Shown here piece after piece: positions 1-64,000 of a DNA stretch of 64,000 nucleotides. Where the stretch lies: contig NNSG01000001.1 of assembly GCA_002256485.1 (NCBI GenBank), forward strand, positions 128,017 to 192,016, in the 5' to 3' direction. The position numbers and the translations under genes were made by a program. The first letter of the stretch is position 1. Every line of letters begins with the position of its first letter. Below the pieces are notes generated by a model that worked only from the letters and a program-made list of their open reading frames with translations, did no database searches and had not been told where the DNA came from. This stretch comes from Fidelibacterota bacterium 408169 (GTDB lineage: Bacteria > Fidelibacterota > Marinisomatia > Marinisomatales > TCS55).

Positions 1-2
1 TA

Positions 3-1700
3 ACAGATCTTTCTCTGAATGAAGAATTGTATAATGCTGTGGTAGCATTTTCAAAATCAAAGGAAGCCCAACAATTGATAGGGTATAAGAAGAAATATTT
101 AGAGGACACATTGCTTGATTACAAACGCAGTGGCTTTGGTTTGCCAAAGGAAAAGCGGGCTCAAGTTAAGGAAATATTTAATCAACTTGCTGACTTGGGT
201 TTGGAGTTTAGTAAAAACATTTCTGATTATCAGGATACGCTTTTTGTTTCGGCAGAAGAAATTATAGGTTTACCGGAAAATTATCAAAAAGAACGTCTCC
301 AAGAAAATGGTACTTATGCAATTGATATGTCCTATCCATCCTATGTACCCTTTATGGATTATGCCGTGTCCGATGATGCTCGGAAAAATTTGAAATTTAA
401 ATTCAACAATCGTGCTGTAGATTCAAACCTGAGTGTTTTAAATGACATAATACGCAAGCGCCGGGAGTTAGTTGAAGTACTCGGTTATAAATCATATGCT
501 GAATACCGCACGGAAGACCGCATGGCAAAAAATCCCATTAATGTCTGGGAATTTGAGAATGATCTAAAAAATAAGCTTCGTGCAAAAGGGGAGATGGACA
601 TTACTGAAATGTTGAAAATTAAATCCAGAAGAACAGTTTCTAATGCAGATGTAATTAATGTTTGGGAAGCTGGGTTTTACGAGAATCTGGTACTCAAAGA
701 AAATTTTAATCTAGATCCGGAAGAAGTGCGCCAGTATTTTGAATTTAATAATGTGACAGAAGGACTTTTTACTGTATATCAACGTCTGTTTAATGTCAAA
801 TTCAAAAAAGTAGAAAATCCTTCTGTCTGGCATGAAGATGTGTTGATGTATGAAGTATATGATAAAACATCGAAGGAATTGATCGGTCGATTTTACCTGG
901 ACATGTTTCCCCGTGCTAATAAATACGGACATGCGGCTGCCTTTTCAGTATCCATGGGAAAAATGACAGCTGATGGATATCAGAAGCCCACAACATCCCT
1001 TGTTTGTAATTTTCCTAAACCGACTAAATTTCAACCATCGTTACTCACCCATGATAATGTGGAAACGTATTTTCATGAATTTGGCCACCTAGTTCACGGT
1101 GTCCTAACACAAGCGCCACTTATGAGTTATGCGGGAACATCCGTAGCTCGTGATTTTGTGGAAGCACCATCCCAAATGTTAGAAAACTGGGTATGGCAGA
1201 AAGAATCTTTATCTCTTTTTGCGAAGCATTACGAAACTGGTGAGGTCATTCCGGATGAATTATTGGATAAAATGATTGCAGCTAAAAATGTGAATTCCGG
1301 TACCAAAGCACTTCAACAAGTCTATTACGGTGTGTTGGATTTTACGCTCCATGACGGTTACAATCCTGATGGTGATAAATCAACCACCGATATTGTTGCA
1401 GAATTACAAAATGAAATTACTTTTTATCCTTACCAGGATGGAACGCATATGGAAGCGGCATTTGGGCACTTGAATGGCTACGGTGCTGCCTATTACGGCT
1501 ATAAATGGTCAGAAGTGTATGCTCAAGATATGTTTTCCATTTTTGAGGAAAAAGGAATCATGAATGCAGAACAAGGGATGCGTTACAGAAAAATTATCTT
1601 AGAAAAAGGCGGAACAGAAGAACCACTTACTTTGGTAAAAGAATTTCTCGGTAGAGAATCGAACTCTGATGCATTTATGAGAAGTATGGGGCTTGAATGA
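3..1700 (+). CDS. M3 family zinc oligopeptidase, 5' end outside the window
   Basis: Zinc oligopeptidase that cleaves short peptides. The active-site motif FHEFGHLVHG is present, with HEFGH at about residues 350-354 counted from the TTG at 27, and the third zinc ligand is the Glu in FVEAPSQ at about residue 379. This pairing is typical of the thimet oligopeptidase/oligopeptidase A/Dcp branch of family M3. The frame is open to the left edge (codons from base 3), and family members run to about 680-700 residues against about 565 seen here, so the N-terminal helical part and the true start lie upstream; the TTG at 27 is not the start. The next gene overlaps its stop by ATGA. Family assignment is secure; the exact subfamily and whether it is cytoplasmic or exported cannot be told. 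Confidence 0.95.
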   Translation, partial: TDLSLNEELYNAVVAFSKSKEAQQLIGYKKKYLEDTLLDYKRSGFGLPKEKRAQVKEIFNQLADLGLEFSKNISDYQDTLFVSAEEIIGLPENYQKERLQENGTYAIDMSYPSYVPFMDYAVSDDARKNLKFKFNNRAVDSNLSVLNDIIRKRRELVEVLGYKSYAEYRTEDRMAKNPINVWEFENDLKNKLRAKGEMDITEMLKIKSRRTVSNADVINVWEAGFYENLVLKENFNLDPEEVRQYFEFNNVTEGLFTVYQRLFNVKFKKVENPSVWHEDVLMYEVYDKTSKELIGRFYLDMFPRANKYGHAAAFSVSMGKMTADGYQKPTTSLVCNFPKPTKFQPSLLTHDNVETYFHEFGHLVHGVLTQAPLMSYAGTSVARDFVEAPSQMLENWVWQKESLSLFAKHYETGEVIPDELLDKMIAAKNVNSGTKALQQVYYGVLDFTLHDGYNPDGDKSTTDIVAELQNEITFYPYQDGTHMEAAFGHLNGYGAAYYGYKWSEVYAQDMFSIFEEKGIMNAEQGMRYRKIILEKGGTEEPLTLVKEFLGRESNSDAFMRSMGLE

Positions 1701-2065
1701 AGAAATTATTTTCCATTTTAACCTTGTTAGTTGTGTGTGTATCAGCTAAGGACACCATAGTTAATCAGGACATTTTGGAGCGTTACAATTTATTTTGCAC
1801 CCGAACTGAATGGGCGATTAAGTCCGATCATGAATATTATATGATGGACGTCCCCAGAGCCTATGGTTTGCAGTCAATTCGAAATGCGAATGATAAACTG
1901 TATACGGTATTAATTAAGACCCCTGTTTTAGAAAAAAAACTTCTGAAAACCGGTAGGGCTGTGTTGCGGGAGCTAAAGAAAAATCAAAAACAAAAAGTAT
2001 TAATATTACCTGAAAAGAAAGAAAAGAACCGTGTTACTTTTTATTCATTTTCGTCTGTGAATTGA
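1697..2065 (+). CDS. small secreted protein, unknown function
   Basis: A 122-residue protein whose first 17 or so residues (MKKLFSILTLLVVCVSA) form a clear signal peptide, so it is probably periplasmic or outer-membrane associated. The mature part is mixed charged and ends in a Lys-rich stretch. I recognise no family. Its ATG overlaps the stop of the M3 peptidase by 4 bases (ATGA), which suggests translational coupling. The 3' end overlaps the convergent gene at 2041-2271 by 25 bases. Confidence 0.7.
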   Translation: MKKLFSILTLLVVCVSAKDTIVNQDILERYNLFCTRTEWAIKSDHEYYMMDVPRAYGLQSIRNANDKLYTVLIKTPVLEKKLLKTGRAVLRELKKNQKQKVLILPEKKEKNRVTFYSFSSVN

Positions 2066-2271
2066 TCAGGAGAAATATCGAGCTGTTCAAAAATCATTTT
2101 AGCAATCTCTGCAGCAATCTCATCTCCGTTCATATCGTTATTTTCCAATTCTTTCCAATTGGATTCAAGGACCTCTAAATCTCCTTCATCTGCAAATATT
2201 TCATCTAATATAGATGAAGGAATTTCAAAATCTCGAAGGCGCTGATACATGTTTAATTTGACTAAATCCAT
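2041..2271 (-). CDS. small acidic protein, unknown function
   Basis: A 76-residue acidic protein (MDLVKLNMYQRLRDFEIPSS at the start), rich in Asp/Glu, with predicted helical character and no signal peptide or membrane segment. It is the only supported minus-strand protein gene in the window and converges with the secreted-protein gene, overlapping it by 25 bases. There is no clear Shine-Dalgarno sequence upstream. The composition looks coding, but the family is not recognised, so a chance ORF is possible. Confidence 0.5.
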   Translation of the reverse strand: MDLVKLNMYQRLRDFEIPSSILDEIFADEGDLEVLESNWKELENNDMNGDEIAAEIAKMIFEQLDISPDQFTDENE

Positions 2272-2314
2272 ATCGTAAACTACGCTAAAGATTTATTAAC
2301 CTAAAGGAGCATTC

Positions 2315-2461
2315 ATGGAAAAACACATCAAATATCTTTATATCATAATGATTACTGGTTTTTTATCGCTTTCTGTGCAATTATGGCTGCAAAACCAAGT
2401 CATTCAGGCATTGGAAATAAAAGTGGAAGCAATTCGTGAATTATTATTCAGATTTGTGTAA
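2315..2461 (+). CDS. 48-residue single-pass membrane protein
   Basis: A short gene preceded by a good Shine-Dalgarno sequence (AAAGGAG about 7 bases before the ATG), which is unusual in this window and supports translation. The product starts MEKHIKYLYIIMITGFLSLS: a short basic N-terminus, one hydrophobic segment at about residues 6-24, then an amphipathic helical tail (QVIQALEIKVEAIRELL). Function unknown. It stands between the minus-strand gene and tRNA-Cys. Confidence 0.55.
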   Translation: MEKHIKYLYIIMITGFLSLSVQLWLQNQVIQALEIKVEAIRELLFRFV

Positions 2462-2510
2462 AAATGCTCATTAAATTCGTGAGCTTTTTTTCAAAAAATA
2501 TTAGGATTAT

Positions 2511-2587
2511 GGCGTCGTACCCAAGTGGTCTAAGGGAGCAGTTTGCAAAACTGTCATTCATCGGTTCGAATCCGATCGACGCCTCCA
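2511..2587 (+). tRNA. tRNA-Cys (GCA)
   Basis: Full cloverleaf. Acceptor GGCGTCG pairs with CGACGCC, the anticodon stem GCAGT/ACTGT carries loop TTGCAAA with anticodon GCA, and the T arm is ATCGG-TTCGAAT-CCGAT. The CCA tail is encoded. A damaged partial copy follows at once. Confidence 0.95.
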
Positions 2588-2595
2588 GAGGAATT

Positions 2596-2677
2596 GTAGT
2601 TTGCAAAAATGTCCTTCAAGGTTCCCAGCCCGCTCCCGACCATCGGGAGGGCCGGCGGGGAATCCGATCGACGCCTC
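2596..2677 (+). repeat. partial tRNA-Cys copy split by a GC-rich hairpin
   Basis: Bases 2596-2624 resemble the anticodon arm to T-loop half of the neighbouring tRNA-Cys, with a few substitutions. Bases 2660-2677 match its T-loop 3' side and acceptor strand exactly (GAATCCGATCGACGCCTC). Between them, 2625-2659 is a 35-bp GC-rich insertion with stem CTCCCGA/TCGGGAG around CCA. The fragment has no 5' half and cannot be a functional tRNA. The palindromic core TCCCGA...TCGGGA recurs beside other tRNA genes at 48505 and 56299. Confidence 0.8.
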
Positions 2678-2743
2678 TTTTGACGCTAAACGGTCACGAT
2701 GCTCGTAACGAACTTTGTAACCGTTATCCGTCAAACGAAAAAA

Positions 2744-2827
2744 GCCCGGGTGGTGGAATTGGTAGACACTATGGACTTAAAATCCATTGGTAGTAATACC
2801 GTGCCGGTTCGAGTCCGGCCCCGGGTA
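2744..2827 (+). tRNA. tRNA-Leu (UAA)
   Basis: Class II tRNA of 84 bases. Acceptor GCCCGGG pairs with CCCGGGT (terminal G-U), the anticodon loop CTTAAAA gives anticodon TAA, there is a long variable arm, and the T arm is GCCGG-TTCGAGT-CCGGC. No CCA is encoded, unlike the adjacent tRNA-Cys. A terminator hairpin follows. Confidence 0.95.
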
Positions 2828-2836
2828 CTCGACGAG

Positions 2837-2864
2837 AAACCTCCTGTAATATGGGGGTTTTTTG
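2837..2864 (+). terminator. intrinsic terminator after tRNA-Leu
   Basis: Stem AAACCTCC/GGGGGTTT (one G-T pair) with an 8-base loop, running straight into a T tract (TTTTTTG). It closes the tRNA-Cys/tRNA-Leu transcript. Confidence 0.8.
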
Positions 2865-2906
2865 TTTCCTTTCAATTTGCCTAATAATGCCAAATAATGC
2901 CATGTT

Positions 2907-2962
2907 TTGACAGGATAGTGTACACATAGTGTAACAATGGACTTAGTATAAAAAAGTGTACA
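2907..2962 (+). promoter_or_regulatory. promoter with three repeated GTGTACA-like boxes
   Basis: TTGACA (2907-2912), a 17-bp spacer and TGTAAC (2930-2935) form a plausible sigma-70-type promoter. Two direct repeats, ATAGTGTACA (2915-2924) and ATAGTGTAACA (2926-2936), fill the spacer and the -10 region at an 11-bp interval, about one helical turn. A third box, AGTGTACA, lies at 2955-2962. TGTACA is itself a palindrome. This arrangement suggests a repressor binding over the promoter of the antiporter operon. The regulator is not identifiable from this window. Confidence 0.45.
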
Positions 2963-3006
2963 TGGAGTTAAGCAACTTTAATTTTGAAATGATAAGAGGA
3001 AGCAAA

Positions 3007-3051
3007 ATGGAAATAAACGAATACGAAAGACATATCCAAAATAGATCTTAA
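3007..3051 (+). CDS. 14-residue leader micro-ORF
   Basis: MEINEYERHIQNRS, preceded by the purine-rich AGAGGA about 6 bases upstream of its ATG. Its stop overlaps the start of the next ORF as TAATG (3049-3053). It may be a leader peptide coupling translation into the downstream small ORF and the antiporter. Peptides this short occur by chance; the support is the ribosome site and the exact junction. Confidence 0.35.
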   Translation: MEINEYERHIQNRS

Positions 3052-3197
3052 TGATTAAAGGGCGACGACGTAATCCTGCCTTTCGTGGAAAGATGATAGG
3101 GACTCCGCAAGGTCGCCCTCGACGTTATAGTAACATATACAGTATATTCCCTCCCGTGAGACAGCGCACATATTTCAACTTATTCGATAATAAATAA
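3051..3197 (+). CDS. 48-residue arginine-rich small protein
   Basis: A highly basic peptide (starts MIKGRRRNPAFRGKMIGTPQ) with no signal peptide or membrane segment. It is joined on both sides by TAATG stop-start overlaps: to the 14-residue ORF at 3051 and to the antiporter ATG at 3197. The strongly basic composition could mean RNA or ribosome binding. However, bases 3059-3119 also fold as a GC-rich hairpin, so the apparent coding content may only reflect an RNA structure. Family not recognised. Confidence 0.4.
   Translation: MIKGRRRNPAFRGKMIGTPQGRPRRYSNIYSIFPPVRQRTYFNLFDNK
3059..3119 (+). ncRNA. GC-rich three-tier hairpin, candidate leader RNA element
   Basis: AGGGCGAC (3059-3066) pairs perfectly with GTCGCCCT (3112-3119). 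Inside, TCCT pairs with GGGA and CTTTC-GTG-GAAAG closes the tip, giving one extended hairpin in an otherwise AT-rich spacer. It lies between the promoter at 2907 and the antiporter start. I could not match it to a riboswitch family I know. A TATATT hexamer at 3143-3148, in a context like that before the TonB gene, could be a second promoter downstream of it. Confidence 0.35.
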
Positions 3198-5041
3198 TGA
3201 ATTCACCTGCCTTTACAATTGCTATTGCACTTGCGATGGGTATGATTGCCCAGACGATAGCACGACATATAAAAATCCCTGGAATTGTTTTATTGTTAGC
3301 TGTGGGTGTTTTGATGGGGCCCGATGGTTTGAATATTATTCGCCCTGAATTGTTGGGTGAAGCTCTACCTATGCTCGTAGGATTTGCTGTAGCAGTTATT
3401 CTATTTGAAGGAGGAATGAATCTTCGTATTGCTCGATTAAAAAGAGAAGGAAGAACCATTCGCCAACTCATTTCATTGGGTGCGTTGATAACTGCTCTTG
3501 GTGGAACGTTTACAGCAAAGATTTTCCTTCATTGGGAATGGAGCACGTCTATTTTGTTTGGAATATTGGTTATTGTTACCGGTCCAACAGTAATTACACC
3601 TCTTTTGCGGAGAATCAAACTACGTCCATCTGTTGCTACTGTTTTGGAAGCGGAAGGGATTTTATTGGATGCTATTGGTGCTATTGTCGCCGTTGTAGCA
3701 TTGGAAGTGGTTGTGAGTCCATCCGGATTTACATTTTTAGCAAGTCCTTTTATGATATTAGGAAGAATATTGATTGGCGGAATCTTCGGAATTATAGGTG
3801 GTGTCATTATGGCATGGCTTTTGGGTATACGCAAGCTTGTTCCCGAAGGTTTGGAAAATGTTTTTACACTCTCACTGGTATTTGCATTATTTCACATATC
3901 TAATGTTATGAGTAAGGAAAGCGGAATTGTAGCTGTCACTATCGCTGGAATGGTTGTTGGTAATAGAAAATCTATCGTTCTCCGTGAGTTAATGGAATTC
4001 AAGGAACAGATGACAGTAATGTTTATAGGAATGTTGTTTATTTTGCTGGCAGCTGATGTTCGATTGAGTGCCGTCCAATCATTAGGAATTGGTGGACTTT
4101 ATACTGTGATTGTCCTGATCCTTTTGATACGTCCTCTGAATATTTTCGTGGGAACATACAATTCCAACCTATCAAACAAACAGAAAATTTTGCTTTCATG
4201 GATTGCTCCAAGAGGTATAGTTGCAGCAGCAGTTGCTTCATATTTTGCTATCGAACTTGAAAAACATGGTATGGATGGATCCCAATTACGGGCGATGGTG
4301 TTTCTGCTTATTTCTGTCACCGTTTTATCAGCCGGTTTAACCGGTGGAATTGTAGCTAAACTTCTAGGATTGAAGCGACAAAGTGAACACGGATGGGTGA
4401 TCCTTGGAGCAAATGCAGTTGGCCGTGCTTTAGCAAATTCCTTAAAAAATGGTGGTGAAGACGTTATTTTGATTGATGCAAATCCAAGTTTATGTCGACT
4501 GGCTGAAAATGAAGGATTAAAAGTAATTTATGGAAATGCTCTTGAAGAGAGTGTTTTATTGCGATCTGAAATAGATATTCGCAAAGGAGCGATTGGATTG
4601 TCTGAAAATGAAGAAGTGAATATGCTCTTTGCTAAACGGGCAAAAGAAGAAGGTAAAGTGCCAGAAACATTCATTTGCATTAAAAGGGGAGATGTGAGTG
4701 TAACAGCAGAAATGGTAGCTGAAATTGGGAGCAATATTCCTTTTGGCCGTGCAAGAGATTTGGAAAAATGGTCAGTTTGGATACGCCGTAAACAGATTGA
4801 GTCTATTACGTTAAAATGTATATCAGATGACGAAATAATAGCTGAAGATGTGTTTGGTGAAGATACTGAAGGCATTTTTATTCCATTAACGTCTAAACGA
4901 AATACAAAAGTAGTCCCTTTGGGTCATTTAACAGAATTAAAGAAGCTTGATGAAATAAAATGTTTAGTACATTCGCAAAAAATGGATCAGTTTAACATTT
5001 GGCTGGAGAAGAGTGTGTTTTCTGAAAATAATGTAATATGA
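3197..5041 (+). CDS. cation:proton antiporter with C-terminal TrkA-N (RCK) domain
   Basis: A 614-residue inner-membrane Na+/H+ or K+/H+ exchanger of the CPA type. About residues 1-385 form some 11-12 hydrophobic segments, starting right at the N-terminus. About residues 398-520 form a Rossmann nucleotide-binding domain (VILGANAVGRALA; then acidic VILIDANPS), as in TrkA/RCK regulators, followed by a soluble tail. NAD(H) or nucleotide gating is known for such domains; ion specificity cannot be told. The ATG at 3197 forms TAATG with the upstream small ORF. The stop overlaps the following lipoprotein gene by ATGA, so both are probably one operon. Confidence 0.9.
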   Translation: MNSPAFTIAIALAMGMIAQTIARHIKIPGIVLLLAVGVLMGPDGLNIIRPELLGEALPMLVGFAVAVILFEGGMNLRIARLKREGRTIRQLISLGALITALGGTFTAKIFLHWEWSTSILFGILVIVTGPTVITPLLRRIKLRPSVATVLEAEGILLDAIGAIVAVVALEVVVSPSGFTFLASPFMILGRILIGGIFGIIGGVIMAWLLGIRKLVPEGLENVFTLSLVFALFHISNVMSKESGIVAVTIAGMVVGNRKSIVLRELMEFKEQMTVMFIGMLFILLAADVRLSAVQSLGIGGLYTVIVLILLIRPLNIFVGTYNSNLSNKQKILLSWIAPRGIVAAAVASYFAIELEKHGMDGSQLRAMVFLLISVTVLSAGLTGGIVAKLLGLKRQSEHGWVILGANAVGRALANSLKNGGEDVILIDANPSLCRLAENEGLKVIYGNALEESVLLRSEIDIRKGAIGLSENEEVNMLFAKRAKEEGKVPETFICIKRGDVSVTAEMVAEIGSNIPFGRARDLEKWSVWIRRKQIESITLKCISDDEIIAEDVFGEDTEGIFIPLTSKRNTKVVPLGHLTELKKLDEIKCLVHSQKMDQFNIWLEKSVFSENNVI

Positions 5042-5397
5042 AGAGACTCAGTTTATTCATATTCATTTTTATCATTTCATGTACCTCTTATTATATATCT
5101 GATACTGACATACCTGAAGATGTCAAAATTGTTTCTGAAGATTATCCTCTGTATGATGGCAAAACCATTCGTATTACTGGAAACGATAACGATTACAGAC
5201 CATCATCGCTGAGTGGCAGACGGCAGTTTATGTGGGAGGAGCTTTCTGAAAAATATGGAACTGTTATGGGAGAATATGAATTACCAAATGGACGCTATTA
5301 TATCGTAGAAATGGAAGATTTAAAATTGATTAAAATTCCAAGTATTATTTTTCTAAAAGTCGTTATTTTCCCTGATGAAAGTGAATATAATTTTTAA
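5038..5397 (+). CDS. small lipoprotein, unknown function
   Basis: A 119-residue protein with a hydrophobic leader ending in a lipobox-like FIISC (Cys15), so probably a lipoprotein facing the periplasm or outer membrane. The mature part is charged; I recognise no family. It overlaps the antiporter stop by 4 bases (ATGA) and is likely cotranslated with it. Confidence 0.7.
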   Translation: MKRLSLFIFIFIISCTSYYISDTDIPEDVKIVSEDYPLYDGKTIRITGNDNDYRPSSLSGRRQFMWEELSEKYGTVMGEYELPNGRYYIVEMEDLKLIKIPSIIFLKVVIFPDESEYNF

Positions 5398-5441
5398 AAT
5401 ATTTATTATTATTTTCTTGCTTTCAAAATAATAAAAGCCAT

Positions 5442-5470
5442 TTGACAGATATCAGCTATAACAATATATT
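5442..5470 (+). promoter_or_regulatory. promoter of the TonB receptor operon
   Basis: TTGACA (5442-5447), exactly 17 bases, then TATATT (5465-5470), 25 bases before the receptor ATG at 5495. An AT-only inverted repeat (5406-5415 with 5425-5434) just upstream could end the previous transcript but has no T tract on this strand. Confidence 0.6.
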
Positions 5471-5494
5471 CCCTGCCTTAATCTTAACAAATTG

Positions 5495-8400
5495 ATGACG
5501 GTTCATAAAACAAATAAAACATTTTACAAAATCCTGCTAATTTGTTTTACAGCTCAAATTACCTTTGCCGGTACGACCGGTAAACTGGTTGGTCGAGTTA
5601 CAAGCAAAGTAAATGGTGAGCCGCTTATTGGTGCTAATGTTATACTTGAAGGTACCGGTATAGGAACGGCTACCGATCTGGAAGGAAGGTACTTAGTGTT
5701 ACAAATTCCTCCCGGAGAATATAACATCCGCTATACCATGATCGGCTATCAGGATGTTATTATGAATGATGTCCGAATTCGTGTGGATTTGACGACAACA
5801 ATTAATACTGAGTTAGACGAAGGTATTATTGAAATGGAAGCTGTGCAAATAACAGCTGATCGGCCAATGGTTCAGGTAGATGTTACCTATTCTCAATCTA
5901 ATATTAGCAGCGAGGAAGTGGATATGCTTCCTGTTGAGGAATTTGAAGATGTTATCGCTTTGCAGGCTGGAGTGGTGCAGTCTGGAGGTGATATGCACGT
6001 CCGTGGCGGTAGAGGTGGCGAAATTGCTTATATGATAGATGGTATAACAGTTACTGATCCATTTAATGCTGGAATGGCTGTTGAAATTGAAAATAATGCT
6101 ATTCAGGAATTACAATTCATTAGTGGAACCTTCAATGCTGAATACGGTTCCGCCATGTCCGGTATAATCAATATAGTTACCAAGGATGGTGATTATAACA
6201 AATATTCTGGGAATGTAACAGTAAATGGAGGTAGTTATTTTACTGATGGACAGATGATGGAAGTTGACCTTCTAGATTCTGAAGGTAGTTTGACTGTGGA
6301 TTCAACAATGAATCTTTTTCCTCATATTAATAGTATTGAGCCAAATACTATTTCAGATTTTCAAGGAAATTTCAGTGGCCCCATTCTCCCCGGGAAAGTA
6401 TCCGTATTTGCTTCCGGACGTTTTAAGCGTAATAGGGGATATCTCTTTGGACAGCGCTTGTTTGTACCGGAGTCCCATATTTGGAATCCTCTGACAAATG
6501 ATTATGATCTTATGACGAGTGCCGACGATACAACCGGAGGGTATTGGGATCGGGTCGGCGGAAGTCCTCCTGATTCACAATTGGTAAGGATGAATTGGTC
6601 TGAACAATCTTCCGGACAAATAAAATTTTCCTGGCGCATTAATCCTTTAATTAAACTAGCCTATAATTTTATGGGTAGCAGAACTGCTTCCCAAGGATAC
6701 TCAAAAACATATTTATGGAATCCAGACGGTCGATCTCATAGTTTTACCAAACAAACAAGTCATACTTTAAGATTGGATTTCAGTTTAAATGCATCCACTT
6801 ATTTCAATGCTATGTTTTCTCAATCTATAAAGAATTTTAAAAGTCATTTAAGTGATGACCCTAACCATACACTTATTCAGTTTACTCTTAATGATACTCT
6901 TTATTCAGGAATATTTATTTATCCAAATGGCACTGTTGTTGACACTACAATAGTTGGTGTGGTTAATTTTGCTGACACAAGTATATATAATGTTGATCCT
7001 GCAGTTGGTAATTATACTCCAGGGAATAATTATGAAGTTGGTGGAGAAAGCATGGGTTATTACAATCGTACGTCAGTGATTAATACATTCAAAATTGAGG
7101 GAACCAGCCAGTTAAACCGCTTTCATCATGTTAAAGCTGGGTTAGAATTTAGACAAACAAATATTGAATTGCAGGATGTAACAATATTGCTTGCAGGGTT
7201 TACTGAAAATTATCCAATTATTCCTGATAGAGATGGTGTAAACCATGATTCCTATGGAGAGAATGGTCGTAATCCTTTTGAATATGGTGCATATTTGCAA
7301 GATAAAATTGAGTTTGATGACATGGTTGTCAATATAGGTCTTCGATGGGATTTGTTTGATCCGGACTGGAAAACAATTAATGATGGTTCTGACCCAAATA
7401 TTATTAATCCTGTCAAACCAATAAACCAATTCTTTGATTTGGATGGTGATACTGCCATTTCGGAATGGGAAATGACGTTTGATAATAGAAAAGACATAGA
7501 TGATCGTTTAGAAAGTAATGCATTTGGAGAAACTTGGTATAAGAAAGTAAAAGCTAAACAACAAATAAGTCCTCGTTTTGCCTTGGCATTTCCTATTACG
7601 GATACTGGATTTCTTCATTTTTCGTATGGACATTTTTTCCAAATGCCTAATTACAGCTATTTATTTTCTAATCCTGAATTTGAAGTTACTCCCGGTAGCG
7701 GTGCTGGTACCACAATGGGTAATGCGGATATGAAGCCGGAACGTACCACACAATATGAAATTGGATTTTCTCAACAAATTGGTAGTGATATTGGTTTGGA
7801 AGTAACGGGGTATTACAAAGATATTCGCAATTTGAATTCTACAAAAATTATCAATTCTTTTATTGGTGGTGATAGATATGGGTTGTTTATAAATCGAGAT
7901 CATGCTAATTCAAAGGGAATAACTTTTGCTTTATCAAAACGACCTACTGGAGTTATTTCTGGGAATATTGATTACACATTCTCATTAGCAGAAGGGGTTG
8001 CTTCGGATCCGGATGCTGCATTTTTAGATGAGCAATCAAATGTAGAACCTGAAAAAATGCTTGTACCTTTGGATTGGGACCAGCGTCACACTTTAAATGT
8101 TTCATTGACATATCATCCTGTTAAAAATTCAGGGATTAGCATTGTTTATAATTTTGGTAGCGGATTACCGTATACAGCTGAATTTGCAGGAGTACGTACA
8201 TCATTTGAAAATAATGCCCGTAAACCCAGTACAATGAATGTTGATTTACGAAGTTTCTACAATTTTAATTTCAGTGGTATTAGAGTAGCATTACATCTCA
8301 ATGTATATAACCTATTTGATATTCGAAACGAATTATCTGTTTATAGCGATACAGGACGAACAACGTATACTTTATTGCCGGGATACACACCACAGATAAG

Positions 8401-8497
8401 TGGTCCAGGCTATAATACTCTTGATCAGTACCTTATGAGTCCTGCTTCTTTTTCAAGTCCCCGCCAGATCAAGTTTGGTATGAGTGTTGGTTTTTAA
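5495..8497 (+). CDS. TonB-dependent receptor with CarboxypepD_reg-like N-terminal domain
   Basis: A 1000-residue outer-membrane receptor. Order: signal peptide (about 1-27, ending FAGT), a carboxypeptidase-regulatory-like beta sandwich (about 30-115, GRVTSKVNGEPLIGANVILE), a plug domain (about 140-245, with VRGGRGGEIAYMIDGITVTD), then a long beta barrel ending in an aromatic residue (SVGF). Such receptors import a bound ligand using TonB energy; the ligand is unknown and no SusD partner follows. ATG 5495 is preferred over the TTG at 5492. It is the first gene of a run with a secreted protein and a PorV-like barrel. Confidence 0.9.
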   Translation: MTVHKTNKTFYKILLICFTAQITFAGTTGKLVGRVTSKVNGEPLIGANVILEGTGIGTATDLEGRYLVLQIPPGEYNIRYTMIGYQDVIMNDVRIRVDLTTTINTELDEGIIEMEAVQITADRPMVQVDVTYSQSNISSEEVDMLPVEEFEDVIALQAGVVQSGGDMHVRGGRGGEIAYMIDGITVTDPFNAGMAVEIENNAIQELQFISGTFNAEYGSAMSGIINIVTKDGDYNKYSGNVTVNGGSYFTDGQMMEVDLLDSEGSLTVDSTMNLFPHINSIEPNTISDFQGNFSGPILPGKVSVFASGRFKRNRGYLFGQRLFVPESHIWNPLTNDYDLMTSADDTTGGYWDRVGGSPPDSQLVRMNWSEQSSGQIKFSWRINPLIKLAYNFMGSRTASQGYSKTYLWNPDGRSHSFTKQTSHTLRLDFSLNASTYFNAMFSQSIKNFKSHLSDDPNHTLIQFTLNDTLYSGIFIYPNGTVVDTTIVGVVNFADTSIYNVDPAVGNYTPGNNYEVGGESMGYYNRTSVINTFKIEGTSQLNRFHHVKAGLEFRQTNIELQDVTILLAGFTENYPIIPDRDGVNHDSYGENGRNPFEYGAYLQDKIEFDDMVVNIGLRWDLFDPDWKTINDGSDPNIINPVKPINQFFDLDGDTAISEWEMTFDNRKDIDDRLESNAFGETWYKKVKAKQQISPRFALAFPITDTGFLHFSYGHFFQMPNYSYLFSNPEFEVTPGSGAGTTMGNADMKPERTTQYEIGFSQQIGSDIGLEVTGYYKDIRNLNSTKIINSFIGGDRYGLFINRDHANSKGITFALSKRPTGVISGNIDYTFSLAEGVASDPDAAFLDEQSNVEPEKMLVPLDWDQRHTLNVSLTYHPVKNSGISIVYNFGSGLPYTAEFAGVRTSFENNARKPSTMNVDLRSFYNFNFSGIRVALHLNVYNLFDIRNELSVYSDTGRTTYTLLPGYTPQISGPGYNTLDQYLMSPASFSSPRQIKFGMSVGF

Positions 8498-8500
8498 CTA

Positions 8501-11500
8501 ATGAAAAAATTTATATTTATTTTATTATTACTCAATTTTGTTTTTGGACAAGCAATATCCAAATATGGCAATGCAGTTTTTGATAAACGTAATAAATTAA
8601 ATGAATCTCTGGATGTTACGGATCGAAAATTCGCTGATCATAATGGTAATAGAGTTTTGTGCCGAATATACAATTTTGGAGGAATTGGTGACTTAAGCAG
8701 CAATGTTTCCGGTATATATCCATTTGGCAGTGGTCATTCGTATTTTTATGAATTTTCACCAATCATTGCAGCCAGTGTTGTAGATGAAAATGGGAATAGA
8801 GTCCACATCGTTTCTGATGGTGCAATCGGTCTTTCAGATGACTCACCTCAAGGATACCAATGGGGCTTCGAGCCATTGAGTGGCTATGCAAACCCTAATC
8901 AGGAAATTTTAGCATTAAGTACAAATGAAGATTCATGGCCTGAATCCTGGCCGAACAAAGATGAGGGTTGGAATGGCGTTTGGAACGGACAATATGGCAA
9001 ATATGTTCGGGCTGACCAGGAAACATATTTTGTCATGGATGATTATTATAATGATGAATTTGATCATTTCCCAGACTCAACTGATGAAGGTATGAGCGAG
9101 AGACGATCAGGTCTTGGAGTGGAACTTGAGGTGCGTGGATATCAGTGGAACCATCCGGCAGCGGAAGATATAATTATTTTTACGTATTGGATCACCAATG
9201 TGGGTACCTCTCGTTTAGACAGCGTTATTTTTGGTATGTACGGTGATGCTGATGTGGGTGGCCCCAGCAGTTTCAGTGATGATGATGCCTGGTTTGATGT
9301 TGATAATGATATTGTATACCAGTGGGACCATGACGGTTGGAGTAATTCCTATGGTGGCTTTAGTCCGGTTTACTTTGGATGGAGCTTCCTGGAGTCACCC
9401 GGAAATCCTAATGATGGAATTGACAATGATAATGACGGTATGATAGATGAGAGCCAGTTTGATGGTATCGATAATGATGGAGACTGGCTTGCAGAGAGGG
9501 ATGATATCGGTGCAGATGGATTGGGAGAATATCACTATGGATATACAGGACCAGATGCTGACGGTACTGAAGGAAATGGCATACCCGATTTAGGTGAACC
9601 TAATTTTGAAATTACAGATAATGATGAATCAGACCAGATTGGTTTGACTAGCTTTTATTCAGCGCCATATCCGAGTATTCAACCAGATAATGATGAAATT
9701 ATGTGGAGCCAATTGCAGCCGGGAAGGTTTGATGTACCATCTCAAGACATTGACCAAACCTATTTATATGGTTCAGCATTTATTTCGCTTAGTCCTGGTG
9801 AACAGAAAAAATTTGCAGTTGCCATGGTATTTGGTAACGATTTTGATGATATTTTACGGAATACTGTCACAATGCAAAATATTTATGACAATGATTATAG
9901 TTTTGCAAAGCCACCTATAAAACCAACTGTTACTGTAACTCCTGGGGATAAAAAGGTAATATTATCATGGGATGATTTATCTGAAAGTTCATTAGACCCA
10001 ATCTATGGGAGCGATTTTGAAGGATATAGGATTTATCGGAGTACCGATCCTGGATTTATTGATTCATATGTTATTACAGATACATACGGAAATATTACCT
10101 TTAAAAAACCAATTGCTGTTTTTGATTTGATAGACAGTCTTAAAGGTCCTCATCCTATTGGTTTCAATGGTATCCAATTTGATATGGGACGTGATACAGG
10201 TTTAGAATATCTTTATGTTGATTCAAATTTGATCAATGGTCAAAGATATTATTATGCGGTTACAGCATACGATAAAGGGTATGATTTAGACTTTTTTGAT
10301 CTTGGTTTTAGTGAATCAGAAAATCTCTTACCAATCTCACCTGCTGAGTGTTCAATTGTAGTTGATCTTGATCGTAAGGGTAATGTTACAAATTTGAGTG
10401 AAAATGCAGGTACAGTTATTCCTTCCGCACCATCGGCAGGATATATCCCTCCGAATACACCGGAAGATGGAGAAAATTTTATGATTCACGATTCTGGGAA
10501 TGCAAAAGGACTAATTAAATTAGAAACTATTCTCTTCGATGAAATACCTGACAATCGTACATATTCTGTAGAATTTGAGGAAATTAGTGAAGTACCCGGA
10601 ATTCAATATTATGTACGTGATGAAAAAATAATCAGTGAAAAAATCATTTTCCTCGGTGGTCTAGCTAGTTTAAGCAAATTTAACATTGATTCTGCATCTG
10701 TTATATTAACTGATCTCGATAGTTCTGTAGTCTTTTCGGACACAATTGATTATAGTATTGATTTTACGAGTGGTATTGTTTCAATCGATTCAAATAGTAC
10801 ATTAGAAGAAGAAATACCGTATGCTATTTCATATAAATATTATCCAGTTTATCAAAGTATTCTTGTTGACGGTGAAAAGGAAAATAAAATTTTTGATGGG
10901 ATGAAAGTTAGGGTACAAGATGTTGATTTAGAAGTTAATATAGAAGAATCAGGCTTTTCCATTGGAAATAGTAATTATGGCTGGGAAATTATCGAATCGC
11001 GCCCACATCCTGCAGATTTTGAAGTCATTTTTCTTGGAGGTATTGGAGATTCAATTCTAGCTGATACTAATAATGTTGCTTCTCCATTCATGGTAAAGAA
11101 TGTTACAGAAAATGTAACGATGAATTTTAAAATTATGGATTATAATCTTAATAATAAATGGGATTCTGAAGAACCTATTTTAATACAACCACATCCTGGA
11201 AATCAAACACCCTATTTGTTTGTCGTATTTTCTCCTTATGATTCTGTTATTACAGTTACTAATACAGGTGATACAACTATCATCGATACAGTTTTTGAAG
11301 ATATTGTTGATGTGGAAAAAGGTGATGTATTCAGTATTAACGTCAATATCCCTTTTTCTGAAAAAGATAAATATCATTTTACAACAATATCTTCAAGAAT
11401 TAATAATGAATTAGCTGAATCGGAGATGAAAGATATTGCTGTTGTGCCAAACCCTTATGTTGTTACAGCAACGTGGGAGCCCCAGCATCAATTAGTTTCC

Positions 11501-11740
11501 GGCCGTGGGCCCAGAAAACTAGATTTTATTAATCTTCCCACAGAATGCACGATTAAGATTTTTACATTATCAGGATATCTTGTCAATACATTAAAACATT
11601 CTAATTCAAATGAAGATGGGACTTATTCTTGGAATATGCTTTCCAGAGATGGTTTGGAGATTTCCTATGGACTTTATTTATACCATGTTGAAGCTGAAGG
11701 TATTGGTGAATTCACAGGGAAATTTGCGTTAATAAAATGA
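8501..11740 (+). CDS. large secreted protein with T9SS/FlgD-like C-terminal domain
   Basis: A 1079-residue exported protein. It has a signal peptide (MKKFIFILLLLNFVFGQ), a middle region with repeated Asp-rich calcium-type motifs (DGIDNDNDGMIDES, DGIDNDGDW at about 305-330), a fibronectin-III-like segment near 480-600 (VTPGDKKVILSWDD, EGYRIYRSTDPGF), and a C-terminal domain starting VVPNPYVVTATWEP and ending with the GLYLYHVEAEG-type strand. That last domain resembles T9SS sorting or FlgD Ig-like modules, so the protein is probably displayed on the surface. It sits 3 bases after the TonB receptor and overlaps the PorV-like gene by ATGA. Function unknown. Confidence 0.8.
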   Translation: MKKFIFILLLLNFVFGQAISKYGNAVFDKRNKLNESLDVTDRKFADHNGNRVLCRIYNFGGIGDLSSNVSGIYPFGSGHSYFYEFSPIIAASVVDENGNRVHIVSDGAIGLSDDSPQGYQWGFEPLSGYANPNQEILALSTNEDSWPESWPNKDEGWNGVWNGQYGKYVRADQETYFVMDDYYNDEFDHFPDSTDEGMSERRSGLGVELEVRGYQWNHPAAEDIIIFTYWITNVGTSRLDSVIFGMYGDADVGGPSSFSDDDAWFDVDNDIVYQWDHDGWSNSYGGFSPVYFGWSFLESPGNPNDGIDNDNDGMIDESQFDGIDNDGDWLAERDDIGADGLGEYHYGYTGPDADGTEGNGIPDLGEPNFEITDNDESDQIGLTSFYSAPYPSIQPDNDEIMWSQLQPGRFDVPSQDIDQTYLYGSAFISLSPGEQKKFAVAMVFGNDFDDILRNTVTMQNIYDNDYSFAKPPIKPTVTVTPGDKKVILSWDDLSESSLDPIYGSDFEGYRIYRSTDPGFIDSYVITDTYGNITFKKPIAVFDLIDSLKGPHPIGFNGIQFDMGRDTGLEYLYVDSNLINGQRYYYAVTAYDKGYDLDFFDLGFSESENLLPISPAECSIVVDLDRKGNVTNLSENAGTVIPSAPSAGYIPPNTPEDGENFMIHDSGNAKGLIKLETILFDEIPDNRTYSVEFEEISEVPGIQYYVRDEKIISEKIIFLGGLASLSKFNIDSASVILTDLDSSVVFSDTIDYSIDFTSGIVSIDSNSTLEEEIPYAISYKYYPVYQSILVDGEKENKIFDGMKVRVQDVDLEVNIEESGFSIGNSNYGWEIIESRPHPADFEVIFLGGIGDSILADTNNVASPFMVKNVTENVTMNFKIMDYNLNNKWDSEEPILIQPHPGNQTPYLFVVFSPYDSVITVTNTGDTTIIDTVFEDIVDVEKGDVFSINVNIPFSEKDKYHFTTISSRINNELAESEMKDIAVVPNPYVVTATWEPQHQLVSGRGPRKLDFINLPTECTIKIFTLSGYLVNTLKHSNSNEDGTYSWNMLSRDGLEISYGLYLYHVEAEGIGEFTGKFALIK

Positions 11741-12762
11741 TGAAGCGCATCTACATTACTGGGATTAGTTTTATAACTGCATTTCTTTTTGGGCAGAGTA
11801 ATGTGGGTACAAGTGCAGCATCATTTTTGGATATTGGTATTGGCGCAAGATCACTTGCGATGGGAAGTGCGTTTACTTCTATAGCCGATGATGCTTCTGC
11901 TCTTTATTGGAATCCTGCAGGTATAACAGGTATATCCCAACCCTCAACTCATTTTTATTATTCACCATGGTTTGTAGGTATTGATTTTACTCATGGAGCA
12001 ACTGTTGTACCTCTAGGGCGTATGGGGGCAATTGGTTTATCTATCACATCCGTTTCCATGGATGAGATGAAAGTACGTACTGAGCAAGTTCCTGAAGGAA
12101 CTGGTGAATTATTTGAAGTAAGTAATTTAGCGCTTTCAACAACATATGCAAAAAAACTGACTGACAGATTTTCTTTTGGTGTAAATCTAAAGTTAGTCCA
12201 GGAAAAAATATGGCATATGAATGCCAGTACTCTCGCTGCAGATGTCGGTTGTCTTTTCGTCACGAAAAATCGTGGAATTAGGATTGGAATGAGTATTTCC
12301 AATTTTGGAAGTAAAATGAAAATGGAAGGGTTCGATACTGAAAAAGATTTTGATATAGATGAAAATATTTATGGTAATAATGATCGAATTGATGCCCATT
12401 TGGATACACAAGGATGGCCATTACCATTAGTCTTCAGGGCTGGATTAAGTAAAGATGTTTTGAATAGTAGAATGCACAAACTTACTCTCGCCGGCGATGC
12501 AATTCATCCAAGCAATAATTATGAATATTTGAATTTAGGTTTAGAATATACATTCATGGGTATCGGGTCTATTAGAGCCGGCCAATCATATATATTTTTA
12601 GAAGAGGGGGATACATCAGAAGAATTAAAAAACCAGTTTACGTTTGGAGCTGGGTTGAATTATAAAATTCCTCGAGGTCCACAAATACAATTAGATTATG
12701 TTCTTCGAGATTTTGGTGTTCTGCAAACAGTTGGCGGATATTCTCTCAATATTTCCTTTTAA
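11737..12762 (+). CDS. PorV/PorQ family outer-membrane beta-barrel protein
   Basis: A 341-residue barrel with signal peptide and the family hallmark near the N-terminus (FLDIGIGARSLAMGSAFTSI, then ADDASALYWNPAGI). PorV-type proteins act as shuttles in type IX secretion, taking substrates with the C-terminal signal to the surface. The location directly after a gene for such a substrate (ATGA overlap) fits that role. Other members (UPF0164) have no known function, so the precise role is inferred. Confidence 0.85.
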   Translation: MMKRIYITGISFITAFLFGQSNVGTSAASFLDIGIGARSLAMGSAFTSIADDASALYWNPAGITGISQPSTHFYYSPWFVGIDFTHGATVVPLGRMGAIGLSITSVSMDEMKVRTEQVPEGTGELFEVSNLALSTTYAKKLTDRFSFGVNLKLVQEKIWHMNASTLAADVGCLFVTKNRGIRIGMSISNFGSKMKMEGFDTEKDFDIDENIYGNNDRIDAHLDTQGWPLPLVFRAGLSKDVLNSRMHKLTLAGDAIHPSNNYEYLNLGLEYTFMGIGSIRAGQSYIFLEEGDTSEELKNQFTFGAGLNYKIPRGPQIQLDYVLRDFGVLQTVGGYSLNISF

Positions 12763-12873
12763 AATTATTTTTAAAATCAGATAATCAATAAATTGTCTGG
12801 AGTCTCAAGTAATTTCTGTTTTGTTATTAAATAATTGACAACCATTTCTCTAATAAAATGTCATAAAGCGTAA

Positions 12874-12984
12874 ATGAGTACAAAAATAATAAATTTCAAT
12901 AGTTTTAAACAGGGCACGGTTAAAGGAGTAATCTATCAAAGGAAAACTTCTAAAATGATTCCGTCATCGTCCGTGTCCTGTTAA
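12874..12984 (+). other. 36-residue ORF overlapping a long inverted repeat
   Basis: An open frame starting MSTKIINFNSFKQGTVKGV and ending at TAA 12982-12984. It contains the whole stem-loop described at 12908-12982. No convincing ribosome site precedes it. I list it because the spacing mirrors the micro-ORF plus hairpin before the antiporter, but it may have no coding role. Confidence 0.2.
12908..12982 (+). ncRNA. long-stem structured RNA element, family unknown
   Basis: AACAGGGCACGG (12908-12919) pairs with CCGTGTCCTGTT (12971-12982): 12 consecutive pairs with one G-U. The enclosed 51 bases can form a small ATGA-TTCCG-TCAT hairpin and another weak one. A perfect 12-pair stem is not expected by chance in this AT-rich spacer. 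It lies before the small membrane protein and pspC, so it is a candidate cis-regulator or small RNA. There is no T tract, so it is not a standard terminator. Confidence 0.4.
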
Positions 12985-13007
12985 TTAAATACAATTTGTA
13001 TGTAAAT

Positions 13008-13175
13008 ATGGCAAAATATATTTATCAAAAAGAAGCATGGATACGTAATGGTATTACATTTGGCTCTGCACTTGCTATTGCTATTTCGTTTTCTATGAAT
13101 AAATCAGTTTTCTGGGCTATCGTACATGGACTCCTTTCTTGGCTGTATGTAATTTATTATTTAATATTCCACTGA
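13008..13175 (+). CDS. 55-residue membrane protein upstream of pspC-like gene
   Basis: Starts MAKYIYQKEAWIRNGITFGS and carries two hydrophobic stretches (about 15-29 and 32-53), so it is a small inner-membrane protein. Its stop overlaps the ATG of the PspC-domain gene as TGATG, pointing to coupled translation and a shared job at the membrane. No family name is known to me. Confidence 0.65.
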   Translation: MAKYIYQKEAWIRNGITFGSALAIAISFSMNKSVFWAIVHGLLSWLYVIYYLIFH

Positions 13176-13372
13176 TGTCTGAAGTAAAAAAGCTATATCG
13201 GAATGTAAATAACGCTAAAATTGCAGGAGTGTGTGCAGGTATCGCAGATTATTTCAATATCGATCCAGTATTGGTACGTCTTTTATTTATTTTAATGATA
13301 TTTTGGGGAGGAGGAATTATTGCATATATAATTGCCTGGTTTATTGTTCCTTCAAAACCACATAAATTTTAA
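13175..13372 (+). CDS. PspC domain membrane protein
   Basis: A 65-residue single PspC domain. The N-terminal cytoplasmic part reads KKLYRNVNNAKIAGVCAGIA, then DYFNIDPVLVRLLFI and a hydrophobic segment ending FIVPSKP. PspC domains sense or respond to membrane stress in the phage-shock system; here no pspA is nearby, so the role is open. I chose ATG 13175 over the earlier TTG at 13139 because it gives the canonical domain start and overlaps the upstream stop. Confidence 0.85.
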   Translation: MSEVKKLYRNVNNAKIAGVCAGIADYFNIDPVLVRLLFILMIFWGGGIIAYIIAWFIVPSKPHKF

Positions 13373-13444
13373 TTTCAAACGAAGAAAAATAGTAGTACTT
13401 CTAACTGATTATTTTATATTCATGGTAATTATTCATCGATTGTA

Positions 13445-15496
13445 GTGCGAATTTCTTTATTATTCATTTTCCTGAACCTTATTTTCATTTCGTGTGGTGA
13501 TCCACAGAGAGATGTGGAAATCCTATGGGATCAATATGGAATCCCCCATATTTATGCTCAAAACCCTAATGACTTATTTTATGCCTATGGTTGGGCCCAA
13601 ACGCATGCGCACGGAGATCTTTTACTTCGATTATATGGACAAGCTAGAGGTAAGGGTGCGGAATATTGGGGCGAAAAATTTCTTGATAGTGATCAATGGA
13701 TGTGGATCAACGGAGTGCCATCAAAAGCGGCACAGTGGGCAAGTGAACAATTAGAGCCCAACAATGCAATGTTGGAAAACTATATCGAAGGAATTAATGA
13801 TTATGCTAACAGGCATCCGGAAAATATCAGTGATGAATTTGAAATAGTATTACCCATAACGATGGAAGATCTCATGGGACACGCTCTTCGAGTTTTACAT
13901 TACACTTTTGTTGTAAGTCAGGATGATGTAGATGATGAATCAAAAGGGTGGTCAGAGCCTAAAGGATCCAACGCATGGGCGATCGCTCCGAATAGATCTG
14001 CATCAGGTAATGCATTATTATTGGCTAATCCACATCTGATGTGGGGGGATTTATTTACATGGTTTGAGGTACATTTGAATTTACCAGAACACAATATTTA
14101 TGGTGCAAGTTTAGTGGGGTCACCTGCGTTAGGAATTATGTTTAATGAAAATTTAGGATGGACACATACAGTCAATACACATGATGGTGCAGATCTTTAT
14201 GACCTAAGGCTTGTTGATGGCGGTTATGTTTATGATGGTAATATTCTTCCATTCGATGTGGATTCTGTAGATTTAAAAATAAAAGAAAACGATTCAACAC
14301 GAACAGAGCTTTTAATAGTAAAAAATTCTATCCATGGACCTGTCGTAAAAGAAAATGAATCCAATGCATTGGCATTACGTGTTGTTGCGTTGGATGCTAG
14401 TCAAATTTTTAATGAGCGGTGGAAGATGGCTCTTACATCTAACTTAGAAGAATTTGAAACCAGTCTAAAAGATTTGCAAACACCCATGTTCACCGTTATG
14501 TATGCAGATAAGTATGGAAATATAATGCATTTATTTGGTGGCCAAACTCCCGATCGTCCAAAAGGTGATTATAATTGGTCTGGTGTGGTTCCTGGAGATA
14601 CATCAGCAACTTTATGGACAGATCATCATCCATATGAAGAATTACCACGTGTATTAAATCCTGAAAGTGGTTGGTTGCAAAATGCAAATGACCCACCTTG
14701 GACAACTACTTTTCCTGAAGAAATAGATGCGGATGATTATCCAGATTATATGTCACCTCGCCAAATGGGTTTTCGAGCACAGAGGTCTGCCAGAATGCTG
14801 GATGAAGACGACAGTATTACCTATGATGAATTGGTGGAATATAAATTTTCCACACGCATGGAATTAGCAGATAGATTGTTAGATGATCTTTTGGATGCTG
14901 CATCGAATGCACGGAGTCAGGAAATAAAAGATGCAGTCCGAGTGTTAAAACGCTGGGATCGTACTGCAGATAATGCAAGCCGTGGAAGTGTATTATTCAA
15001 AACGTGGGTTGATAATATGAATTTTCCCGATGATTTTGCATTACCTTGGAATGAAAGAAGTCCAACTCAACGACCGGATGGATTAAAAGATAGAGACATG
15101 GCTGTACATTGGCTATATGGTGCGGCGAAAGAAGTAAAAGAAAAATACGGTCGATTAGACGTTTTTTGGGGTGAAGTTTTTCGTTTACAGCGAGATAGTC
15201 TCGATTTACCTGCAAATGGTGCTCCCGGCGATCCATATGGAGTTTTCAGGACTTCTTATTACTATCCTAATGTTGAAAATAAATATCTATTGGGTGGAGG
15301 TGATACCTATGTAGCTGTTGTTGAATTTGGTGATTCAATAAAAGCCAATGGAGTGCTTGGTTATGGAAATTTCAGCCAACTGTTATCTCCTCACAGAATA
15401 GATCAATTGCAATTATATTCTGACAAAAAGCTGCGACCAATACTATTTTATAGGCAAGAAGTCGAAAATAATACTCAAGAACGAAAAACATTTTGA
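13445..15496 (+). CDS. penicillin acylase family hydrolase (Ntn hydrolase), lipoprotein
   Basis: A 683-residue member of the penicillin amidase/acyl-homoserine-lactone acylase family. A lipobox-like leader ends FISCG (Cys17), then VEILWDQYGIPHIYA and GWAQTHAHGDLLLRLYGQARG typical of the alpha chain. The autocatalytic site is KGSNAWAIAPN with the nucleophile Ser at about residue 175, which becomes the N-terminus of the beta chain after self-cleavage; NPHLMW follows as expected. Substrate unknown: amides of acyl chains, possibly quorum signals or scavenged amides. The GTG at 13445 is the only start available after an in-frame TGA at 13406. Confidence 0.85.
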   Translation: MRISLLFIFLNLIFISCGDPQRDVEILWDQYGIPHIYAQNPNDLFYAYGWAQTHAHGDLLLRLYGQARGKGAEYWGEKFLDSDQWMWINGVPSKAAQWASEQLEPNNAMLENYIEGINDYANRHPENISDEFEIVLPITMEDLMGHALRVLHYTFVVSQDDVDDESKGWSEPKGSNAWAIAPNRSASGNALLLANPHLMWGDLFTWFEVHLNLPEHNIYGASLVGSPALGIMFNENLGWTHTVNTHDGADLYDLRLVDGGYVYDGNILPFDVDSVDLKIKENDSTRTELLIVKNSIHGPVVKENESNALALRVVALDASQIFNERWKMALTSNLEEFETSLKDLQTPMFTVMYADKYGNIMHLFGGQTPDRPKGDYNWSGVVPGDTSATLWTDHHPYEELPRVLNPESGWLQNANDPPWTTTFPEEIDADDYPDYMSPRQMGFRAQRSARMLDEDDSITYDELVEYKFSTRMELADRLLDDLLDAASNARSQEIKDAVRVLKRWDRTADNASRGSVLFKTWVDNMNFPDDFALPWNERSPTQRPDGLKDRDMAVHWLYGAAKEVKEKYGRLDVFWGEVFRLQRDSLDLPANGAPGDPYGVFRTSYYYPNVENKYLLGGGDTYVAVVEFGDSIKANGVLGYGNFSQLLSPHRIDQLQLYSDKKLRPILFYRQEVENNTQERKTF

Positions 15497-15875
15497 GGAT
15501 TACATGTCTATTGTATTCACCTATAAAAAGATGGGGAAGCAGACAAATAAGGTTAGTGAAGTAGATTAACCAAGGAGGTGTGTCTGCCTCCCACATTTGA
15601 AATGTAACCATTCATTGCAATATGTTGATGTGATCTACCCCACATAATGGCGAAAATCTTTTCATATTATATTGAACATAAACGGTGGTCAATGAACACA
15701 TTGTATTATATTTTGTATAAATTCCTATATTATCACTTATTTTTACCGATAAATTGTTTTATATCCATTCTCATTAGTAGTTTCAACAAATTCAAGAGGG
15801 AAGCATGGCTTCCAATAAATGATATTGTAGCTAAATTAAAATAAATGAAAATGCTATAAATAATTAGTTAAAAAA
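15497..15875 (+). other. 379-base spacer with one structured segment
   Basis: No convincing gene. It holds the hairpin at 15532-15594 and an AT-rich 65-codon open frame (15647-15844) whose product has no family look. I see no clear promoter or T-tract terminator. Confidence 0.4.
15532..15594 (+). ncRNA. nested stem-loop, candidate regulatory RNA
   Basis: GCAGACA (15539-15545) pairs with TGTCTGC (15580-15586), extended after one mismatch by GGGA/TCCC-type pairs. Inside, GGTTA pairs with TAACC. A GGAGGTG purine box lies in the inner loop side. It follows the acylase gene and precedes the YwaF-like cluster. No T tract and no known family match. Confidence 0.3.
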
Positions 15876-16595
15876 ATGACCTCACAACACGAAATTCTTC
15901 AACCATTAAGCCCCATCTGGTGGCAGACCATCATCTGGTCAATATTATTTATATGGGGACTGCTTTATGCTGCAAAAAAAATGAACAGTAAGCAAATTGC
16001 AACATTAGCAATTGTATCAGGTGTCATTTTAATTGCCCGTTCAATTCTAGTTCACCCCTATGTCTCATATCTCAAAGGTTGGGATATCTATAATAATTTA
16101 CCTTTGCATATGTGTGGACTATCTGCCATCATTTCCGGTGTTATTATGTTTTATCGAAAACAATGGTTGTACGAACTTTTGTACTATTGGGGTATACCGG
16201 GAGCATTCCATTCTTACATTACACCTGAATTCACACAGGGGACAGAAGGATTATTATTCCTAGAATATTATATATCCCATGGTGGAATAATTTTTAGTGC
16301 GTTATTTTGCACAATGTTTCTTGGATTCAACCCTCGAATTGGATCTTGGTGGCGGGTGTTTCTCTGGTCACAATTGCTTCTACCTATTATTGGTGGGTTT
16401 AATTGGCTAATAGATGCAAATTATATGTACATCTGTGCACCACCAATTGCAGAAAATCCATTTATCATTGGCGATTTTCCCGAACACTTAATTGGTTTGG
16501 AGATTGCTGGATTATTACATTTTGCTATCGTTTATTTACCTTTTGGACTAAAATATCGACACACATCAAAAACTCCAGGGACTTCAACTATTTGA
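15876..16595 (+). CDS. TIGR02206/YwaF-like integral membrane protein, copy 1
   Basis: A 239-residue polytopic inner-membrane protein with about 6-7 hydrophobic segments. The family signature is LPLHMCG near residue 80, with YYWGIPGAFHSYITPEF and a conserved FNWLIDANYMY later. The family has no established function. It is the first of three tandem homologues; the order and motif spacing are the same in all three. Start ATG 15876. Confidence 0.8.
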   Translation: MTSQHEILQPLSPIWWQTIIWSILFIWGLLYAAKKMNSKQIATLAIVSGVILIARSILVHPYVSYLKGWDIYNNLPLHMCGLSAIISGVIMFYRKQWLYELLYYWGIPGAFHSYITPEFTQGTEGLLFLEYYISHGGIIFSALFCTMFLGFNPRIGSWWRVFLWSQLLLPIIGGFNWLIDANYMYICAPPIAENPFIIGDFPEHLIGLEIAGLLHFAIVYLPFGLKYRHTSKTPGTSTI

Positions 16596-16614
16596 TACAC
16601 TCCATGTCAGTTAT

Positions 16615-17262
16615 TTGCTGGCGTGGTTAGTTATTTGGATAGCTGTTCCTCTAATAGGGAAAAAATTCCTAAATCAAGATCAGCGCAAAATAGTTGTCTT
16701 GTCGATGATTGTTTTCATGATTGGTCAGGAGGTTATTGATTACTGGAATCGAATGCAAGTGAGAGAATTGACATTGTCATTAGATCTTCCCCTCCATTTT
16801 TGCCATATATCCTTATTCTTTGCAGTCTATTTGCTTATTAAACCCAGTAAGTATATTTATGAAATAACATATTTCTGGGGATTAGGTGGCGCGTTTCAAA
16901 CAATGCTCGCACCTGATTTGACGGACTTCGATAACTATTTGGGTGTTTTTTTATTTAATGCTCACCATGCCATGATAATTCTGGTTTGCATTTGGTTGGC
17001 AGTAATCGATGAATTTCGTTGTCGAAAAGGAGCAATATTACGTACGTTTGTCTTGACAAATATAATTATTTGGCCTGTGTGGTTAGTGGATTGGCTGGTG
17101 GATGCAAATTATATGTATTTAATGAAACGTCCACCTACGGACAGTCCTTTAGTTTTCGGTGAATGGCCTTGGTATATTATTAATGTTGAATTGGTTGCAC
17201 TTTTATTATTTTTATTAATAAATATTCCAATGGTAATTCTTCGGAGGAAAGAATCTATATGA
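16615..17262 (+). CDS. TIGR02206/YwaF-like integral membrane protein, copy 2
   Basis: A 215-residue homologue of its neighbours: LPLHFCH replaces LPLHMCG, then FWGLGGAFQTMLAPDLTDFD, a His-rich FNAHHAMII and WLVDANYMYL. The only start codon is TTG 16615, yet the frame is open upstream to about 16552 and encodes a segment (TLHVSYLLAW) aligning with HLHIKYILMG of copy 3. The true N-terminus may therefore use an unusual start inside the end of copy 1, or the start has decayed. The 3' end overlaps copy 3 by ATGA. Confidence 0.75.
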   Translation: MLAWLVIWIAVPLIGKKFLNQDQRKIVVLSMIVFMIGQEVIDYWNRMQVRELTLSLDLPLHFCHISLFFAVYLLIKPSKYIYEITYFWGLGGAFQTMLAPDLTDFDNYLGVFLFNAHHAMIILVCIWLAVIDEFRCRKGAILRTFVLTNIIIWPVWLVDWLVDANYMYLMKRPPTDSPLVFGEWPWYIINVELVALLLFLLINIPMVILRRKESI

Positions 17263-17978
17263 CAGAATATATATCACCAGATGTGAATGGACACTTGCAC
17301 ATAAAATATATTTTAATGGGATTAGCCATGTGGATACTTGTTCCGTTGATTGGAAAAAATATATTAAATAATACTCAAAGACAGGTCGTAGTTTATTTAT
17401 TGGTCATTTTAACATTAGGACAAGAAATCATAAATGATTCTACATTAATGTTTCAAGGATTATGGAAGTTTTCTTCAGATTTACCACTTCATATGTGTGG
17501 ATTTTCATTGATATTAACATCATGGGCTTTAATCAGTAAAAAACAAGAAGCGTTTGAATTGGCATTTTTCTGGGGAATCGCCGGAGGAAGTCAAGCTATT
17601 CTTACTCCAGACTTGACAGGAATATGGAATCCGTTGGGCATTTTTGTATTTTTCTTCTCACATTCAATGGTCATTCTGAATGTTATTTGGATGGTAGCAG
17701 TCGAAGGAATGCGTTTACGTAAAGACTCATTAATGAACACTATAATCTTGACCAATGGTTTTGCTTTTATTATGTCTATTTTTAATTCATTGATCGGAGG
17801 TAATTATTGGTTTCTAAGCATAAAACCTTTATCTAATAGTCCATTTCTTATCGGTGAATGGCCTTTTTATATTGTGGGAATTCAACTTTCTGGAATTATT
17901 TTAATGGGATTGATTTACTTGCCTTGGTTGCCATATTTCCATCGAATGACATTGCAGACTGAATCTGTCACAGCCTAA
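17259..17978 (+). CDS. TIGR02206/YwaF-like integral membrane protein, copy 3
   Basis: A 239-residue membrane protein with the same plan as the two before it: VPLIGKN at the first segment, LPLHMCG near residue 77, FFWGIAGGSQAILTPDLTG and FFSHSMVIL. It differs at the late motif (GGNYWFLSIKP instead of DANYMY). It shares the start-stop overlap with copy 2 and ends 12 bases before the CNNM gene, so all four are probably one transcript. Confidence 0.8.
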   Translation: MTEYISPDVNGHLHIKYILMGLAMWILVPLIGKNILNNTQRQVVVYLLVILTLGQEIINDSTLMFQGLWKFSSDLPLHMCGFSLILTSWALISKKQEAFELAFFWGIAGGSQAILTPDLTGIWNPLGIFVFFFSHSMVILNVIWMVAVEGMRLRKDSLMNTIILTNGFAFIMSIFNSLIGGNYWFLSIKPLSNSPFLIGEWPFYIVGIQLSGIILMGLIYLPWLPYFHRMTLQTESVTA

Positions 17979-17989
17979 ATTCAGTATAC

Positions 17990-19015
17990 ATGTCAACACT
18001 ATTTCTGTATTTTTTTCTGGCCCTGGGCATTTCATTCCTATGTTCTCTACTTGAATCTGTATTACTTTCAATGAGTCCTACTTTTATAAATGTCTTAATT
18101 AAAAGACACCCAACATCCGGAAAATTATTAGACACATTAAAAGATAATATCAACCGTCCCCTTGCAGCAATACTTACTTTAAATACCCTGTCTCATACCG
18201 TAGGTGCAGCTGGAGTTGGTGCAGTGACATATGATATTTTGGGCAGTAAGTGGGTAGCTATAATGTCCGGAATCCTTACGCTATCTATTCTAATATTTTC
18301 AGAAATTATCCCAAAAACAATTGGTGCCCATTATTGGAAGCACTTGGCTGTATTGTCAGGGTATATAATTCGCATGCTGATAATTATTATGTATCCTTTT
18401 GTCGTATTGCTTGAAGTGCTTTCAAACTGGCTGAAACCAGATATAAAACAGGATATAGTTACTAAAGAAGATGTTATCGCTATGGCAGAAATAGGTGAGG
18501 ATGAAGGTACTATTGAAGAAGATGAAAGTACTATCATTGAGAATCTCCTTCGATTGGATAATATTACTGCCGAGGAAGTATTAACACCACGTTCAGTTGT
18601 CTATGCGTTGCAAAAAGATTTAACGGTACGTGAGGCATTGGATGAATATGACAATATCATTTTTTCAAGAATCCCAGTCTATAATAAAGATTTGGATGAA
18701 ATTACCGGTTTAGTACGGCGGGACAACTTACTTAATAGTAAAGCGGAGGACAAATTTGAAATAACTATGGATGCATTGTCAAATCCTGTTCATATTGTTC
18801 AAGAAAAAGATTCTGTTGGAACAATTCTTGATGAATTTGTACGCCGCCGGGAGCATTTATTTATTGTCAAAGATGAATTTGGTCAATTTGTAGGAATAAT
18901 AACCTTGGAAGATGCTATTGAAACATTATTAGGAGTTGAGATAGTAGATGAAACCGATTCTGTAGTTGATATGAGAAAGTTGGCTGTAAGTAAAGGCAAA
19001 AAACAAAAATCTTAA
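17990..19015 (+). CDS. CNNM (DUF21) transporter-like protein with two CBS domains
   Basis: A 341-residue protein. The CNNM/DUF21 membrane domain covers about residues 1-150 (FLCSLLESVLLSMSP, then ILIFSEIIPKTIGAHY). A CBS pair covers about 185-320 (VLTPRSVVYALQKDLTVREA; VKDEFGQFVGIITLEDAIE). Relatives (CorC, YhdP, MpfA, human CNNM) export or regulate Mg2+, and CBS pairs bind ATP-Mg. It lacks the extra C-terminal CorC_HlyC domain of longer relatives and ends in a Lys-rich tail. Mg2+ handling is an inference from the family. Confidence 0.85.
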   Translation: MSTLFLYFFLALGISFLCSLLESVLLSMSPTFINVLIKRHPTSGKLLDTLKDNINRPLAAILTLNTLSHTVGAAGVGAVTYDILGSKWVAIMSGILTLSILIFSEIIPKTIGAHYWKHLAVLSGYIIRMLIIIMYPFVVLLEVLSNWLKPDIKQDIVTKEDVIAMAEIGEDEGTIEEDESTIIENLLRLDNITAEEVLTPRSVVYALQKDLTVREALDEYDNIIFSRIPVYNKDLDEITGLVRRDNLLNSKAEDKFEITMDALSNPVHIVQEKDSVGTILDEFVRRREHLFIVKDEFGQFVGIITLEDAIETLLGVEIVDETDSVVDMRKLAVSKGKKQKS

Positions 19016-19067
19016 TTTCTTAAACTCTCCATTTCCTCTGGAAAACAATTAAACTAAATTTAGGGCT

Positions 19068-22000
19068 ATGAAGCGTGCCCTCTCTGTCTTCTCCGTATTG
19101 CTTGTTGGCCTCATTGTGTCCGCTTCAACTCTCACTACTCGTTTCTATCTAACAGAACTGGACTTTACCAGTAATCAACCGGTTCCTGAATCAGAGACTC
19201 GATTTAAGCCGCACATCCGTGCTGATTATGATGAAAATAATAATATCATCAAAAAGTTGAATATTGATCGTAAGGGCGAAATTAATCAAACAGAAATATT
19301 TTCATACGATTCAATAGGCGTATTAAGAAGTAAGGATGTTTATCAATTAAATAATATACTTGTTGAACAAGTATTGTTTGGTATGGAAACCAAAGCAGTT
19401 GAATATATTGAATATGTATATGGTGTGGATACTGTTAAGGATTGGAGTGATCGCTTTTCAATATTGGATTATAATAAACTGGCGCAATTGACTGATCACG
19501 CATTTTTTGACGTAAATGCTTTTCAATACGGCAACACGCATTTTGAATATGATTCATTAGGTTATTTATCTAAAGAAGAATGGGTTAGACAACCCTCCGG
19601 TAAAACAATGCGTTGGTGGGATCATTATTTTGATCCTGTTACACAACTTGCTCGTATCATGGAATATGATTCTAATGGAGTTTTAGTACAGGATTTTCGC
19701 TTAAGTCCCGATGGAACTGAATCAATATTCTGGTTTGAAAACTTTAAAGATTCTGTTAATGTAAATCATACTAACCTGTCATTTAAAAATGAAAGTTTTT
19801 TAAAATGGGGGAGGGTAATATGGTATAGAATTGACACTACCGGAGAATATGTTGATTCAGTTGAATTCATGTTACCAAAAAGGTTCTTGAAAAAAGGTAG
19901 TTTTCATACAAATATGGGTCTTGATTCAGTATTGGTAGACAGTGCTATATATGATATAGTTTTTAAGGGAAAAGGAAAAAGTGGATTTGATGCTACTGAT
20001 CGAAAAATCCACGGAGTTACATTCGATATTTCACCTCCAATTTTGGAATTATTTGCAAAACCCTTTATCAATAAACCAAAAATTTCATTTGATCAATCTG
20101 AATTTCTGACCGATGCACGATTAGAGTGGCATGCAATTCATGATAGTTCATCAGTAGTTTCAGTAAAATTTGATTCAAGTGATTTATCAAAATATGGTAC
20201 TGGATTATTTAAACCTGTAAATCAGGGTGATCTGCAGGATAGTGTATTTTATCGGATTCATATCTATGGAACAGATAAGGCTGGTAATGTTTCAATCCCG
20301 ACAATTGTTGATTCAATCATGTTTGATATCCGTCCTCCTGAAGTTGAACTTATTTCACCACTTCATTCTGAATTCAGAAATTTTACAACAATTGATTGGA
20401 CTATTAATGAACCTTTCCAATCTTGGGAAATTGATGTTAAAGCTATTGCAGGAAAGCCGGATTATAATGCTCCCCATTCATTTCAAAGTGATTCTTTATT
20501 ATTCACAGATAATTCAATATTTAAGGAATTAGCTGATGAATTTCAACTGAATGATGGTACTGTATACCGTTTTGAATTATCAGCCATTGATCGCGCCGGA
20601 AACTCTTCGGCGGTTTTTAAAGTTGATTCAGTCACTTACGATATAACACCGCCGTTATTAACGACCATTTATCCTGCAACAGGAGCTTCAATCAATGAAA
20701 CGACAGTATCATTCAGTATAAATGAACCGTTGCGAGCTGGTGAATTCCGTTGGGAGCAGACAGAGGGCACCATGGATTCATCAGCTCCACATATCATCCC
20801 AATGATTGGAGGTGAATTGAATGACGGTGATCATCTCCAAGTTATATTATCAAACCAAACTGAATTGACAGATGGTTCAGTATATACATTGGTGTTCGCC
20901 GGTTTGGACAGAGCTGGAAACGTTGGGAAATTCTTACCGAACACTGATATTTTATTTGATGCTTTTCCACCGGAGTTTACTGATATTTTACCCACATCAG
21001 GCTCTGCTTTGAATCATCAACAAGTTTCATATACTTTATCAGAAAATGTAAATGCCGGTTCCATTACTTGGAGTTGGGTTGGAGGTGTAAAGGATGAAGC
21101 ATCACCTTATACGTCACAATTTCTGGAATTAGAAAACGATGCTGGTAAGCATGATTCTTTACTATTGGCCATAAATCCACCCTTAGTTGATGGCGGAATT
21201 TACAATTTAGAATTCAATGCTTCGGATCGCGCTGGCAATATAGCAGAAACATATTTTGTTGAAAATGTTTTGTATGATTTTACAGCACCTGTGTTGACAG
21301 TTAGTTTTCCAACTTCTATGTCTTTTTTGAATAATTTGAATTTTATTTATCACTTATCAGAAACGTTAGAAGAGGGTGCTTTCTTTTTAGAAAGAACAAG
21401 TGGAAAAGATGACTCGAAATCACCGTATGAAATTCCACTAACGATCAAGGAAAAAACCGCTGGAGAACATAATGTAAATGAGTTGCTTTCTATGCCCAAT
21501 GTAGTTGAAGGTGCAATCTATAAATTATCATTTTCAGGTCATGATAGAGCACAAAATTATACTTCTCCTATAAGTCTTCCGGGATTACAATATGATTTTA
21601 CACCACCTGAAATTGCACTTTTAGAACCGAAAGACAGTATCAATGTAAATCATTTATTTGTCAGTTACGATTTAAGTGAAATGTTAAAAGAAGCTTCAAT
21701 TACGTGGGAGCGTACTGGTGGTGCAGTAGATTCCAAGGGATCTCATAAGCAATCATTAGTAGATAATGAGTTAGAAGCTGGTGTTCACATGAAAACACGA
21801 ATATTAAATACACCCAATTTAATGGATGGATCAATTTATTCTGTATATATTGAAGGAAAAGACAGGGCAGAGAATGAGTCTAATATATCCATATCGCAAA
21901 ATATTCATTACGATATAACTGCTCCAGAAATCACGTTGTCTCATCCAACACCACACACATATGTTTCTACTTCGTCAATTAGTTATCTCTTAAGCGAAAA

Positions 22001-25000
22001 TCTGTTTCAGGGAAAAATTACTTATTCACAAACTGGAGGTGCTCCTGATTCATTAGCGCCGCATGAGATAATCATGGATTATATATTAAAGCAGAAAGGA
22101 GTTCATAATAATATTATTGGTGGACTCGAATTGATGGAGGGTAGCGTATATAATATTTCGTTAACCGGAAAAGATCGAGCAGGAAATGAGGCAGATGTGG
22201 TGAGTATTTCAGGCGTAATCTTTGATGCAATACCACCGCTGTTAACTGTTCAAACTCCCGATTCAACATTAGCTGTTAATCATAATCGCGTAACTTTTAC
22301 CAAAAGTGAAGATTTAGCCAGTGGTACAATTTCATGGACTCGAACGGATGGAACTGCGGATCCTAATTCTCCTCACAGGATAATATTAAACGAGAGTGAA
22401 ATGAAAAAGGGAGCCCAAGAAAATTATACACTTTCCAACGCTTCTCAACTTGTAGACGGAGCGACATATAAAATTACATTTCAGGGGAAAGACTTTGCCG
22501 GAAATCAAAGTGAAAAAGTTATTATGTCAGGAGTTATATATGATATTTCTCCGCCTATTCTACAAATTGTATCACCGGTTAATAATCATTTTACCAATGG
22601 AACAGAACTAACATTTTCATATTCTGAAGACCTTGCAGGTGGCTTGATTTCTTGGAATGGAAGAGATGATGAAAATACAATTATAACCACAGCTTGGAAC
22701 TTAAATAATCAAATTTTAAAAAAGGGTGAATATGAATTGAATAATTATTTCGAGCCCAAATTGGAAGATGGTGGAATTTATACAATTACTTTTACCGGCG
22801 TTGATCCTGCGGGAAATAAATCGATACCTGTAAGTATACAAAACTATCATATTGATAGAACACCACCGGAATTCAGAAATGTTAAACCGCATTCAGGATC
22901 TGTTGTTAATCAGGATTTAGTTGGATATACTTTATCCGAAGATATAAAGTCAGGTTTAATAATATTTGATGATGGAAAAAATGTTACAAAAATTGCAATT
23001 AAGGAAGATTTAGATAGAAATAAAGCTTTACCAACATGGATCGATGGTAAAACATACCATATAAAATTAGTTGGTGTTGATTACGCAGGAAATGTTTCTG
23101 ATACTGTGATGATTGAAAATATTAAGTATGATATTTCTCCACCTATAATTGCAATATATAAACCTATTTATAATTCGTTTATTAATGAAACACAAATTGA
23201 ATTTTCAATCAATGAATCATTGGATGCAGCCGACTTAATACTAGAATCAAATTCCGGGAATATAATTGAATTAAATCTAACTGATTCTTATTTACTTGCA
23301 GGCGAACATGTTTTTAATGATTCATTATTCCTTGAGGAAAATTTTCCATATTCAATATACATTCAGGGAATAGATTTTGCAGGAAATATCGGTCAATCCA
23401 AACCTATTGAAAATGTAAAATATGATGTGACGAAACCAGAATTGGATATCGTTTCACCAGTAGAAGGATCAATTGTGAATCATGATCGCATTAGCTACAC
23501 AATTGATGAAGATTTGTTGGTAGGTAAAATGATCTGGCAGGATTTGAGCGGGCTCGATGATAACGGTATACATGAAATACAGCTAAAATCTGATGAATTA
23601 ATTTCCGGCAGTCATCTTGATATATCTTTAAATAATATACCTGATTTGGTAGACGGAGCAACATATATGTTACGATTAGAAGGAACAGACCTAGCCGGAA
23701 ATACAAATGAAGCCACATCAATTAATTCATATACGTATGATGCATCTCCGCCAATTTTCACACAACTCTCACCAGAGTCAGGTTCTTTAATAAATGAAGT
23801 TAATCTTGGTTTTTCAATAAATGAAAATTTAACCAATGGACAAATCGTTTTTACCCGTACTGCCGGTGCTGGAGATGACCAAAGTCCCCATATTGTTAAT
23901 TTATCCGGCAGCCGTTTATTAGCAGGGGATCGTGGTGGAAAATTGCCAAAAGAAATAATTGAATTAATTAATGGTGCTATTTATATAATTGAATTTAGGG
24001 GTGAAGATTTAGCTGGCAATCTTTCGACTGAAACCAAAATTGAAAATATAACGTATGACGATGAAGCACCAGTTGTTTTTCTAAAAACACCTACGAATAA
24101 TATTTATACCAATTTTCTGGCTTTGGACTATTTGATCAGTGAGAATATGGTTGCTGGACAGATTAAAATCAAAATTGATAATAAAGAGGATATAATAATT
24201 GATTTAACAGAATCACAACGACTGGAAGGGGAATATAACCAATTCATTCCTAAAGAACTCGCTGAACTAAATGATGATGTTACACTTGATTTTGAATTAT
24301 CAGGATCAGATGCTGCAGGAAATGTATCCATAACTCATAAAATAGAAAATGTGAAATATGATACAACTCATCCAATCATTTCTATTATCGCTCCCATCTC
24401 TAATACAGCTATAAATCAATCAACTATATCATTAATAATAAGTGAAGATTTAGCTGAAGGTAATTTGGTTGTTACACAATCAGGTGGTGTTTTTGATAGC
24501 CGATCGCCGCATAAAATCCCTTTGTTAAATCATGAAATAAAATTTGGTGAATATAACAATGTTCAATTTGTCAATGGTCCCAATTTGCAAAATGGATCAA
24601 TTTATACGATTGAATTTTCAGGGAAAGATTTTGCAGATAACGAGGTGCGATCTTCAAAAGTTACAAATGTTTTATTTGATAATGAACCGCCGGTAGTATC
24701 ATTAAGTAAACCTGTAGATACAGAACAAATCAAAACAACGGAAATCAGCTATATGCTTTCTGATAATTTATCCAAAGGAATTATCACTTTTGAACACACT
24801 GGTGGAACGACCGATTTAACATCACCACATATTGTAGAATTGTCCGGATCGCAATTGAAACAAGGTCCTCAGCTTAATATAAATATGAATTTGATGGACG
24901 TTTTATCTGACGGTGCTCGATATACATTGTCTATCCAAGGCTGGGATCGAGCCGGCAATGAATCTGAAGTTGCTTCCGTAAAGGATGTTTTGTTTGATGT

Positions 25001-27512
25001 GCTGCCTCCAATATTGACAATCCATGAACCAATTTCACGTTCCGCTTTTAATGAACCAATTGTCAGTATAGAAATGAATGAAAAATTAGCAGAAGGGATT
25101 TTGACATTCAAACATATCGGTGGAAATATTGATGCTAAAAGTCCTCATGATGTATTGATTTTACCGCCATTTAATAATCAAGGACGTTATGATGGTGTCA
25201 GCTTGGCAAATGATGTGACCCTTCAGGATGGCAGTGAATATTCAATTACGTTTAATGCCCGTGATCCTGCAGGAAATGTTTCAATTCCAGTGTCTGTTAA
25301 CAGTATACTGTATGATATTACAGCACCAATCATTAAAGTTACCGCACCTTTGGCGAATTCACACATTCGTGAAATGAATGTGAATTACAGCATAGATGAA
25401 AAATTAGTTGAAGGACACATTAATATTGTACATACTTTTGGTGCGAACGATCAAAACAGTCCCCATGTATTGCAATTGACGGAAAATCAACTCCAGTCTG
25501 ATGATCATAAAATTGATGTTCTAAAGAGCGTAGAACTTGTTAGTGGCGCTGAATATACTATTCAAATATCCGGAATGGATCGTGCGGGAAATTCTAGTTT
25601 ATCAGATGAAATCGGGCAATTAGTTTACGATATAGATCCTCCTGTTTTGGAAATAATATCACCGGTTTCTTTATCAAAAGTCAATCATTCTAATCTGGCA
25701 ATCGGAATAGGAGAGCAATTGAACTCATTAAGTGTTACATGGATTGATGAAAATGGAAATGTTTCAGAAATTGATTTACCTGATCGTTATTTTGCTGCAG
25801 AACGTTTTGATCAAGTTATTTTGCAAGAACCTCCTTCTTTAATTAGCGGCAGTACATATTCTATTGTTTTAACAGGTTCAGATTTAGCGGGTAATACTTC
25901 AGAGACACGAGTTGAAGGAATTGAATATGATGACACACCGCCTGTATTTATTGGTTCTAATCCAATTTCTGACTCATTTCTGAATCACACTGAAGTCCAA
26001 TTCATTATTAATGAACCACTGCAGAAAGGAAGAGTTCTCTGGAAAGCAAGTGGAGGAGCATCCGATCTTCAAAGTCCACGATCTGTTGAATTAGTTGGCG
26101 AAGAATTAAACAGTGGAATGTTAGCCGCTGCTAATTTGACAAATCAAATGTCTTTAAATGATGGTACAGTATATGATATCACACTTGAAGGAATCGACAT
26201 TGCAGGTAATTCAAATTCAGTTGTATTAGCAGAAAATATTACATATGATATTTCGCCACCCATAACAGAATTGCTCTCACCAAAAAATGATTCATATTTA
26301 AATCACGATAATTTGCAATTTAATTTGAATGAAGACTTGTCATCTGGAAAATTAACGTGGAAACGTATTTTTGGTGCTAGTGATCCTCAAAATCATATGA
26401 TAGAACTATCGAATGATCTTTTAATTGCTGGTAATCATTCAAATTCAGCATTACCTAATTTACCTTTAGTAAGTGGTGCTCAATATCAGATTGAATTAAC
26501 GGGCATTGATCTGGCTGGGAATTCTTCATTGGTTGTTAGTCAACGAACTTTTTTCTATGATACGACTCCACCTCAGTTGACTATAGATTCTCCTAACGAA
26601 CACTCATCCATAAATCACCTCAATTTTACATTCACGGTTTCAGAACCTATTCAAAGTGGAGAAGTGATTTTTACAGATGAGCACGGAAATAATAACACAC
26701 ATCACTTATCCGAAAATGAATTAAACAAATTAGTCATGAGTGAAGATCCCCTAATGATCCCTTTAAATCTTAATGATGGTTCAACGTATACAATTAAATT
26801 GATAGGAATGGATTTTGCCGGAAATAGTGCAGAATCATCTGAAATATCAGGAATAAACTATGATATTACTAAACCTGTTTTTACAATACAAATGCCAACT
26901 GGTAAAGATGTAAATGTGGGCTCAAATATTAGTTATGTATTAAGTGAAGATATTGTTTCAGGATCAGCAGTGTGGTCTCGAGAAGGAGGTAAGCCTGATG
27001 GAAGTACACCTCATAGTATTCCATTAAGTTCAGATGAAATCCAGTCTGGTGAGTACAACGATCTGCAGCTTGAAAATCAATCCAAATTGAATGTGAGTAC
27101 TGTGTACTCATTAACCATGAAAGGGATTGATTCAGCGGGGAATGAAAGCCTTCCTAAAACTGTAAGAGGAATTGAATATATCCGCTCTTTAGATGGGAAT
27201 TGGTTTTTTCAGGGCGCCATCATGACAGTAGTATGGACATTTGAAGGAGATGAAGAGGGAGAAGGCAGTACAGGAAAATTTTCACAAGGAATTCAACTGG
27301 GTACAAAAATCAGTAATCAGGAATATGGTCGATATGAAATTGATTTTGCATCAAAACCATGGACACTACGCTGGACGATGGATAAATCAGGTATGAGTAG
27401 AATAAGTATTTTTGAATTTCAGGATGAAAATCATTTACGTGTTGTTACCCGGGATAGAAAAAAACCAAAGGATTGGACCGATGGTGAAGTAATGATGTAT
27501 GAATATCGTTAA
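19068..27512 (+). CDS. giant secreted Ig-like repeat protein, 2814 residues
   Basis: A signal peptide (about 1-20) is followed by a region resembling YD-type repeats (about 45-230), then roughly 23 degenerate modules of about 100-110 residues from residue 320 to 2700. Each module opens with a YDITPP-like strand, has an SxNxxxVSFSxNE-like strand, and closes with a G-x-D-x-AGN loop (for example GLDRAGN, GKDFAGN). These look like bacterial Ig-like beta sandwiches. The last 115 residues differ (GNWFFQGAIMTVVWTFEGDE, GRYEIDFASKPWTL), perhaps a lipocalin-like cap. There is no YPNPFNP-type signal, so anchoring is unclear. It is probably an adhesin or filament. Confidence 0.8.
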   Translation: MKRALSVFSVLLVGLIVSASTLTTRFYLTELDFTSNQPVPESETRFKPHIRADYDENNNIIKKLNIDRKGEINQTEIFSYDSIGVLRSKDVYQLNNILVEQVLFGMETKAVEYIEYVYGVDTVKDWSDRFSILDYNKLAQLTDHAFFDVNAFQYGNTHFEYDSLGYLSKEEWVRQPSGKTMRWWDHYFDPVTQLARIMEYDSNGVLVQDFRLSPDGTESIFWFENFKDSVNVNHTNLSFKNESFLKWGRVIWYRIDTTGEYVDSVEFMLPKRFLKKGSFHTNMGLDSVLVDSAIYDIVFKGKGKSGFDATDRKIHGVTFDISPPILELFAKPFINKPKISFDQSEFLTDARLEWHAIHDSSSVVSVKFDSSDLSKYGTGLFKPVNQGDLQDSVFYRIHIYGTDKAGNVSIPTIVDSIMFDIRPPEVELISPLHSEFRNFTTIDWTINEPFQSWEIDVKAIAGKPDYNAPHSFQSDSLLFTDNSIFKELADEFQLNDGTVYRFELSAIDRAGNSSAVFKVDSVTYDITPPLLTTIYPATGASINETTVSFSINEPLRAGEFRWEQTEGTMDSSAPHIIPMIGGELNDGDHLQVILSNQTELTDGSVYTLVFAGLDRAGNVGKFLPNTDILFDAFPPEFTDILPTSGSALNHQQVSYTLSENVNAGSITWSWVGGVKDEASPYTSQFLELENDAGKHDSLLLAINPPLVDGGIYNLEFNASDRAGNIAETYFVENVLYDFTAPVLTVSFPTSMSFLNNLNFIYHLSETLEEGAFFLERTSGKDDSKSPYEIPLTIKEKTAGEHNVNELLSMPNVVEGAIYKLSFSGHDRAQNYTSPISLPGLQYDFTPPEIALLEPKDSINVNHLFVSYDLSEMLKEASITWERTGGAVDSKGSHKQSLVDNELEAGVHMKTRILNTPNLMDGSIYSVYIEGKDRAENESNISISQNIHYDITAPEITLSHPTPHTYVSTSSISYLLSENLFQGKITYSQTGGAPDSLAPHEIIMDYILKQKGVHNNIIGGLELMEGSVYNISLTGKDRAGNEADVVSISGVIFDAIPPLLTVQTPDSTLAVNHNRVTFTKSEDLASGTISWTRTDGTADPNSPHRIILNESEMKKGAQENYTLSNASQLVDGATYKITFQGKDFAGNQSEKVIMSGVIYDISPPILQIVSPVNNHFTNGTELTFSYSEDLAGGLISWNGRDDENTIITTAWNLNNQILKKGEYELNNYFEPKLEDGGIYTITFTGVDPAGNKSIPVSIQNYHIDRTPPEFRNVKPHSGSVVNQDLVGYTLSEDIKSGLIIFDDGKNVTKIAIKEDLDRNKALPTWIDGKTYHIKLVGVDYAGNVSDTVMIENIKYDISPPIIAIYKPIYNSFINETQIEFSINESLDAADLILESNSGNIIELNLTDSYLLAGEHVFNDSLFLEENFPYSIYIQGIDFAGNIGQSKPIENVKYDVTKPELDIVSPVEGSIVNHDRISYTIDEDLLVGKMIWQDLSGLDDNGIHEIQLKSDELISGSHLDISLNNIPDLVDGATYMLRLEGTDLAGNTNEATSINSYTYDASPPIFTQLSPESGSLINEVNLGFSINENLTNGQIVFTRTAGAGDDQSPHIVNLSGSRLLAGDRGGKLPKEIIELINGAIYIIEFRGEDLAGNLSTETKIENITYDDEAPVVFLKTPTNNIYTNFLALDYLISENMVAGQIKIKIDNKEDIIIDLTESQRLEGEYNQFIPKELAELNDDVTLDFELSGSDAAGNVSITHKIENVKYDTTHPIISIIAPISNTAINQSTISLIISEDLAEGNLVVTQSGGVFDSRSPHKIPLLNHEIKFGEYNNVQFVNGPNLQNGSIYTIEFSGKDFADNEVRSSKVTNVLFDNEPPVVSLSKPVDTEQIKTTEISYMLSDNLSKGIITFEHTGGTTDLTSPHIVELSGSQLKQGPQLNINMNLMDVLSDGARYTLSIQGWDRAGNESEVASVKDVLFDVLPPILTIHEPISRSAFNEPIVSIEMNEKLAEGILTFKHIGGNIDAKSPHDVLILPPFNNQGRYDGVSLANDVTLQDGSEYSITFNARDPAGNVSIPVSVNSILYDITAPIIKVTAPLANSHIREMNVNYSIDEKLVEGHINIVHTFGANDQNSPHVLQLTENQLQSDDHKIDVLKSVELVSGAEYTIQISGMDRAGNSSLSDEIGQLVYDIDPPVLEIISPVSLSKVNHSNLAIGIGEQLNSLSVTWIDENGNVSEIDLPDRYFAAERFDQVILQEPPSLISGSTYSIVLTGSDLAGNTSETRVEGIEYDDTPPVFIGSNPISDSFLNHTEVQFIINEPLQKGRVLWKASGGASDLQSPRSVELVGEELNSGMLAAANLTNQMSLNDGTVYDITLEGIDIAGNSNSVVLAENITYDISPPITELLSPKNDSYLNHDNLQFNLNEDLSSGKLTWKRIFGASDPQNHMIELSNDLLIAGNHSNSALPNLPLVSGAQYQIELTGIDLAGNSSLVVSQRTFFYDTTPPQLTIDSPNEHSSINHLNFTFTVSEPIQSGEVIFTDEHGNNNTHHLSENELNKLVMSEDPLMIPLNLNDGSTYTIKLIGMDFAGNSAESSEISGINYDITKPVFTIQMPTGKDVNVGSNISYVLSEDIVSGSAVWSREGGKPDGSTPHSIPLSSDEIQSGEYNDLQLENQSKLNVSTVYSLTMKGIDSAGNESLPKTVRGIEYIRSLDGNWFFQGAIMTVVWTFEGDEEGEGSTGKFSQGIQLGTKISNQEYGRYEIDFASKPWTLRWTMDKSGMSRISIFEFQDENHLRVVTRDRKKPKDWTDGEVMMYEYR

Positions 27513-27591
27513 TCTATGCATTGATCAAGTGTTTCATCTGCGGTAAATTCGCCGGCTTATTTAGAACTAGATTTAAAAAGGAAATATAATT

Positions 27592-28098
27592 ATGGCCAAA
27601 GGAACATCATTTGCAGCAAAAGCTAAAGGTAAGAAGAAGAAAAGTCAAACCTTGGTTAAGTATATAAAAAGTGTAAAATCTGAAAAGACTGGCCACTGGA
27701 GGTTTAATGAACAGATGATCGCTTTGGAAGATTCTGAAAATCTTGATGGCGCTCTACAAAGGTTAAAAGATGAAACTCTGGCATTGGATATGGAACTTCC
27801 TAATCCTGAAGGAGATGTAAAAGAATCAGCGGATGTAAGAAAAGAGACAGTCGTAGATGCGGTCCAAGAAAATGATGAAGAACCCGAAGTAGAAGCAAGT
27901 GAAGAACTGTCTAATGATGGGGATGAAGCAGCAACGGCAGATGAAGTGACAGTAGAAGCAAAAGAGGAAGCGGCTGTTGAAGATAATTCATCTGATGAAA
28001 CAGAAGAAAAGGCAGCAGAAACCATTGATGCTGATGATCAAGATACCGATCAAAAAGAAGAGGCTGACAAAGAAGAAAAAGCAGAGGATAAGGAATAA
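27592..28098 (+). CDS. basic-head, acidic-tail protein resembling DUF4295
   Basis: A 168-residue protein in two parts. Residues 1-50 are basic (MAKGTSFAAKAKGKKKKSQT, then VKSEKTGHWRFNEQMIAL), resembling the DUF4295 domain of Bacteroidota proteins (VKSPKTGAYTFKEE-like), which I recall as ribosome-associated. Residues 75-168 are a low-complexity Glu/Asp/Ala tail with no fold expected. The ATG follows AAAGGAA. If the resemblance is right, the head binds the ribosome and the acidic tail is an addition specific to this lineage. Confidence 0.55.
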   Translation: MAKGTSFAAKAKGKKKKSQTLVKYIKSVKSEKTGHWRFNEQMIALEDSENLDGALQRLKDETLALDMELPNPEGDVKESADVRKETVVDAVQENDEEPEVEASEELSNDGDEAATADEVTVEAKEEAAVEDNSSDETEEKAAETIDADDQDTDQKEEADKEEKAEDKE

Positions 28099-28166
28099 CC
28101 TTAATTAAAATAGGTAATCCTGTTAAAATGGGATACCTGATACTATTTGAAAATGATTTAATTATC

Positions 28167-28256
28167 GGAGAGGTGTCCGAGTGGCTTAAGGAGCACGCTT
28201 GGAAAGCGTGTGTGCGTTTGCGCGTACCGAGAGTTCGAATCTCTCCCTCTCCGCCA
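28167..28256 (+). tRNA. tRNA-Ser (GGA)
   Basis: Class II tRNA. Acceptor GGAGAGG pairs with CCTCTCC, anticodon loop TTGGAAA (anticodon GGA) sits on stem ACGCT/AGCGT, with a long variable arm and encoded CCA. Confidence 0.95.
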
Positions 28257-28276
28257 GTATTTATTAGTAATAATAA

Positions 28277-28366
28277 GGAGGCGTGGCAGAGCGGTTGAAT
28301 GCACTGGTCTTGAAAACCAGCAAGGGTTTACGCCCTTCAGAGGTTCGAATCCTCTCGCCTCCGCCA
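28277..28366 (+). tRNA. tRNA-Ser (UGA)
   Basis: Class II tRNA. Acceptor GGAGGCG pairs with CGCCTCC, anticodon loop CTTGAAA (anticodon TGA) on stem CTGGT/ACCAG, long variable arm, encoded CCA. A GC-rich element follows directly after the CCA. Confidence 0.95.
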
Positions 28367-28405
28367 ACCTGCGTCCCGCTTGCGGTGTCTTCGTTCGGTG
28401 GGCCA
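28367..28405 (+). repeat. GC-rich element abutting the tRNA-Ser 3' end
   Basis: A 39-bp segment starting ACCTGCGTCCCG directly after the encoded CCA and ending GGGCCA, so GCCA is repeated at both borders. It is a decayed relative of the 41-bp element after the tRNA-Ser at 48409 (shared ACCTGCGTCCCG and TTCGGT boxes). The palindrome is imperfect here. Confidence 0.65.
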
Positions 28406-28442
28406 ATCTTTAATTACAATAAAATTGTAAACGAAATTGTGG

Positions 28443-28483
28443 AGCTAATCTATTCTTTTCAATGTGAAAATTGATTAGCTTTT
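28443..28483 (+). terminator. hairpin between tRNA-Ser pair and gltX
   Basis: AGCTAATC (28443-28450) pairs perfectly with GATTAGCT (28473-28480), and TTTTC-AATGT-GAAAA pairs within it. TTTC follows. It most likely ends the tRNA transcript, but it finishes only about 9 bases before the gltX ATG, so it could also mask that ribosome site. Confidence 0.55.
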
Positions 28484-28489
28484 CTATAT

Positions 28490-29908
28490 ATGTCTGACAT
28501 AAAAAACCCTAAAGTCCGTTTTGCTCCAAGCCCTACAGGGCAATTGCATTTAGGTAGCGCACGGACTGCACTTTTTAATTTCCTATACGCAAAACACCAT
28601 CGTGGTACTTTTTATCTTCGTATCGAAGACACAGATAAAGCACGATCCAAGCAAGAGTTTGTTGAACAAATATGTACATCCATGGAATGGTTAGGGTTAA
28701 AATGGGATGGTGAACCATTATTTCAATCGACACGTCTTAATGAATATCATGACGTCGTACAAACTTTATTGGAAAATAATACAGCTTACAGGTGTTTCTG
28801 CTCGAAAGATGTTTTGGAAACGGCACGTGCAGGAGGATCGTACCAGTATCCCGGAACATGTCGAGATTTATCGGAAGAAGATATAATGATGCATATGAAT
28901 TCCGGAAAAGGGTTTGTTGTACGGTTACGTGTACCTGAAGGTGAAACACATTTTGATGATATGATTTATGGAACCGTCCACGTAAAACATGATGAAATTG
29001 ATGATTTTATCATTGCCCGATCGAATGGAAACCCCACCTATAACTTGGTTGTTGTTGTAGATGATCATGAAATGGAAATATCCCACGTCATACGGGGTGA
29101 AGATCATATTAGCAATACACCTAAACAGATTTTGATTTACAATGCTATGGGTTTTACAGTCCCGGAGTTTGCTCATTTACCCATGATTTTAGGTCCGGAT
29201 AAGAAACGTTTGAGTAAACGTCATGGAGCTCTGGGAGTTCAGCAATTCAAAGATGACGGTTATTTACCGGATGCCTTATTAAATTATCTTGCTCTCCTTG
29301 GTTGGAATCCTGGATCTGATGATGAAATATTTACGCTAGATGAATTAATTGCTTCATTTGAAATGAGCCACGTTCATAAAAAGGGTGCAGTTTATGATGA
29401 ACAAAAACTTTCTTGGATTAGTGGCCAACATATGTCTCGCTTGGGAACGGCCAAAATTCTGGAAGGTATTCATGCAATTAATGGCGATTGGGGAGAAGGA
29501 TTTGAAACTCAATATTTATACGAAGTTCTAGAACAACTAAAACTGCGCTCAAAATCATTACGAGATTTTATCGATCAATCTTCATATTTTTTCAGCGATC
29601 CAATATCCTATGATGAAAAATCAGCCAGAAAAAATTGGAAGGATGATACTACCAGCCAGATTATGAATGATTATAAAAAGCGTATAGACTCACTTGAACT
29701 TTGGGATGCAGATGTTATTGAAGCATCTTTGAGAAAAATAGCAGAGGAAAATAATTTGTCTGCTGGAAAATTAATACATCCAACTCGTTTAGCATTGAGC
29801 GGCATTTCCAGCGGTCCATCGTTATTTACATTGATGTCCATACTCGGGAAGGAGGTATGTATACGCAGATTAACTAAAGCATTAGACATATTTCCATTAG
29901 AATCATGA
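28490..29908 (+). CDS. gltX: glutamyl-tRNA synthetase
   Basis: A 472-residue class I aminoacyl-tRNA synthetase that charges tRNA-Glu. The ATP-binding signature is [19 protein letters not shown] at about residues 13-31 and the KMSKS-equivalent is KKRLSKRHG at about 237-245; [10 protein letters not shown] is also typical. Length matches bacterial GltX. The gene stops in an ATGA overlap with glnS, giving a Glu/Gln charging pair. Because glnS is present, tRNA-Gln need not go through the mischarging route. Confidence 0.97.
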
Positions 29909-31584
29909 ACGAAAACAAACATCGTCATTTTATACAACGCATTATCGATGAAGATAATGTGACGGGCAAGTTTGATAACCGTGTTCAAACACGTTTTCCT
30001 CCAGAACCAAACGGTCACTTGCATATTGGTCATGCGAAAGCCATTTGCTTAGACTTTGGTATCGCCAAAGAATATGGAGGGAAATGCAATCTGCGTTTTG
30101 ACGATACTAATCCTATTGCTGAAGAAGAAGAATATGTAGATGCAATTCAGGAAGATGTTCATTGGTTAGGATTTGAATGGGATAAGCTGTGTTTTGCTTC
30201 AGACTATTTTCAGCAAATGCACGATTATGCAGTTCAATTAATTAATCAAGGCGATGCCTATGTGTGTGATTTGTCTGCGGATGACATTCGGCAAACAAGA
30301 GGAACTCTTAAAAAACCAGGTAAAGACAGCCCTTTTCGCAAGAGGTCAATTGAAGAAAACGTGGATCTGTTTAAACGTATGAAAAATGGAGAATTCCCGG
30401 ATGGTAGCCGTACACTAAGGGCAAGAATAGATATGGCTCATCCAAATCTGAATATGCGTGATCCAGTCATTTATCGCATTATGCATGCAACTCATCACAA
30501 TACGGGAAATAATTGGTGTATTTATCCAATGTACGACTGGGCACACGGTCTAGAGGATTCGATCGAAAATATTACACATTCATTGTGCACCACAGAATTT
30601 GAAGACCATCGTCCAATTTATGATTGGTTTTTGGATCGATTAGATGTTTACCACCCACAGCAAATCGAATTCGCCAGATTGAATTTGAGTTATACTCTTA
30701 TGTCCAAGAGAAAATTGAAGGATTTGGTTAATGGTGGTTATGTAAATGGGTGGGATGATCCGCGAATGCCCACATTGTCTGGTATGCGTAGAAGAGGGTA
30801 TGTACCAAGATCAATACGTAAATTTATGGATGAAGTGGGAATCGCAAAGCGAGAGAATGTTATGGAAATTGCAAAACTGGAAGCAATTTTACGTGATGAA
30901 TTGAACAAATGTGCTGAACGCAGAATGGCTGTTCTGAACCCATTGAAAATCATCATAACAAATTTTGATGAAAATAATGTTGAAGAATTAGATGCGATAA
31001 ATAATCCGGAAGATGAATCTGCCGGAAGTAGAAAGGTTCCATTCAGCCGTGAATTATATATAGAACAAGACGATTTTATGGAAAATCCGCCCAAGAAGTT
31101 TTTCCGTTTAGCTCCCGGCAGGGAAGTACGTTTACGTTATGCATATTTTATTACGTGTAATGAAGTTATAAAAAATGAGCAGGACAATATTATTGAATTG
31201 CATTGTACATATGACCCGGCAACAAAGGGAGGTTCGGCACCGGACGGCAGGAAGGTAAAAGCCACAATTCATTGGGTGTCTGCAAATGATTCCATGAATG
31301 CTGAAGTGCGATTATATGATAGATTATTTTCAGTCCCGAATCCAGCAACTTCGAAAAATTTCGAAGATGTAATAAATCCCGATTCATTAAATATATTAAA
31401 TGAATGCAGACTTGAGCCTTCTCTTTCAAAGGTAGAGATCGGAGAACACATCCAATTTGAAAGATTGGGATATTTTTATAAAGATCCGGATTCTACAACA
31501 GAAAAACCGGTATTTAATCGGACAGTCCCATTAAGAAATACATGGGCAAAGCTGGAAAAGCAACAACAAAGTCAAAACAATTAG
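29905..31584 (+). CDS. glnS: glutaminyl-tRNA synthetase
   Basis: A 559-residue class I synthetase charging tRNA-Gln directly. HIGH motif: [20 protein letters not shown] (about 31-50). KMSKS-equivalent: LMSKRKL (M266). Also RFDDTNP, and the C-terminal anticodon-binding beta barrels with the TYDP...[14 protein letters not shown] region. The start ATG overlaps the gltX stop. Acquisition of GlnS in bacteria is patchy, so its pairing with gltX is informative for lineage. Confidence 0.97.
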
Positions 31585-31618
31585 CATTGGCAAAATGGAA
31601 AAAATCCACCTAATTTGA

Positions 31619-32920
31619 ATGCTTATGCGGACGTCCATTAAATCAATTATTTCAGGAATGACTCTTTTTACTGTCCTCCAGGCCGGCCCATCTGTTTATT
31701 TATATATCATCAAATTTGATAATGTTACACAGGAATCATCTATCGACTGGCTTGGCCAGGGCTTTGTAGATATGCTCAATGCCAAACTTACGGATGTTTC
31801 AAAATTGCGTTTACAAGATCAACATGATCTTGAAGCGATCATGAATAATCGTTCACTCTTACTCCATCAACCTCGTGGCTCCAGAAATTTTTTACTGTTG
31901 GGGAAATTTGAGCGTAAACTGGACGACATTAAAATAAATCTACAACTGGTAGATATCGCCACATGGAAAGAAGCTGATCGTCGTAAAATTTCAGGTAATT
32001 ACAATGAAGTTTCTGAATTGAATTTGAAATTAACTTTAACTGTAGAAACAATGTTAACTTCATTTATACCCGTGGATAAAAAGAAAAAATCCATCTATCC
32101 AGAATTTTCAATTGACAAATCACCAACTAAAAAATCATCTATTTTTAGTGATACAAAAGATGTCAGTAGAGATATTGATATGGCCATTGATGAATTAGAA
32201 AAAAGTATGGATCTTGTCATAGGTGCAAGAAGCCTGCCTTCAAAAGATGAATCTTTTAAAGAGGGTGAAGAATGGGTTTTGGATTTAGGGAATAGTTCCC
32301 AACCCAGTTATAATCCTGAAAATGACGCCAATACGTTAATGCTCACAAATGTTTTAGATGATTTGATGTCCAGTCCTTACAATGTAAATATTAAGAAACC
32401 AACATTTGAGTATGATGAAGAAAATACAAAAAAAATGAATGTGAATCTCCAAATAGAATATTCCTTAAAAGAACATGTTATTTCTGATATGCTTAAATCG
32501 TTGCCTTATACTGGTTTGAAACAAACCGGTTCATTAATGATATTTGATTTCAATAAGGAAAAGTTCAATCTTTCTGATGCATTACATGAGAAAATCCGCT
32601 ATGGACAATACAGAGCAATCCCTGTTATTTCTTTTTTAAATGAATTTAAAAAACCGGTTGTTTTAATTGTGGATACACCTGAAGCTGCTATTCATCAACT
32701 TGAATCTGCGAACGTTCATTATTTCACCGTTCATAAATTTTCACCACTCATTGACTTTACTATTGGAGGTTGGTCATTGCAGGTTGCCATGGAATCGGTG
32801 AAAATACCTGTTACATATACGTTTAGTTTACCCATACCTACAGCAGACAGCATTCGCAGAGTGAGTTTGAAGTTTGTTCCTGAGACAGAACTGTCTTCTT
32901 TCTTACAGTCTCTTCTGTAA
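31619..32920 (+). CDS. exported protein with FlgO/CsgG-like N-terminal part
   Basis: A 433-residue protein with a leader (about 1-25, ending LQAG). The segment SIDWLGQGFVDMLNAKLTDV followed by LRLQDQHDLEAI resembles the nucleotide-free fold seen in FlgO/CsgG-type and related signalling proteins, where a total-activity domain is assembled from multiple chains. About residues 130-250 are charged linker. No catalytic motif is visible. It heads a run with thioredoxin-like, barrel and Omp28-like genes, so an envelope role is likely. Alternative start at the second Met (31625). Confidence 0.55.
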   Translation: MLMRTSIKSIISGMTLFTVLQAGPSVYLYIIKFDNVTQESSIDWLGQGFVDMLNAKLTDVSKLRLQDQHDLEAIMNNRSLLLHQPRGSRNFLLLGKFERKLDDIKINLQLVDIATWKEADRRKISGNYNEVSELNLKLTLTVETMLTSFIPVDKKKKSIYPEFSIDKSPTKKSSIFSDTKDVSRDIDMAIDELEKSMDLVIGARSLPSKDESFKEGEEWVLDLGNSSQPSYNPENDANTLMLTNVLDDLMSSPYNVNIKKPTFEYDEENTKKMNVNLQIEYSLKEHVISDMLKSLPYTGLKQTGSLMIFDFNKEKFNLSDALHEKIRYGQYRAIPVISFLNEFKKPVVLIVDTPEAAIHQLESANVHYFTVHKFSPLIDFTIGGWSLQVAMESVKIPVTYTFSLPIPTADSIRRVSLKFVPETELSSFLQSLL

Positions 32921-32996
32921 GTATCATAATATATTTAACCGTATCTTTAGTAAATCTTTTTAATAGAGAAATCCAATTGAATACAATAAGAAATTT

Positions 32997-33512
32997 ATGA
33001 AGAGACTTATTATCTTAAGCATCCTTTGGGGGGCTTTGTTACACGCAGAACTCTTGAATGATTCAACAATTCCTAATCTTTCATTCAAAATATTGGATGG
33101 TGGTGAAGTTTCTTTGGATGAATTATTGAAAGATGGTCCTATTTTAATCGACTTTTGGGCTACATGGTGTGCACCATGTAAAAAAGCAATGATTCATCTC
33201 GAACGATTTCAACAAAAATACAGTAAAGATGGATTTAATGTTTTAGCTGTTAGTACAGATAGCCCAAAAAGTTTATCTAAGGTTAAAAGTTATATTCGTT
33301 CAAAAAAATACTCATTTATTGTGGCATTGGATCCTAATCAGCAAATTGCGCAAAAATTAAATGCAACACTCCTTCCAACGTCTTTACTCATCAATCAAAA
33401 CAAAGAAATTGTTTGGTTTCATCAAGGCTATATTCCCGGGGATGAAGTTGAAATAGAAAAGCAAATTTTAGCTGTTTTGGATTACAAAAAAGCCAAGGTT
33501 AAGTCTGAGTGA
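32997..33512 (+). CDS. TlpA/ResA-like periplasmic thioredoxin
   Basis: A 171-residue thiol-disulfide oxidoreductase. It has a signal peptide (about 1-17, ending LLHA) and a thioredoxin fold with active site FWATWCAPCKKAM (Cys58 and Cys61); the cis-Pro loop is LLPTSLLI. It acts in the periplasm on disulfides or peroxides. Its stop overlaps the downstream barrel gene by ATGA, and the Omp28-like selenoprotein gene follows, making a plausible reductant/partner set. Confidence 0.88.
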   Translation: MKRLIILSILWGALLHAELLNDSTIPNLSFKILDGGEVSLDELLKDGPILIDFWATWCAPCKKAMIHLERFQQKYSKDGFNVLAVSTDSPKSLSKVKSYIRSKKYSFIVALDPNQQIAQKLNATLLPTSLLINQNKEIVWFHQGYIPGDEVEIEKQILAVLDYKKAKVKSE

Positions 33513-35278
33513 AATATTTATTTTTTTTCTTTAGTTTCATTACAATATTAGTTGGTCAGATGTCTTTTTCAGGAAATGTAATTACACGCATTGGAGAAAC
33601 CAGAACTGGATATTATTATAATGAGTCATTAATTAATAACCAGATTCAATTCGGAAGATTTAATAGCTGGTTGCAATTTGAATTCAGTGATCCACCAGAA
33701 TTGGGTCGAAAATTCAATGGATTAAGGAAACTTCGCCTTGAATATATAAATGGTCCTTTGCAAATAAATCTCGGAGATATGTATGAAATATGGGGGAGAG
33801 GATTGATCCTGAATTCTTTAGATGATCAGACTATTGACAGGGATACTGGGATTCGCGGAATTGCTTTAAAATATAAAACTGATTCATTTAATATCCACTT
33901 TCTCACAGGTCGAAATGATTTTTCATTTAGTACAATTTATTCACCAGGTTACGATAGTCGTGTTCCAAACTATACAGCTTCACATAACATTTATGGTGCA
34001 AATACAGAATGGCTAATAAATAATCATTTAGCTGGATTTACTTTTCTTCAATCCAAAGAATTACATCCAGTTAATACATTTCCTGTTGATACACTTGATA
34101 TAAAGAATCGTCTAATAGGTGCCCATTATATTTATAATAACAGTTTTTTTGACTTATATGTAGAATATTTAAAAAACTGGTCTACAACCTTGAATCAGGA
34201 CAAAAATAAATACGATAATCATATTGATGGCAGAGGATTTTACGGGAATATAAATTTCTATTTTTCTTTATTTTCAATCAATTTAGAATACATCAATTAT
34301 CGCTTTGGAACGTTAAATCCTACAAATAGATGGAATAATGTAGACAATTATGGTATGTCGTTAGAATTTCAAAATCCTCCTCTTGCAAACCTAATTCATT
34401 CAACGACTCTTTTAAATAGAGTGTCACATCAAACTGATTTTAATAATGAGATTGGTTATAAGTTGGATATTCTGGGGTCAATTACGGACAATTATGAATA
34501 TTTAGGTTCTGTTTCCCAATCTAGCCGATCCCACTCTTGGGTTATGAATGACGATTATTCATGGGAAAAAGAAGGAGATTACGCAAGAATTCCACTATCA
34601 AAACCTACTGCAACACCCTTTAATACAATCTATGGAGAAATTACAGGATACTTTATGAATTACGCACTTCATCTAAAAGCAGGTTTTGCGTTTTCAGAAG
34701 ATATTATAGATCTAATCTTATATTCTAAAACAGATACAAGTAAAAGTTTGAATTATACCTATCAGTCTGCTAAAACATTACCGTTACATACGACTTACAC
34801 ATTTTCAAACGGTTGGAGTATAGATGTAAAAATAGAGACACAGTGGCTTAAAAAGGGTTTATGGCGTTATAGAGAAATGAATGGAACCATAATAGCTGAT
34901 AGTTTAATCAGTGAATTTTATGATGAAAATGGTAAACAAATAGATATACAAAAAAATACATTTATCAGTATGAGTATTGGAAAAACTCCCAAATGGACAG
35001 TAGCGTTTACACTAGATAATACATCCATTAGCGAAATATCATTCGGGGCACCTTCCGATGATGTGAAAACCAGTTCTAATTCATTGGAAGATTTTCTTGG
35101 ATTGGATAGGGATAAAAACTGGGTAAATATAGAATTTGCTTACAATGTTACATCATCTATTAGAATGTCGCTGATGTATGGATCATTAAAAGGCGGTTTA
35201 CTATGTGCAAATGGAGTCTGTCGTTTCATCGAGCCGTTTGATAATGGATTTAAAATGGGTTTAACTGCAGCATTTTAG
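33509..35278 (+). CDS. predicted outer-membrane barrel protein (DUF6029-like)
   Basis: A 589-residue protein with a signal peptide (about 1-16) and alternating aromatic beta strands to a terminal Phe (GLTAAF), typical of an outer-membrane barrel. The segment NLGDMYEIWGRGLILNSLDD recalls DUF6029 proteins of Bacteroidota; that match is from memory and tentative. It overlaps the thioredoxin gene by 4 bases, so the two are probably coupled. Function unknown. Confidence 0.7.
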   Translation: MKYLFFFFSFITILVGQMSFSGNVITRIGETRTGYYYNESLINNQIQFGRFNSWLQFEFSDPPELGRKFNGLRKLRLEYINGPLQINLGDMYEIWGRGLILNSLDDQTIDRDTGIRGIALKYKTDSFNIHFLTGRNDFSFSTIYSPGYDSRVPNYTASHNIYGANTEWLINNHLAGFTFLQSKELHPVNTFPVDTLDIKNRLIGAHYIYNNSFFDLYVEYLKNWSTTLNQDKNKYDNHIDGRGFYGNINFYFSLFSINLEYINYRFGTLNPTNRWNNVDNYGMSLEFQNPPLANLIHSTTLLNRVSHQTDFNNEIGYKLDILGSITDNYEYLGSVSQSSRSHSWVMNDDYSWEKEGDYARIPLSKPTATPFNTIYGEITGYFMNYALHLKAGFAFSEDIIDLILYSKTDTSKSLNYTYQSAKTLPLHTTYTFSNGWSIDVKIETQWLKKGLWRYREMNGTIIADSLISEFYDENGKQIDIQKNTFISMSIGKTPKWTVAFTLDNTSISEISFGAPSDDVKTSSNSLEDFLGLDRDKNWVNIEFAYNVTSSIRMSLMYGSLKGGLLCANGVCRFIEPFDNGFKMGLTAAF

Positions 35279-35344
35279 ACATACAACTTTTATTATTAAG
35301 ATAAATGTGATAATTTTGTCCTAATTAACTACACAGTTCAATTA

Positions 35345-37078
35345 ATGAAAATAAAAACTATATTTTTCTTTCTTATCATTTCTTCACTTCTTTTTGGAGC
35401 AAGCAAAAAAGCACTTAGTGAATTAATAACATCCACTACGTGACCATCGTGTGCTGCTGCGGAGCAACAGCTTCACAATTATACAGATCCAAATCACTCT
35501 TCTTATGTTGGAGATGATGCAGAATCAAACTGGATTCAAATACATTACCATGTATGGTGGCCTGCACCTGGAAACGATCCTTTTTATTTATATAATTCAT
35601 CATTGAACCAAACACGTAATAATTATTACGGTAATAATTATACACCCCATATGTTCACTGGAGGTGATGATTCTGGTTCCAGCCCGTCAACTTGGCGGTC
35701 CCATGCACTGAATATGATAGGAAATGAAACACCTGTTACGATTGAATTAAGTGGTGGAATTGATGGTTATGATGTGGATGTAAGTGTGCTTATATCAAGT
35801 GAATATGATATATCTTCTCAACAGACACGATTATTTATTGTTTCAACAATGGATTCAGTTTATTATGATGGATATAATGGCCTTTTACATCATCAAGCTA
35901 CAATTATTGAAATGTTAACATCCAACTCTGGAGATGATATTACTTTGGACGGCACCAATGATGTGCAACTGAATTACGAATGGACAATGGACTCTAACTG
36001 GCCAAACTTGAGTACGGTTCAATGGGATATCAGCGATTTGAATATTGTAGCATTCGTTCAGAATTATTCAACCAAAGAAGTCTATCAAGCTGAAATTGCT
36101 CGAGCAAATGAAATGAATAATGATACGGATGAAGATGGCATTGATAATTCAGATGATAATTGTCCAGACGTTTATAATCCTGATCAAGCAGACATTGATG
36201 GAGATAGCGCAGGCGATGCATGCGACGCGTGCGATAATTTAAATGTGTATGTGCTAGGAAATGTAACAGGTGATGTAACTGATAATGCTCCTGTTATTGA
36301 TTTATTTGATGTTTTATATTTATTGGATTTAGTGCTTGATGATAATTATCCTGGTTGTTCAGTGGAAGCTGCAGATTATAATATTGATGGAATTATTAAT
36401 TATTTAGATGCCATTTTTATCGTTCAGGATATCTTAAATCCCGGCGATCTAAACTCCAGAGAATATGACGCTGGGGCTGGTCATCTAGAATTAGGAAGGA
36501 CAGAAGAAAACACACTAATTACATTTTCTAATGAACTGCAGATAAGTGGATTTCAAATTGATTTAGATATTGATGCAATTGCAGAAATGGATCAATTAAT
36601 TGTTCCTGATGGATGGATTATTAAAACACATCAAAATAATGATCGTTTACGAATTGTTGGTATTGACTTTTCCGGACAAAATCCACAGAATGAAATTAAT
36701 CTCACTATTCCATGTAATGTAAATTCCATTGACGAAATAAACGCATGTTGTCCAACCGGTCAACAGATTAATTTCAGTAATAAATCAACAATTGATCGAA
36801 TAGAAGTTTCTCAAAATGTTAGCTTGGGTCAATTATATCCGAATCCATTTAATCCTGAAATTACAATTCCCATATCCCTGCCTTATGAAATGTCCACTCA
36901 AATTAAGGTGTATGATGTTCAAGGGAGATTGGTAGAAACATTGGTAAATAATGATCATATGACTGCCGGTCATCATGTTGTGAAATGGAATGCTGAATCA
37001 TTTTCATCCGGAATTTATTTTATACGTATTCAAACTCAAATGGGTTCGGATGTTCGAAAAGCATATTTAATAAAATAA
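35345..37078 (+). CDS. Omp28-like secreted selenoprotein with UxxC motif (TGA at 35441)
   Basis: Reading from ATG 35345 and taking the in-frame TGA at 35441-35443 as selenocysteine gives 577 residues: signal peptide (about 1-19), an Omp28/thioredoxin-like domain with motif U33-P-S-C36 preceded by LITSTT, then HYHVWWPAPGNDPFY and NNYTPHMFTGG typical of that family, calcium-type repeats (DTDEDGIDNSDDN at about 260), a dockerin-like pair (about 308-363) and a T9SS-like end (LYPNPFNPE at about 496). The frame is otherwise open. A hairpin follows the TGA. Conventional calling begins at TTG 35603 and loses the active site. A nonsense mutation is the alternative, but TGA at exactly the first position of a CxxC site, plus a second selenoprotein at 54726, argues against it. 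Confidence 0.82.
35452..35469 (+). promoter_or_regulatory. candidate bacterial SECIS hairpin of the Omp28-like selenoprotein
   Basis: TG.TGCT (35452-35458) pairs with AGCA.CA (35463-35469), with one C-A mismatch and loop GCGG (35459-35462). The loop starts 16 bases after the TGA and begins with G, within the distance and loop rules I recall for bacterial SECIS elements. The stem is short, so the support is moderate. Confidence 0.5.
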
Positions 37079-37109
37079 ATTCACTAAAAACATTACCAGA
37101 TTTCGTAAT

Positions 37110-37138
37110 AGGGAGCATAAATTTGCTCCCTGTTTTTT
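37110..37138 (+). terminator. intrinsic terminator after the selenoprotein gene
   Basis: AGGGAGCA/TGCTCCCT, an 8-pair stem with a 6-base loop, followed by GTTTTTT. It ends the redox cluster before the tRNA genes. Confidence 0.9.
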
Positions 37139-37155
37139 ATCAGTTTAGATGATTT

Positions 37156-37226
37156 TGGGGCATCGTCTAATGGCAGGACAGCGGATTCTGGTTCCGCCGG
37201 TTGGGGTTCGAATCCCTGTGCCCCAG
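37156..37226 (+). tRNA. tRNA-Gln (CUG)
   Basis: Acceptor TGGGGCA/TGCCCCA, anticodon loop TTCTGGT (anticodon CTG) on stem GCGGA/TCCGC, and a T arm with TTCGAAT. No CCA encoded. Confidence 0.93.
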
Positions 37227-37305
37227 CTTATTGACTTGAGATTGGCTGAAAATTATTTGTGGGGTGGTACTACTCACTAGTTACCATTTACCACTCACCA
37301 AAAAT

Positions 37306-37379
37306 GCGCCCGTGGCTTAATTGGATAGAGCACCTGGCTACGGACCAGGGGATTGGGGGTTCGAATCCTCCCGGGCGTA
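37306..37379 (+). tRNA. tRNA-Arg (ACG)
   Basis: Acceptor GCGCCCG/CGGGCGT (terminal G-U), anticodon loop CTACGGA (anticodon ACG, to be read as ICG after deamination of A34 by TadA) on CCTGG/CCAGG. The tadA gene is in this window at 47836. Confidence 0.95.
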
Positions 37380-37389
37380 CATTTTTCAT

Positions 37390-37461
37390 GGCTCGTTCGT
37401 CTAGGGGTTAGGACGCCGCCCTCTCAAGGCGGTAACACGGGTTCAAATCCCGTACGGGCTA
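37390..37461 (+). tRNA. tRNA-Glu (CUC)
   Basis: Acceptor GGCTCGT/ACGGGCT, anticodon loop CTCTCAA (anticodon CTC) on CCGCC/GGCGG, T arm ACGGG-TTCAAAT-CCCGT. No CCA encoded. Confidence 0.93.
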
Positions 37462-37690
37462 CATATCTCCACAAAATGATCAATTAGATGAAGTGTTATT
37501 ATTTGATTCAATACAATTGTGTTTTACATCACTTTTGAGTTTTGGGTTTATATAATATATATTAATATACTTATTTATGAGATTGATTCACATCCACTGC
37601 AAATTATATATTATACCGTTGAATAATATCCCCAGAGGTAAGGGGTAAAGCGAATAAGTACGTTTAAATGAAAATCGTATTGAGGTAACT
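37462..37690 (+). other. AT-rich spacer upstream of the acidic protein gene
   Basis: Holds a TATAAT hexamer near 37550 in a very AT-rich stretch and a small CCCC...GGGG hairpin near 37630-37650. GAGGTAACT precedes the ATG at 37691. There is no gene and no known RNA family. Confidence 0.3.
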
Positions 37691-38518
37691 ATGCGAAAGA
37701 GTCCAGTAAATACAATTATGTTTTCCTTCAGGTCTTCACTACTAATGATCGCGTGCATCATTTTAATTCCTATTTCAAATTTAAATGCTCAAGATGAAGA
37801 TTATGAAGACCCAACAGAAGTATTTTGGGGTGATGAAGAAGATGAAGAAGTCTATGATGAAGATGAAGAATATTACGAAGAAGATGAATTCTATGATGAA
37901 GATGAAGAATATTACGATGAAGATGAAGAGTATTTTGAAGATGATGAATTCTATGAAGATGATACATCTGAATATTTAGAAGATGATGAATTTTATGATG
38001 AAGAAGGTGAATTTGAAGAAGAAGATCTTTCTGAAACAGAATTAGCCGATACGGCTAAACGTTTGGGATATTCCATGAATATTTCCGGAGCATCTCCAGG
38101 TTTTGTTAATCATGGTATGAGTACATATAACAACAATCCCCAGATTAATTTTCGATTAAGTATTGAATTTCCAATCCTTATGCAATTAATGGGTGTACGT
38201 TTTCGGTTTGGTGCCGAAGTGGGCAATTTTGGTTTCGAGAATTATTTACCTGTAGGTGGACAATTTTCCGGAATAACAGCAATGGGTTTACTTGCATTTC
38301 CTGCAGGTCCGGGAAAACTCAAGATAGGCACAGGACTGGTTGGAAGTACGTTTGGTATTAGTGGTGAATCCTCCTATGGATTTGCAATTGGAAATACTCT
38401 AGAATTACGTGGGGGTATACGTTATACCGGAGCCTTTAATGTAATTGATGATAAAAGTAATGAATTGGACTTTGTTAGTTGGGTGGATGGTCTTATTATG
38501 CTGGGTTTTAATCTCTAA
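37691..38518 (+). CDS. secreted protein with long Asp/Glu/Tyr-rich segment
   Basis: A 275-residue protein. A signal peptide ends at about residue 34 (SNLNAQ). Residues 35-120 are an imperfect repeat of acidic blocks with Tyr and Phe (EEYYDEDEEY-type), strongly negative and probably unstructured. The remaining 150 residues (GYSMNISGASPGFVNHGMST onward) look like outer-membrane beta strands ending MLGFNL. The acidic part could bind Ca2+ or other metals; that is inference. It stands 20 bases upstream of the giant adhesin-like gene and may assist it. Confidence 0.6.
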   Translation: MRKSPVNTIMFSFRSSLLMIACIILIPISNLNAQDEDYEDPTEVFWGDEEDEEVYDEDEEYYEEDEFYDEDEEYYDEDEEYFEDDEFYEDDTSEYLEDDEFYDEEGEFEEEDLSETELADTAKRLGYSMNISGASPGFVNHGMSTYNNNPQINFRLSIEFPILMQLMGVRFRFGAEVGNFGFENYLPVGGQFSGITAMGLLAFPAGPGKLKIGTGLVGSTFGISGESSYGFAIGNTLELRGGIRYTGAFNVIDDKSNELDFVSWVDGLIMLGFNL

Positions 38519-38538
38519 ATAATTTAATCACCTCGAGA

Positions 38539-41500
38539 ATGAAACTATATTCAAAAATTAATTATTCATTTATCAGTATAATTTTACTGACATCATTGAT
38601 GTTTGGTGCAAATGGAGATGATATTACAACAGCAGTATCAAGCAATGGTTCGTATCAAAAAAATGGGTACATGAATTCACATACTTCAGGATTCACATTT
38701 ACTGTTAGTATTTCCGGAGCGGATCAAACAACATATTCGAATGGGTTTTATTTACCTTATGTTATTTTTAATAGTGGTGCCGCAACACTTATTAACAGTA
38801 ATACATCTTTAATTGCATTAGGAGCTAGTCCTTCTTCGGTTTCAGTCACTGTAACGGATGATAATCTAGAAAATAGTACAGGATGGCCAGGAGATGGCGG
38901 AACTGTCGATTTTCAAGTAAGATTTCTCGATGCAAGTTTTGCAAATGAAATATATGATGATGTCACATTATCCGGAAGCGCAACAGAGTTAAACATAGAT
39001 CAGACATTTAGTAATTGGGGTATTCAGGATCCAGCATGGAATGAATCAACAAAAGATTCAGATTATAGAATCTATGTGAACGAATCGATTGATTCAGCAC
39101 ATGTGAATTGGGCAGGGGATGACGGCTCTTCTCAAAGTGAAGTGATTAGCCAATCTATCAATTCAAGTGGCTATACGACTATTACTGGAGGAATAACACT
39201 AACTGAAGGTGTTACATATACTATTACGAGTCAATTATTTGATAATGCTCATAATCGTGCGTCTGATAACAATGGAAACATAAGTGTAGATCTAACAGAT
39301 CCGTCTATTTCTAGTGTGTCTAGTTCTGAAACAGCCGGTACATATAAAATTGGTGATGATATTGCTTTTAAGGTATCATTTGATGATTATGTAATTCCAG
39401 TCAGTGGAAGTTTAACGGCAACGTTTAATACAACAAATACAGCAACAGCTACTTCCTCATCAGATAATTGGTCTACAAGCTCAAGTTACGCAACTGAATG
39501 GTCAGGTACATATACAGTTCAAGAAGGGGATGATGTAGATAATTTATCTGTTTCTCAAGTCACAATGAGTGGCGGAACCTTATATGATAAAACATATTCA
39601 ACATCTACGTTAAATACAGCAAACTCTTTAACAATGCCTGTTACTTCATTTACAACAAATATTGAAGATGGTGTTTCGTTGGAACTCGATGGAGTAAGAC
39701 CGACCATCTCCAGCGTGACGTCCTCATCTCCTGATGCGAGTTATAGTGAAGGTGAAACAATAAATATTACAGTGAATTTTTCTGAATCTGTTACTTTAAA
39801 TACTGGAGATTTACAAATAACACTTGAAACTGGAGATACAGATAATACATTAACAATTGCAGCTTCTGATATTGTTTCAACAACGACAGCTGTTGGAACA
39901 TACACAGTGAATGCAGGAGATGTTTCAAGTGACCTTTCTGTCGATGGAATCACAATAACAGGTGGTGGTACTTTATCAGATGCAGCGGGAAATGCAATGT
40001 CTTCATTTACTGTAGGAACGGATTTATCGAATGGACATGCAATTGTACTTGAAACCACCGCACCAGTCATTGGATCGATAATTAATAATAATACGAGCGA
40101 TGGGACTTATGGTATAGGATCTGACATTGGGATTAAAATAAATATAATTAATGGTACTGGCGGAGCTGCGGAAAACGTCACATTAAGTGCCGGTAGTTTA
40201 GATATAACTCTAGAAACCGGCGATAGTGATGGAACAGCTTCAAATGGGTCTATATCAAGTGAGAGTTCAATAGTCTTTACATATACAGTCGAAGAAGGTC
40301 ATACAAGTTCAGATTTGTCTGTATCTGCTGTTGCAGTGACAGGAGGATCAATTACCGATGCAGCTGGAAATGCATTGGATGCAGCTCCATCAATTCCTGC
40401 TGGTGGCAATTTAAATGATGCATCGGATATTGTTATTGAAGCTACAAGGCCTACAATCACTGCTGTGACATCAACGACTGCAGATGGCACGTATAAAGCT
40501 GGTGATGATATTAATATTACCATGCAGTTTGATGAATCAGTGACGTTAGCAGGTGGAACTCTTGACCTAACATTTGATTTTGAAGGAACAGATCAAACGT
40601 TAAATGTGTCAACATTTACAAATTCTAATTCAACTACAGCAACGTATACGATTGCTGAAGGTGATACAACTTCCGATCTTACTATTGGGAGTATTGCTCT
40701 GGGATCAGGTGCAGCACTAACAGATTTGGTTGGCAATAATCCAAATGCAATGACGAACTTTACTCCTGCAACAACTTTAGCTTCAGCTCATGCTATTGCA
40801 ATAGATGGAATATTACCGACAATAACAAAAGTGACTTCGACAGATAATGATGGATCTTATAGTGTCGGCGAAACTGTGAATGTTACAGTTAGTTTTTATG
40901 AACCGGTCACATTATCAGGTGGAAATTTGGTCGTTACTCTTGAAACAGGAGGAACCGATCAGACTGTTACCATTTCTTCAATTAGTAGTGCTTTGACTGC
41001 TTCGGGCACTTATACAGTTCAAAGTAATGATGAAAGTTCCGATCTTGAAGTAAAAACTATCGCATTATCTGCAGGTACTCTATCCGATGCAGCGGGAAAT
41101 GCCATGACCGACTTTTCAGTTCCGACTGGTAAAAATATTTCTGATTTCAAAGATATTGTAATTGATGGTACTGTACCAGCTGATTTCCAAACCGGAGCTG
41201 TCACGACCGTTGCATCAGTCAGTACCTTCGTCGTATCCGGTTATTGGAACGAAATGAATACGAATGTGGATATTACAGTACCGTTGGCGAGTGATAATAG
41301 TCTTGTGGGAGGTACGGTACAGGTCCGTGCGAAGATTGACGCCAATTCATATGTGGATGTAGGAGCTGCTGAAACTATTCAATCTTCAGATGTTACAGCG
41401 GGTACAATTGATGTTCGTATAGACCAATCAGGCAGCGGAAATACAGATATTGAAGAATTAACCAGTTTTGCCAATGGGGGAGTTATTACCTTTAATGCAA

Positions 41501-44500
41501 TTCTTACAGACCTTGCAGGAAATAGTACAACGGGAACTGCCAGTACGACGACATTGACTATTGATACAACTGCTGCTATAGTTTCAAATGTAACATCATC
41601 TACGAATGATGGCATTTATAATACAGGCGATGATATAGCAGTAGATATTACATTTAATGATAATATTACACTCACCGGAGGAACATTAGATATCACTATG
41701 GAGTCCGGTTCTGTAGATAATTCCATATCTATTTCTAGTATTACAAGTTCAAATTCGGAAACGGCTACATATACAATTCAAAGTGGCGACAGCAATGCTG
41801 ATTTGTATGTTAAAACCTTAGCCGTATCAGGGGGATATTTAATAGATGTTGCCGGTAATCCTATGTCAACAGCAGATCTGACGATTACAGCTGGAAATAA
41901 TATGAGTGACAGTAAAGATATTGAAATAGATGGAATTGATCCAGATGGTTTTATTGTTGGAACTGTAACGACAACTGGTGGGAATGTTTATGCAGGATAT
42001 TGGAACTCAACAAATACAGGATTGGATATAGTTGTTCCAATTGCAAATGATGCCAGTTTAACTGATGGAACTGTTCAAATTCGTGGTAAAGTAGATTCTG
42101 AATCGTATGAATATATTGGATCAGCTGAAACAATAGCTTTGAGTGATTTAGATGGAAATAAAACAATATCATTAACAGAAGCTGAACTAGAAGCTCTTAC
42201 TAATTTTGCCGATGATGGAATTGTAACAATCACAGCAATTATTTCGGATGAAGCTGGAAATTCTACAACCGGCACAGAAAGCGCTACAACATTAACCATT
42301 GATCGAACGAACCCTTCCTCGTTTATTGCTTCAACGGTAAGTCCCGATGGCAATGTAGAAAGTGCAGGATATTATAATGGAGTTAATACTGGGATTGAAG
42401 TCATTATTCCATTAGAAGGCAGTGATAATTCATTGTCTGGAGGGAAAATTAGACTTGAAGCAAAGGCTGGAGGAAATTCCTGGGAAGGCGTTGCTGATTT
42501 CAATACTGTCCTGGGCTCTGATTTTACAGCTGGTTTTAAAACTGTTTCTGTAGATTCGGGTGGCACTGATAGTACTGATATTGTTGAATTAATAGGTTTT
42601 GCTGAAAACGAAAATTTGTATTTCAGAGCTATACTTTGGGATATTGCAGGTAATCAACGGACCGGAACTCAAAGTGCAACTAATATGGTTGTGGACCAAG
42701 TTCAACCAACAGTCTCATCTGTTTCATCCTCAACCGATAATGGAAGTTATAAATCAGGAACAACAATCAATATTGATGTTACCGGTTCAGAAGTTTTGAA
42801 TGTAACGGGAACTCCGCAAATCACACTTGAAACAGGCACTACAGATGCGACGGTTGATTATACAAGTGGTTCGACAACTACAACCATAACATTCGTTTAT
42901 ACTGTAGATGATGGACATACATCATCCGATCTTGACGTTCAAAATGTAAATGCATTATCCCTGAATAGCGGTACAATTTATGATAATGCTGGTAACGCAC
43001 TCGATTTAACGCTCTCTACTCCTGGTGGTAGTGGTTCATTAGGCGAAAATAAAGATATCATTGTGGATACAGAAGCACCCACAGCAGTTATTACATATAG
43101 TGATTCTCTTGTGAAAGAAAATGATATTATATCGGTTACAGCTACTTTTAGTGAAGAAATGTCAAATAGTCCACAATTAGCCATATTATATGCGGGAGGT
43201 ACTGAATTAGATACAGTGAATATGTCTAATGTGAACGACACAGTATGGGTCTACAACAATATTACTATACCAGATGGAAATGATGGTGCTGCAACAGTTT
43301 CAATCATTGCAAGTGACATTGCAGGTAATTCACTTACAAATGGAAATACAACGAATCGCACCTTATTGCGAGTGGATAACACACATCCCACATTTACTTT
43401 ATTATCACCGGATAGTGGAGAATATGTAAACCATACTTTGATCGGTTATAAATTAAGTGAAACATCTTTTTCTGGTTCGGTGACTTGGACAAGGATTGGT
43501 GGGGAAGTAGATGCTAATTCACCTCATGTTTCAACATTGACAGATGAAGAATTGGATCAGGCGACAACTTTTGATAATTATACATTAACAAGCGATCCAA
43601 CAACACTTGTTTCAGGTGCAAACTACTCGATAACCTGGTCAGCCACTGATTCTGCAGGTAATATTTCATCTAATTTTATAGAAACACCTGTATTTTATGA
43701 TACCACCGCTCCGACAGCTGCATTAACATATAGCAGGTATTTTGCCAGTGCAGATACGGTAGTAACTATTACAGCTACGTTTAATGAGCGTGTGTTACCC
43801 ATTCCACAAATTGCTATAGATTATTCTGGAGTCGGAGATGATATATCAGCCACCAATATGACAATGGGGGCAGATTCTACCATTTGGTCTTATCCAGCAA
43901 CGATTCCATCCGGAGAAGGGAATAATGGAATAGTTAGTGTTTCGATCACAGCTACAGATTTAGCATTAAATACATTGCGTGCTATCGATATTACCAATAC
44001 TGACACCCTGGTTGTAGATAATACACTTCCAACTATTTCATTAAGTTATACAAATCTAACACAAACTAATTTATCAAATGAGGGCAAATACCAGGATATT
44101 GTAGAAATCACTGCGTTATTCTCTGAAAAAGCAAATACGACTATTCCGCCAGTTTTAAATGTAGAGTATTCAGACTCAACAAATGACTCTTTTCTAGGTA
44201 TGTCTGCCTTTAATTCTGATAACAACGATTCTACCTGGATATATCAAGTCGTATTGCCAGATAGTTCAAAAAATGATGGAATTTTTACTGTATCAATCAC
44301 TGCAAAGGATTTAGCAGGAAATTATGTAACAACTTTTACAAATAATCAAGTTTTTACAGTAGATAATACACCACCGGCAAATTTTTTAACTGGAACAGTA
44401 ACTCCCCAAGGGGCAAATCAAGTTACTGGCTGGTATAATAGTACAATGGATAGTGTTGAAATTTTAGTACCAATCCCAACTCCAGGTTCAGATAATTCAA

Positions 44501-47184
44501 TTCTCGGTGGTGGTAAATTGGATATACAGTTGTTTAATATTGTCCGTGGTTCTGATTGGGTAACTATTCCCGTTCAAGATAGTATAGAAGGGTCAGGGTC
44601 AAGTGTGTCTTATTTTAGAACTAAAACAGAGATTGAATCATTATTAGTACCAGAAACGACTTTAGTTCAAGGTGATACATTAATTATACGAGCGGCTATT
44701 TCTGATCGTGTGGGTAATACAACTTATGGTGATTCCAGTTTAAGCAGGTTAGTGTATGATCCTTTTTCGCCAACTCTTGGAACTCTTACTGCTGGAATAT
44801 TTTTTACACAAGATACAATTATCTCCTCTGATTCCATTTCAGCTGTTTGGTCAGAATTTACTGACTCTGTTTTTCAGACAATTGAAGGGTCTGGATTAAG
44901 TTCGTATGATTACAAAATACAACATTATGATGTTAGTGGTGTTTATGTGGATGATTTACAAGATTGGACTTCTTTAGGTACTTCAAATAATATAACTCAT
45001 ACTGATCTTGCCTTAACACATGATAATTTATATAGCTTGCATGTGAGAGCTGCCGACATAGCAGGTAATATTTCCACTATTATGAATTCGGATACAATCA
45101 GAAGGATAAATTCGGCACCAATCATTACCATTGTATCGGATACAGTAAATGCTTTTGAAGATATTCTCTTTTCTCAAACCGTCCAATTTACTGATGCAGA
45201 TACGGCAACTATCAGTGGTGATGTGTTTACGTATGAATTAACAACAACACATCAATATGGCCATACACCTGCGACACCGGCAGCTTTCTTAACAGGTCAA
45301 AATGTGATCAATTGGACACCCACTCAATCAGATACAGGTTTATATACTGCTGAAGTGATTGTAAATGATAATTGGACATTTTCAGATACAATTTCATATC
45401 CATTGCTTGTAATAGCTGTAAATGATACTCCTACAGTGGTGGTATTAACACCGAATAACATTCAAACCATGCAAGAAGACCAAACGACAAAAGTTAAATT
45501 TTTATTATCACAATATGGAAATGATGTTGATAACGACAGTACTCAATTGACCTACCAGGCAGCAGTGCTTGATACATCAAGTAAACCTGGATTTCCTACT
45601 GCGAAACTCTTTTTTGGAGATGGAACTCCAGATGTGGTAAAACAAAGACTGTATGATATGTTTAACCATAAACCTATACAAAGTGGTTTGCATACTGTTA
45701 TTGATAAAGAAGAATCATCTAAAGATAATAGGGGTGGTGTAAAGAAAATTACGAATATCAAATCCACCAAATCTCTTGCGAATTATATTCAGGTTGATTT
45801 AACGGATACTACTGGTATTTGGTGGGCTGAATTCAATGTAGATAGTAATTATTTCGGCAGCAATCATCGTATATTATTTTTCGTTAGTGATCCTGCAGGA
45901 GCTACAGGGCTAGATACAGTTTATTTGACAATTACACCGGAAAATGATCCACCTCAAATTGCAACAATCCCCCTTATAGAAATCACAGAAAATCAATTTA
46001 AAAAAATCGATTTTACTGACTATATCACGGATGTTGATGATACAACATTAATCGTCCGCGTTTCTGCATTGACGTATAATGATAAAATGTCTATTACAAC
46101 AACGACAAGCGGAGCAACAACTGTAGGTGATTCTTTACAATACAGTACAAGTTCCTATGGTGACACTGTATTATTTACACCGGAAATAGAGTGGTCAGAT
46201 ACAACTTTAATCCAAGTATCGGTAATAGATGGGCAAAACGCAAGAGCGACAAAAACATTTGTAATTGATATTTTGCGTGTTCCAAGGCCGAATATATCAC
46301 TTGAAGTAATACAGAATAATGCGTTTACAAATTTCTTCGAAGTCGTTTTGACGGATACTGTTTCAAAAACAGACAGCTTATTCGTTACTGTTCAAGGTCA
46401 ACGAATTGCCTTAGACACTGTTGCAAGTTATACGTATGTAGGACATTATTCATTTGATAATCCTGGCACATATTCATTTTATGTAAAAGCCTGGGGTGTA
46501 GTGGGTGATACGACTATAACCCGTTCTGTTAATATGGCTTTGGCAAAAGCATTTTATGACTGGACGGGCTACAGCCCTGATGGGAATTTTCGAGTGTATG
46601 GTTCAAGCGGTTCTGTACCATTTGATCAATCCTTATTGATCGTTGATTCAACCATGTTCAATCAGTTTTTTCACGATCGTGCGTCTTATCGTTTGGGTAA
46701 AGAATCATCCGTGTTTGAATTACCCGTTGAAATTTCTATTTCATCGATCAGTGAAGATTTGGCTATTTACCAACGAAGAAATGGTGTTGAATGGATTGAA
46801 ATACCTTCGATTTCAGAATATGGTCAAATAATAGCTTATACAGACGGAATGGGATATTTCCGATTAGGGCCAAAAACTTTGATTGTACCAGGTAAAACCA
46901 GCTTACACCAAAACTACCCTAATCCTTTTAATCCAGTCACAAATATTATATATGATGTTGGTTTTAGCGATGGACCACAACAACGTGTAAATGTTGTTGT
47001 ATACAACCTATTGGGTCAACATGTAAGAACGTTGGTCAATGAACAAATGGATATTGGTAGGTATACAATTCAATGGGACGGACGAGATAAAAATGGTATA
47101 GGAGTTTCTAGTGGAATATATTTTGTTCGAATGATGAATAATTATGGTCGAATACATACACGAAAAATGATGCTTTTACGATGA
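38539..47184 (+). CDS. giant adhesin-like surface protein with T9SS-like C-terminus, 2881 residues
   Basis: Signal peptide (about 1-24), then tandem Ig-like modules of about 120-130 residues. Each holds a stretch such as DGSYSVGETVNVTVSF, a LETGGTDQTV-like hairpin, and a closing LSDAAGNAM loop. Near 43375-43705 lies one module of a different kind, matching those of the 19068 protein. Later come cadherin-like segments (NSAPIITIVSDTVNAFEDIL, near residue 2190) and a C-terminal sorting domain with LHQNYPNPFNPVTN, RTLVNEQMDIG and SSGIYFVRM. Probably exported by type IX-like secretion and used for adhesion. Its stop overlaps the next gene by ATGA. Confidence 0.85.
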   Translation: MKLYSKINYSFISIILLTSLMFGANGDDITTAVSSNGSYQKNGYMNSHTSGFTFTVSISGADQTTYSNGFYLPYVIFNSGAATLINSNTSLIALGASPSSVSVTVTDDNLENSTGWPGDGGTVDFQVRFLDASFANEIYDDVTLSGSATELNIDQTFSNWGIQDPAWNESTKDSDYRIYVNESIDSAHVNWAGDDGSSQSEVISQSINSSGYTTITGGITLTEGVTYTITSQLFDNAHNRASDNNGNISVDLTDPSISSVSSSETAGTYKIGDDIAFKVSFDDYVIPVSGSLTATFNTTNTATATSSSDNWSTSSSYATEWSGTYTVQEGDDVDNLSVSQVTMSGGTLYDKTYSTSTLNTANSLTMPVTSFTTNIEDGVSLELDGVRPTISSVTSSSPDASYSEGETINITVNFSESVTLNTGDLQITLETGDTDNTLTIAASDIVSTTTAVGTYTVNAGDVSSDLSVDGITITGGGTLSDAAGNAMSSFTVGTDLSNGHAIVLETTAPVIGSIINNNTSDGTYGIGSDIGIKINIINGTGGAAENVTLSAGSLDITLETGDSDGTASNGSISSESSIVFTYTVEEGHTSSDLSVSAVAVTGGSITDAAGNALDAAPSIPAGGNLNDASDIVIEATRPTITAVTSTTADGTYKAGDDINITMQFDESVTLAGGTLDLTFDFEGTDQTLNVSTFTNSNSTTATYTIAEGDTTSDLTIGSIALGSGAALTDLVGNNPNAMTNFTPATTLASAHAIAIDGILPTITKVTSTDNDGSYSVGETVNVTVSFYEPVTLSGGNLVVTLETGGTDQTVTISSISSALTASGTYTVQSNDESSDLEVKTIALSAGTLSDAAGNAMTDFSVPTGKNISDFKDIVIDGTVPADFQTGAVTTVASVSTFVVSGYWNEMNTNVDITVPLASDNSLVGGTVQVRAKIDANSYVDVGAAETIQSSDVTAGTIDVRIDQSGSGNTDIEELTSFANGGVITFNAILTDLAGNSTTGTASTTTLTIDTTAAIVSNVTSSTNDGIYNTGDDIAVDITFNDNITLTGGTLDITMESGSVDNSISISSITSSNSETATYTIQSGDSNADLYVKTLAVSGGYLIDVAGNPMSTADLTITAGNNMSDSKDIEIDGIDPDGFIVGTVTTTGGNVYAGYWNSTNTGLDIVVPIANDASLTDGTVQIRGKVDSESYEYIGSAETIALSDLDGNKTISLTEAELEALTNFADDGIVTITAIISDEAGNSTTGTESATTLTIDRTNPSSFIASTVSPDGNVESAGYYNGVNTGIEVIIPLEGSDNSLSGGKIRLEAKAGGNSWEGVADFNTVLGSDFTAGFKTVSVDSGGTDSTDIVELIGFAENENLYFRAILWDIAGNQRTGTQSATNMVVDQVQPTVSSVSSSTDNGSYKSGTTINIDVTGSEVLNVTGTPQITLETGTTDATVDYTSGSTTTTITFVYTVDDGHTSSDLDVQNVNALSLNSGTIYDNAGNALDLTLSTPGGSGSLGENKDIIVDTEAPTAVITYSDSLVKENDIISVTATFSEEMSNSPQLAILYAGGTELDTVNMSNVNDTVWVYNNITIPDGNDGAATVSIIASDIAGNSLTNGNTTNRTLLRVDNTHPTFTLLSPDSGEYVNHTLIGYKLSETSFSGSVTWTRIGGEVDANSPHVSTLTDEELDQATTFDNYTLTSDPTTLVSGANYSITWSATDSAGNISSNFIETPVFYDTTAPTAALTYSRYFASADTVVTITATFNERVLPIPQIAIDYSGVGDDISATNMTMGADSTIWSYPATIPSGEGNNGIVSVSITATDLALNTLRAIDITNTDTLVVDNTLPTISLSYTNLTQTNLSNEGKYQDIVEITALFSEKANTTIPPVLNVEYSDSTNDSFLGMSAFNSDNNDSTWIYQVVLPDSSKNDGIFTVSITAKDLAGNYVTTFTNNQVFTVDNTPPANFLTGTVTPQGANQVTGWYNSTMDSVEILVPIPTPGSDNSILGGGKLDIQLFNIVRGSDWVTIPVQDSIEGSGSSVSYFRTKTEIESLLVPETTLVQGDTLIIRAAISDRVGNTTYGDSSLSRLVYDPFSPTLGTLTAGIFFTQDTIISSDSISAVWSEFTDSVFQTIEGSGLSSYDYKIQHYDVSGVYVDDLQDWTSLGTSNNITHTDLALTHDNLYSLHVRAADIAGNISTIMNSDTIRRINSAPIITIVSDTVNAFEDILFSQTVQFTDADTATISGDVFTYELTTTHQYGHTPATPAAFLTGQNVINWTPTQSDTGLYTAEVIVNDNWTFSDTISYPLLVIAVNDTPTVVVLTPNNIQTMQEDQTTKVKFLLSQYGNDVDNDSTQLTYQAAVLDTSSKPGFPTAKLFFGDGTPDVVKQRLYDMFNHKPIQSGLHTVIDKEESSKDNRGGVKKITNIKSTKSLANYIQVDLTDTTGIWWAEFNVDSNYFGSNHRILFFVSDPAGATGLDTVYLTITPENDPPQIATIPLIEITENQFKKIDFTDYITDVDDTTLIVRVSALTYNDKMSITTTTSGATTVGDSLQYSTSSYGDTVLFTPEIEWSDTTLIQVSVIDGQNARATKTFVIDILRVPRPNISLEVIQNNAFTNFFEVVLTDTVSKTDSLFVTVQGQRIALDTVASYTYVGHYSFDNPGTYSFYVKAWGVVGDTTITRSVNMALAKAFYDWTGYSPDGNFRVYGSSGSVPFDQSLLIVDSTMFNQFFHDRASYRLGKESSVFELPVEISISSISEDLAIYQRRNGVEWIEIPSISEYGQIIAYTDGMGYFRLGPKTLIVPGKTSLHQNYPNPFNPVTNIIYDVGFSDGPQQRVNVVVYNLLGQHVRTLVNEQMDIGRYTIQWDGRDKNGIGVSSGIYFVRMMNNYGRIHTRKMMLLR

Positions 47185-47870
47185 TGAATAATATTAGAAA
47201 ATATGCAATTATTCTTTTTGTGTTAGGTTGGGTATTAGGAATAAGCTCGTGTCGAAAACAATATAAAGCAACTGAACAGGATATGGCAAATTATGGTTGG
47301 TTCCTATTTGAAAAAGCAGCCACAAATTCTGATTATATTTCAAGTAAAAGCTGGTTTTCGAAATCAATTATTGAAGATTCAACATATATGGATGGCTATA
47401 ATGGATTGGGATGGTCATTTGGAAAATTGACAGATCTAGATAGCAGTATTTATTATTTTGAAAAAGGTTTAAGGTTTACACCCAGTATTTTTGATACAAC
47501 AAACATACGTTATGAAATATGGGCAGGATTGTGTTTCGCAAGTAATGCCATAGGTCAAGATTCATTTGCAATTATTTGGGGTGACAGTTTAATTGATGCA
47601 CTGACCGGCGGTCTTACATCAACTGCTTGGATTTTTTCTCATAATAACACAAGCAGTAATAATAAAATAAATCATCTTGATTTGAGAATAACAATGGCTG
47701 CTTCACATTTTGCTGAAGGAGAATTCTCAAACAGTGTGACACAGATGCAAACTATCTTATCGGCTCTCTCCAGTACAACCACATTCAACCCAGATGTGAA
47801 TAGTGTTAGTGGCCGGTCAGAATTAGCATTTTGGATTGACTCCTTACAAACTATCTTATCCACCCAATAA
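47181..47870 (+). CDS. lipoprotein with TPR-like region
   Basis: A 229-residue protein with a leader ending in lipobox GISSC (Cys about 24). The segment DGYNGLGWSFGKLTDLDSSIYYFEKGL reads like tetratricopeptide helices, as do the flanking helices, so it is probably a periplasm-facing scaffold. It overlaps the giant adhesin gene by 4 bases, suggesting an accessory role in its export or anchoring. Function otherwise unknown. Confidence 0.65.
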   Translation: MMNNIRKYAIILFVLGWVLGISSCRKQYKATEQDMANYGWFLFEKAATNSDYISSKSWFSKSIIEDSTYMDGYNGLGWSFGKLTDLDSSIYYFEKGLRFTPSIFDTTNIRYEIWAGLCFASNAIGQDSFAIIWGDSLIDALTGGLTSTAWIFSHNNTSSNNKINHLDLRITMAASHFAEGEFSNSVTQMQTILSALSSTTTFNPDVNSVSGRSELAFWIDSLQTILSTQ

Positions 47871-48339
47871 CGCTATCGTAAACCAACAGGAACATCAACG
47901 TTGGATGGGGCAAGCCATTCTACAAGCCCAAAAAGCATTTGAGATTAATGAAGTTCCTATTGGTGCAATTATTGTCAAAGATCATCAAATTGTAGGAAGG
48001 GGATATAATCAAAGGGAAAGGCTAAAAGATCCTACTGCTCATGCAGAAATATTAGCAATTACTGCTGCGGCAAATACGTTGGAAGATTGGCGTTTGACTG
48101 ACTGTGTTCTATATGTTACGAAGGAACCCTGTCCTATGTGCGCAGGGGCTATTGTGAATTCACGATTTAAAATGGTTGTTTTTGGCTGTTATGACGAAGA
48201 AAGGGGCTGTTGTGGTTCTTTGTACCAATTATGCGGAGATCCCCGTCTAGGACAGAAAATAGCCGTAAAAGGAGGGATTTTAGAAAACGAGTCCTTGGAA
48301 TTGATTCAACACTTTTTTCGGACAAAACGTAAAGAGTAA
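47836..48339 (+). CDS. tadA: tRNA-specific adenosine deaminase
   Basis: A 167-residue zinc deaminase converting A34 to inosine in tRNA-Arg(ACG); that tRNA is present at 37306. Catalytic motif TAHAEI (zinc His69, proton-shuttling Glu71 from the TTG start) and PCPMCAGAI (zinc Cys99 and Cys102); NEVPIGAIIV is typical. The start is uncertain: TTG 47836 overlaps the lipoprotein gene by 35 bases, and the first ATG (47905) would trim the first helix, which in relatives begins just before HQRWM. Related guanine or cytosine deaminases are less likely given the sequence. Confidence 0.88.
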   Translation: MTPYKLSYPPNNAIVNQQEHQRWMGQAILQAQKAFEINEVPIGAIIVKDHQIVGRGYNQRERLKDPTAHAEILAITAAANTLEDWRLTDCVLYVTKEPCPMCAGAIVNSRFKMVVFGCYDEERGCCGSLYQLCGDPRLGQKIAVKGGILENESLELIQHFFRTKRKE

Positions 48340-48376
48340 TTATGTAATTTGTGGTTATTATAGTTGCCGTTTTTCT

Positions 48377-48396
48377 AATACTGTAACAGTATTTTA
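48377..48396 (+). terminator. weak terminator-like hairpin after tadA
   Basis: AATACTG-TAA-CAGTATT followed by TTATT: a 7-pair stem, mostly A-T, with a short T run. Confidence 0.4.
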
Positions 48397-48408
48397 TTAC
48401 CAATAAAT

Positions 48409-48499
48409 GGAGAGGTGGCAGAGTCTGGTTGAATGCGCTGCACTCGAAATGCAGTATGGTCCTAGATCATCGGGAGTTCGAATCTCTCCCTCTCCGCCA
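48409..48499 (+). tRNA. tRNA-Ser (CGA)
   Basis: Class II tRNA. Acceptor GGAGAGG/CCTCTCC, anticodon loop CTCGAAA (anticodon CGA) on CTGCA/TGCAG, long variable arm, encoded CCA. A GC-rich element and a tandem array start at the very next base. Confidence 0.95.
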
Positions 48500-48540
48500 A
48501 CCTGCGTCCCGACTAGTCGGGACCTTCGGTCGGCGAGCCA
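48500..48540 (+). repeat. 41-bp GC-rich palindromic element after tRNA-Ser
   Basis: Starts ACCTGCGTCCCG, contains the perfect palindrome TCCCGACTAGTCGGGA, and ends GAGCCA. It abuts the tRNA CCA, and its own end repeats GCCA. Relatives: 28367-28405 and, through the TCCCGA/TCGGGA core, the insertions at 2625 and 56299. Confidence 0.75.
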
Positions 48541-48750
48541 ACCTGCTGATTGAAAAATAAAGGACCTTGGTTTGAAGAGCCAACCTGCTGATTGAAAAAT
48601 AAATGGCTTTCGTTTGATGAGCCAACCTGCTGATTGAAAAATAAAGGACCTTGGTTTGAAGAGCCAACCTGCTGATTGAAAAATAAATGGCTTTCGTTTG
48701 AAGGGCTAACCATAGTCTAAATGATAATGGACCTTTGGTTGTTGAGTCAA
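48541..48750 (+). repeat. 42-bp tandem repeat array
   Basis: Four good copies of exactly 42 bp (48541, 48583, 48625, 48667), each beginning ACCTGCTGATTGAAAAATAA and ending AGCCA or GGCTA. A degenerate fifth follows at 48709-48750. Copies alternate between two internal versions (GGACCTTGGTTTGAA and TGGCTTTCGTTTGA), giving an 84-bp higher-order period. The palindromic element at 48500-48540 has the same borders and length, and looks like the founding unit. Confidence 0.9.
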
Positions 48751-48766
48751 AATAAAAGGAGTAATC

Positions 48767-49018
48767 ATATGGTATGTTTATGCACTTGAAAATAGCGAAA
48801 GGAATTTTTATTATATTGGATCTTCAAAAGACTTAAAACGACGTGTTAAAGAACATACAAAAGGTAAAGCCCAATCAACAAAAGCATATATTCCATTGAC
48901 ATTAAGTGCTTATATAGCAGTAACAACTGAAACCAAGGCAAAAAGGTTAGAGAAATATTTCAAAACAGGATCAGGGAAAACAATCCTAAAGAAGAGGGTC
49001 ATTCAACAGAGATATTAA
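48767..49018 (+). CDS. GIY-YIG domain protein lacking a standard start codon
   Basis: An open frame of 82 codons from TGG 48770 to TAA 49016-49018: WYVYALENSERNFYYIGSSK, then DLKRRVKEH and RLEKYFKTGSG. It carries the GIY-YIG-type core (VYAL...YYIG), the Arg helix and the Glu (E in LEKYFK) of small YhbQ-like nuclease-fold proteins. No ATG, GTG or TTG lies in frame; the codon where relatives have ATG is ATA (48767), after AAAAGGAG. Either ATA is used as start, or the gene is newly disabled or has a sequence error. The body is intact and of normal length (about 83 residues). Confidence 0.7.
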   Translation: MWYVYALENSERNFYYIGSSKDLKRRVKEHTKGKAQSTKAYIPLTLSAYIAVTTETKAKRLEKYFKTGSGKTILKKRVIQQRY

Positions 49019-49058
49019 AATGAGAATCCATCCGCACATCTAATTGAAGTGCTTAAAA

Positions 49059-49493
49059 ATGAAAGAATATCGACAATTAAAACGATCTGATTTTGATCGG
49101 GAAATGACTGTCCAAACTCGCTGGGGAGATATGGATGCTCTTGGACATTTGAACCATGTTAAATATTTAACATATATGGAAAATGCACGTGTAGATTATT
49201 ATACTTCCTTTGGATTTGATGGAATTCGTCTTAAACAAAATCCAAGTATAATTTTAGGAAGTATGAATATTGAATATTTATCACAAGTTTCTCACCCGGC
49301 TGATTTAACTGTTTGTCATCGCATTAATCGAGTAGGATTTAAGAGTTTTGACTTTTTAGGAGCTATTTTTCAGGAAGGTCAGAATTTTCCTGTATGTATA
49401 GGATTGTTTAAAATCATTTCATTCGACTATAAAAAACAGGTGTCCGTCGAAGTTCCTCAAATTATACGAGAAAATCTTCACAAAGGATTGTGA
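49059..49493 (+). CDS. acyl-CoA thioesterase, 4HBT/YbgC-like
   Basis: A 144-residue hotdog-fold thioesterase. The active-site region is TRWGDMDALGHLNHVKYLTY with the catalytic Asp at D in MDALGH, followed by MENARVDYY. Such enzymes hydrolyse short or medium acyl-CoA or acyl-ACP. ATG 49059 is preferred to TTG 49044, giving MKEYRQLKRSDF at the start. Its stop TGA overlaps the GTG start of the next gene. Confidence 0.85.
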   Translation: MKEYRQLKRSDFDREMTVQTRWGDMDALGHLNHVKYLTYMENARVDYYTSFGFDGIRLKQNPSIILGSMNIEYLSQVSHPADLTVCHRINRVGFKSFDFLGAIFQEGQNFPVCIGLFKIISFDYKKQVSVEVPQIIRENLHKGL

Positions 49494-52264
49494 ATAATTT
49501 GCCAAACGTATTATCGGATGACTATTCCACTCGTTTAATTGATCGTTTGGCGTATGCTCATGATGCCAGTTTATACAGAGTTGTTCCGGATGCAATTATT
49601 CGCCCGACAAATGAAAATGAGATCAAATCATTGCTTCTGCATGGCAATGAAACACAAACTCCTATCACATTTCGAACTGCCGGAACTTCATTATCGGGAC
49701 AGGCTGTGGGGCCGGGAATTATAGCAGAAACGGTTCGTGACTGGAAAAAATGGGAAATAATAGATAAGGGTAAAGCAATTCGTCTGCAGCCAGGTGTCAT
49801 CGGTGGACATGCGAATTTATTTTTGTCGAACTACAATCGCAAAATCGGTCCGGATCCCGCATCTATAAATTCCTGTATGATCGGTGGAATGATTGCCAAT
49901 AATTCATCCGGCATGGTGTGCGGTGTAAAAAATAACGCTTACCATACAATGCGCTCCATTCGGTTTATCACTTGCGATGGTAAAACGTACGATACAGATA
50001 AATCAGCCGATTACAATCGATTTCTTATCGAACAGAAAAAACTTGCCGATGGATTGGAACATTGCAAAAGACTAGTGAATGAACGTTCGGACTTGAAGTC
50101 AAAAATCAGGACAAAATATAAAATAAAAAATACAATGGGCTACTCGGTAAATGCCCTACTTGATTTTGATCATCCACTTGACATTTTTTCTCATCTTTTG
50201 GTTGGATCAGAAGGAACATTGGCTTTTATTTCTGAAGTTGTTTTAAATACTGTCCCCGATCCTCCGCAAAAGGCAACTGGTCTTTTACTTTTTGATGATA
50301 TTGTTTTAGCGTGTTCTACAATTCCATTTTTAAGTAACCTGAACGCAAGTGCCTTAGAAATAATGGATTATGCATCATTAGCTACTGTTAAGTATCTAAA
50401 ATCAAAACCGTATGACGTAAAATCTCTTCATAAAAAACATTCGGGTATATTATGCGAATTCCAGAGTAATGACGAGTATACACTTTTTGAATCTGTAAGA
50501 AAAGCTACATCTGAACTTGAAAAAATGGGAGGACGTTTAGTGAGCCCATTCAGCGCTGATGAACGAATTCGTGAAAATCTATGGAAAGTTCGTAAAGGTT
50601 TGTATCCAACTGTCGGTGCCCTACGAAAATCGGGAACGAGTGTTATTGCAGAAGATATTTGTGTTGATTATAAAGATTTGCCCATGGCAGTGGATGAATT
50701 ACATCATGTTTTTAAATCATGGCAATATGATGATGCCGTTATTTTTGGCCATGCTAAGGACGGTAATTTGCATTTTGCATCTTCAATCGATCTAAACGAT
50801 AAAAACGGTATCAAACAACTCGATGGCATGATGAATGAATTAGTTTCCATTACTGTGGGAAAATTCAATGGTTCTCTTAAAGCTGAACACGGTACCGGTA
50901 GAAATATGGCACCATTTGTTGAAACAGAATGGGGAAGTGATATTTATGAAATTATGTGGTCGATCAAAACACTTGCAGATCCGAACCTTATATTAAATCC
51001 GGGAGTACTTCTAAATAAAAACAAGAACGCTCATATCGAAGATCTAAAACCTCTTCCTCTCGTGGATGAAAAAGTTGATTTATGCGTTGAATGCGGCTTT
51101 TGTGAGTCTGTATGCCCTTCGAGAAATATTACATTAACTCCACGACAGCGAATTGCGATTTCCAGAGAAATGCGATTATCCGAACGAAGACCATCAGAAT
51201 TGGCAGAATTACGTAAAGATTTTCAATATTCCGGTAACGAAACCTGTGCAACCGATGGTTTATGCGAATTGGAATGCCCTGTAAATATTGATACAGGATC
51301 GTATGTGAAAAGTTTAAGAATTTTTCAGCATTCATTACTGGGAGAAATTTTTGCCAATTTCACCGCTAAAAACTTTTCTTTTATACAACGTACTGTGCGA
51401 GGTGGTTTAAGAATAGGAAACATTCTGGGATTTGAAGCAATGAAAGTTGTTACTATAGGATTAAGAAAAGTAGGTCTGAAGAGCATCCCAGTATGGAATG
51501 AAAACTTATCGAAACCTAGTCCAAGAATGTCTGCACATTCATCTGGAACTGGTGAAACGTCATATATCTATTTTCCCTCATGTTTGCATCGAACATTAGG
51601 GCCTAATTCTGTTATAAATATGTTGATGGATTTGGCACCGAAATTGGGTGTGCAATTTATTATACCAAATGAAATAAACTCATTGTGCTGCGGAATGCCA
51701 TTTGCTTCAAAAGGTTTTGATAAGGCTCATATCAGCATTACTGAAAAAACATTTGATATATTATATTCATTAAGCGAACATGGACAAATCCCAATATTGT
51801 TAGATATGTCACCTTGTAGTTATCATATAAGAAGTATTAATAATAATAAAAGAGATTCAATTCATTTTATCGATATAATTGAACTTTTTCATAATAAAAT
51901 TGATAAACTATCTTCATATAATGATTCATCAAAAGAAGTTTTAATTCATCATACCTGTTCAGGGCAAAAAATGCAGCATGAAAAAATGTTGGAAGAAATC
52001 GTAAGAACATTAGCTGGAAACGTTAAAACTCCTCTCGTAAATGGATGTTGCGGTGCTGCAGGAGACAGAGGTTTGCTTTACCCGGAATTAACGAATAGCG
52101 CTTCTCAAAATTGTTCCAGTATGTATTCGGATATTTCTAATAACGCCCTAGGTGTTTCAACGAGTAAAATGTGTGAGTTATCTATGACGAATTCAACAGA
52201 AATTCCATTTTACTCAATTATTGAATTTGTGCATCAAGCAATTTTCAACAATTATGAGAACTAG
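49490..52264 (+). CDS. FAD-linked oxidase fused to Fe-S and CCG domains (YdiJ/Dld-type dehydrogenase)
   Basis: A 924-residue membrane-associated 2-hydroxyacid dehydrogenase. Domains in order: FAD_binding_4 (about 30-210, with RTAGTSLSGQAVGPG and IGGMIANNSSGM), FAD-oxidase C-terminal (about 250-500, with FGHAKDGNLHF and KAEHGTGRNMAPF), two 4Fe-4S motifs (CVECGFCESVCP near 530; CATDGLCELECPVN near 585), and two CCG cysteine-rich domains (LCCGMPFASKG, CCGAAGDRG). Known relatives oxidise D-lactate or D-2-hydroxyglutarate and pass electrons to quinone. GTG start overlaps the thioesterase stop. Substrate not decided by sequence. Confidence 0.88.
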   Translation: MNNLPNVLSDDYSTRLIDRLAYAHDASLYRVVPDAIIRPTNENEIKSLLLHGNETQTPITFRTAGTSLSGQAVGPGIIAETVRDWKKWEIIDKGKAIRLQPGVIGGHANLFLSNYNRKIGPDPASINSCMIGGMIANNSSGMVCGVKNNAYHTMRSIRFITCDGKTYDTDKSADYNRFLIEQKKLADGLEHCKRLVNERSDLKSKIRTKYKIKNTMGYSVNALLDFDHPLDIFSHLLVGSEGTLAFISEVVLNTVPDPPQKATGLLLFDDIVLACSTIPFLSNLNASALEIMDYASLATVKYLKSKPYDVKSLHKKHSGILCEFQSNDEYTLFESVRKATSELEKMGGRLVSPFSADERIRENLWKVRKGLYPTVGALRKSGTSVIAEDICVDYKDLPMAVDELHHVFKSWQYDDAVIFGHAKDGNLHFASSIDLNDKNGIKQLDGMMNELVSITVGKFNGSLKAEHGTGRNMAPFVETEWGSDIYEIMWSIKTLADPNLILNPGVLLNKNKNAHIEDLKPLPLVDEKVDLCVECGFCESVCPSRNITLTPRQRIAISREMRLSERRPSELAELRKDFQYSGNETCATDGLCELECPVNIDTGSYVKSLRIFQHSLLGEIFANFTAKNFSFIQRTVRGGLRIGNILGFEAMKVVTIGLRKVGLKSIPVWNENLSKPSPRMSAHSSGTGETSYIYFPSCLHRTLGPNSVINMLMDLAPKLGVQFIIPNEINSLCCGMPFASKGFDKAHISITEKTFDILYSLSEHGQIPILLDMSPCSYHIRSINNNKRDSIHFIDIIELFHNKIDKLSSYNDSSKEVLIHHTCSGQKMQHEKMLEEIVRTLAGNVKTPLVNGCCGAAGDRGLLYPELTNSASQNCSSMYSDISNNALGVSTSKMCELSMTNSTEIPFYSIIEFVHQAIFNNYEN

Positions 52265-52333
52265 ATCACTTGAACTATCAGTCAAATAGAGTAAATTTCA
52301 CCAATAATTAACCACATTTAAACGGAAAAGATT

Positions 52334-54571
52334 ATGAAACGATTTTATACATCCATACTAATTGTATTTATCATTGTAAGCAATTTTACCCATGCTGAAG
52401 CCATTGCCAGGGTCATGAAAACTAATGGGGATGTTACTCTCAAAGGTTTAGGAAAAGCATCATTTTCTACTGATGTAAAAGCAGGGCACGGAATTAATAA
52501 TGGTGATGCCATTCGAATCGGTGAAATTGGCTTCGCCGTAGTTATCTTTATCGACGACCGTTCTGTTCTCAAAATTAGAGAAAATACTGAATTTCAATTT
52601 ATTGATTCACCGAGTACACGAACAATTGATATTGAACAAGGTACCATTTTCAACAAAGTGTCGAAGCAACGCGATAAGACGTTCAGAGTAGAAACACCTG
52701 TCTCAGTTGCATCTGTAAAAGGGACAGAATTTGCTGTTGTCTCTGATCCAGCAGGAATGGATCAATTTTTCTGCCAGGAAGGTAATTTTGACGTTTACAA
52801 TTCAGTAAGCGGCCAAACAATCAATGTTCAGCCCGGACAGCAAGCTATTTCGAACGCCTTAGGAACATTGACAGAACAACCCTTTAGTCCCGATGATTAC
52901 CCCGAAGACCCTGATGCGGATTTTGAAGAAAGTGAAGAGGAAACAGAAGAAGAAGCCGAAGAGGAGGAACCGGAAGAAACGGAAGAAGAGCCTGAGTCAG
53001 AGGAAGAAGTAGAAGAAACGGAAGAAGAACAGGAACCAGAAGAGACTGAACCAGAGCCTGAAGAACAACCGGAAGCACCTGAAGAAGCAGCTCCTGAAAC
53101 AGCTCCAGAACCGGAAGGACCGTTCAATATGGGATTAGGTGTGGGTTCTGTCACAATTGATGGTGTTTTGTACAATCAGTTAGCATTACGTCCCGAATTC
53201 AATATTGGTAAACTAGGCATTGGATTGGATTTGGTGCTCTATATTGATAATGAAGGAAATATCCGCCCAAATGAATGGGATGTAAAAAATGATCCATCAG
53301 TAATAGTGGATAAAATTCTATACCTCCGCTGGGGACAAAAGGAAGATCCTTTTTGGGTAAAATTTGGTTCATTGGATAACGTGACTCTCGGTTATGGTGG
53401 ATTGCTCATGGGTTATTCAAACATGATGGAATTTCCAACCGTCCGTCAATTGGGAATCAACACTGGTGTGAATTTTGGTAATTTCGGAACTGAATTATTC
53501 ATGTCAAACCTCAAGGATTTTTCAAGAGGAGGAACCCTGCTGGGATTAAGAGGAAGTTATAAAGTATCTAAAGCGTTCCCATTAACTATCGGCGCAAACT
53601 TTGTGATGGATGTTAATCAATTTAGCGGTTTGAAAGATAATGACGAAGATTCCTATCCGAATATTTTTGATGATTTTCCTGATGATAAAACAATATGGAA
53701 TGATACAGATGGTGACGGTATACCTGATCCTCATTCCGGAGTTGATTCTACATCGTGGGACATTGATGCCAATGGAAATAATATTTATGATGCGGATGAA
53801 ACTGACTTGGGACTCAAAGGTACTCCATTCAGTATAGAAGATAATTCAGCATCAGCAATGGGGTATGCGTTTGATATTGGATATCCGGTATTTAGCAATA
53901 AAATGGTTTCCTTGAATGTATATGCCGAGTTCAATTTTTTAAATATTCCTGAAGCCGGTGAACAAGGAACTGAATTTTACAGGGAAGCAAAAAGTGGAAG
54001 CGGCTTTTCTGTGCCGGGTGTACGCATGAGCCTGTTCAAATTCTTAAATGTGAGTTTCGAATATCGTTTGAAGAGCGGATATTATGTGCCACAATTCTTT
54101 GATCAATCTTATGATATTACTCGGGTAACACCCATTTATACTGAAGATCAAACATATATATTTACGAAGGACATGATGTTATTTGCCGATTCAACAATGA
54201 ATGAAGATTTAAGCGGATATTTTGGGTCATTGAGCGCAGATATTTTTGGTTTTGCCAGTATTAGCGGATCCTTTGCAAATATGACGTCTGAATCAGATAC
54301 AGTTCAAAGTTTTATGGCTGCATTAAACCTCAATGCGGATAAAATTCCTAAATTGAGTGTTGCTACTGCATACTATCAGCGTAATAATGATTTAAATCCC
54401 TTTGATTTTGCGAATCCATCGCTCAATACTGTTTTAGGTTACAGGTTGGGTTATGAAGTCAGTAAAGGTGTAAGTGTTATTTGGGACTTCCGTCAATTCT
54501 ATCGTGATGACGGTACTGGCGAACTTGAACCCGTTAAGCAAACAACCATTGAAACAGCATTTGACTTTTAA
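52334..54571 (+). CDS. FecR-domain protein with acidic linker and barrel-like C-terminus
   Basis: A 745-residue exported protein. Signal peptide (about 1-22), a FecR beta domain (about 25-165, with VKAGHGINNGDAIRIGEIG and ETPVSVASVKGTEFAV), a Glu/Pro-rich low-complexity linker (about 190-260), then about 480 residues of amphipathic beta strands with an Asp-rich calcium-like insert (DTDGDGIPDPHSG) and a C-terminal Phe, like an outer-membrane barrel. FecR domains usually regulate iron uptake through sigma factors; a secreted FecR fused to a barrel suggests a surface-sensing or peptidoglycan-contact role. Its stop overlaps the next gene by one base (TAATG). Confidence 0.7.
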   Translation: MKRFYTSILIVFIIVSNFTHAEAIARVMKTNGDVTLKGLGKASFSTDVKAGHGINNGDAIRIGEIGFAVVIFIDDRSVLKIRENTEFQFIDSPSTRTIDIEQGTIFNKVSKQRDKTFRVETPVSVASVKGTEFAVVSDPAGMDQFFCQEGNFDVYNSVSGQTINVQPGQQAISNALGTLTEQPFSPDDYPEDPDADFEESEEETEEEAEEEEPEETEEEPESEEEVEETEEEQEPEETEPEPEEQPEAPEEAAPETAPEPEGPFNMGLGVGSVTIDGVLYNQLALRPEFNIGKLGIGLDLVLYIDNEGNIRPNEWDVKNDPSVIVDKILYLRWGQKEDPFWVKFGSLDNVTLGYGGLLMGYSNMMEFPTVRQLGINTGVNFGNFGTELFMSNLKDFSRGGTLLGLRGSYKVSKAFPLTIGANFVMDVNQFSGLKDNDEDSYPNIFDDFPDDKTIWNDTDGDGIPDPHSGVDSTSWDIDANGNNIYDADETDLGLKGTPFSIEDNSASAMGYAFDIGYPVFSNKMVSLNVYAEFNFLNIPEAGEQGTEFYREAKSGSGFSVPGVRMSLFKFLNVSFEYRLKSGYYVPQFFDQSYDITRVTPIYTEDQTYIFTKDMMLFADSTMNEDLSGYFGSLSADIFGFASISGSFANMTSESDTVQSFMAALNLNADKIPKLSVATAYYQRNNDLNPFDFANPSLNTVLGYRLGYEVSKGVSVIWDFRQFYRDDGTGELEPVKQTTIETAFDF

Positions 54572-54729
54572 TGGGTAAAGTAACGATTGATGATGGGGAA
54601 AAAACTGTTTATCGCTATGATGCCAGTGCTAGAACGTTTAAAAATGCAGCAATTCTATTATTCACTCTTGCAGCAGGGATGGTTGTTGTAGCACTAATTT
54701 GGCTTTATAACTTTAAAGGAATCCAATGA
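54571..54729 (+). CDS. 52-residue single-pass membrane protein
   Basis: Starts MGKVTIDDGEKTVYRYDASA, with one hydrophobic helix at about residues 26-46 and a short tail. It is fused by stop-start overlaps on both sides: TAATG with the FecR gene and ATGA with the SelW gene. That places it as a membrane component of the same operon. No known family. Confidence 0.65.
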   Translation: MGKVTIDDGEKTVYRYDASARTFKNAAILLFTLAAGMVVVALIWLYNFKGIQ

Positions 54730-54956
54730 ATATAAGTATCGAATACTGCAACGTCTGAAACTATTTACCACGAGCGGCCGGTCTGGCCAGCGAACTTCTG
54801 AAGAAATACGGTACAAAGATTACACAATTATCCATGCTGCCTTCAGATGGTGGTGTATATGAAATCATCAAAGATGGTTCATTGATTTTTTCTAAAAAGA
54901 AACTCGATCGTTTCCCGGATGATGGTGAAATTGTCAACCTTATTGAAAATAACTAA
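54726..54956 (+). CDS. SelW/Rdx-family selenoprotein with CxxU motif (TGA at 54756)
   Basis: Reading from ATG 54726 through the in-frame TGA at 54756-54758 as selenocysteine gives 76 residues: MNISIEYC-NVU-NYLPRAAGL, then LIFSKKKLDRFPDDGEIVNL. This is the SelW/SelT/SelH (Rdx) thioredoxin-like family: Cys8-x-x-Sec11 is its redox site, and YxPRA and the IFSKKK...GRFP-type end are family hallmarks. The full length fits. Members are thought to act as thiol redox proteins. A strong hairpin follows the TGA. Conventional calling misses it because it stops at the TGA. It overlaps the 52-residue gene by ATGA and the next gene by 38 bases. Confidence 0.92.
54774..54791 (+). promoter_or_regulatory. bacterial SECIS hairpin of the SelW gene
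   Basis: GCGGCC (54774-54779) pairs with GGCC.GC (54785-54791) with one bulged A, and the loop is GGTCT (54780-54784). The loop starts 22 bases after the TGA. The same GGUCU sequence sits in the apical loop of the classic E. coli fdhF element, where its G and U contact SelB. This is strong support for selenocysteine insertion. Confidence 0.85.
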
Positions 54957-55719
54957 ATTCATTCTTCCTGCCTTTTTTTGTTCAATCATAAGTGGACAAG
55001 AAGGTGAAATCATACCCTTAAGCCAAAAAGTAGGTTTAACTCTCGACGCTGAAGAGAATTTATTTTATAACGTAATTTTAGATATTGACGGTTTTGAAAG
55101 TGCTCAATTCTATGAGGTTAGTACCAAAACGGTTATAGCCCGGATTTCCTTCGTACAGTATAGTCAACAGAAAACATCGAAGCGAAAATATAATATGATG
55201 GACTTTTTACGTATGAAAGAGGCAGTGGATGTTCAGCCGGTCATTACTGCAGAAGATCGAAAATTAATCCATGAAAATTTAACCTATTTACAAACAGATG
55301 ACATATTGAGTGAAATTCAGGAAAATCAATATGTGACGATCCATCATCGTAGTGGCAGACGTATTCGAGGTACATTGAAATCTTATGGTGAAAAAATGCT
55401 GACCATTCAAACACCCGTTTCTCTTGAGCAGATTCCTATTTGGGATATGGAGTCCATTTCCTATCGGGAAGGAATAATGAATCGCAGCAAGTGGAAATTT
55501 CCATTATATGCATTTTCAGCATTAGCTGGATTAATTTTAGCTGAGAGTTGGAATGAACAAACACGTCCGTATATTGACAGCGTTTGGCATTATCGCTTTT
55601 TAGGGTCCATGGCAGGATTATTGGCAGGAAGTGAAGCATTTCAAACGTTTAATGTATTAACTTCTCCCAAGACATTTTTTGCACTAACACCGGAAGAAAT
55701 GGATAGATTAAAGGAGTAA
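54919..55719 (+). CDS. exported protein, unknown function
   Basis: A 266-residue protein with a leader (LLKITKFILPAFFCSIISGQ) and a mixed body; the segment QENQYVTIHHRSGRRIRGTL is reminiscent of small beta-barrel (LSm/SH3-like) folds, and there is a hydrophobic stretch (FPLYAFSALAGLILA) near residue 195. Two start codons (54919 and 54922) lie inside the end of the SelW gene (38-base overlap); either is possible. It belongs to the FecR/SelW operon. Confidence 0.6.
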   Translation: MMVKLSTLLKITKFILPAFFCSIISGQEGEIIPLSQKVGLTLDAEENLFYNVILDIDGFESAQFYEVSTKTVIARISFVQYSQQKTSKRKYNMMDFLRMKEAVDVQPVITAEDRKLIHENLTYLQTDDILSEIQENQYVTIHHRSGRRIRGTLKSYGEKMLTIQTPVSLEQIPIWDMESISYREGIMNRSKWKFPLYAFSALAGLILAESWNEQTRPYIDSVWHYRFLGSMAGLLAGSEAFQTFNVLTSPKTFFALTPEEMDRLKE

Positions 55720-55732
55720 ACAGGAGTTATAA

Positions 55733-56194
55733 ATGGCAGAAGCACCCGAACAAATAGAAGAATTATCAACGGAAGAACAATTCGTGAAAGATAAAGTGGA
55801 CGATTTACTTGAAAAAGTAGGTGAAGGTCACGGCGAACCTATGCAGAATGAACTAGCAAACCGTTTGGAAAAAACAGTCAATGGATTTCATGCGGATGCA
55901 AGTGAAATGATTGAAAATATGAAAGCAAAATCTGAAGAACGTCGTAGTGAACTTAAAAATTTATGGGAGCATCGTAACGAAGAATCGGCGCAGGAAAAAA
56001 GTCCAGAGGCATCAAATGAAAATGACGTTGAGGAATCAACTGAATCCAGCGCGTGGGAAAAACGTTTAGAAGCCAAATCAGAAACAGTTAAGAAAGAACC
56101 CAAAAAAGCTGCTAAAGCTGAAAAACCACAAAAAGAAGAGCCAAAGAAGAAAAAGAAATTTGGTTTTTTCAAAAGGAAAAAGAAAAAAGAGTAA
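55733..56194 (+). CDS. charged coiled-coil protein, unknown function
   Basis: A 153-residue soluble protein of alternating acidic and basic character, probably helical, with no signal peptide. It ends in a Lys-rich tail (FGFFKRKKKKE). GGAG precedes the ATG by 7 bases. The basic end could contact membrane or nucleic acid. Last gene of the run before the tRNA-Ala block. Family not recognised. Confidence 0.6.
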   Translation: MAEAPEQIEELSTEEQFVKDKVDDLLEKVGEGHGEPMQNELANRLEKTVNGFHADASEMIENMKAKSEERRSELKNLWEHRNEESAQEKSPEASNENDVEESTESSAWEKRLEAKSETVKKEPKKAAKAEKPQKEEPKKKKKFGFFKRKKKKE

Positions 56195-56286
56195 TATTTT
56201 TTCACATCAAACATTTATCTGAATTATAACTCATTGTCAGTTTGCCTGACGTCATAAACCACCACTAAATTCATTATCTAATTAAT

Positions 56287-56345
56287 GGGGCCGTAGCTTC
56301 CCGATAAATCGGGACAGGCAACTTCACTACGGCATCAGTGAAGTT
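56287..56345 (+). repeat. tRNA-Ala 5' fragment with palindromic insertion
   Basis: GGGGCCGTAGCT (56287-56298) copies the first 12 bases of the tRNA-Ala beginning at 56356, and flanking AATG is shared too. It then runs into TCCCGATAAATCGGGA (56299-56314). Next is a perfect 9-pair hairpin, AACTTCACT/AGTGAAGTT (56320-56345). GCCGTAG of the fragment can also pair with CTACGGC at 56327-56333. It is not a functional tRNA. Confidence 0.75.
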
Positions 56346-56355
56346 AAAATAGAAT

Positions 56356-56428
56356 GGGGCCGTAGCTCAGTTGGGAGAGCGCAGCGTTCGCAATGCTGAG
56401 GCCGTCGGTTCAATCCCGATCGGCTCCA
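56356..56428 (+). tRNA. tRNA-Ala (CGC)
   Basis: Acceptor GGGGCCG/CGGCTCC (with one G-U), anticodon loop TTCGCAA (anticodon CGC) on CAGCG/TGCTG, T arm GTCGG-TTCAATC-CCGAT. No CCA encoded. Confidence 0.93.
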
Positions 56429-56460
56429 CGAAAAGAAAACAAAAACGTTTTTTGAAAATG

Positions 56461-56731
56461 TGGTCGTGCTAGATGGGGAGGTAGCGGTGCCCTGTAACCT
56501 GCAACCCGCTATAGCAGGATTAATAGCCATAGTGCGGCTTATGCTGTGCTGCTGAAAAGCAGTAAGTGATGTTGAAATTTCAACCCATCGCAATGAATGC
56601 CCACTAAACTCCGTCAGGCCCGGAAGGGAGCAGCGGTAAGTGCCGTATTCGTGTGCCGATGGATACTTGGAATGGAGTTAACTGCTTCTTGGATGTTGTT
56701 TCCAGGTGGGTCAAACTATGGTGCACGGCCA
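56461..56731 (+). ncRNA. ffs: signal recognition particle RNA, large type
   Basis: The ends pair (TGGTCGTGC with GCACGGCCA). Near the 5' end GGGGAGGTAGCGGTGCCCTG and the following loop belong to the Alu-type domain. The SRP54-binding apical helix is seen at about 56612-56635 (GTCAGGCCCGGAAGGGAGCA). At about 271 bases it is the large bacterial form, like that of Firmicutes, not the 4.5S form. Upstream of dnaX-ybaB-recR, a conserved order. Confidence 0.93.
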
Positions 56732-56920
56732 ATTTTAACTTGGAATAGTTATAAAAATAATTGACAAAACTACATTAATGAGTGAAGGTAAATAAACTAT
56801 GTTGGTAAATAATTATTTAAATCGTAATTATGTAAAAAGTGCACATCTTTCATTTTACATATTTACGTATTTTTCCAACATAATTTTTGAAGATAATAAT
56901 TTATTAAGTTTATTAGAAAG

Positions 56921-58609
56921 ATGACATATCAAGTACTATCGTTAAAATGGCGACCACAAACATTCAACGATGTTGTGGGCCAGGATCACGTAACTCAAAC
57001 GTTGAAAAATGCGTTTGCAAAAGAGCGTATTGCCCAAGGGTACGTTTTCACCGGACCGCGAGGTGTGGGTAAAACAACTATGGCTCGACTCATGGCAAAA
57101 GGGTTGAATTGCCAAAATCCGATTGAAAATGAACCGTGTAATATGTGTCCTACCTGCAATGAAATAACAGAAAGCCGAAGCATGGATGTGTTGGAAATCG
57201 ATGGTGCATCAAATCGCGGAATTGATGAAATTCGTAATCTGCGTGAAAATATCAAATTTCCTCCCATGAATGCAAAATTCAAGGTTTACATTATTGATGA
57301 AGTTCACATGCTGACTACACAGGCTTTTAATGCGTTATTGCGCACATTGGAAGAACCGCCATCTCATGGCAAGTTTATCATGTGTACAACAGATATTCAT
57401 AAAATGCCGGCAACGATTATTTCGCGCTGTCAGCGATTCGATTTCAATCGTATAAGCTCTACAATTATTGCGGTTCGTATGAAGTACATTTTAGACGCTG
57501 ATAAAATCAAATATGATACTGAATCTATATCGGCCATAAGCTTAAAAGCTGACGGCAGTATGCGCGATGCACTAAGCATTTTGGACCAAGTCATTTCCTT
57601 TGCGGGGGAAAAAATAGAATATAATCAGATAACAAAAGTATTAGGTCTCATTCCTTATGATTTATACTTTGATTTAACCATATCCATTAAAGAAAAACAT
57701 GCTGAAAATCTTATTCAGGTTCTAAATAATATTCGATCATTGGGTACCCCTTTGGAAGACGTGGTTAATGGACTAAACCAGCATTTACGTAATTTGTTGA
57801 TCTGCACAGTAAAAGGAGCTGAATCAACTATAGAAGTCAATCCCGAACTCCAAGAACGGTATGCAACTGAAGCTGTGAATTGGGAACGCCGTGATTTAAT
57901 GCGTTTTTCAAACGTCTTTAGTAAACTGGAACCAGAATTACGTCGTGCGGCTCAACCACAAATTCTATTAGAAATGAACCTGCTCAAAATGTTAGAGATG
58001 GATCAGACAGTATCTATAGAGGAATTTCTTGATTCAACTCCACAAAGCAACGCTTCACCGAAAGCTGTTCAATACACTATTCCTGAAAGAAAGAAACCAG
58101 ATCCTCCAACAGTTTCATCTAAAAATAATACGGATAAAAAAAAGGAACCCATAAAAAAGAATATTCCAAAAAAAGAACATCCAAAACATGAATCACCTAA
58201 AAAAGAAACACCTAAAATTGAAAAAAAGGATGACGAAATTGGAAGCCTCGATTTAGAAAATATTAAATCGAATTGGCATCAAATGATTACCAAAATAAGT
58301 AGTATAAAAAACTCAATTGCCATGGTATTGGAACATACCATGCCTACGGAGTTAAATAATAGAAAATTGGTTGTTGCTGTTATGGATCAACCTAGATTTA
58401 GCTTTGATCGACTCGAACGTAATCTCCATTTAATTGAATCTACATTCGAAGACGTTTTTAAACAAACTGTTCGCATTACGTTTTTGTTTAATGAAGAAAT
58501 TCAAGAAGATATTAAACACGAAGTACCTGAATCTTCCAACCGTCTTTCAAAAGGGGATCCCGTGGTCAGTAGAGTTATAGAAGTTTTTGATGGAGAAATT
58601 TTAAGATAA
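56921..58609 (+). CDS. dnaX: DNA polymerase III subunits gamma/tau
   Basis: A 562-residue clamp-loader ATPase. Walker A is GPRGVGKTT (about 45-53), followed by the four-Cys zinc module (C near N...CNMCPTCNE) and the DEVHML Walker B, with sensor SRCQRFDF. Residues 380-440 form a Lys/Pro-rich linker, then a C-terminal tau region. A slippery A-AAA-AAG at 58138-58144 may produce a gamma-like short form. Neighbours ybaB and recR follow, as in many bacteria. Confidence 0.96.
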   Translation: MTYQVLSLKWRPQTFNDVVGQDHVTQTLKNAFAKERIAQGYVFTGPRGVGKTTMARLMAKGLNCQNPIENEPCNMCPTCNEITESRSMDVLEIDGASNRGIDEIRNLRENIKFPPMNAKFKVYIIDEVHMLTTQAFNALLRTLEEPPSHGKFIMCTTDIHKMPATIISRCQRFDFNRISSTIIAVRMKYILDADKIKYDTESISAISLKADGSMRDALSILDQVISFAGEKIEYNQITKVLGLIPYDLYFDLTISIKEKHAENLIQVLNNIRSLGTPLEDVVNGLNQHLRNLLICTVKGAESTIEVNPELQERYATEAVNWERRDLMRFSNVFSKLEPELRRAAQPQILLEMNLLKMLEMDQTVSIEEFLDSTPQSNASPKAVQYTIPERKKPDPPTVSSKNNTDKKKEPIKKNIPKKEHPKHESPKKETPKIEKKDDEIGSLDLENIKSNWHQMITKISSIKNSIAMVLEHTMPTELNNRKLVVAVMDQPRFSFDRLERNLHLIESTFEDVFKQTVRITFLFNEEIQEDIKHEVPESSNRLSKGDPVVSRVIEVFDGEILR

Positions 58610-58619
58610 AGGAATTGCC

Positions 58620-58943
58620 ATGTTTAATAAAGGTAATATGAGTAAAATGTTAAAACAAGCCCAAGCCATGCAAGGCAAAATGGCTGATGTGCAGGAAGAA
58701 TTAAATGATGTCATTATTGAAGAATCGACCAGCGATTTATTCACTGTAAAGTTGAATGGTAAAATGGACATTTTGGATGTGCAATTATCTGATGAAGCGA
58801 TGGAAGAAGATAAGGATGTTCTTGAAGATATCATTGTATCGACTTTAAATAAAGCACTCCAAAAAGCACAGGATGAATCGCAAACTCGCATGAATGCAGT
58901 TACAGGTAATATGCTGGGTGGATTAAATCTTCCGGGAATGTAA
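58620..58943 (+). CDS. ybaB: YbaB/EbfC nucleoid-associated protein
   Basis: A 107-residue member of the YbaB/EbfC DNA-binding family. NKGNMSKMLKQAQAMQGKMA is its N-terminal helix, then FTVKLNGKMDILDVQLSDEA as the beta sheet. It forms dimers that bind DNA. AAAGGA precedes the ATG. It sits between dnaX and recR and overlaps recR by TAATG. Confidence 0.93.
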   Translation: MFNKGNMSKMLKQAQAMQGKMADVQEELNDVIIEESTSDLFTVKLNGKMDILDVQLSDEAMEEDKDVLEDIIVSTLNKALQKAQDESQTRMNAVTGNMLGGLNLPGM

Positions 58944-59536
58944 TGGGGTTTGTTCCACCACCGGTTGAAAGATTGATTGAAGCCTTTGCGAGGTTTCCGG
59001 GTATAGGGAAAAAAACAGCTCAACGCATGGCGTTTTATGTGTTAAAATCTGATAATCAATACGCTGTGCAATTGGCAGAAGCAGTCATGGATGTTAAGTC
59101 TAAAATTTTAACATGCTCCATGTGCGGTGGAATTACAGTCGAAGATCCGTGTACAATATGTTCAGACTCAAAACGCCAGGAAGATTTACTGTGCATTGTG
59201 GAAGAATCAAGTGACATTTATGCATTTGAAAAAACGAACAGCTTCCGTGGTAAATATCATGTTCTTGGTGGAGTACTATCTCCTTTAGATGGTATAGGCC
59301 CGGATGATTTAAAAATTGATAATCTGATGAGTCGAGTTACAGATGGGATGGAAGTGATTTTAGCCACAAACCCCAGCATAGAAGGTGAAGCAACTGCACT
59401 ATACATTGGTAAACTATTGAAAGAAAAAGGTATTAAATCCAGTCGTTTAGCCCGAGGGATTCCTGTGGGTGGAGCATTGGAATATATTGACGAAGCAACC
59501 TTAATTAGAGCTATCGAAGGACGCGTCTCATTATGA
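58943..59536 (+). CDS. recR: recombination protein RecR
   Basis: A 197-residue protein of the RecFOR pathway, loading RecA onto gaps. It has the N-terminal helix-hairpin-helix (RFPGIGKKTAQRMAFYVL), a zinc module (CSMCGGITVEDPCTICSD), and the C-terminal Toprim domain (LCIVEESSDIYAFEKTNSFR, HVLGGVLSPLDGIGPDDL). The length is typical. Confidence 0.96.
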   Translation: MGFVPPPVERLIEAFARFPGIGKKTAQRMAFYVLKSDNQYAVQLAEAVMDVKSKILTCSMCGGITVEDPCTICSDSKRQEDLLCIVEESSDIYAFEKTNSFRGKYHVLGGVLSPLDGIGPDDLKIDNLMSRVTDGMEVILATNPSIEGEATALYIGKLLKEKGIKSSRLARGIPVGGALEYIDEATLIRAIEGRVSL

Positions 59537-60120
59537 AATTAAATATTCCAAATTCTTTGACATTGCTTCGAATTGCATTAACGCCTGTTTTCATTATATT
59601 TCTTTTTTATGACCACCCGTACGCAAAACTATGGGCACTTACTGTATTTTTAATTGCATCCATTACAGATGCACTTGATGGATATTATGCTAGGAAACAT
59701 GATCAAATTACTGATCAGGGACGTTTTCTCGATCCACTAGCAGATAAGATACTTGTTATATCTGCGCTGATTTCCTTCGCAGTTTTGGAAATTATTCCCT
59801 ACTGGATGGTTGCATTAATTGTATTCAGGGATTTATTTATTACAGGGTTGCGTATGGTGATGAATAATAAAGGATTTCAGATGGTTACCAGTAATGTCGC
59901 AAAAGCGAAAACATCGTTTCAATTAGCTATTATTGTTACGATCCTTTTTTATCTTGGATTCTCCAAAGTGCCATTGGACTCACTGACGGATTTAATTCAC
60001 TTTATACGTGATTACGACCTCATTTATTTCCTTACATTAATCGTAACACTTTTCACTGCTTTCACCGGGTTTTCATATATTTATGAAAACAGGTCTGTTA
60101 TTCGTCAATTTCTTTCCTGA
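59533..60120 (+). CDS. pgsA: CDP-diacylglycerol--glycerol-3-phosphate 3-phosphatidyltransferase
   Basis: A 195-residue inner-membrane enzyme making phosphatidylglycerophosphate. The CDP-alcohol phosphotransferase motif D-x2-D-G-x2-A-R-x8-G-x3-D-x3-D is seen as DALDGYYARKHDQITDQGRF and LDPLADK. About five membrane segments. It overlaps recR by ATGA and pgpA by 38 bases, pairing the two successive steps of phosphatidylglycerol synthesis. Confidence 0.93.
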   Translation: MKLNIPNSLTLLRIALTPVFIIFLFYDHPYAKLWALTVFLIASITDALDGYYARKHDQITDQGRFLDPLADKILVISALISFAVLEIIPYWMVALIVFRDLFITGLRMVMNNKGFQMVTSNVAKAKTSFQLAIIVTILFYLGFSKVPLDSLTDLIHFIRDYDLIYFLTLIVTLFTAFTGFSYIYENRSVIRQFLS

Positions 60121-60580
60121 ACTACGATTGTCTAATTCTATTTCCAACTGGATTGCGACTGTTTTCCGGATCGGATATTTACCTCTCGCTCCTGGAACTT
60201 GGAGCAGTATTTTTGCAGTATTTATATGGTATTATTTTTTAATTGATATTTCGATTCTGCATTTTTCATTAATAATCATGATTGTATCAATTACAGGAAT
60301 CATTACCTCAAATGTCATAATTAAATCCACTGGAAAAAATGATCCATCGGAAGTTGTCATCGATGAACTCGCCGGCCAATGGCTGGCTTTAATCGGATTA
60401 CCGCACTCTTTCGGTTTTGCAATTGCATCATTTGTGATTTTCAGAATTTTAGACATTGCAAAACCGATTCCCATTAGACAATTGGAGCAATTCCCACACG
60501 GTTGGGGAGTCATGTTAGACGACTTAGCAGCGGGACTGCTTACCTTTGGGATTTTACAGATTTACATTTTTTTCGTATGA
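60083..60580 (+). CDS. pgpA: phosphatidylglycerophosphatase A
   Basis: A 165-residue membrane phosphatase removing phosphate from PGP, next step after PgsA. Typical motifs: GYLPLAPGTWSS near residue 32, VVIDELAGQWLAL near 93, and WGVMLDDLAAGLL near 142. The ATG at 60083 lies within the end of pgsA; later Met codons would remove the first motif's lead-in. Confidence 0.92.
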   Translation: MKTGLLFVNFFPELRLSNSISNWIATVFRIGYLPLAPGTWSSIFAVFIWYYFLIDISILHFSLIIMIVSITGIITSNVIIKSTGKNDPSEVVIDELAGQWLALIGLPHSFGFAIASFVIFRILDIAKPIPIRQLEQFPHGWGVMLDDLAAGLLTFGILQIYIFFV

Positions 60581-61797
60581 ATATCGCACTCATTACAATA
60601 GGCAATGAATTGTTGTCCGGCTTTACAGTTAATACGAATGCAGCTTGGATTGGAAATCATGTTCTACAAGTCGGTGGAAATATTGTATGGCACCAAACGA
60701 TTGGTGATAATAAAGATGAAATTCATGCTTCCCTAAACCAAGTTTCGAGTGACATTCGAGCTGTTATTATTACTGGCGGATTGGGACCAACTCATGATGA
60801 TTTAACTGCGATTGCATTATATGAATATACTGGCGATTTACCCGTTTTTGATGAAGACTATTGGCAATTTCTTCAAAAACGTCTTGATAAAAGAAATCTC
60901 AACCTTCCAGAAATCAACCGAAATCAGGCTTTAAAACCTAAAAAAGGGCATTGTATTCCCAATCCTCTGGGATCTGCCCGGGGACTTCATTTTAAGATGA
61001 ATGATAAAGAAATATTTGTTTTACCCGGAGTTCCCAGGGAAATGAAAGCAATGATGAATTCAACGGTTTTACCATGGATAGAAGAACAAAGTACAGGAGG
61101 AATGACCATTACAACAATTCGTACAACCGGGATTATGGAATCAGGTCTCGCTGAAAAGTTGGGTGAAATTGTTAATGCGTTAAGCGATAATATTAAAATT
61201 GCTTTTTTACCACAATTTACTGGAGTAGACATACGAGTCTCCGGTATGGATAAAACTGCAGTTAAACAGAAGGTAGATGAAATCTGTATTCAAGTTAAAA
61301 AATATATTTATGGTCAGAATACTGATCGTTTAGAGGACATAATTAGTCAAATGCTGATTGCAAAAGATTTGTCGATTTCCACTGCAGAATCGTGTACCGG
61401 GGGATTGGTTGGGCATCGCTTAACAAATGTCCCGGGGAGTTCAGACTATTTTCTTGGTGGAATTATTTCCTATAGTAACTACGTAAAGGAAAATAATCTG
61501 GGTGTTGCAAAATCTACATTAGAACAATATGGTGCAGTCAGCGCAGAAACAGCTATAGAAATGGCTGAAAATGTACGTTTAAAATTGGGATCAGATTTAG
61601 GTCTGTCCGTTACAGGTATTGCTGGTCCCGGTGGTGGTACAAGCGAAAAACCTGTTGGTTTAACCTTTATTGCCTTGACAGATGGAAATAATACAAGGGT
61701 AAAAGAATTTCGTTTTCTATCAGATCGCCAATTGAATAAAAATGCAAGCAGCCAAACAGCATTAAATATGGTTAGGCTATATTTACTCAATGAGTAA
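60577..61797 (+). CDS. cinA: CinA-family protein (NMN amidohydrolase/MoCF domain)
   Basis: A 406-residue two-domain protein. The N-terminal MoCF-type domain (about 1-170) begins MNIALITIGNELLSGFTVNT and contains GGLGPTHDDLT; it acts as an ADP-ribose pyrophosphatase in studied members. The C-terminal CinA domain (about 250-400) has STAESCTGGLVGHRLTNVPG and SVTGIAGPGGGT, the NMN deamidase part. I chose ATG 60577 (overlapping the pgpA stop) over the upstream GTG/TTG extension because it matches the family start. Confidence 0.94.
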   Translation: MNIALITIGNELLSGFTVNTNAAWIGNHVLQVGGNIVWHQTIGDNKDEIHASLNQVSSDIRAVIITGGLGPTHDDLTAIALYEYTGDLPVFDEDYWQFLQKRLDKRNLNLPEINRNQALKPKKGHCIPNPLGSARGLHFKMNDKEIFVLPGVPREMKAMMNSTVLPWIEEQSTGGMTITTIRTTGIMESGLAEKLGEIVNALSDNIKIAFLPQFTGVDIRVSGMDKTAVKQKVDEICIQVKKYIYGQNTDRLEDIISQMLIAKDLSISTAESCTGGLVGHRLTNVPGSSDYFLGGIISYSNYVKENNLGVAKSTLEQYGAVSAETAIEMAENVRLKLGSDLGLSVTGIAGPGGGTSEKPVGLTFIALTDGNNTRVKEFRFLSDRQLNKNASSQTALNMVRLYLLNE

Positions 61798-62359
61798 ACG
61801 ATTGATCAGAACTTTTTTATCTGTTCCAATTCCTAATACAGTTCATTCTTTAAGGGATGGACTTCAAAATACAGTGACGACTCATGGCGCTAAAGTCAAG
61901 TGGATTCGAAAAGGCAATATTCATTTGACGTTGAAGTTTATCGGCGATGTTCCGGAAGATGATGTGGAAAAAATTAGTCACACAATCAAAGACGTGATTA
62001 CATCAGCCCCATCTATGGAGTTTGACATCTCCGGAACAGGCTGTTTTCCTAAAAAAACAAGGCCTAGGACATTATGGCTTGGCATCAATGGAGATTTAAC
62101 TCCTTTACAAAATTTAGTATATAATTTAAATGATGCATTAGACCCTTTGGGTTATCCAAAGGAAAACAAGGAGTATGTACCTCATTTAACATTGGCACGT
62201 GTCAATTATCCTCAAAAAAATACTCCGGATATTTCTTCATTTCTTAATACAAATTATGAACCGATCAAATTGCAGATAAATAAAATTCAATTCATGCGCA
62301 GTGAACTCTTTTTTAAAGGTTCAGTATATACTATTTTAGACACACATTATTTAACATAA
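61790..62359 (+). CDS. thpR: RNA 2',3'-cyclic phosphodiesterase (2H family)
   Basis: A 189-residue LigT/ThpR-type enzyme with both 2H motifs: IHLTLKFIG (about 43-51) and [10 protein letters not shown] (about 125-134). It opens with RTFLSVPIP. It acts on RNA with 2',3'-cyclic phosphate ends. The start overlaps the cinA stop by 8 bases. Confidence 0.92.
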
Positions 62360-62385
62360 AATCAACATATAAGAGAGTCTTATTT

Positions 62386-63408
62386 ATGAGCGACAAACGT
62401 ACAAAAGCAATTGAATTAGCCAAAACACAAATTGAAAAACAATATCGAGGTGAAGAACTATTTATCCAATTGGAGAGTGATAAACTTCAAGTTCGTGACA
62501 ATGTAATATCTACAGGGTGTTTATCCTTAGATGTTGCATTGGGTGTGGGCGGAATTCCTAAAGGTCGTATTATTGAAATTTATGGTCCTGAAGGTTCGGG
62601 GAAAACGACATTAGCGCTGCACATAGTTGCGGAAGCCCAAAAAGCGGGAGGCTACGCTGCATATATTGATATGGAACACGCATTAGATACGGAATATATG
62701 AAAAAATTGGGTGTTGATACTTCTGAATTGATTGTTTCCCAACCGTCGTTTGGTGAACAGGCACTTGATATTACAGATACACTGATAAGAAGCAATTCAC
62801 TCGATGTAATCGTTATCGATTCTGTCGCCGCTCTTGTACCTAAATCAGAGTTAGATGGTGAAATGGGCGATCATTTTGTAGGTTTACACGCGAGACTCAT
62901 GTCCCAGGCAATGCGCAAATTAACAGGTACTGTAAAAAAGACAGATACATGTATCATTTTCATAAATCAAATTAGAGAGAAGATTGGTGTCATGTTCGGT
63001 AATCCGGAAACAACAACTGGAGGTCGAGCTCTTAAATTTTATTCATCGGTTCGCATGGAAATCCGACGCGTTACAGCCGTGAAAGAAGGAACAGATTTTG
63101 TTGGTTCACGGGTGAGAGTGAAAGTGGTTAAGAATAAAGTAGCACCACCGTTCAAATCAACTGAATTCGATATAATGTATGGTGAAGGAATTTCTTTTAT
63201 TGGTGATATTATTGATTTAGCAGTAGAAGGTGAAATTATCCAGAAAACCGGTGCTTGGTATGCATATAATGATGAAAAGATTGGTCAGGGCCGTGAAAAT
63301 GCAAAAGCATTCCTTAAGGAGAATCCGGATAAGCTGGAAAGTGTTGTTGCAGATGTAAAATCATTTTTGGGAATGAATCCGGAAGAGAAAAAAGAAGCTG
63401 AAGCGTAA
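62386..63408 (+). CDS. recA: recombinase RecA
   Basis: A 340-residue RecA. Walker [10 protein letters not shown] (about residues 67-75), Walker [11 protein letters not shown], and the DNA-binding loops L1 ([20 protein letters not shown]) and L2 ([20 protein letters not shown]). The length is standard and the C-terminus acidic. No LexA-type operator is visible to me upstream. Followed directly by recX with an intervening terminator. Confidence 0.98.
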
Positions 63409-63409
63409 A

Positions 63410-64000
63410 ATTACATCTATAAACCGACGAGGGAAAAAACATCCAAAACGGTTAATTACTTTTGATGATAAGAGCGTCTTCGAACTTTCCGAAGACGTTT
63501 TTGTTTCGACTAATCTTGAAGTAGGGAGTTTGGTCGATGAGAGCTTTATTGAAACATTTGAAGAAAAAGAAAATAGTCGTAAAGCGTTTCATAGCGCACT
63601 ATCGCTATTAAATTACCGAATGCGAAGCTCAGCGGAATTGCGGAAGCGATTAGCTGAAAAAGGATATAATGGGGACACAATTAAAAGTGTCATTCACAAA
63701 CTTCAAAAAAAGAAATTCATGAATGATGAAAAATTCGCCAGGGCATTTATTCATGATAAAATCAATTCCCGTTTACTAGGGCCTGTTGCCCTGCGGCGTG
63801 AATTAATCCAACACAAATTAGATTCTGTGTTAATCGAAAAGTTGATTCAGCAGGCTTATGAAGAAACACCAGAAGAAGAATTAGTGGAACGGCTTATGGA
63901 AAAACGAAGAATTTCCAAAGGGCAGAAGCTGACGCATAAAGAGAAAAACAGACTTTTGAATTTCCTAAAAAGAAGAGGGCATACGTGGGGAGTGATTAAC
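63410..64000 (+). CDS. recX: regulatory protein RecX, 3' end cut by window; start unclear
   Basis: An open frame continues from recA to the window edge (about 197 codons): ITSINRRGKKHPKRLITFDD, then SRKAFHSALSLLNYRMRSSAELRKRL-type helices and FMNDEKFARAFI, the RecX hallmark. RecX inhibits RecA filaments. No ATG, GTG or TTG precedes the conserved N-terminal part; the frame is closed upstream by TGA at 63374. The start I give (ATT 63410) is the best-placed guess; ATT is rare as a start. A terminator hairpin lies within codons 22-33. Confidence 0.8.
   Translation, partial: MTSINRRGKKHPKRLITFDDKSVFELSEDVFVSTNLEVGSLVDESFIETFEEKENSRKAFHSALSLLNYRMRSSAELRKRLAEKGYNGDTIKSVIHKLQKKKFMNDEKFARAFIHDKINSRLLGPVALRRELIQHKLDSVLIEKLIQQAYEETPEEELVERLMEKRRISKGQKLTHKEKNRLLNFLKRRGHTWGVIN
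63475..63506 (+). terminator. intrinsic terminator inside recX
   Basis: CGTCTTCG (63475-63482) pairs perfectly with CGAAGACG (63490-63497) around a 7-base loop, then TTTTTGTTT. This is a strong rho-independent terminator shape, yet the same bases encode conserved RecX residues (VFELSEDVFV). It would let most recA transcripts stop here and only a fraction read into recX. Confidence 0.7.

Follow-up and report, generated by a model that had tools for sequence, protein, structure and literature searches.

The SECIS of E. coli fdhF has a GGUCU apical loop a short distance after the UGA and a U that bulges from the 5' strand of its upper stem. SelW-like selenoproteins with a bacterial SECIS were described from the Sargasso Sea in 2005 (PMC1088965). 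In the Global Ocean Sampling data, the SelW-like family was the most numerous one, with 427 selenocysteine forms versus 56 cysteine homologues, and SelW-like proteins and SelD were the most widespread of the marine selenoproteins (PMC2398784). SelW-like proteins in organisms that use selenocysteine have few or no cysteine homologues (PMC1794560). Finally, a 2016 survey classified three SAR406 (Marinimicrobia) genomes as having an "orphan SelD" (PMC5029168).

The DNA that we analysed (64,000 nucleotides, hereafter the window) comes from the MAG of an uncultured Neomarinimicrobiota bacterium (2.47 Mb, 48 contigs, about 95% complete), and the features that we describe within it are all on the plus strand. 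From sequence comparisons, we are nearly certain that positions 54726-54956 encode a SelW-like (Rdx) selenoprotein in which the UGA at codon 11 stands for selenocysteine and a hairpin guides its insertion. Insertion at this codon is itself strongly supported. The UGA would be decoded as selenocysteine by tRNA-Sec together with SelB, and the guide would be a short hairpin with an RGNNU loop, about 18-30 bases 3' of the UGA and within the coding sequence.

The SelW-like gene and its in-frame TGA

The gene (54726-54956) ends with a TAA stop, and its initiator methionine is nearly invariant across 22 relatives. The predicted product is MNISIEYCNVUNYLPRAAGLASELLKKYGTKITQLSMLPSDGGVYEIIKDGSLIFSKKKLDRFPDDGEIVNLIENN, with the predicted selenocysteine codon (TGA, 54756-54758) in the CxxU motif (CNVU). 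The first-pass annotation had described 76 codons with C8, TGA as codon 11, YLPRA, and an ATGA junction with the upstream gene, and all of these match the sequence. It had also said that normal gene calling would miss selW; indeed, a plain list of open reading frames under translation table 11 has none of 60 or more amino acids in this frame. A putative Shine-Dalgarno-like sequence (AAAGGA, 54715-54720) lies 5 bases 5' of the ATG.

Three family models identify a SelW-like protein, each above its cut-off: PF10262 (Rdx; 78.3 bits versus 22.6), TIGR02174 (61.3 bits versus 34.2), and NF041051 (96.8 bits versus 88, nearly full length). The redox motif C8-x-x-U11 is invariant in the 22 aligned relatives, and a profile built from these relatives matches, by sequence, solved Rdx/SelW chains (for example 3dex, 2fa8, and 2npb). 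We predict that the product is a small cytosolic oxidoreductase with a thioredoxin fold that acts on thiols or selenols, with CxxU as its redox centre; judging from the family, its role would be in redox chemistry.

Relatives were sought in 84,980 species genomes, and 49 were fetched, 48 of which include codon 11. That codon is TGA in all 48. Of the relatives with a name, Candidatus Neomarinimicrobiota come closest, and the TGA is also kept in Acidobacteriota, Myxococcota, Deltaproteobacteria, Planctomycetota, Eisenbacteria, bins labelled as Betaproteobacteria, and others. Within the phylum, 144 of 245 genomes have a SelW match, and every match that covers codon 11 holds one in-frame TGA. Homologues with further stops were the finding that the first-pass annotation thought would speak against a working gene; we found one additional stop in each of just 3 of about 140 phylum matches. 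No cysteine form of SelW was seen among the matches from these 245 genomes that cover codon 11, which agrees with the earlier report that such forms are few or absent (PMC1794560).

The hairpin 3' of the TGA

The candidate bacterial SECIS (54776-54788), which we studied by folding, covariation, and synonymous-codon tests, consists of two GGCC strands around a GGUCU loop (54780-54784). In the predicted stem, 54776-54779 pair with 54785-54788, and a bulged A separates these pairs from a possible extension that joins 54774-54775 to 54790-54791. The first base of the loop is the 22nd after the TGA, as had been claimed. Within the window, a stem and loop of this kind are found at this offset from just 2 of 2911 TGA triplets. 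The sequence of the window alone gives weak evidence for the hairpin. Its folding energy is no better than that of shuffled sequences (z-score +0.38), and when synonymous codons are drawn at random from local usage, 8.5% of the draws produce this stem and loop, since the codons for Ala-Ala-Gly-Leu-Ala readily give rise to the hairpin. A search of 54700-54960 against Rfam at a permissive threshold gave no match, and Rfam contains no SECIS model that fits this hairpin.

What we consider decisive is the comparison of 82 distinct sequences. A four-pair stem with an RGNNU-type loop is retained in 75 of these, versus a mean of 4.1 and a maximum of 9 across 400 draws of synonymous codons, with the caveat that the sequences are related and the counts are not independent events. 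Controls with the register slid gave no stems. The loop encodes Gly-Leu, Ser-Leu, Ser-Met, or Arg-Met, and the codons used are nearly always GGT CTG, AGT TTG, AGT ATG, and AGG ATG, respectively; the loop serine codon is always AGT and never TCN. Numbering from the T of the TGA, positions 21 and 33 form CG, GC, TA, AT, GT, or TG and are paired in 81 of 82 sequences (maximum of 52 if shuffled), and positions 24 and 30 form CG, GC, AT, or TA and are paired in all 82. Positions 26 (G) and 29 (U), which are the second and fifth bases of the loop, are invariant (82/82).

Several of the changes are clearly compensatory and are at synonymous sites, and the comparison indicates that the downstream hairpin is under selection. 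The first-pass annotation had called it a "textbook SECIS" and had proposed looking for its conservation in related genomes. The stem and loop are conserved among relatives, with compensatory changes, so the call holds, although "textbook" was too strong a word for what a single sequence could tell. The comparison also supplies a clean RGNNU hairpin signature that could be used to find SelW-like genes automatically.

Selenocysteine machinery and a second selenoprotein gene

The genome that contains the window has a tRNA-Sec with a UCA anticodon (64.6 bits), SelB (358.7 bits) and SelA (517.5 bits) in adjoining genes on contig C48, and SelD (405 bits; G000:C47:44127-45053, locus L100), which is itself a selenoprotein, with a single in-frame TGA that places selenocysteine at its catalytic position (GSGUACK). 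The first-pass annotation had suggested looking for selC in the assembly, and it viewed the absence of all of this machinery from a complete genome as grounds for dropping its proposal that the organism inserts selenocysteine. The proposal now draws support from the protein family, the conservation of the TGA, and the presence of selC, selA, selB, and a selenocysteine-containing selD.

Across the phylum, we tallied tRNA-Sec by hand, and we counted matches with E of 1e-9 or better. A tRNA-Sec is present in 105 of the 144 genomes with SelW and in 43 of the 101 without it (Fisher p = 2.8e-6, which is only indicative since the genomes are related). This leaves 39 of 144 SelW-bearing genomes with no clear tRNA-Sec. 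When 10 of these were searched again, only G031 had a match just above the cut-off, and at 48.1 bits, versus about 60-75 bits for clear cases, it is probably another tRNA. Since nine of the ten genomes encode full-length SelB, the best reading is that the missing tRNA-Sec reflect losses in assembly or detection; the tenth, which is 86% complete, has no full-length SelB. In the search of 245 phylum genomes, family f9 yielded neither a match to SelW nor a clear tRNA-Sec, and in the four f9 genomes that were tested, SelB did not score above the cut-off. It is likely that this family lost the selenocysteine trait within the Neomarinimicrobiota. (Family f9 is a streamlined lineage with genomes of 0.4-1.0 Mb.) These results indicate use of selenocysteine by this organism and, as judged from the phylum-wide search, by the majority of Neomarinimicrobiota lineages. 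Because we see the pathway phylum-wide, the "orphan SelD" of the SAR406 genomes was perhaps due to incomplete genomes.

We scanned the window for recoded TGAs and found many shadow frames besides two known genes, selW and the gene at 35345-37078. The latter encodes an Omp28-related, predicted secreted and T9SS-sorted protein with the motif TUPSC (TGA at 35441). It matches NF045500, "Omp28-related selenoprotein", with E = 1.2e-51 and 176 bits, which is under the model's cut-off of 200. In lineages that use selenocysteine, the TGA of Omp28-related genes is followed by a hairpin, mostly UCCGC-GGA-GCGGA, with a predicted energy of -7 to -12 kcal/mol; in family f9, the codon is TGC or TGT and there is no hairpin (0 to -0.8). 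A cysteine copy from genus g1 (G107) has a fold of -2.5. At G107:C19:49681-52129 in this genome, which is from the same genus as the window's, the cysteine copy is followed 1.6 kb on by a fragmentary match to the selenocysteine form, and the two could be a pair of paralogues. The assignment of the 35345 gene to NCBI's "Omp28-related selenoprotein", a family that was already named, is well supported by sequence comparison. The selW gene had been put forward as strengthening the case for 35345 as a selenoprotein gene, and that case is now also backed by the contrast between selenocysteine and cysteine forms, the hairpin, and the similarity to NF045500.

Could the TGA in selW have another explanation? 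TGA is one base away from TGC and TGT, and the window alone cannot distinguish a selenoprotein gene from an ordinary CxxC Rdx gene whose cysteine codon has become TGA, either in a pseudogene or through a sequencing error. However, the same TGA is found at 48 other loci from many phyla, and the matches from within the phylum all have it where they cover this codon. The frame is intact afterwards, and the hairpin 3' of the TGA is under selection. Given the conservation of the TGA, and as we did not find intact cysteine copies in close relatives, we rejected this explanation, which is exceedingly improbable. Alternatively, UGA might be reassigned throughout the genome, for example to tryptophan or glycine, and this too would account for an in-frame TGA that is read through. 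But TGA also serves as a stop codon here, as it ends the 52-amino-acid gene upstream (54727-54729); the genome has the full selenocysteine pathway; and the TGA of the Omp28-related gene aligns with cysteine codons from lineages in which SelB was not found. With the conservation of the codon, the selenocysteine machinery, and the use of TGA as a stop all against it, we also rejected reassignment and see almost no chance that it is correct.

Gene neighbourhood and comparison with known systems

The selenoprotein gene selW lies between genes that overlap it. Upstream are a conserved neighbour that encodes a FecR-domain, predicted outer-membrane protein (52334-54571) and the gene for a small membrane protein (54571-54729; 52 amino acids), which ends in TGA and shares ATGA with selW. 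Downstream, a gene at 54943-55719 starts with TTG inside selW and encodes a protein of no known family that is predicted to be secreted (its N-terminus starts like a signal peptide). The order of the four genes is the same in related loci L009-L012, with the 52-amino-acid gene conserved beside selW in these and recognisable in L016 and L017. The FecR and 54943 neighbours persist down to about 40% and 28% identity (L013-L017 and L019). Also in the window is a bacterial large SRP RNA (56464-56728, 149 bits).

It is a reasonable inference that translation may be coupled within this cluster. One could go further and suppose that selenocysteine insertion is real but that its conserved role is mainly regulatory, with the decoding of UGA gating ribosomes into the 54943 gene and making its translation depend on selenium. 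In favour of this idea, three genes form one run, with the ATGA junction on one side of selW and a 14-base overlap on the other; the offset of the downstream overlap is identical in L009-L011, and the neighbour is retained in L012-L017 and L019; and termination at the UGA would halt ribosomes 184 bases 5' of the TTG start. On the other hand, the SelW protein is conserved in other phyla outside of this gene order, and a GGTGA-like motif lies 5' of the TTG. We consider a mainly regulatory role to be unlikely. It might also be, because selW overlaps both of its neighbours, that the decoding of its UGA works as a valve that senses selenium and controls translation of the secreted protein encoded downstream in this conserved Neomarinimicrobiota cluster. 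This seems quite unlikely to us, and if true, it would be a regulatory use of selenocysteine decoding.

As a selenoprotein gene, selW resembles those for the SelW-like selenoproteins of marine bacteria: it encodes CxxU in an Rdx-family protein, and its SECIS lies just after the UGA and has a small apical loop that contains G. We found no functional difference from them; what differs here is the Neomarinimicrobiota genome and the fixed neighbourhood. NF041051 describes a SelT/SelW/SelH family (seleno)protein, and its name refers to Campylobacterota, unlike this host. As in the fdhF SECIS, the apical loop is GGUCU and is at a similar short distance from the UGA, but here an A on the 3' strand, rather than a U on the 5' strand, is predicted to bulge, and relatives of selW also use AGUUU, AGUAU, and AGGAU loops. 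Overall, the selW gene has all of the testable defining features of the long-known SelW-like family: the member is new, but the family is known.
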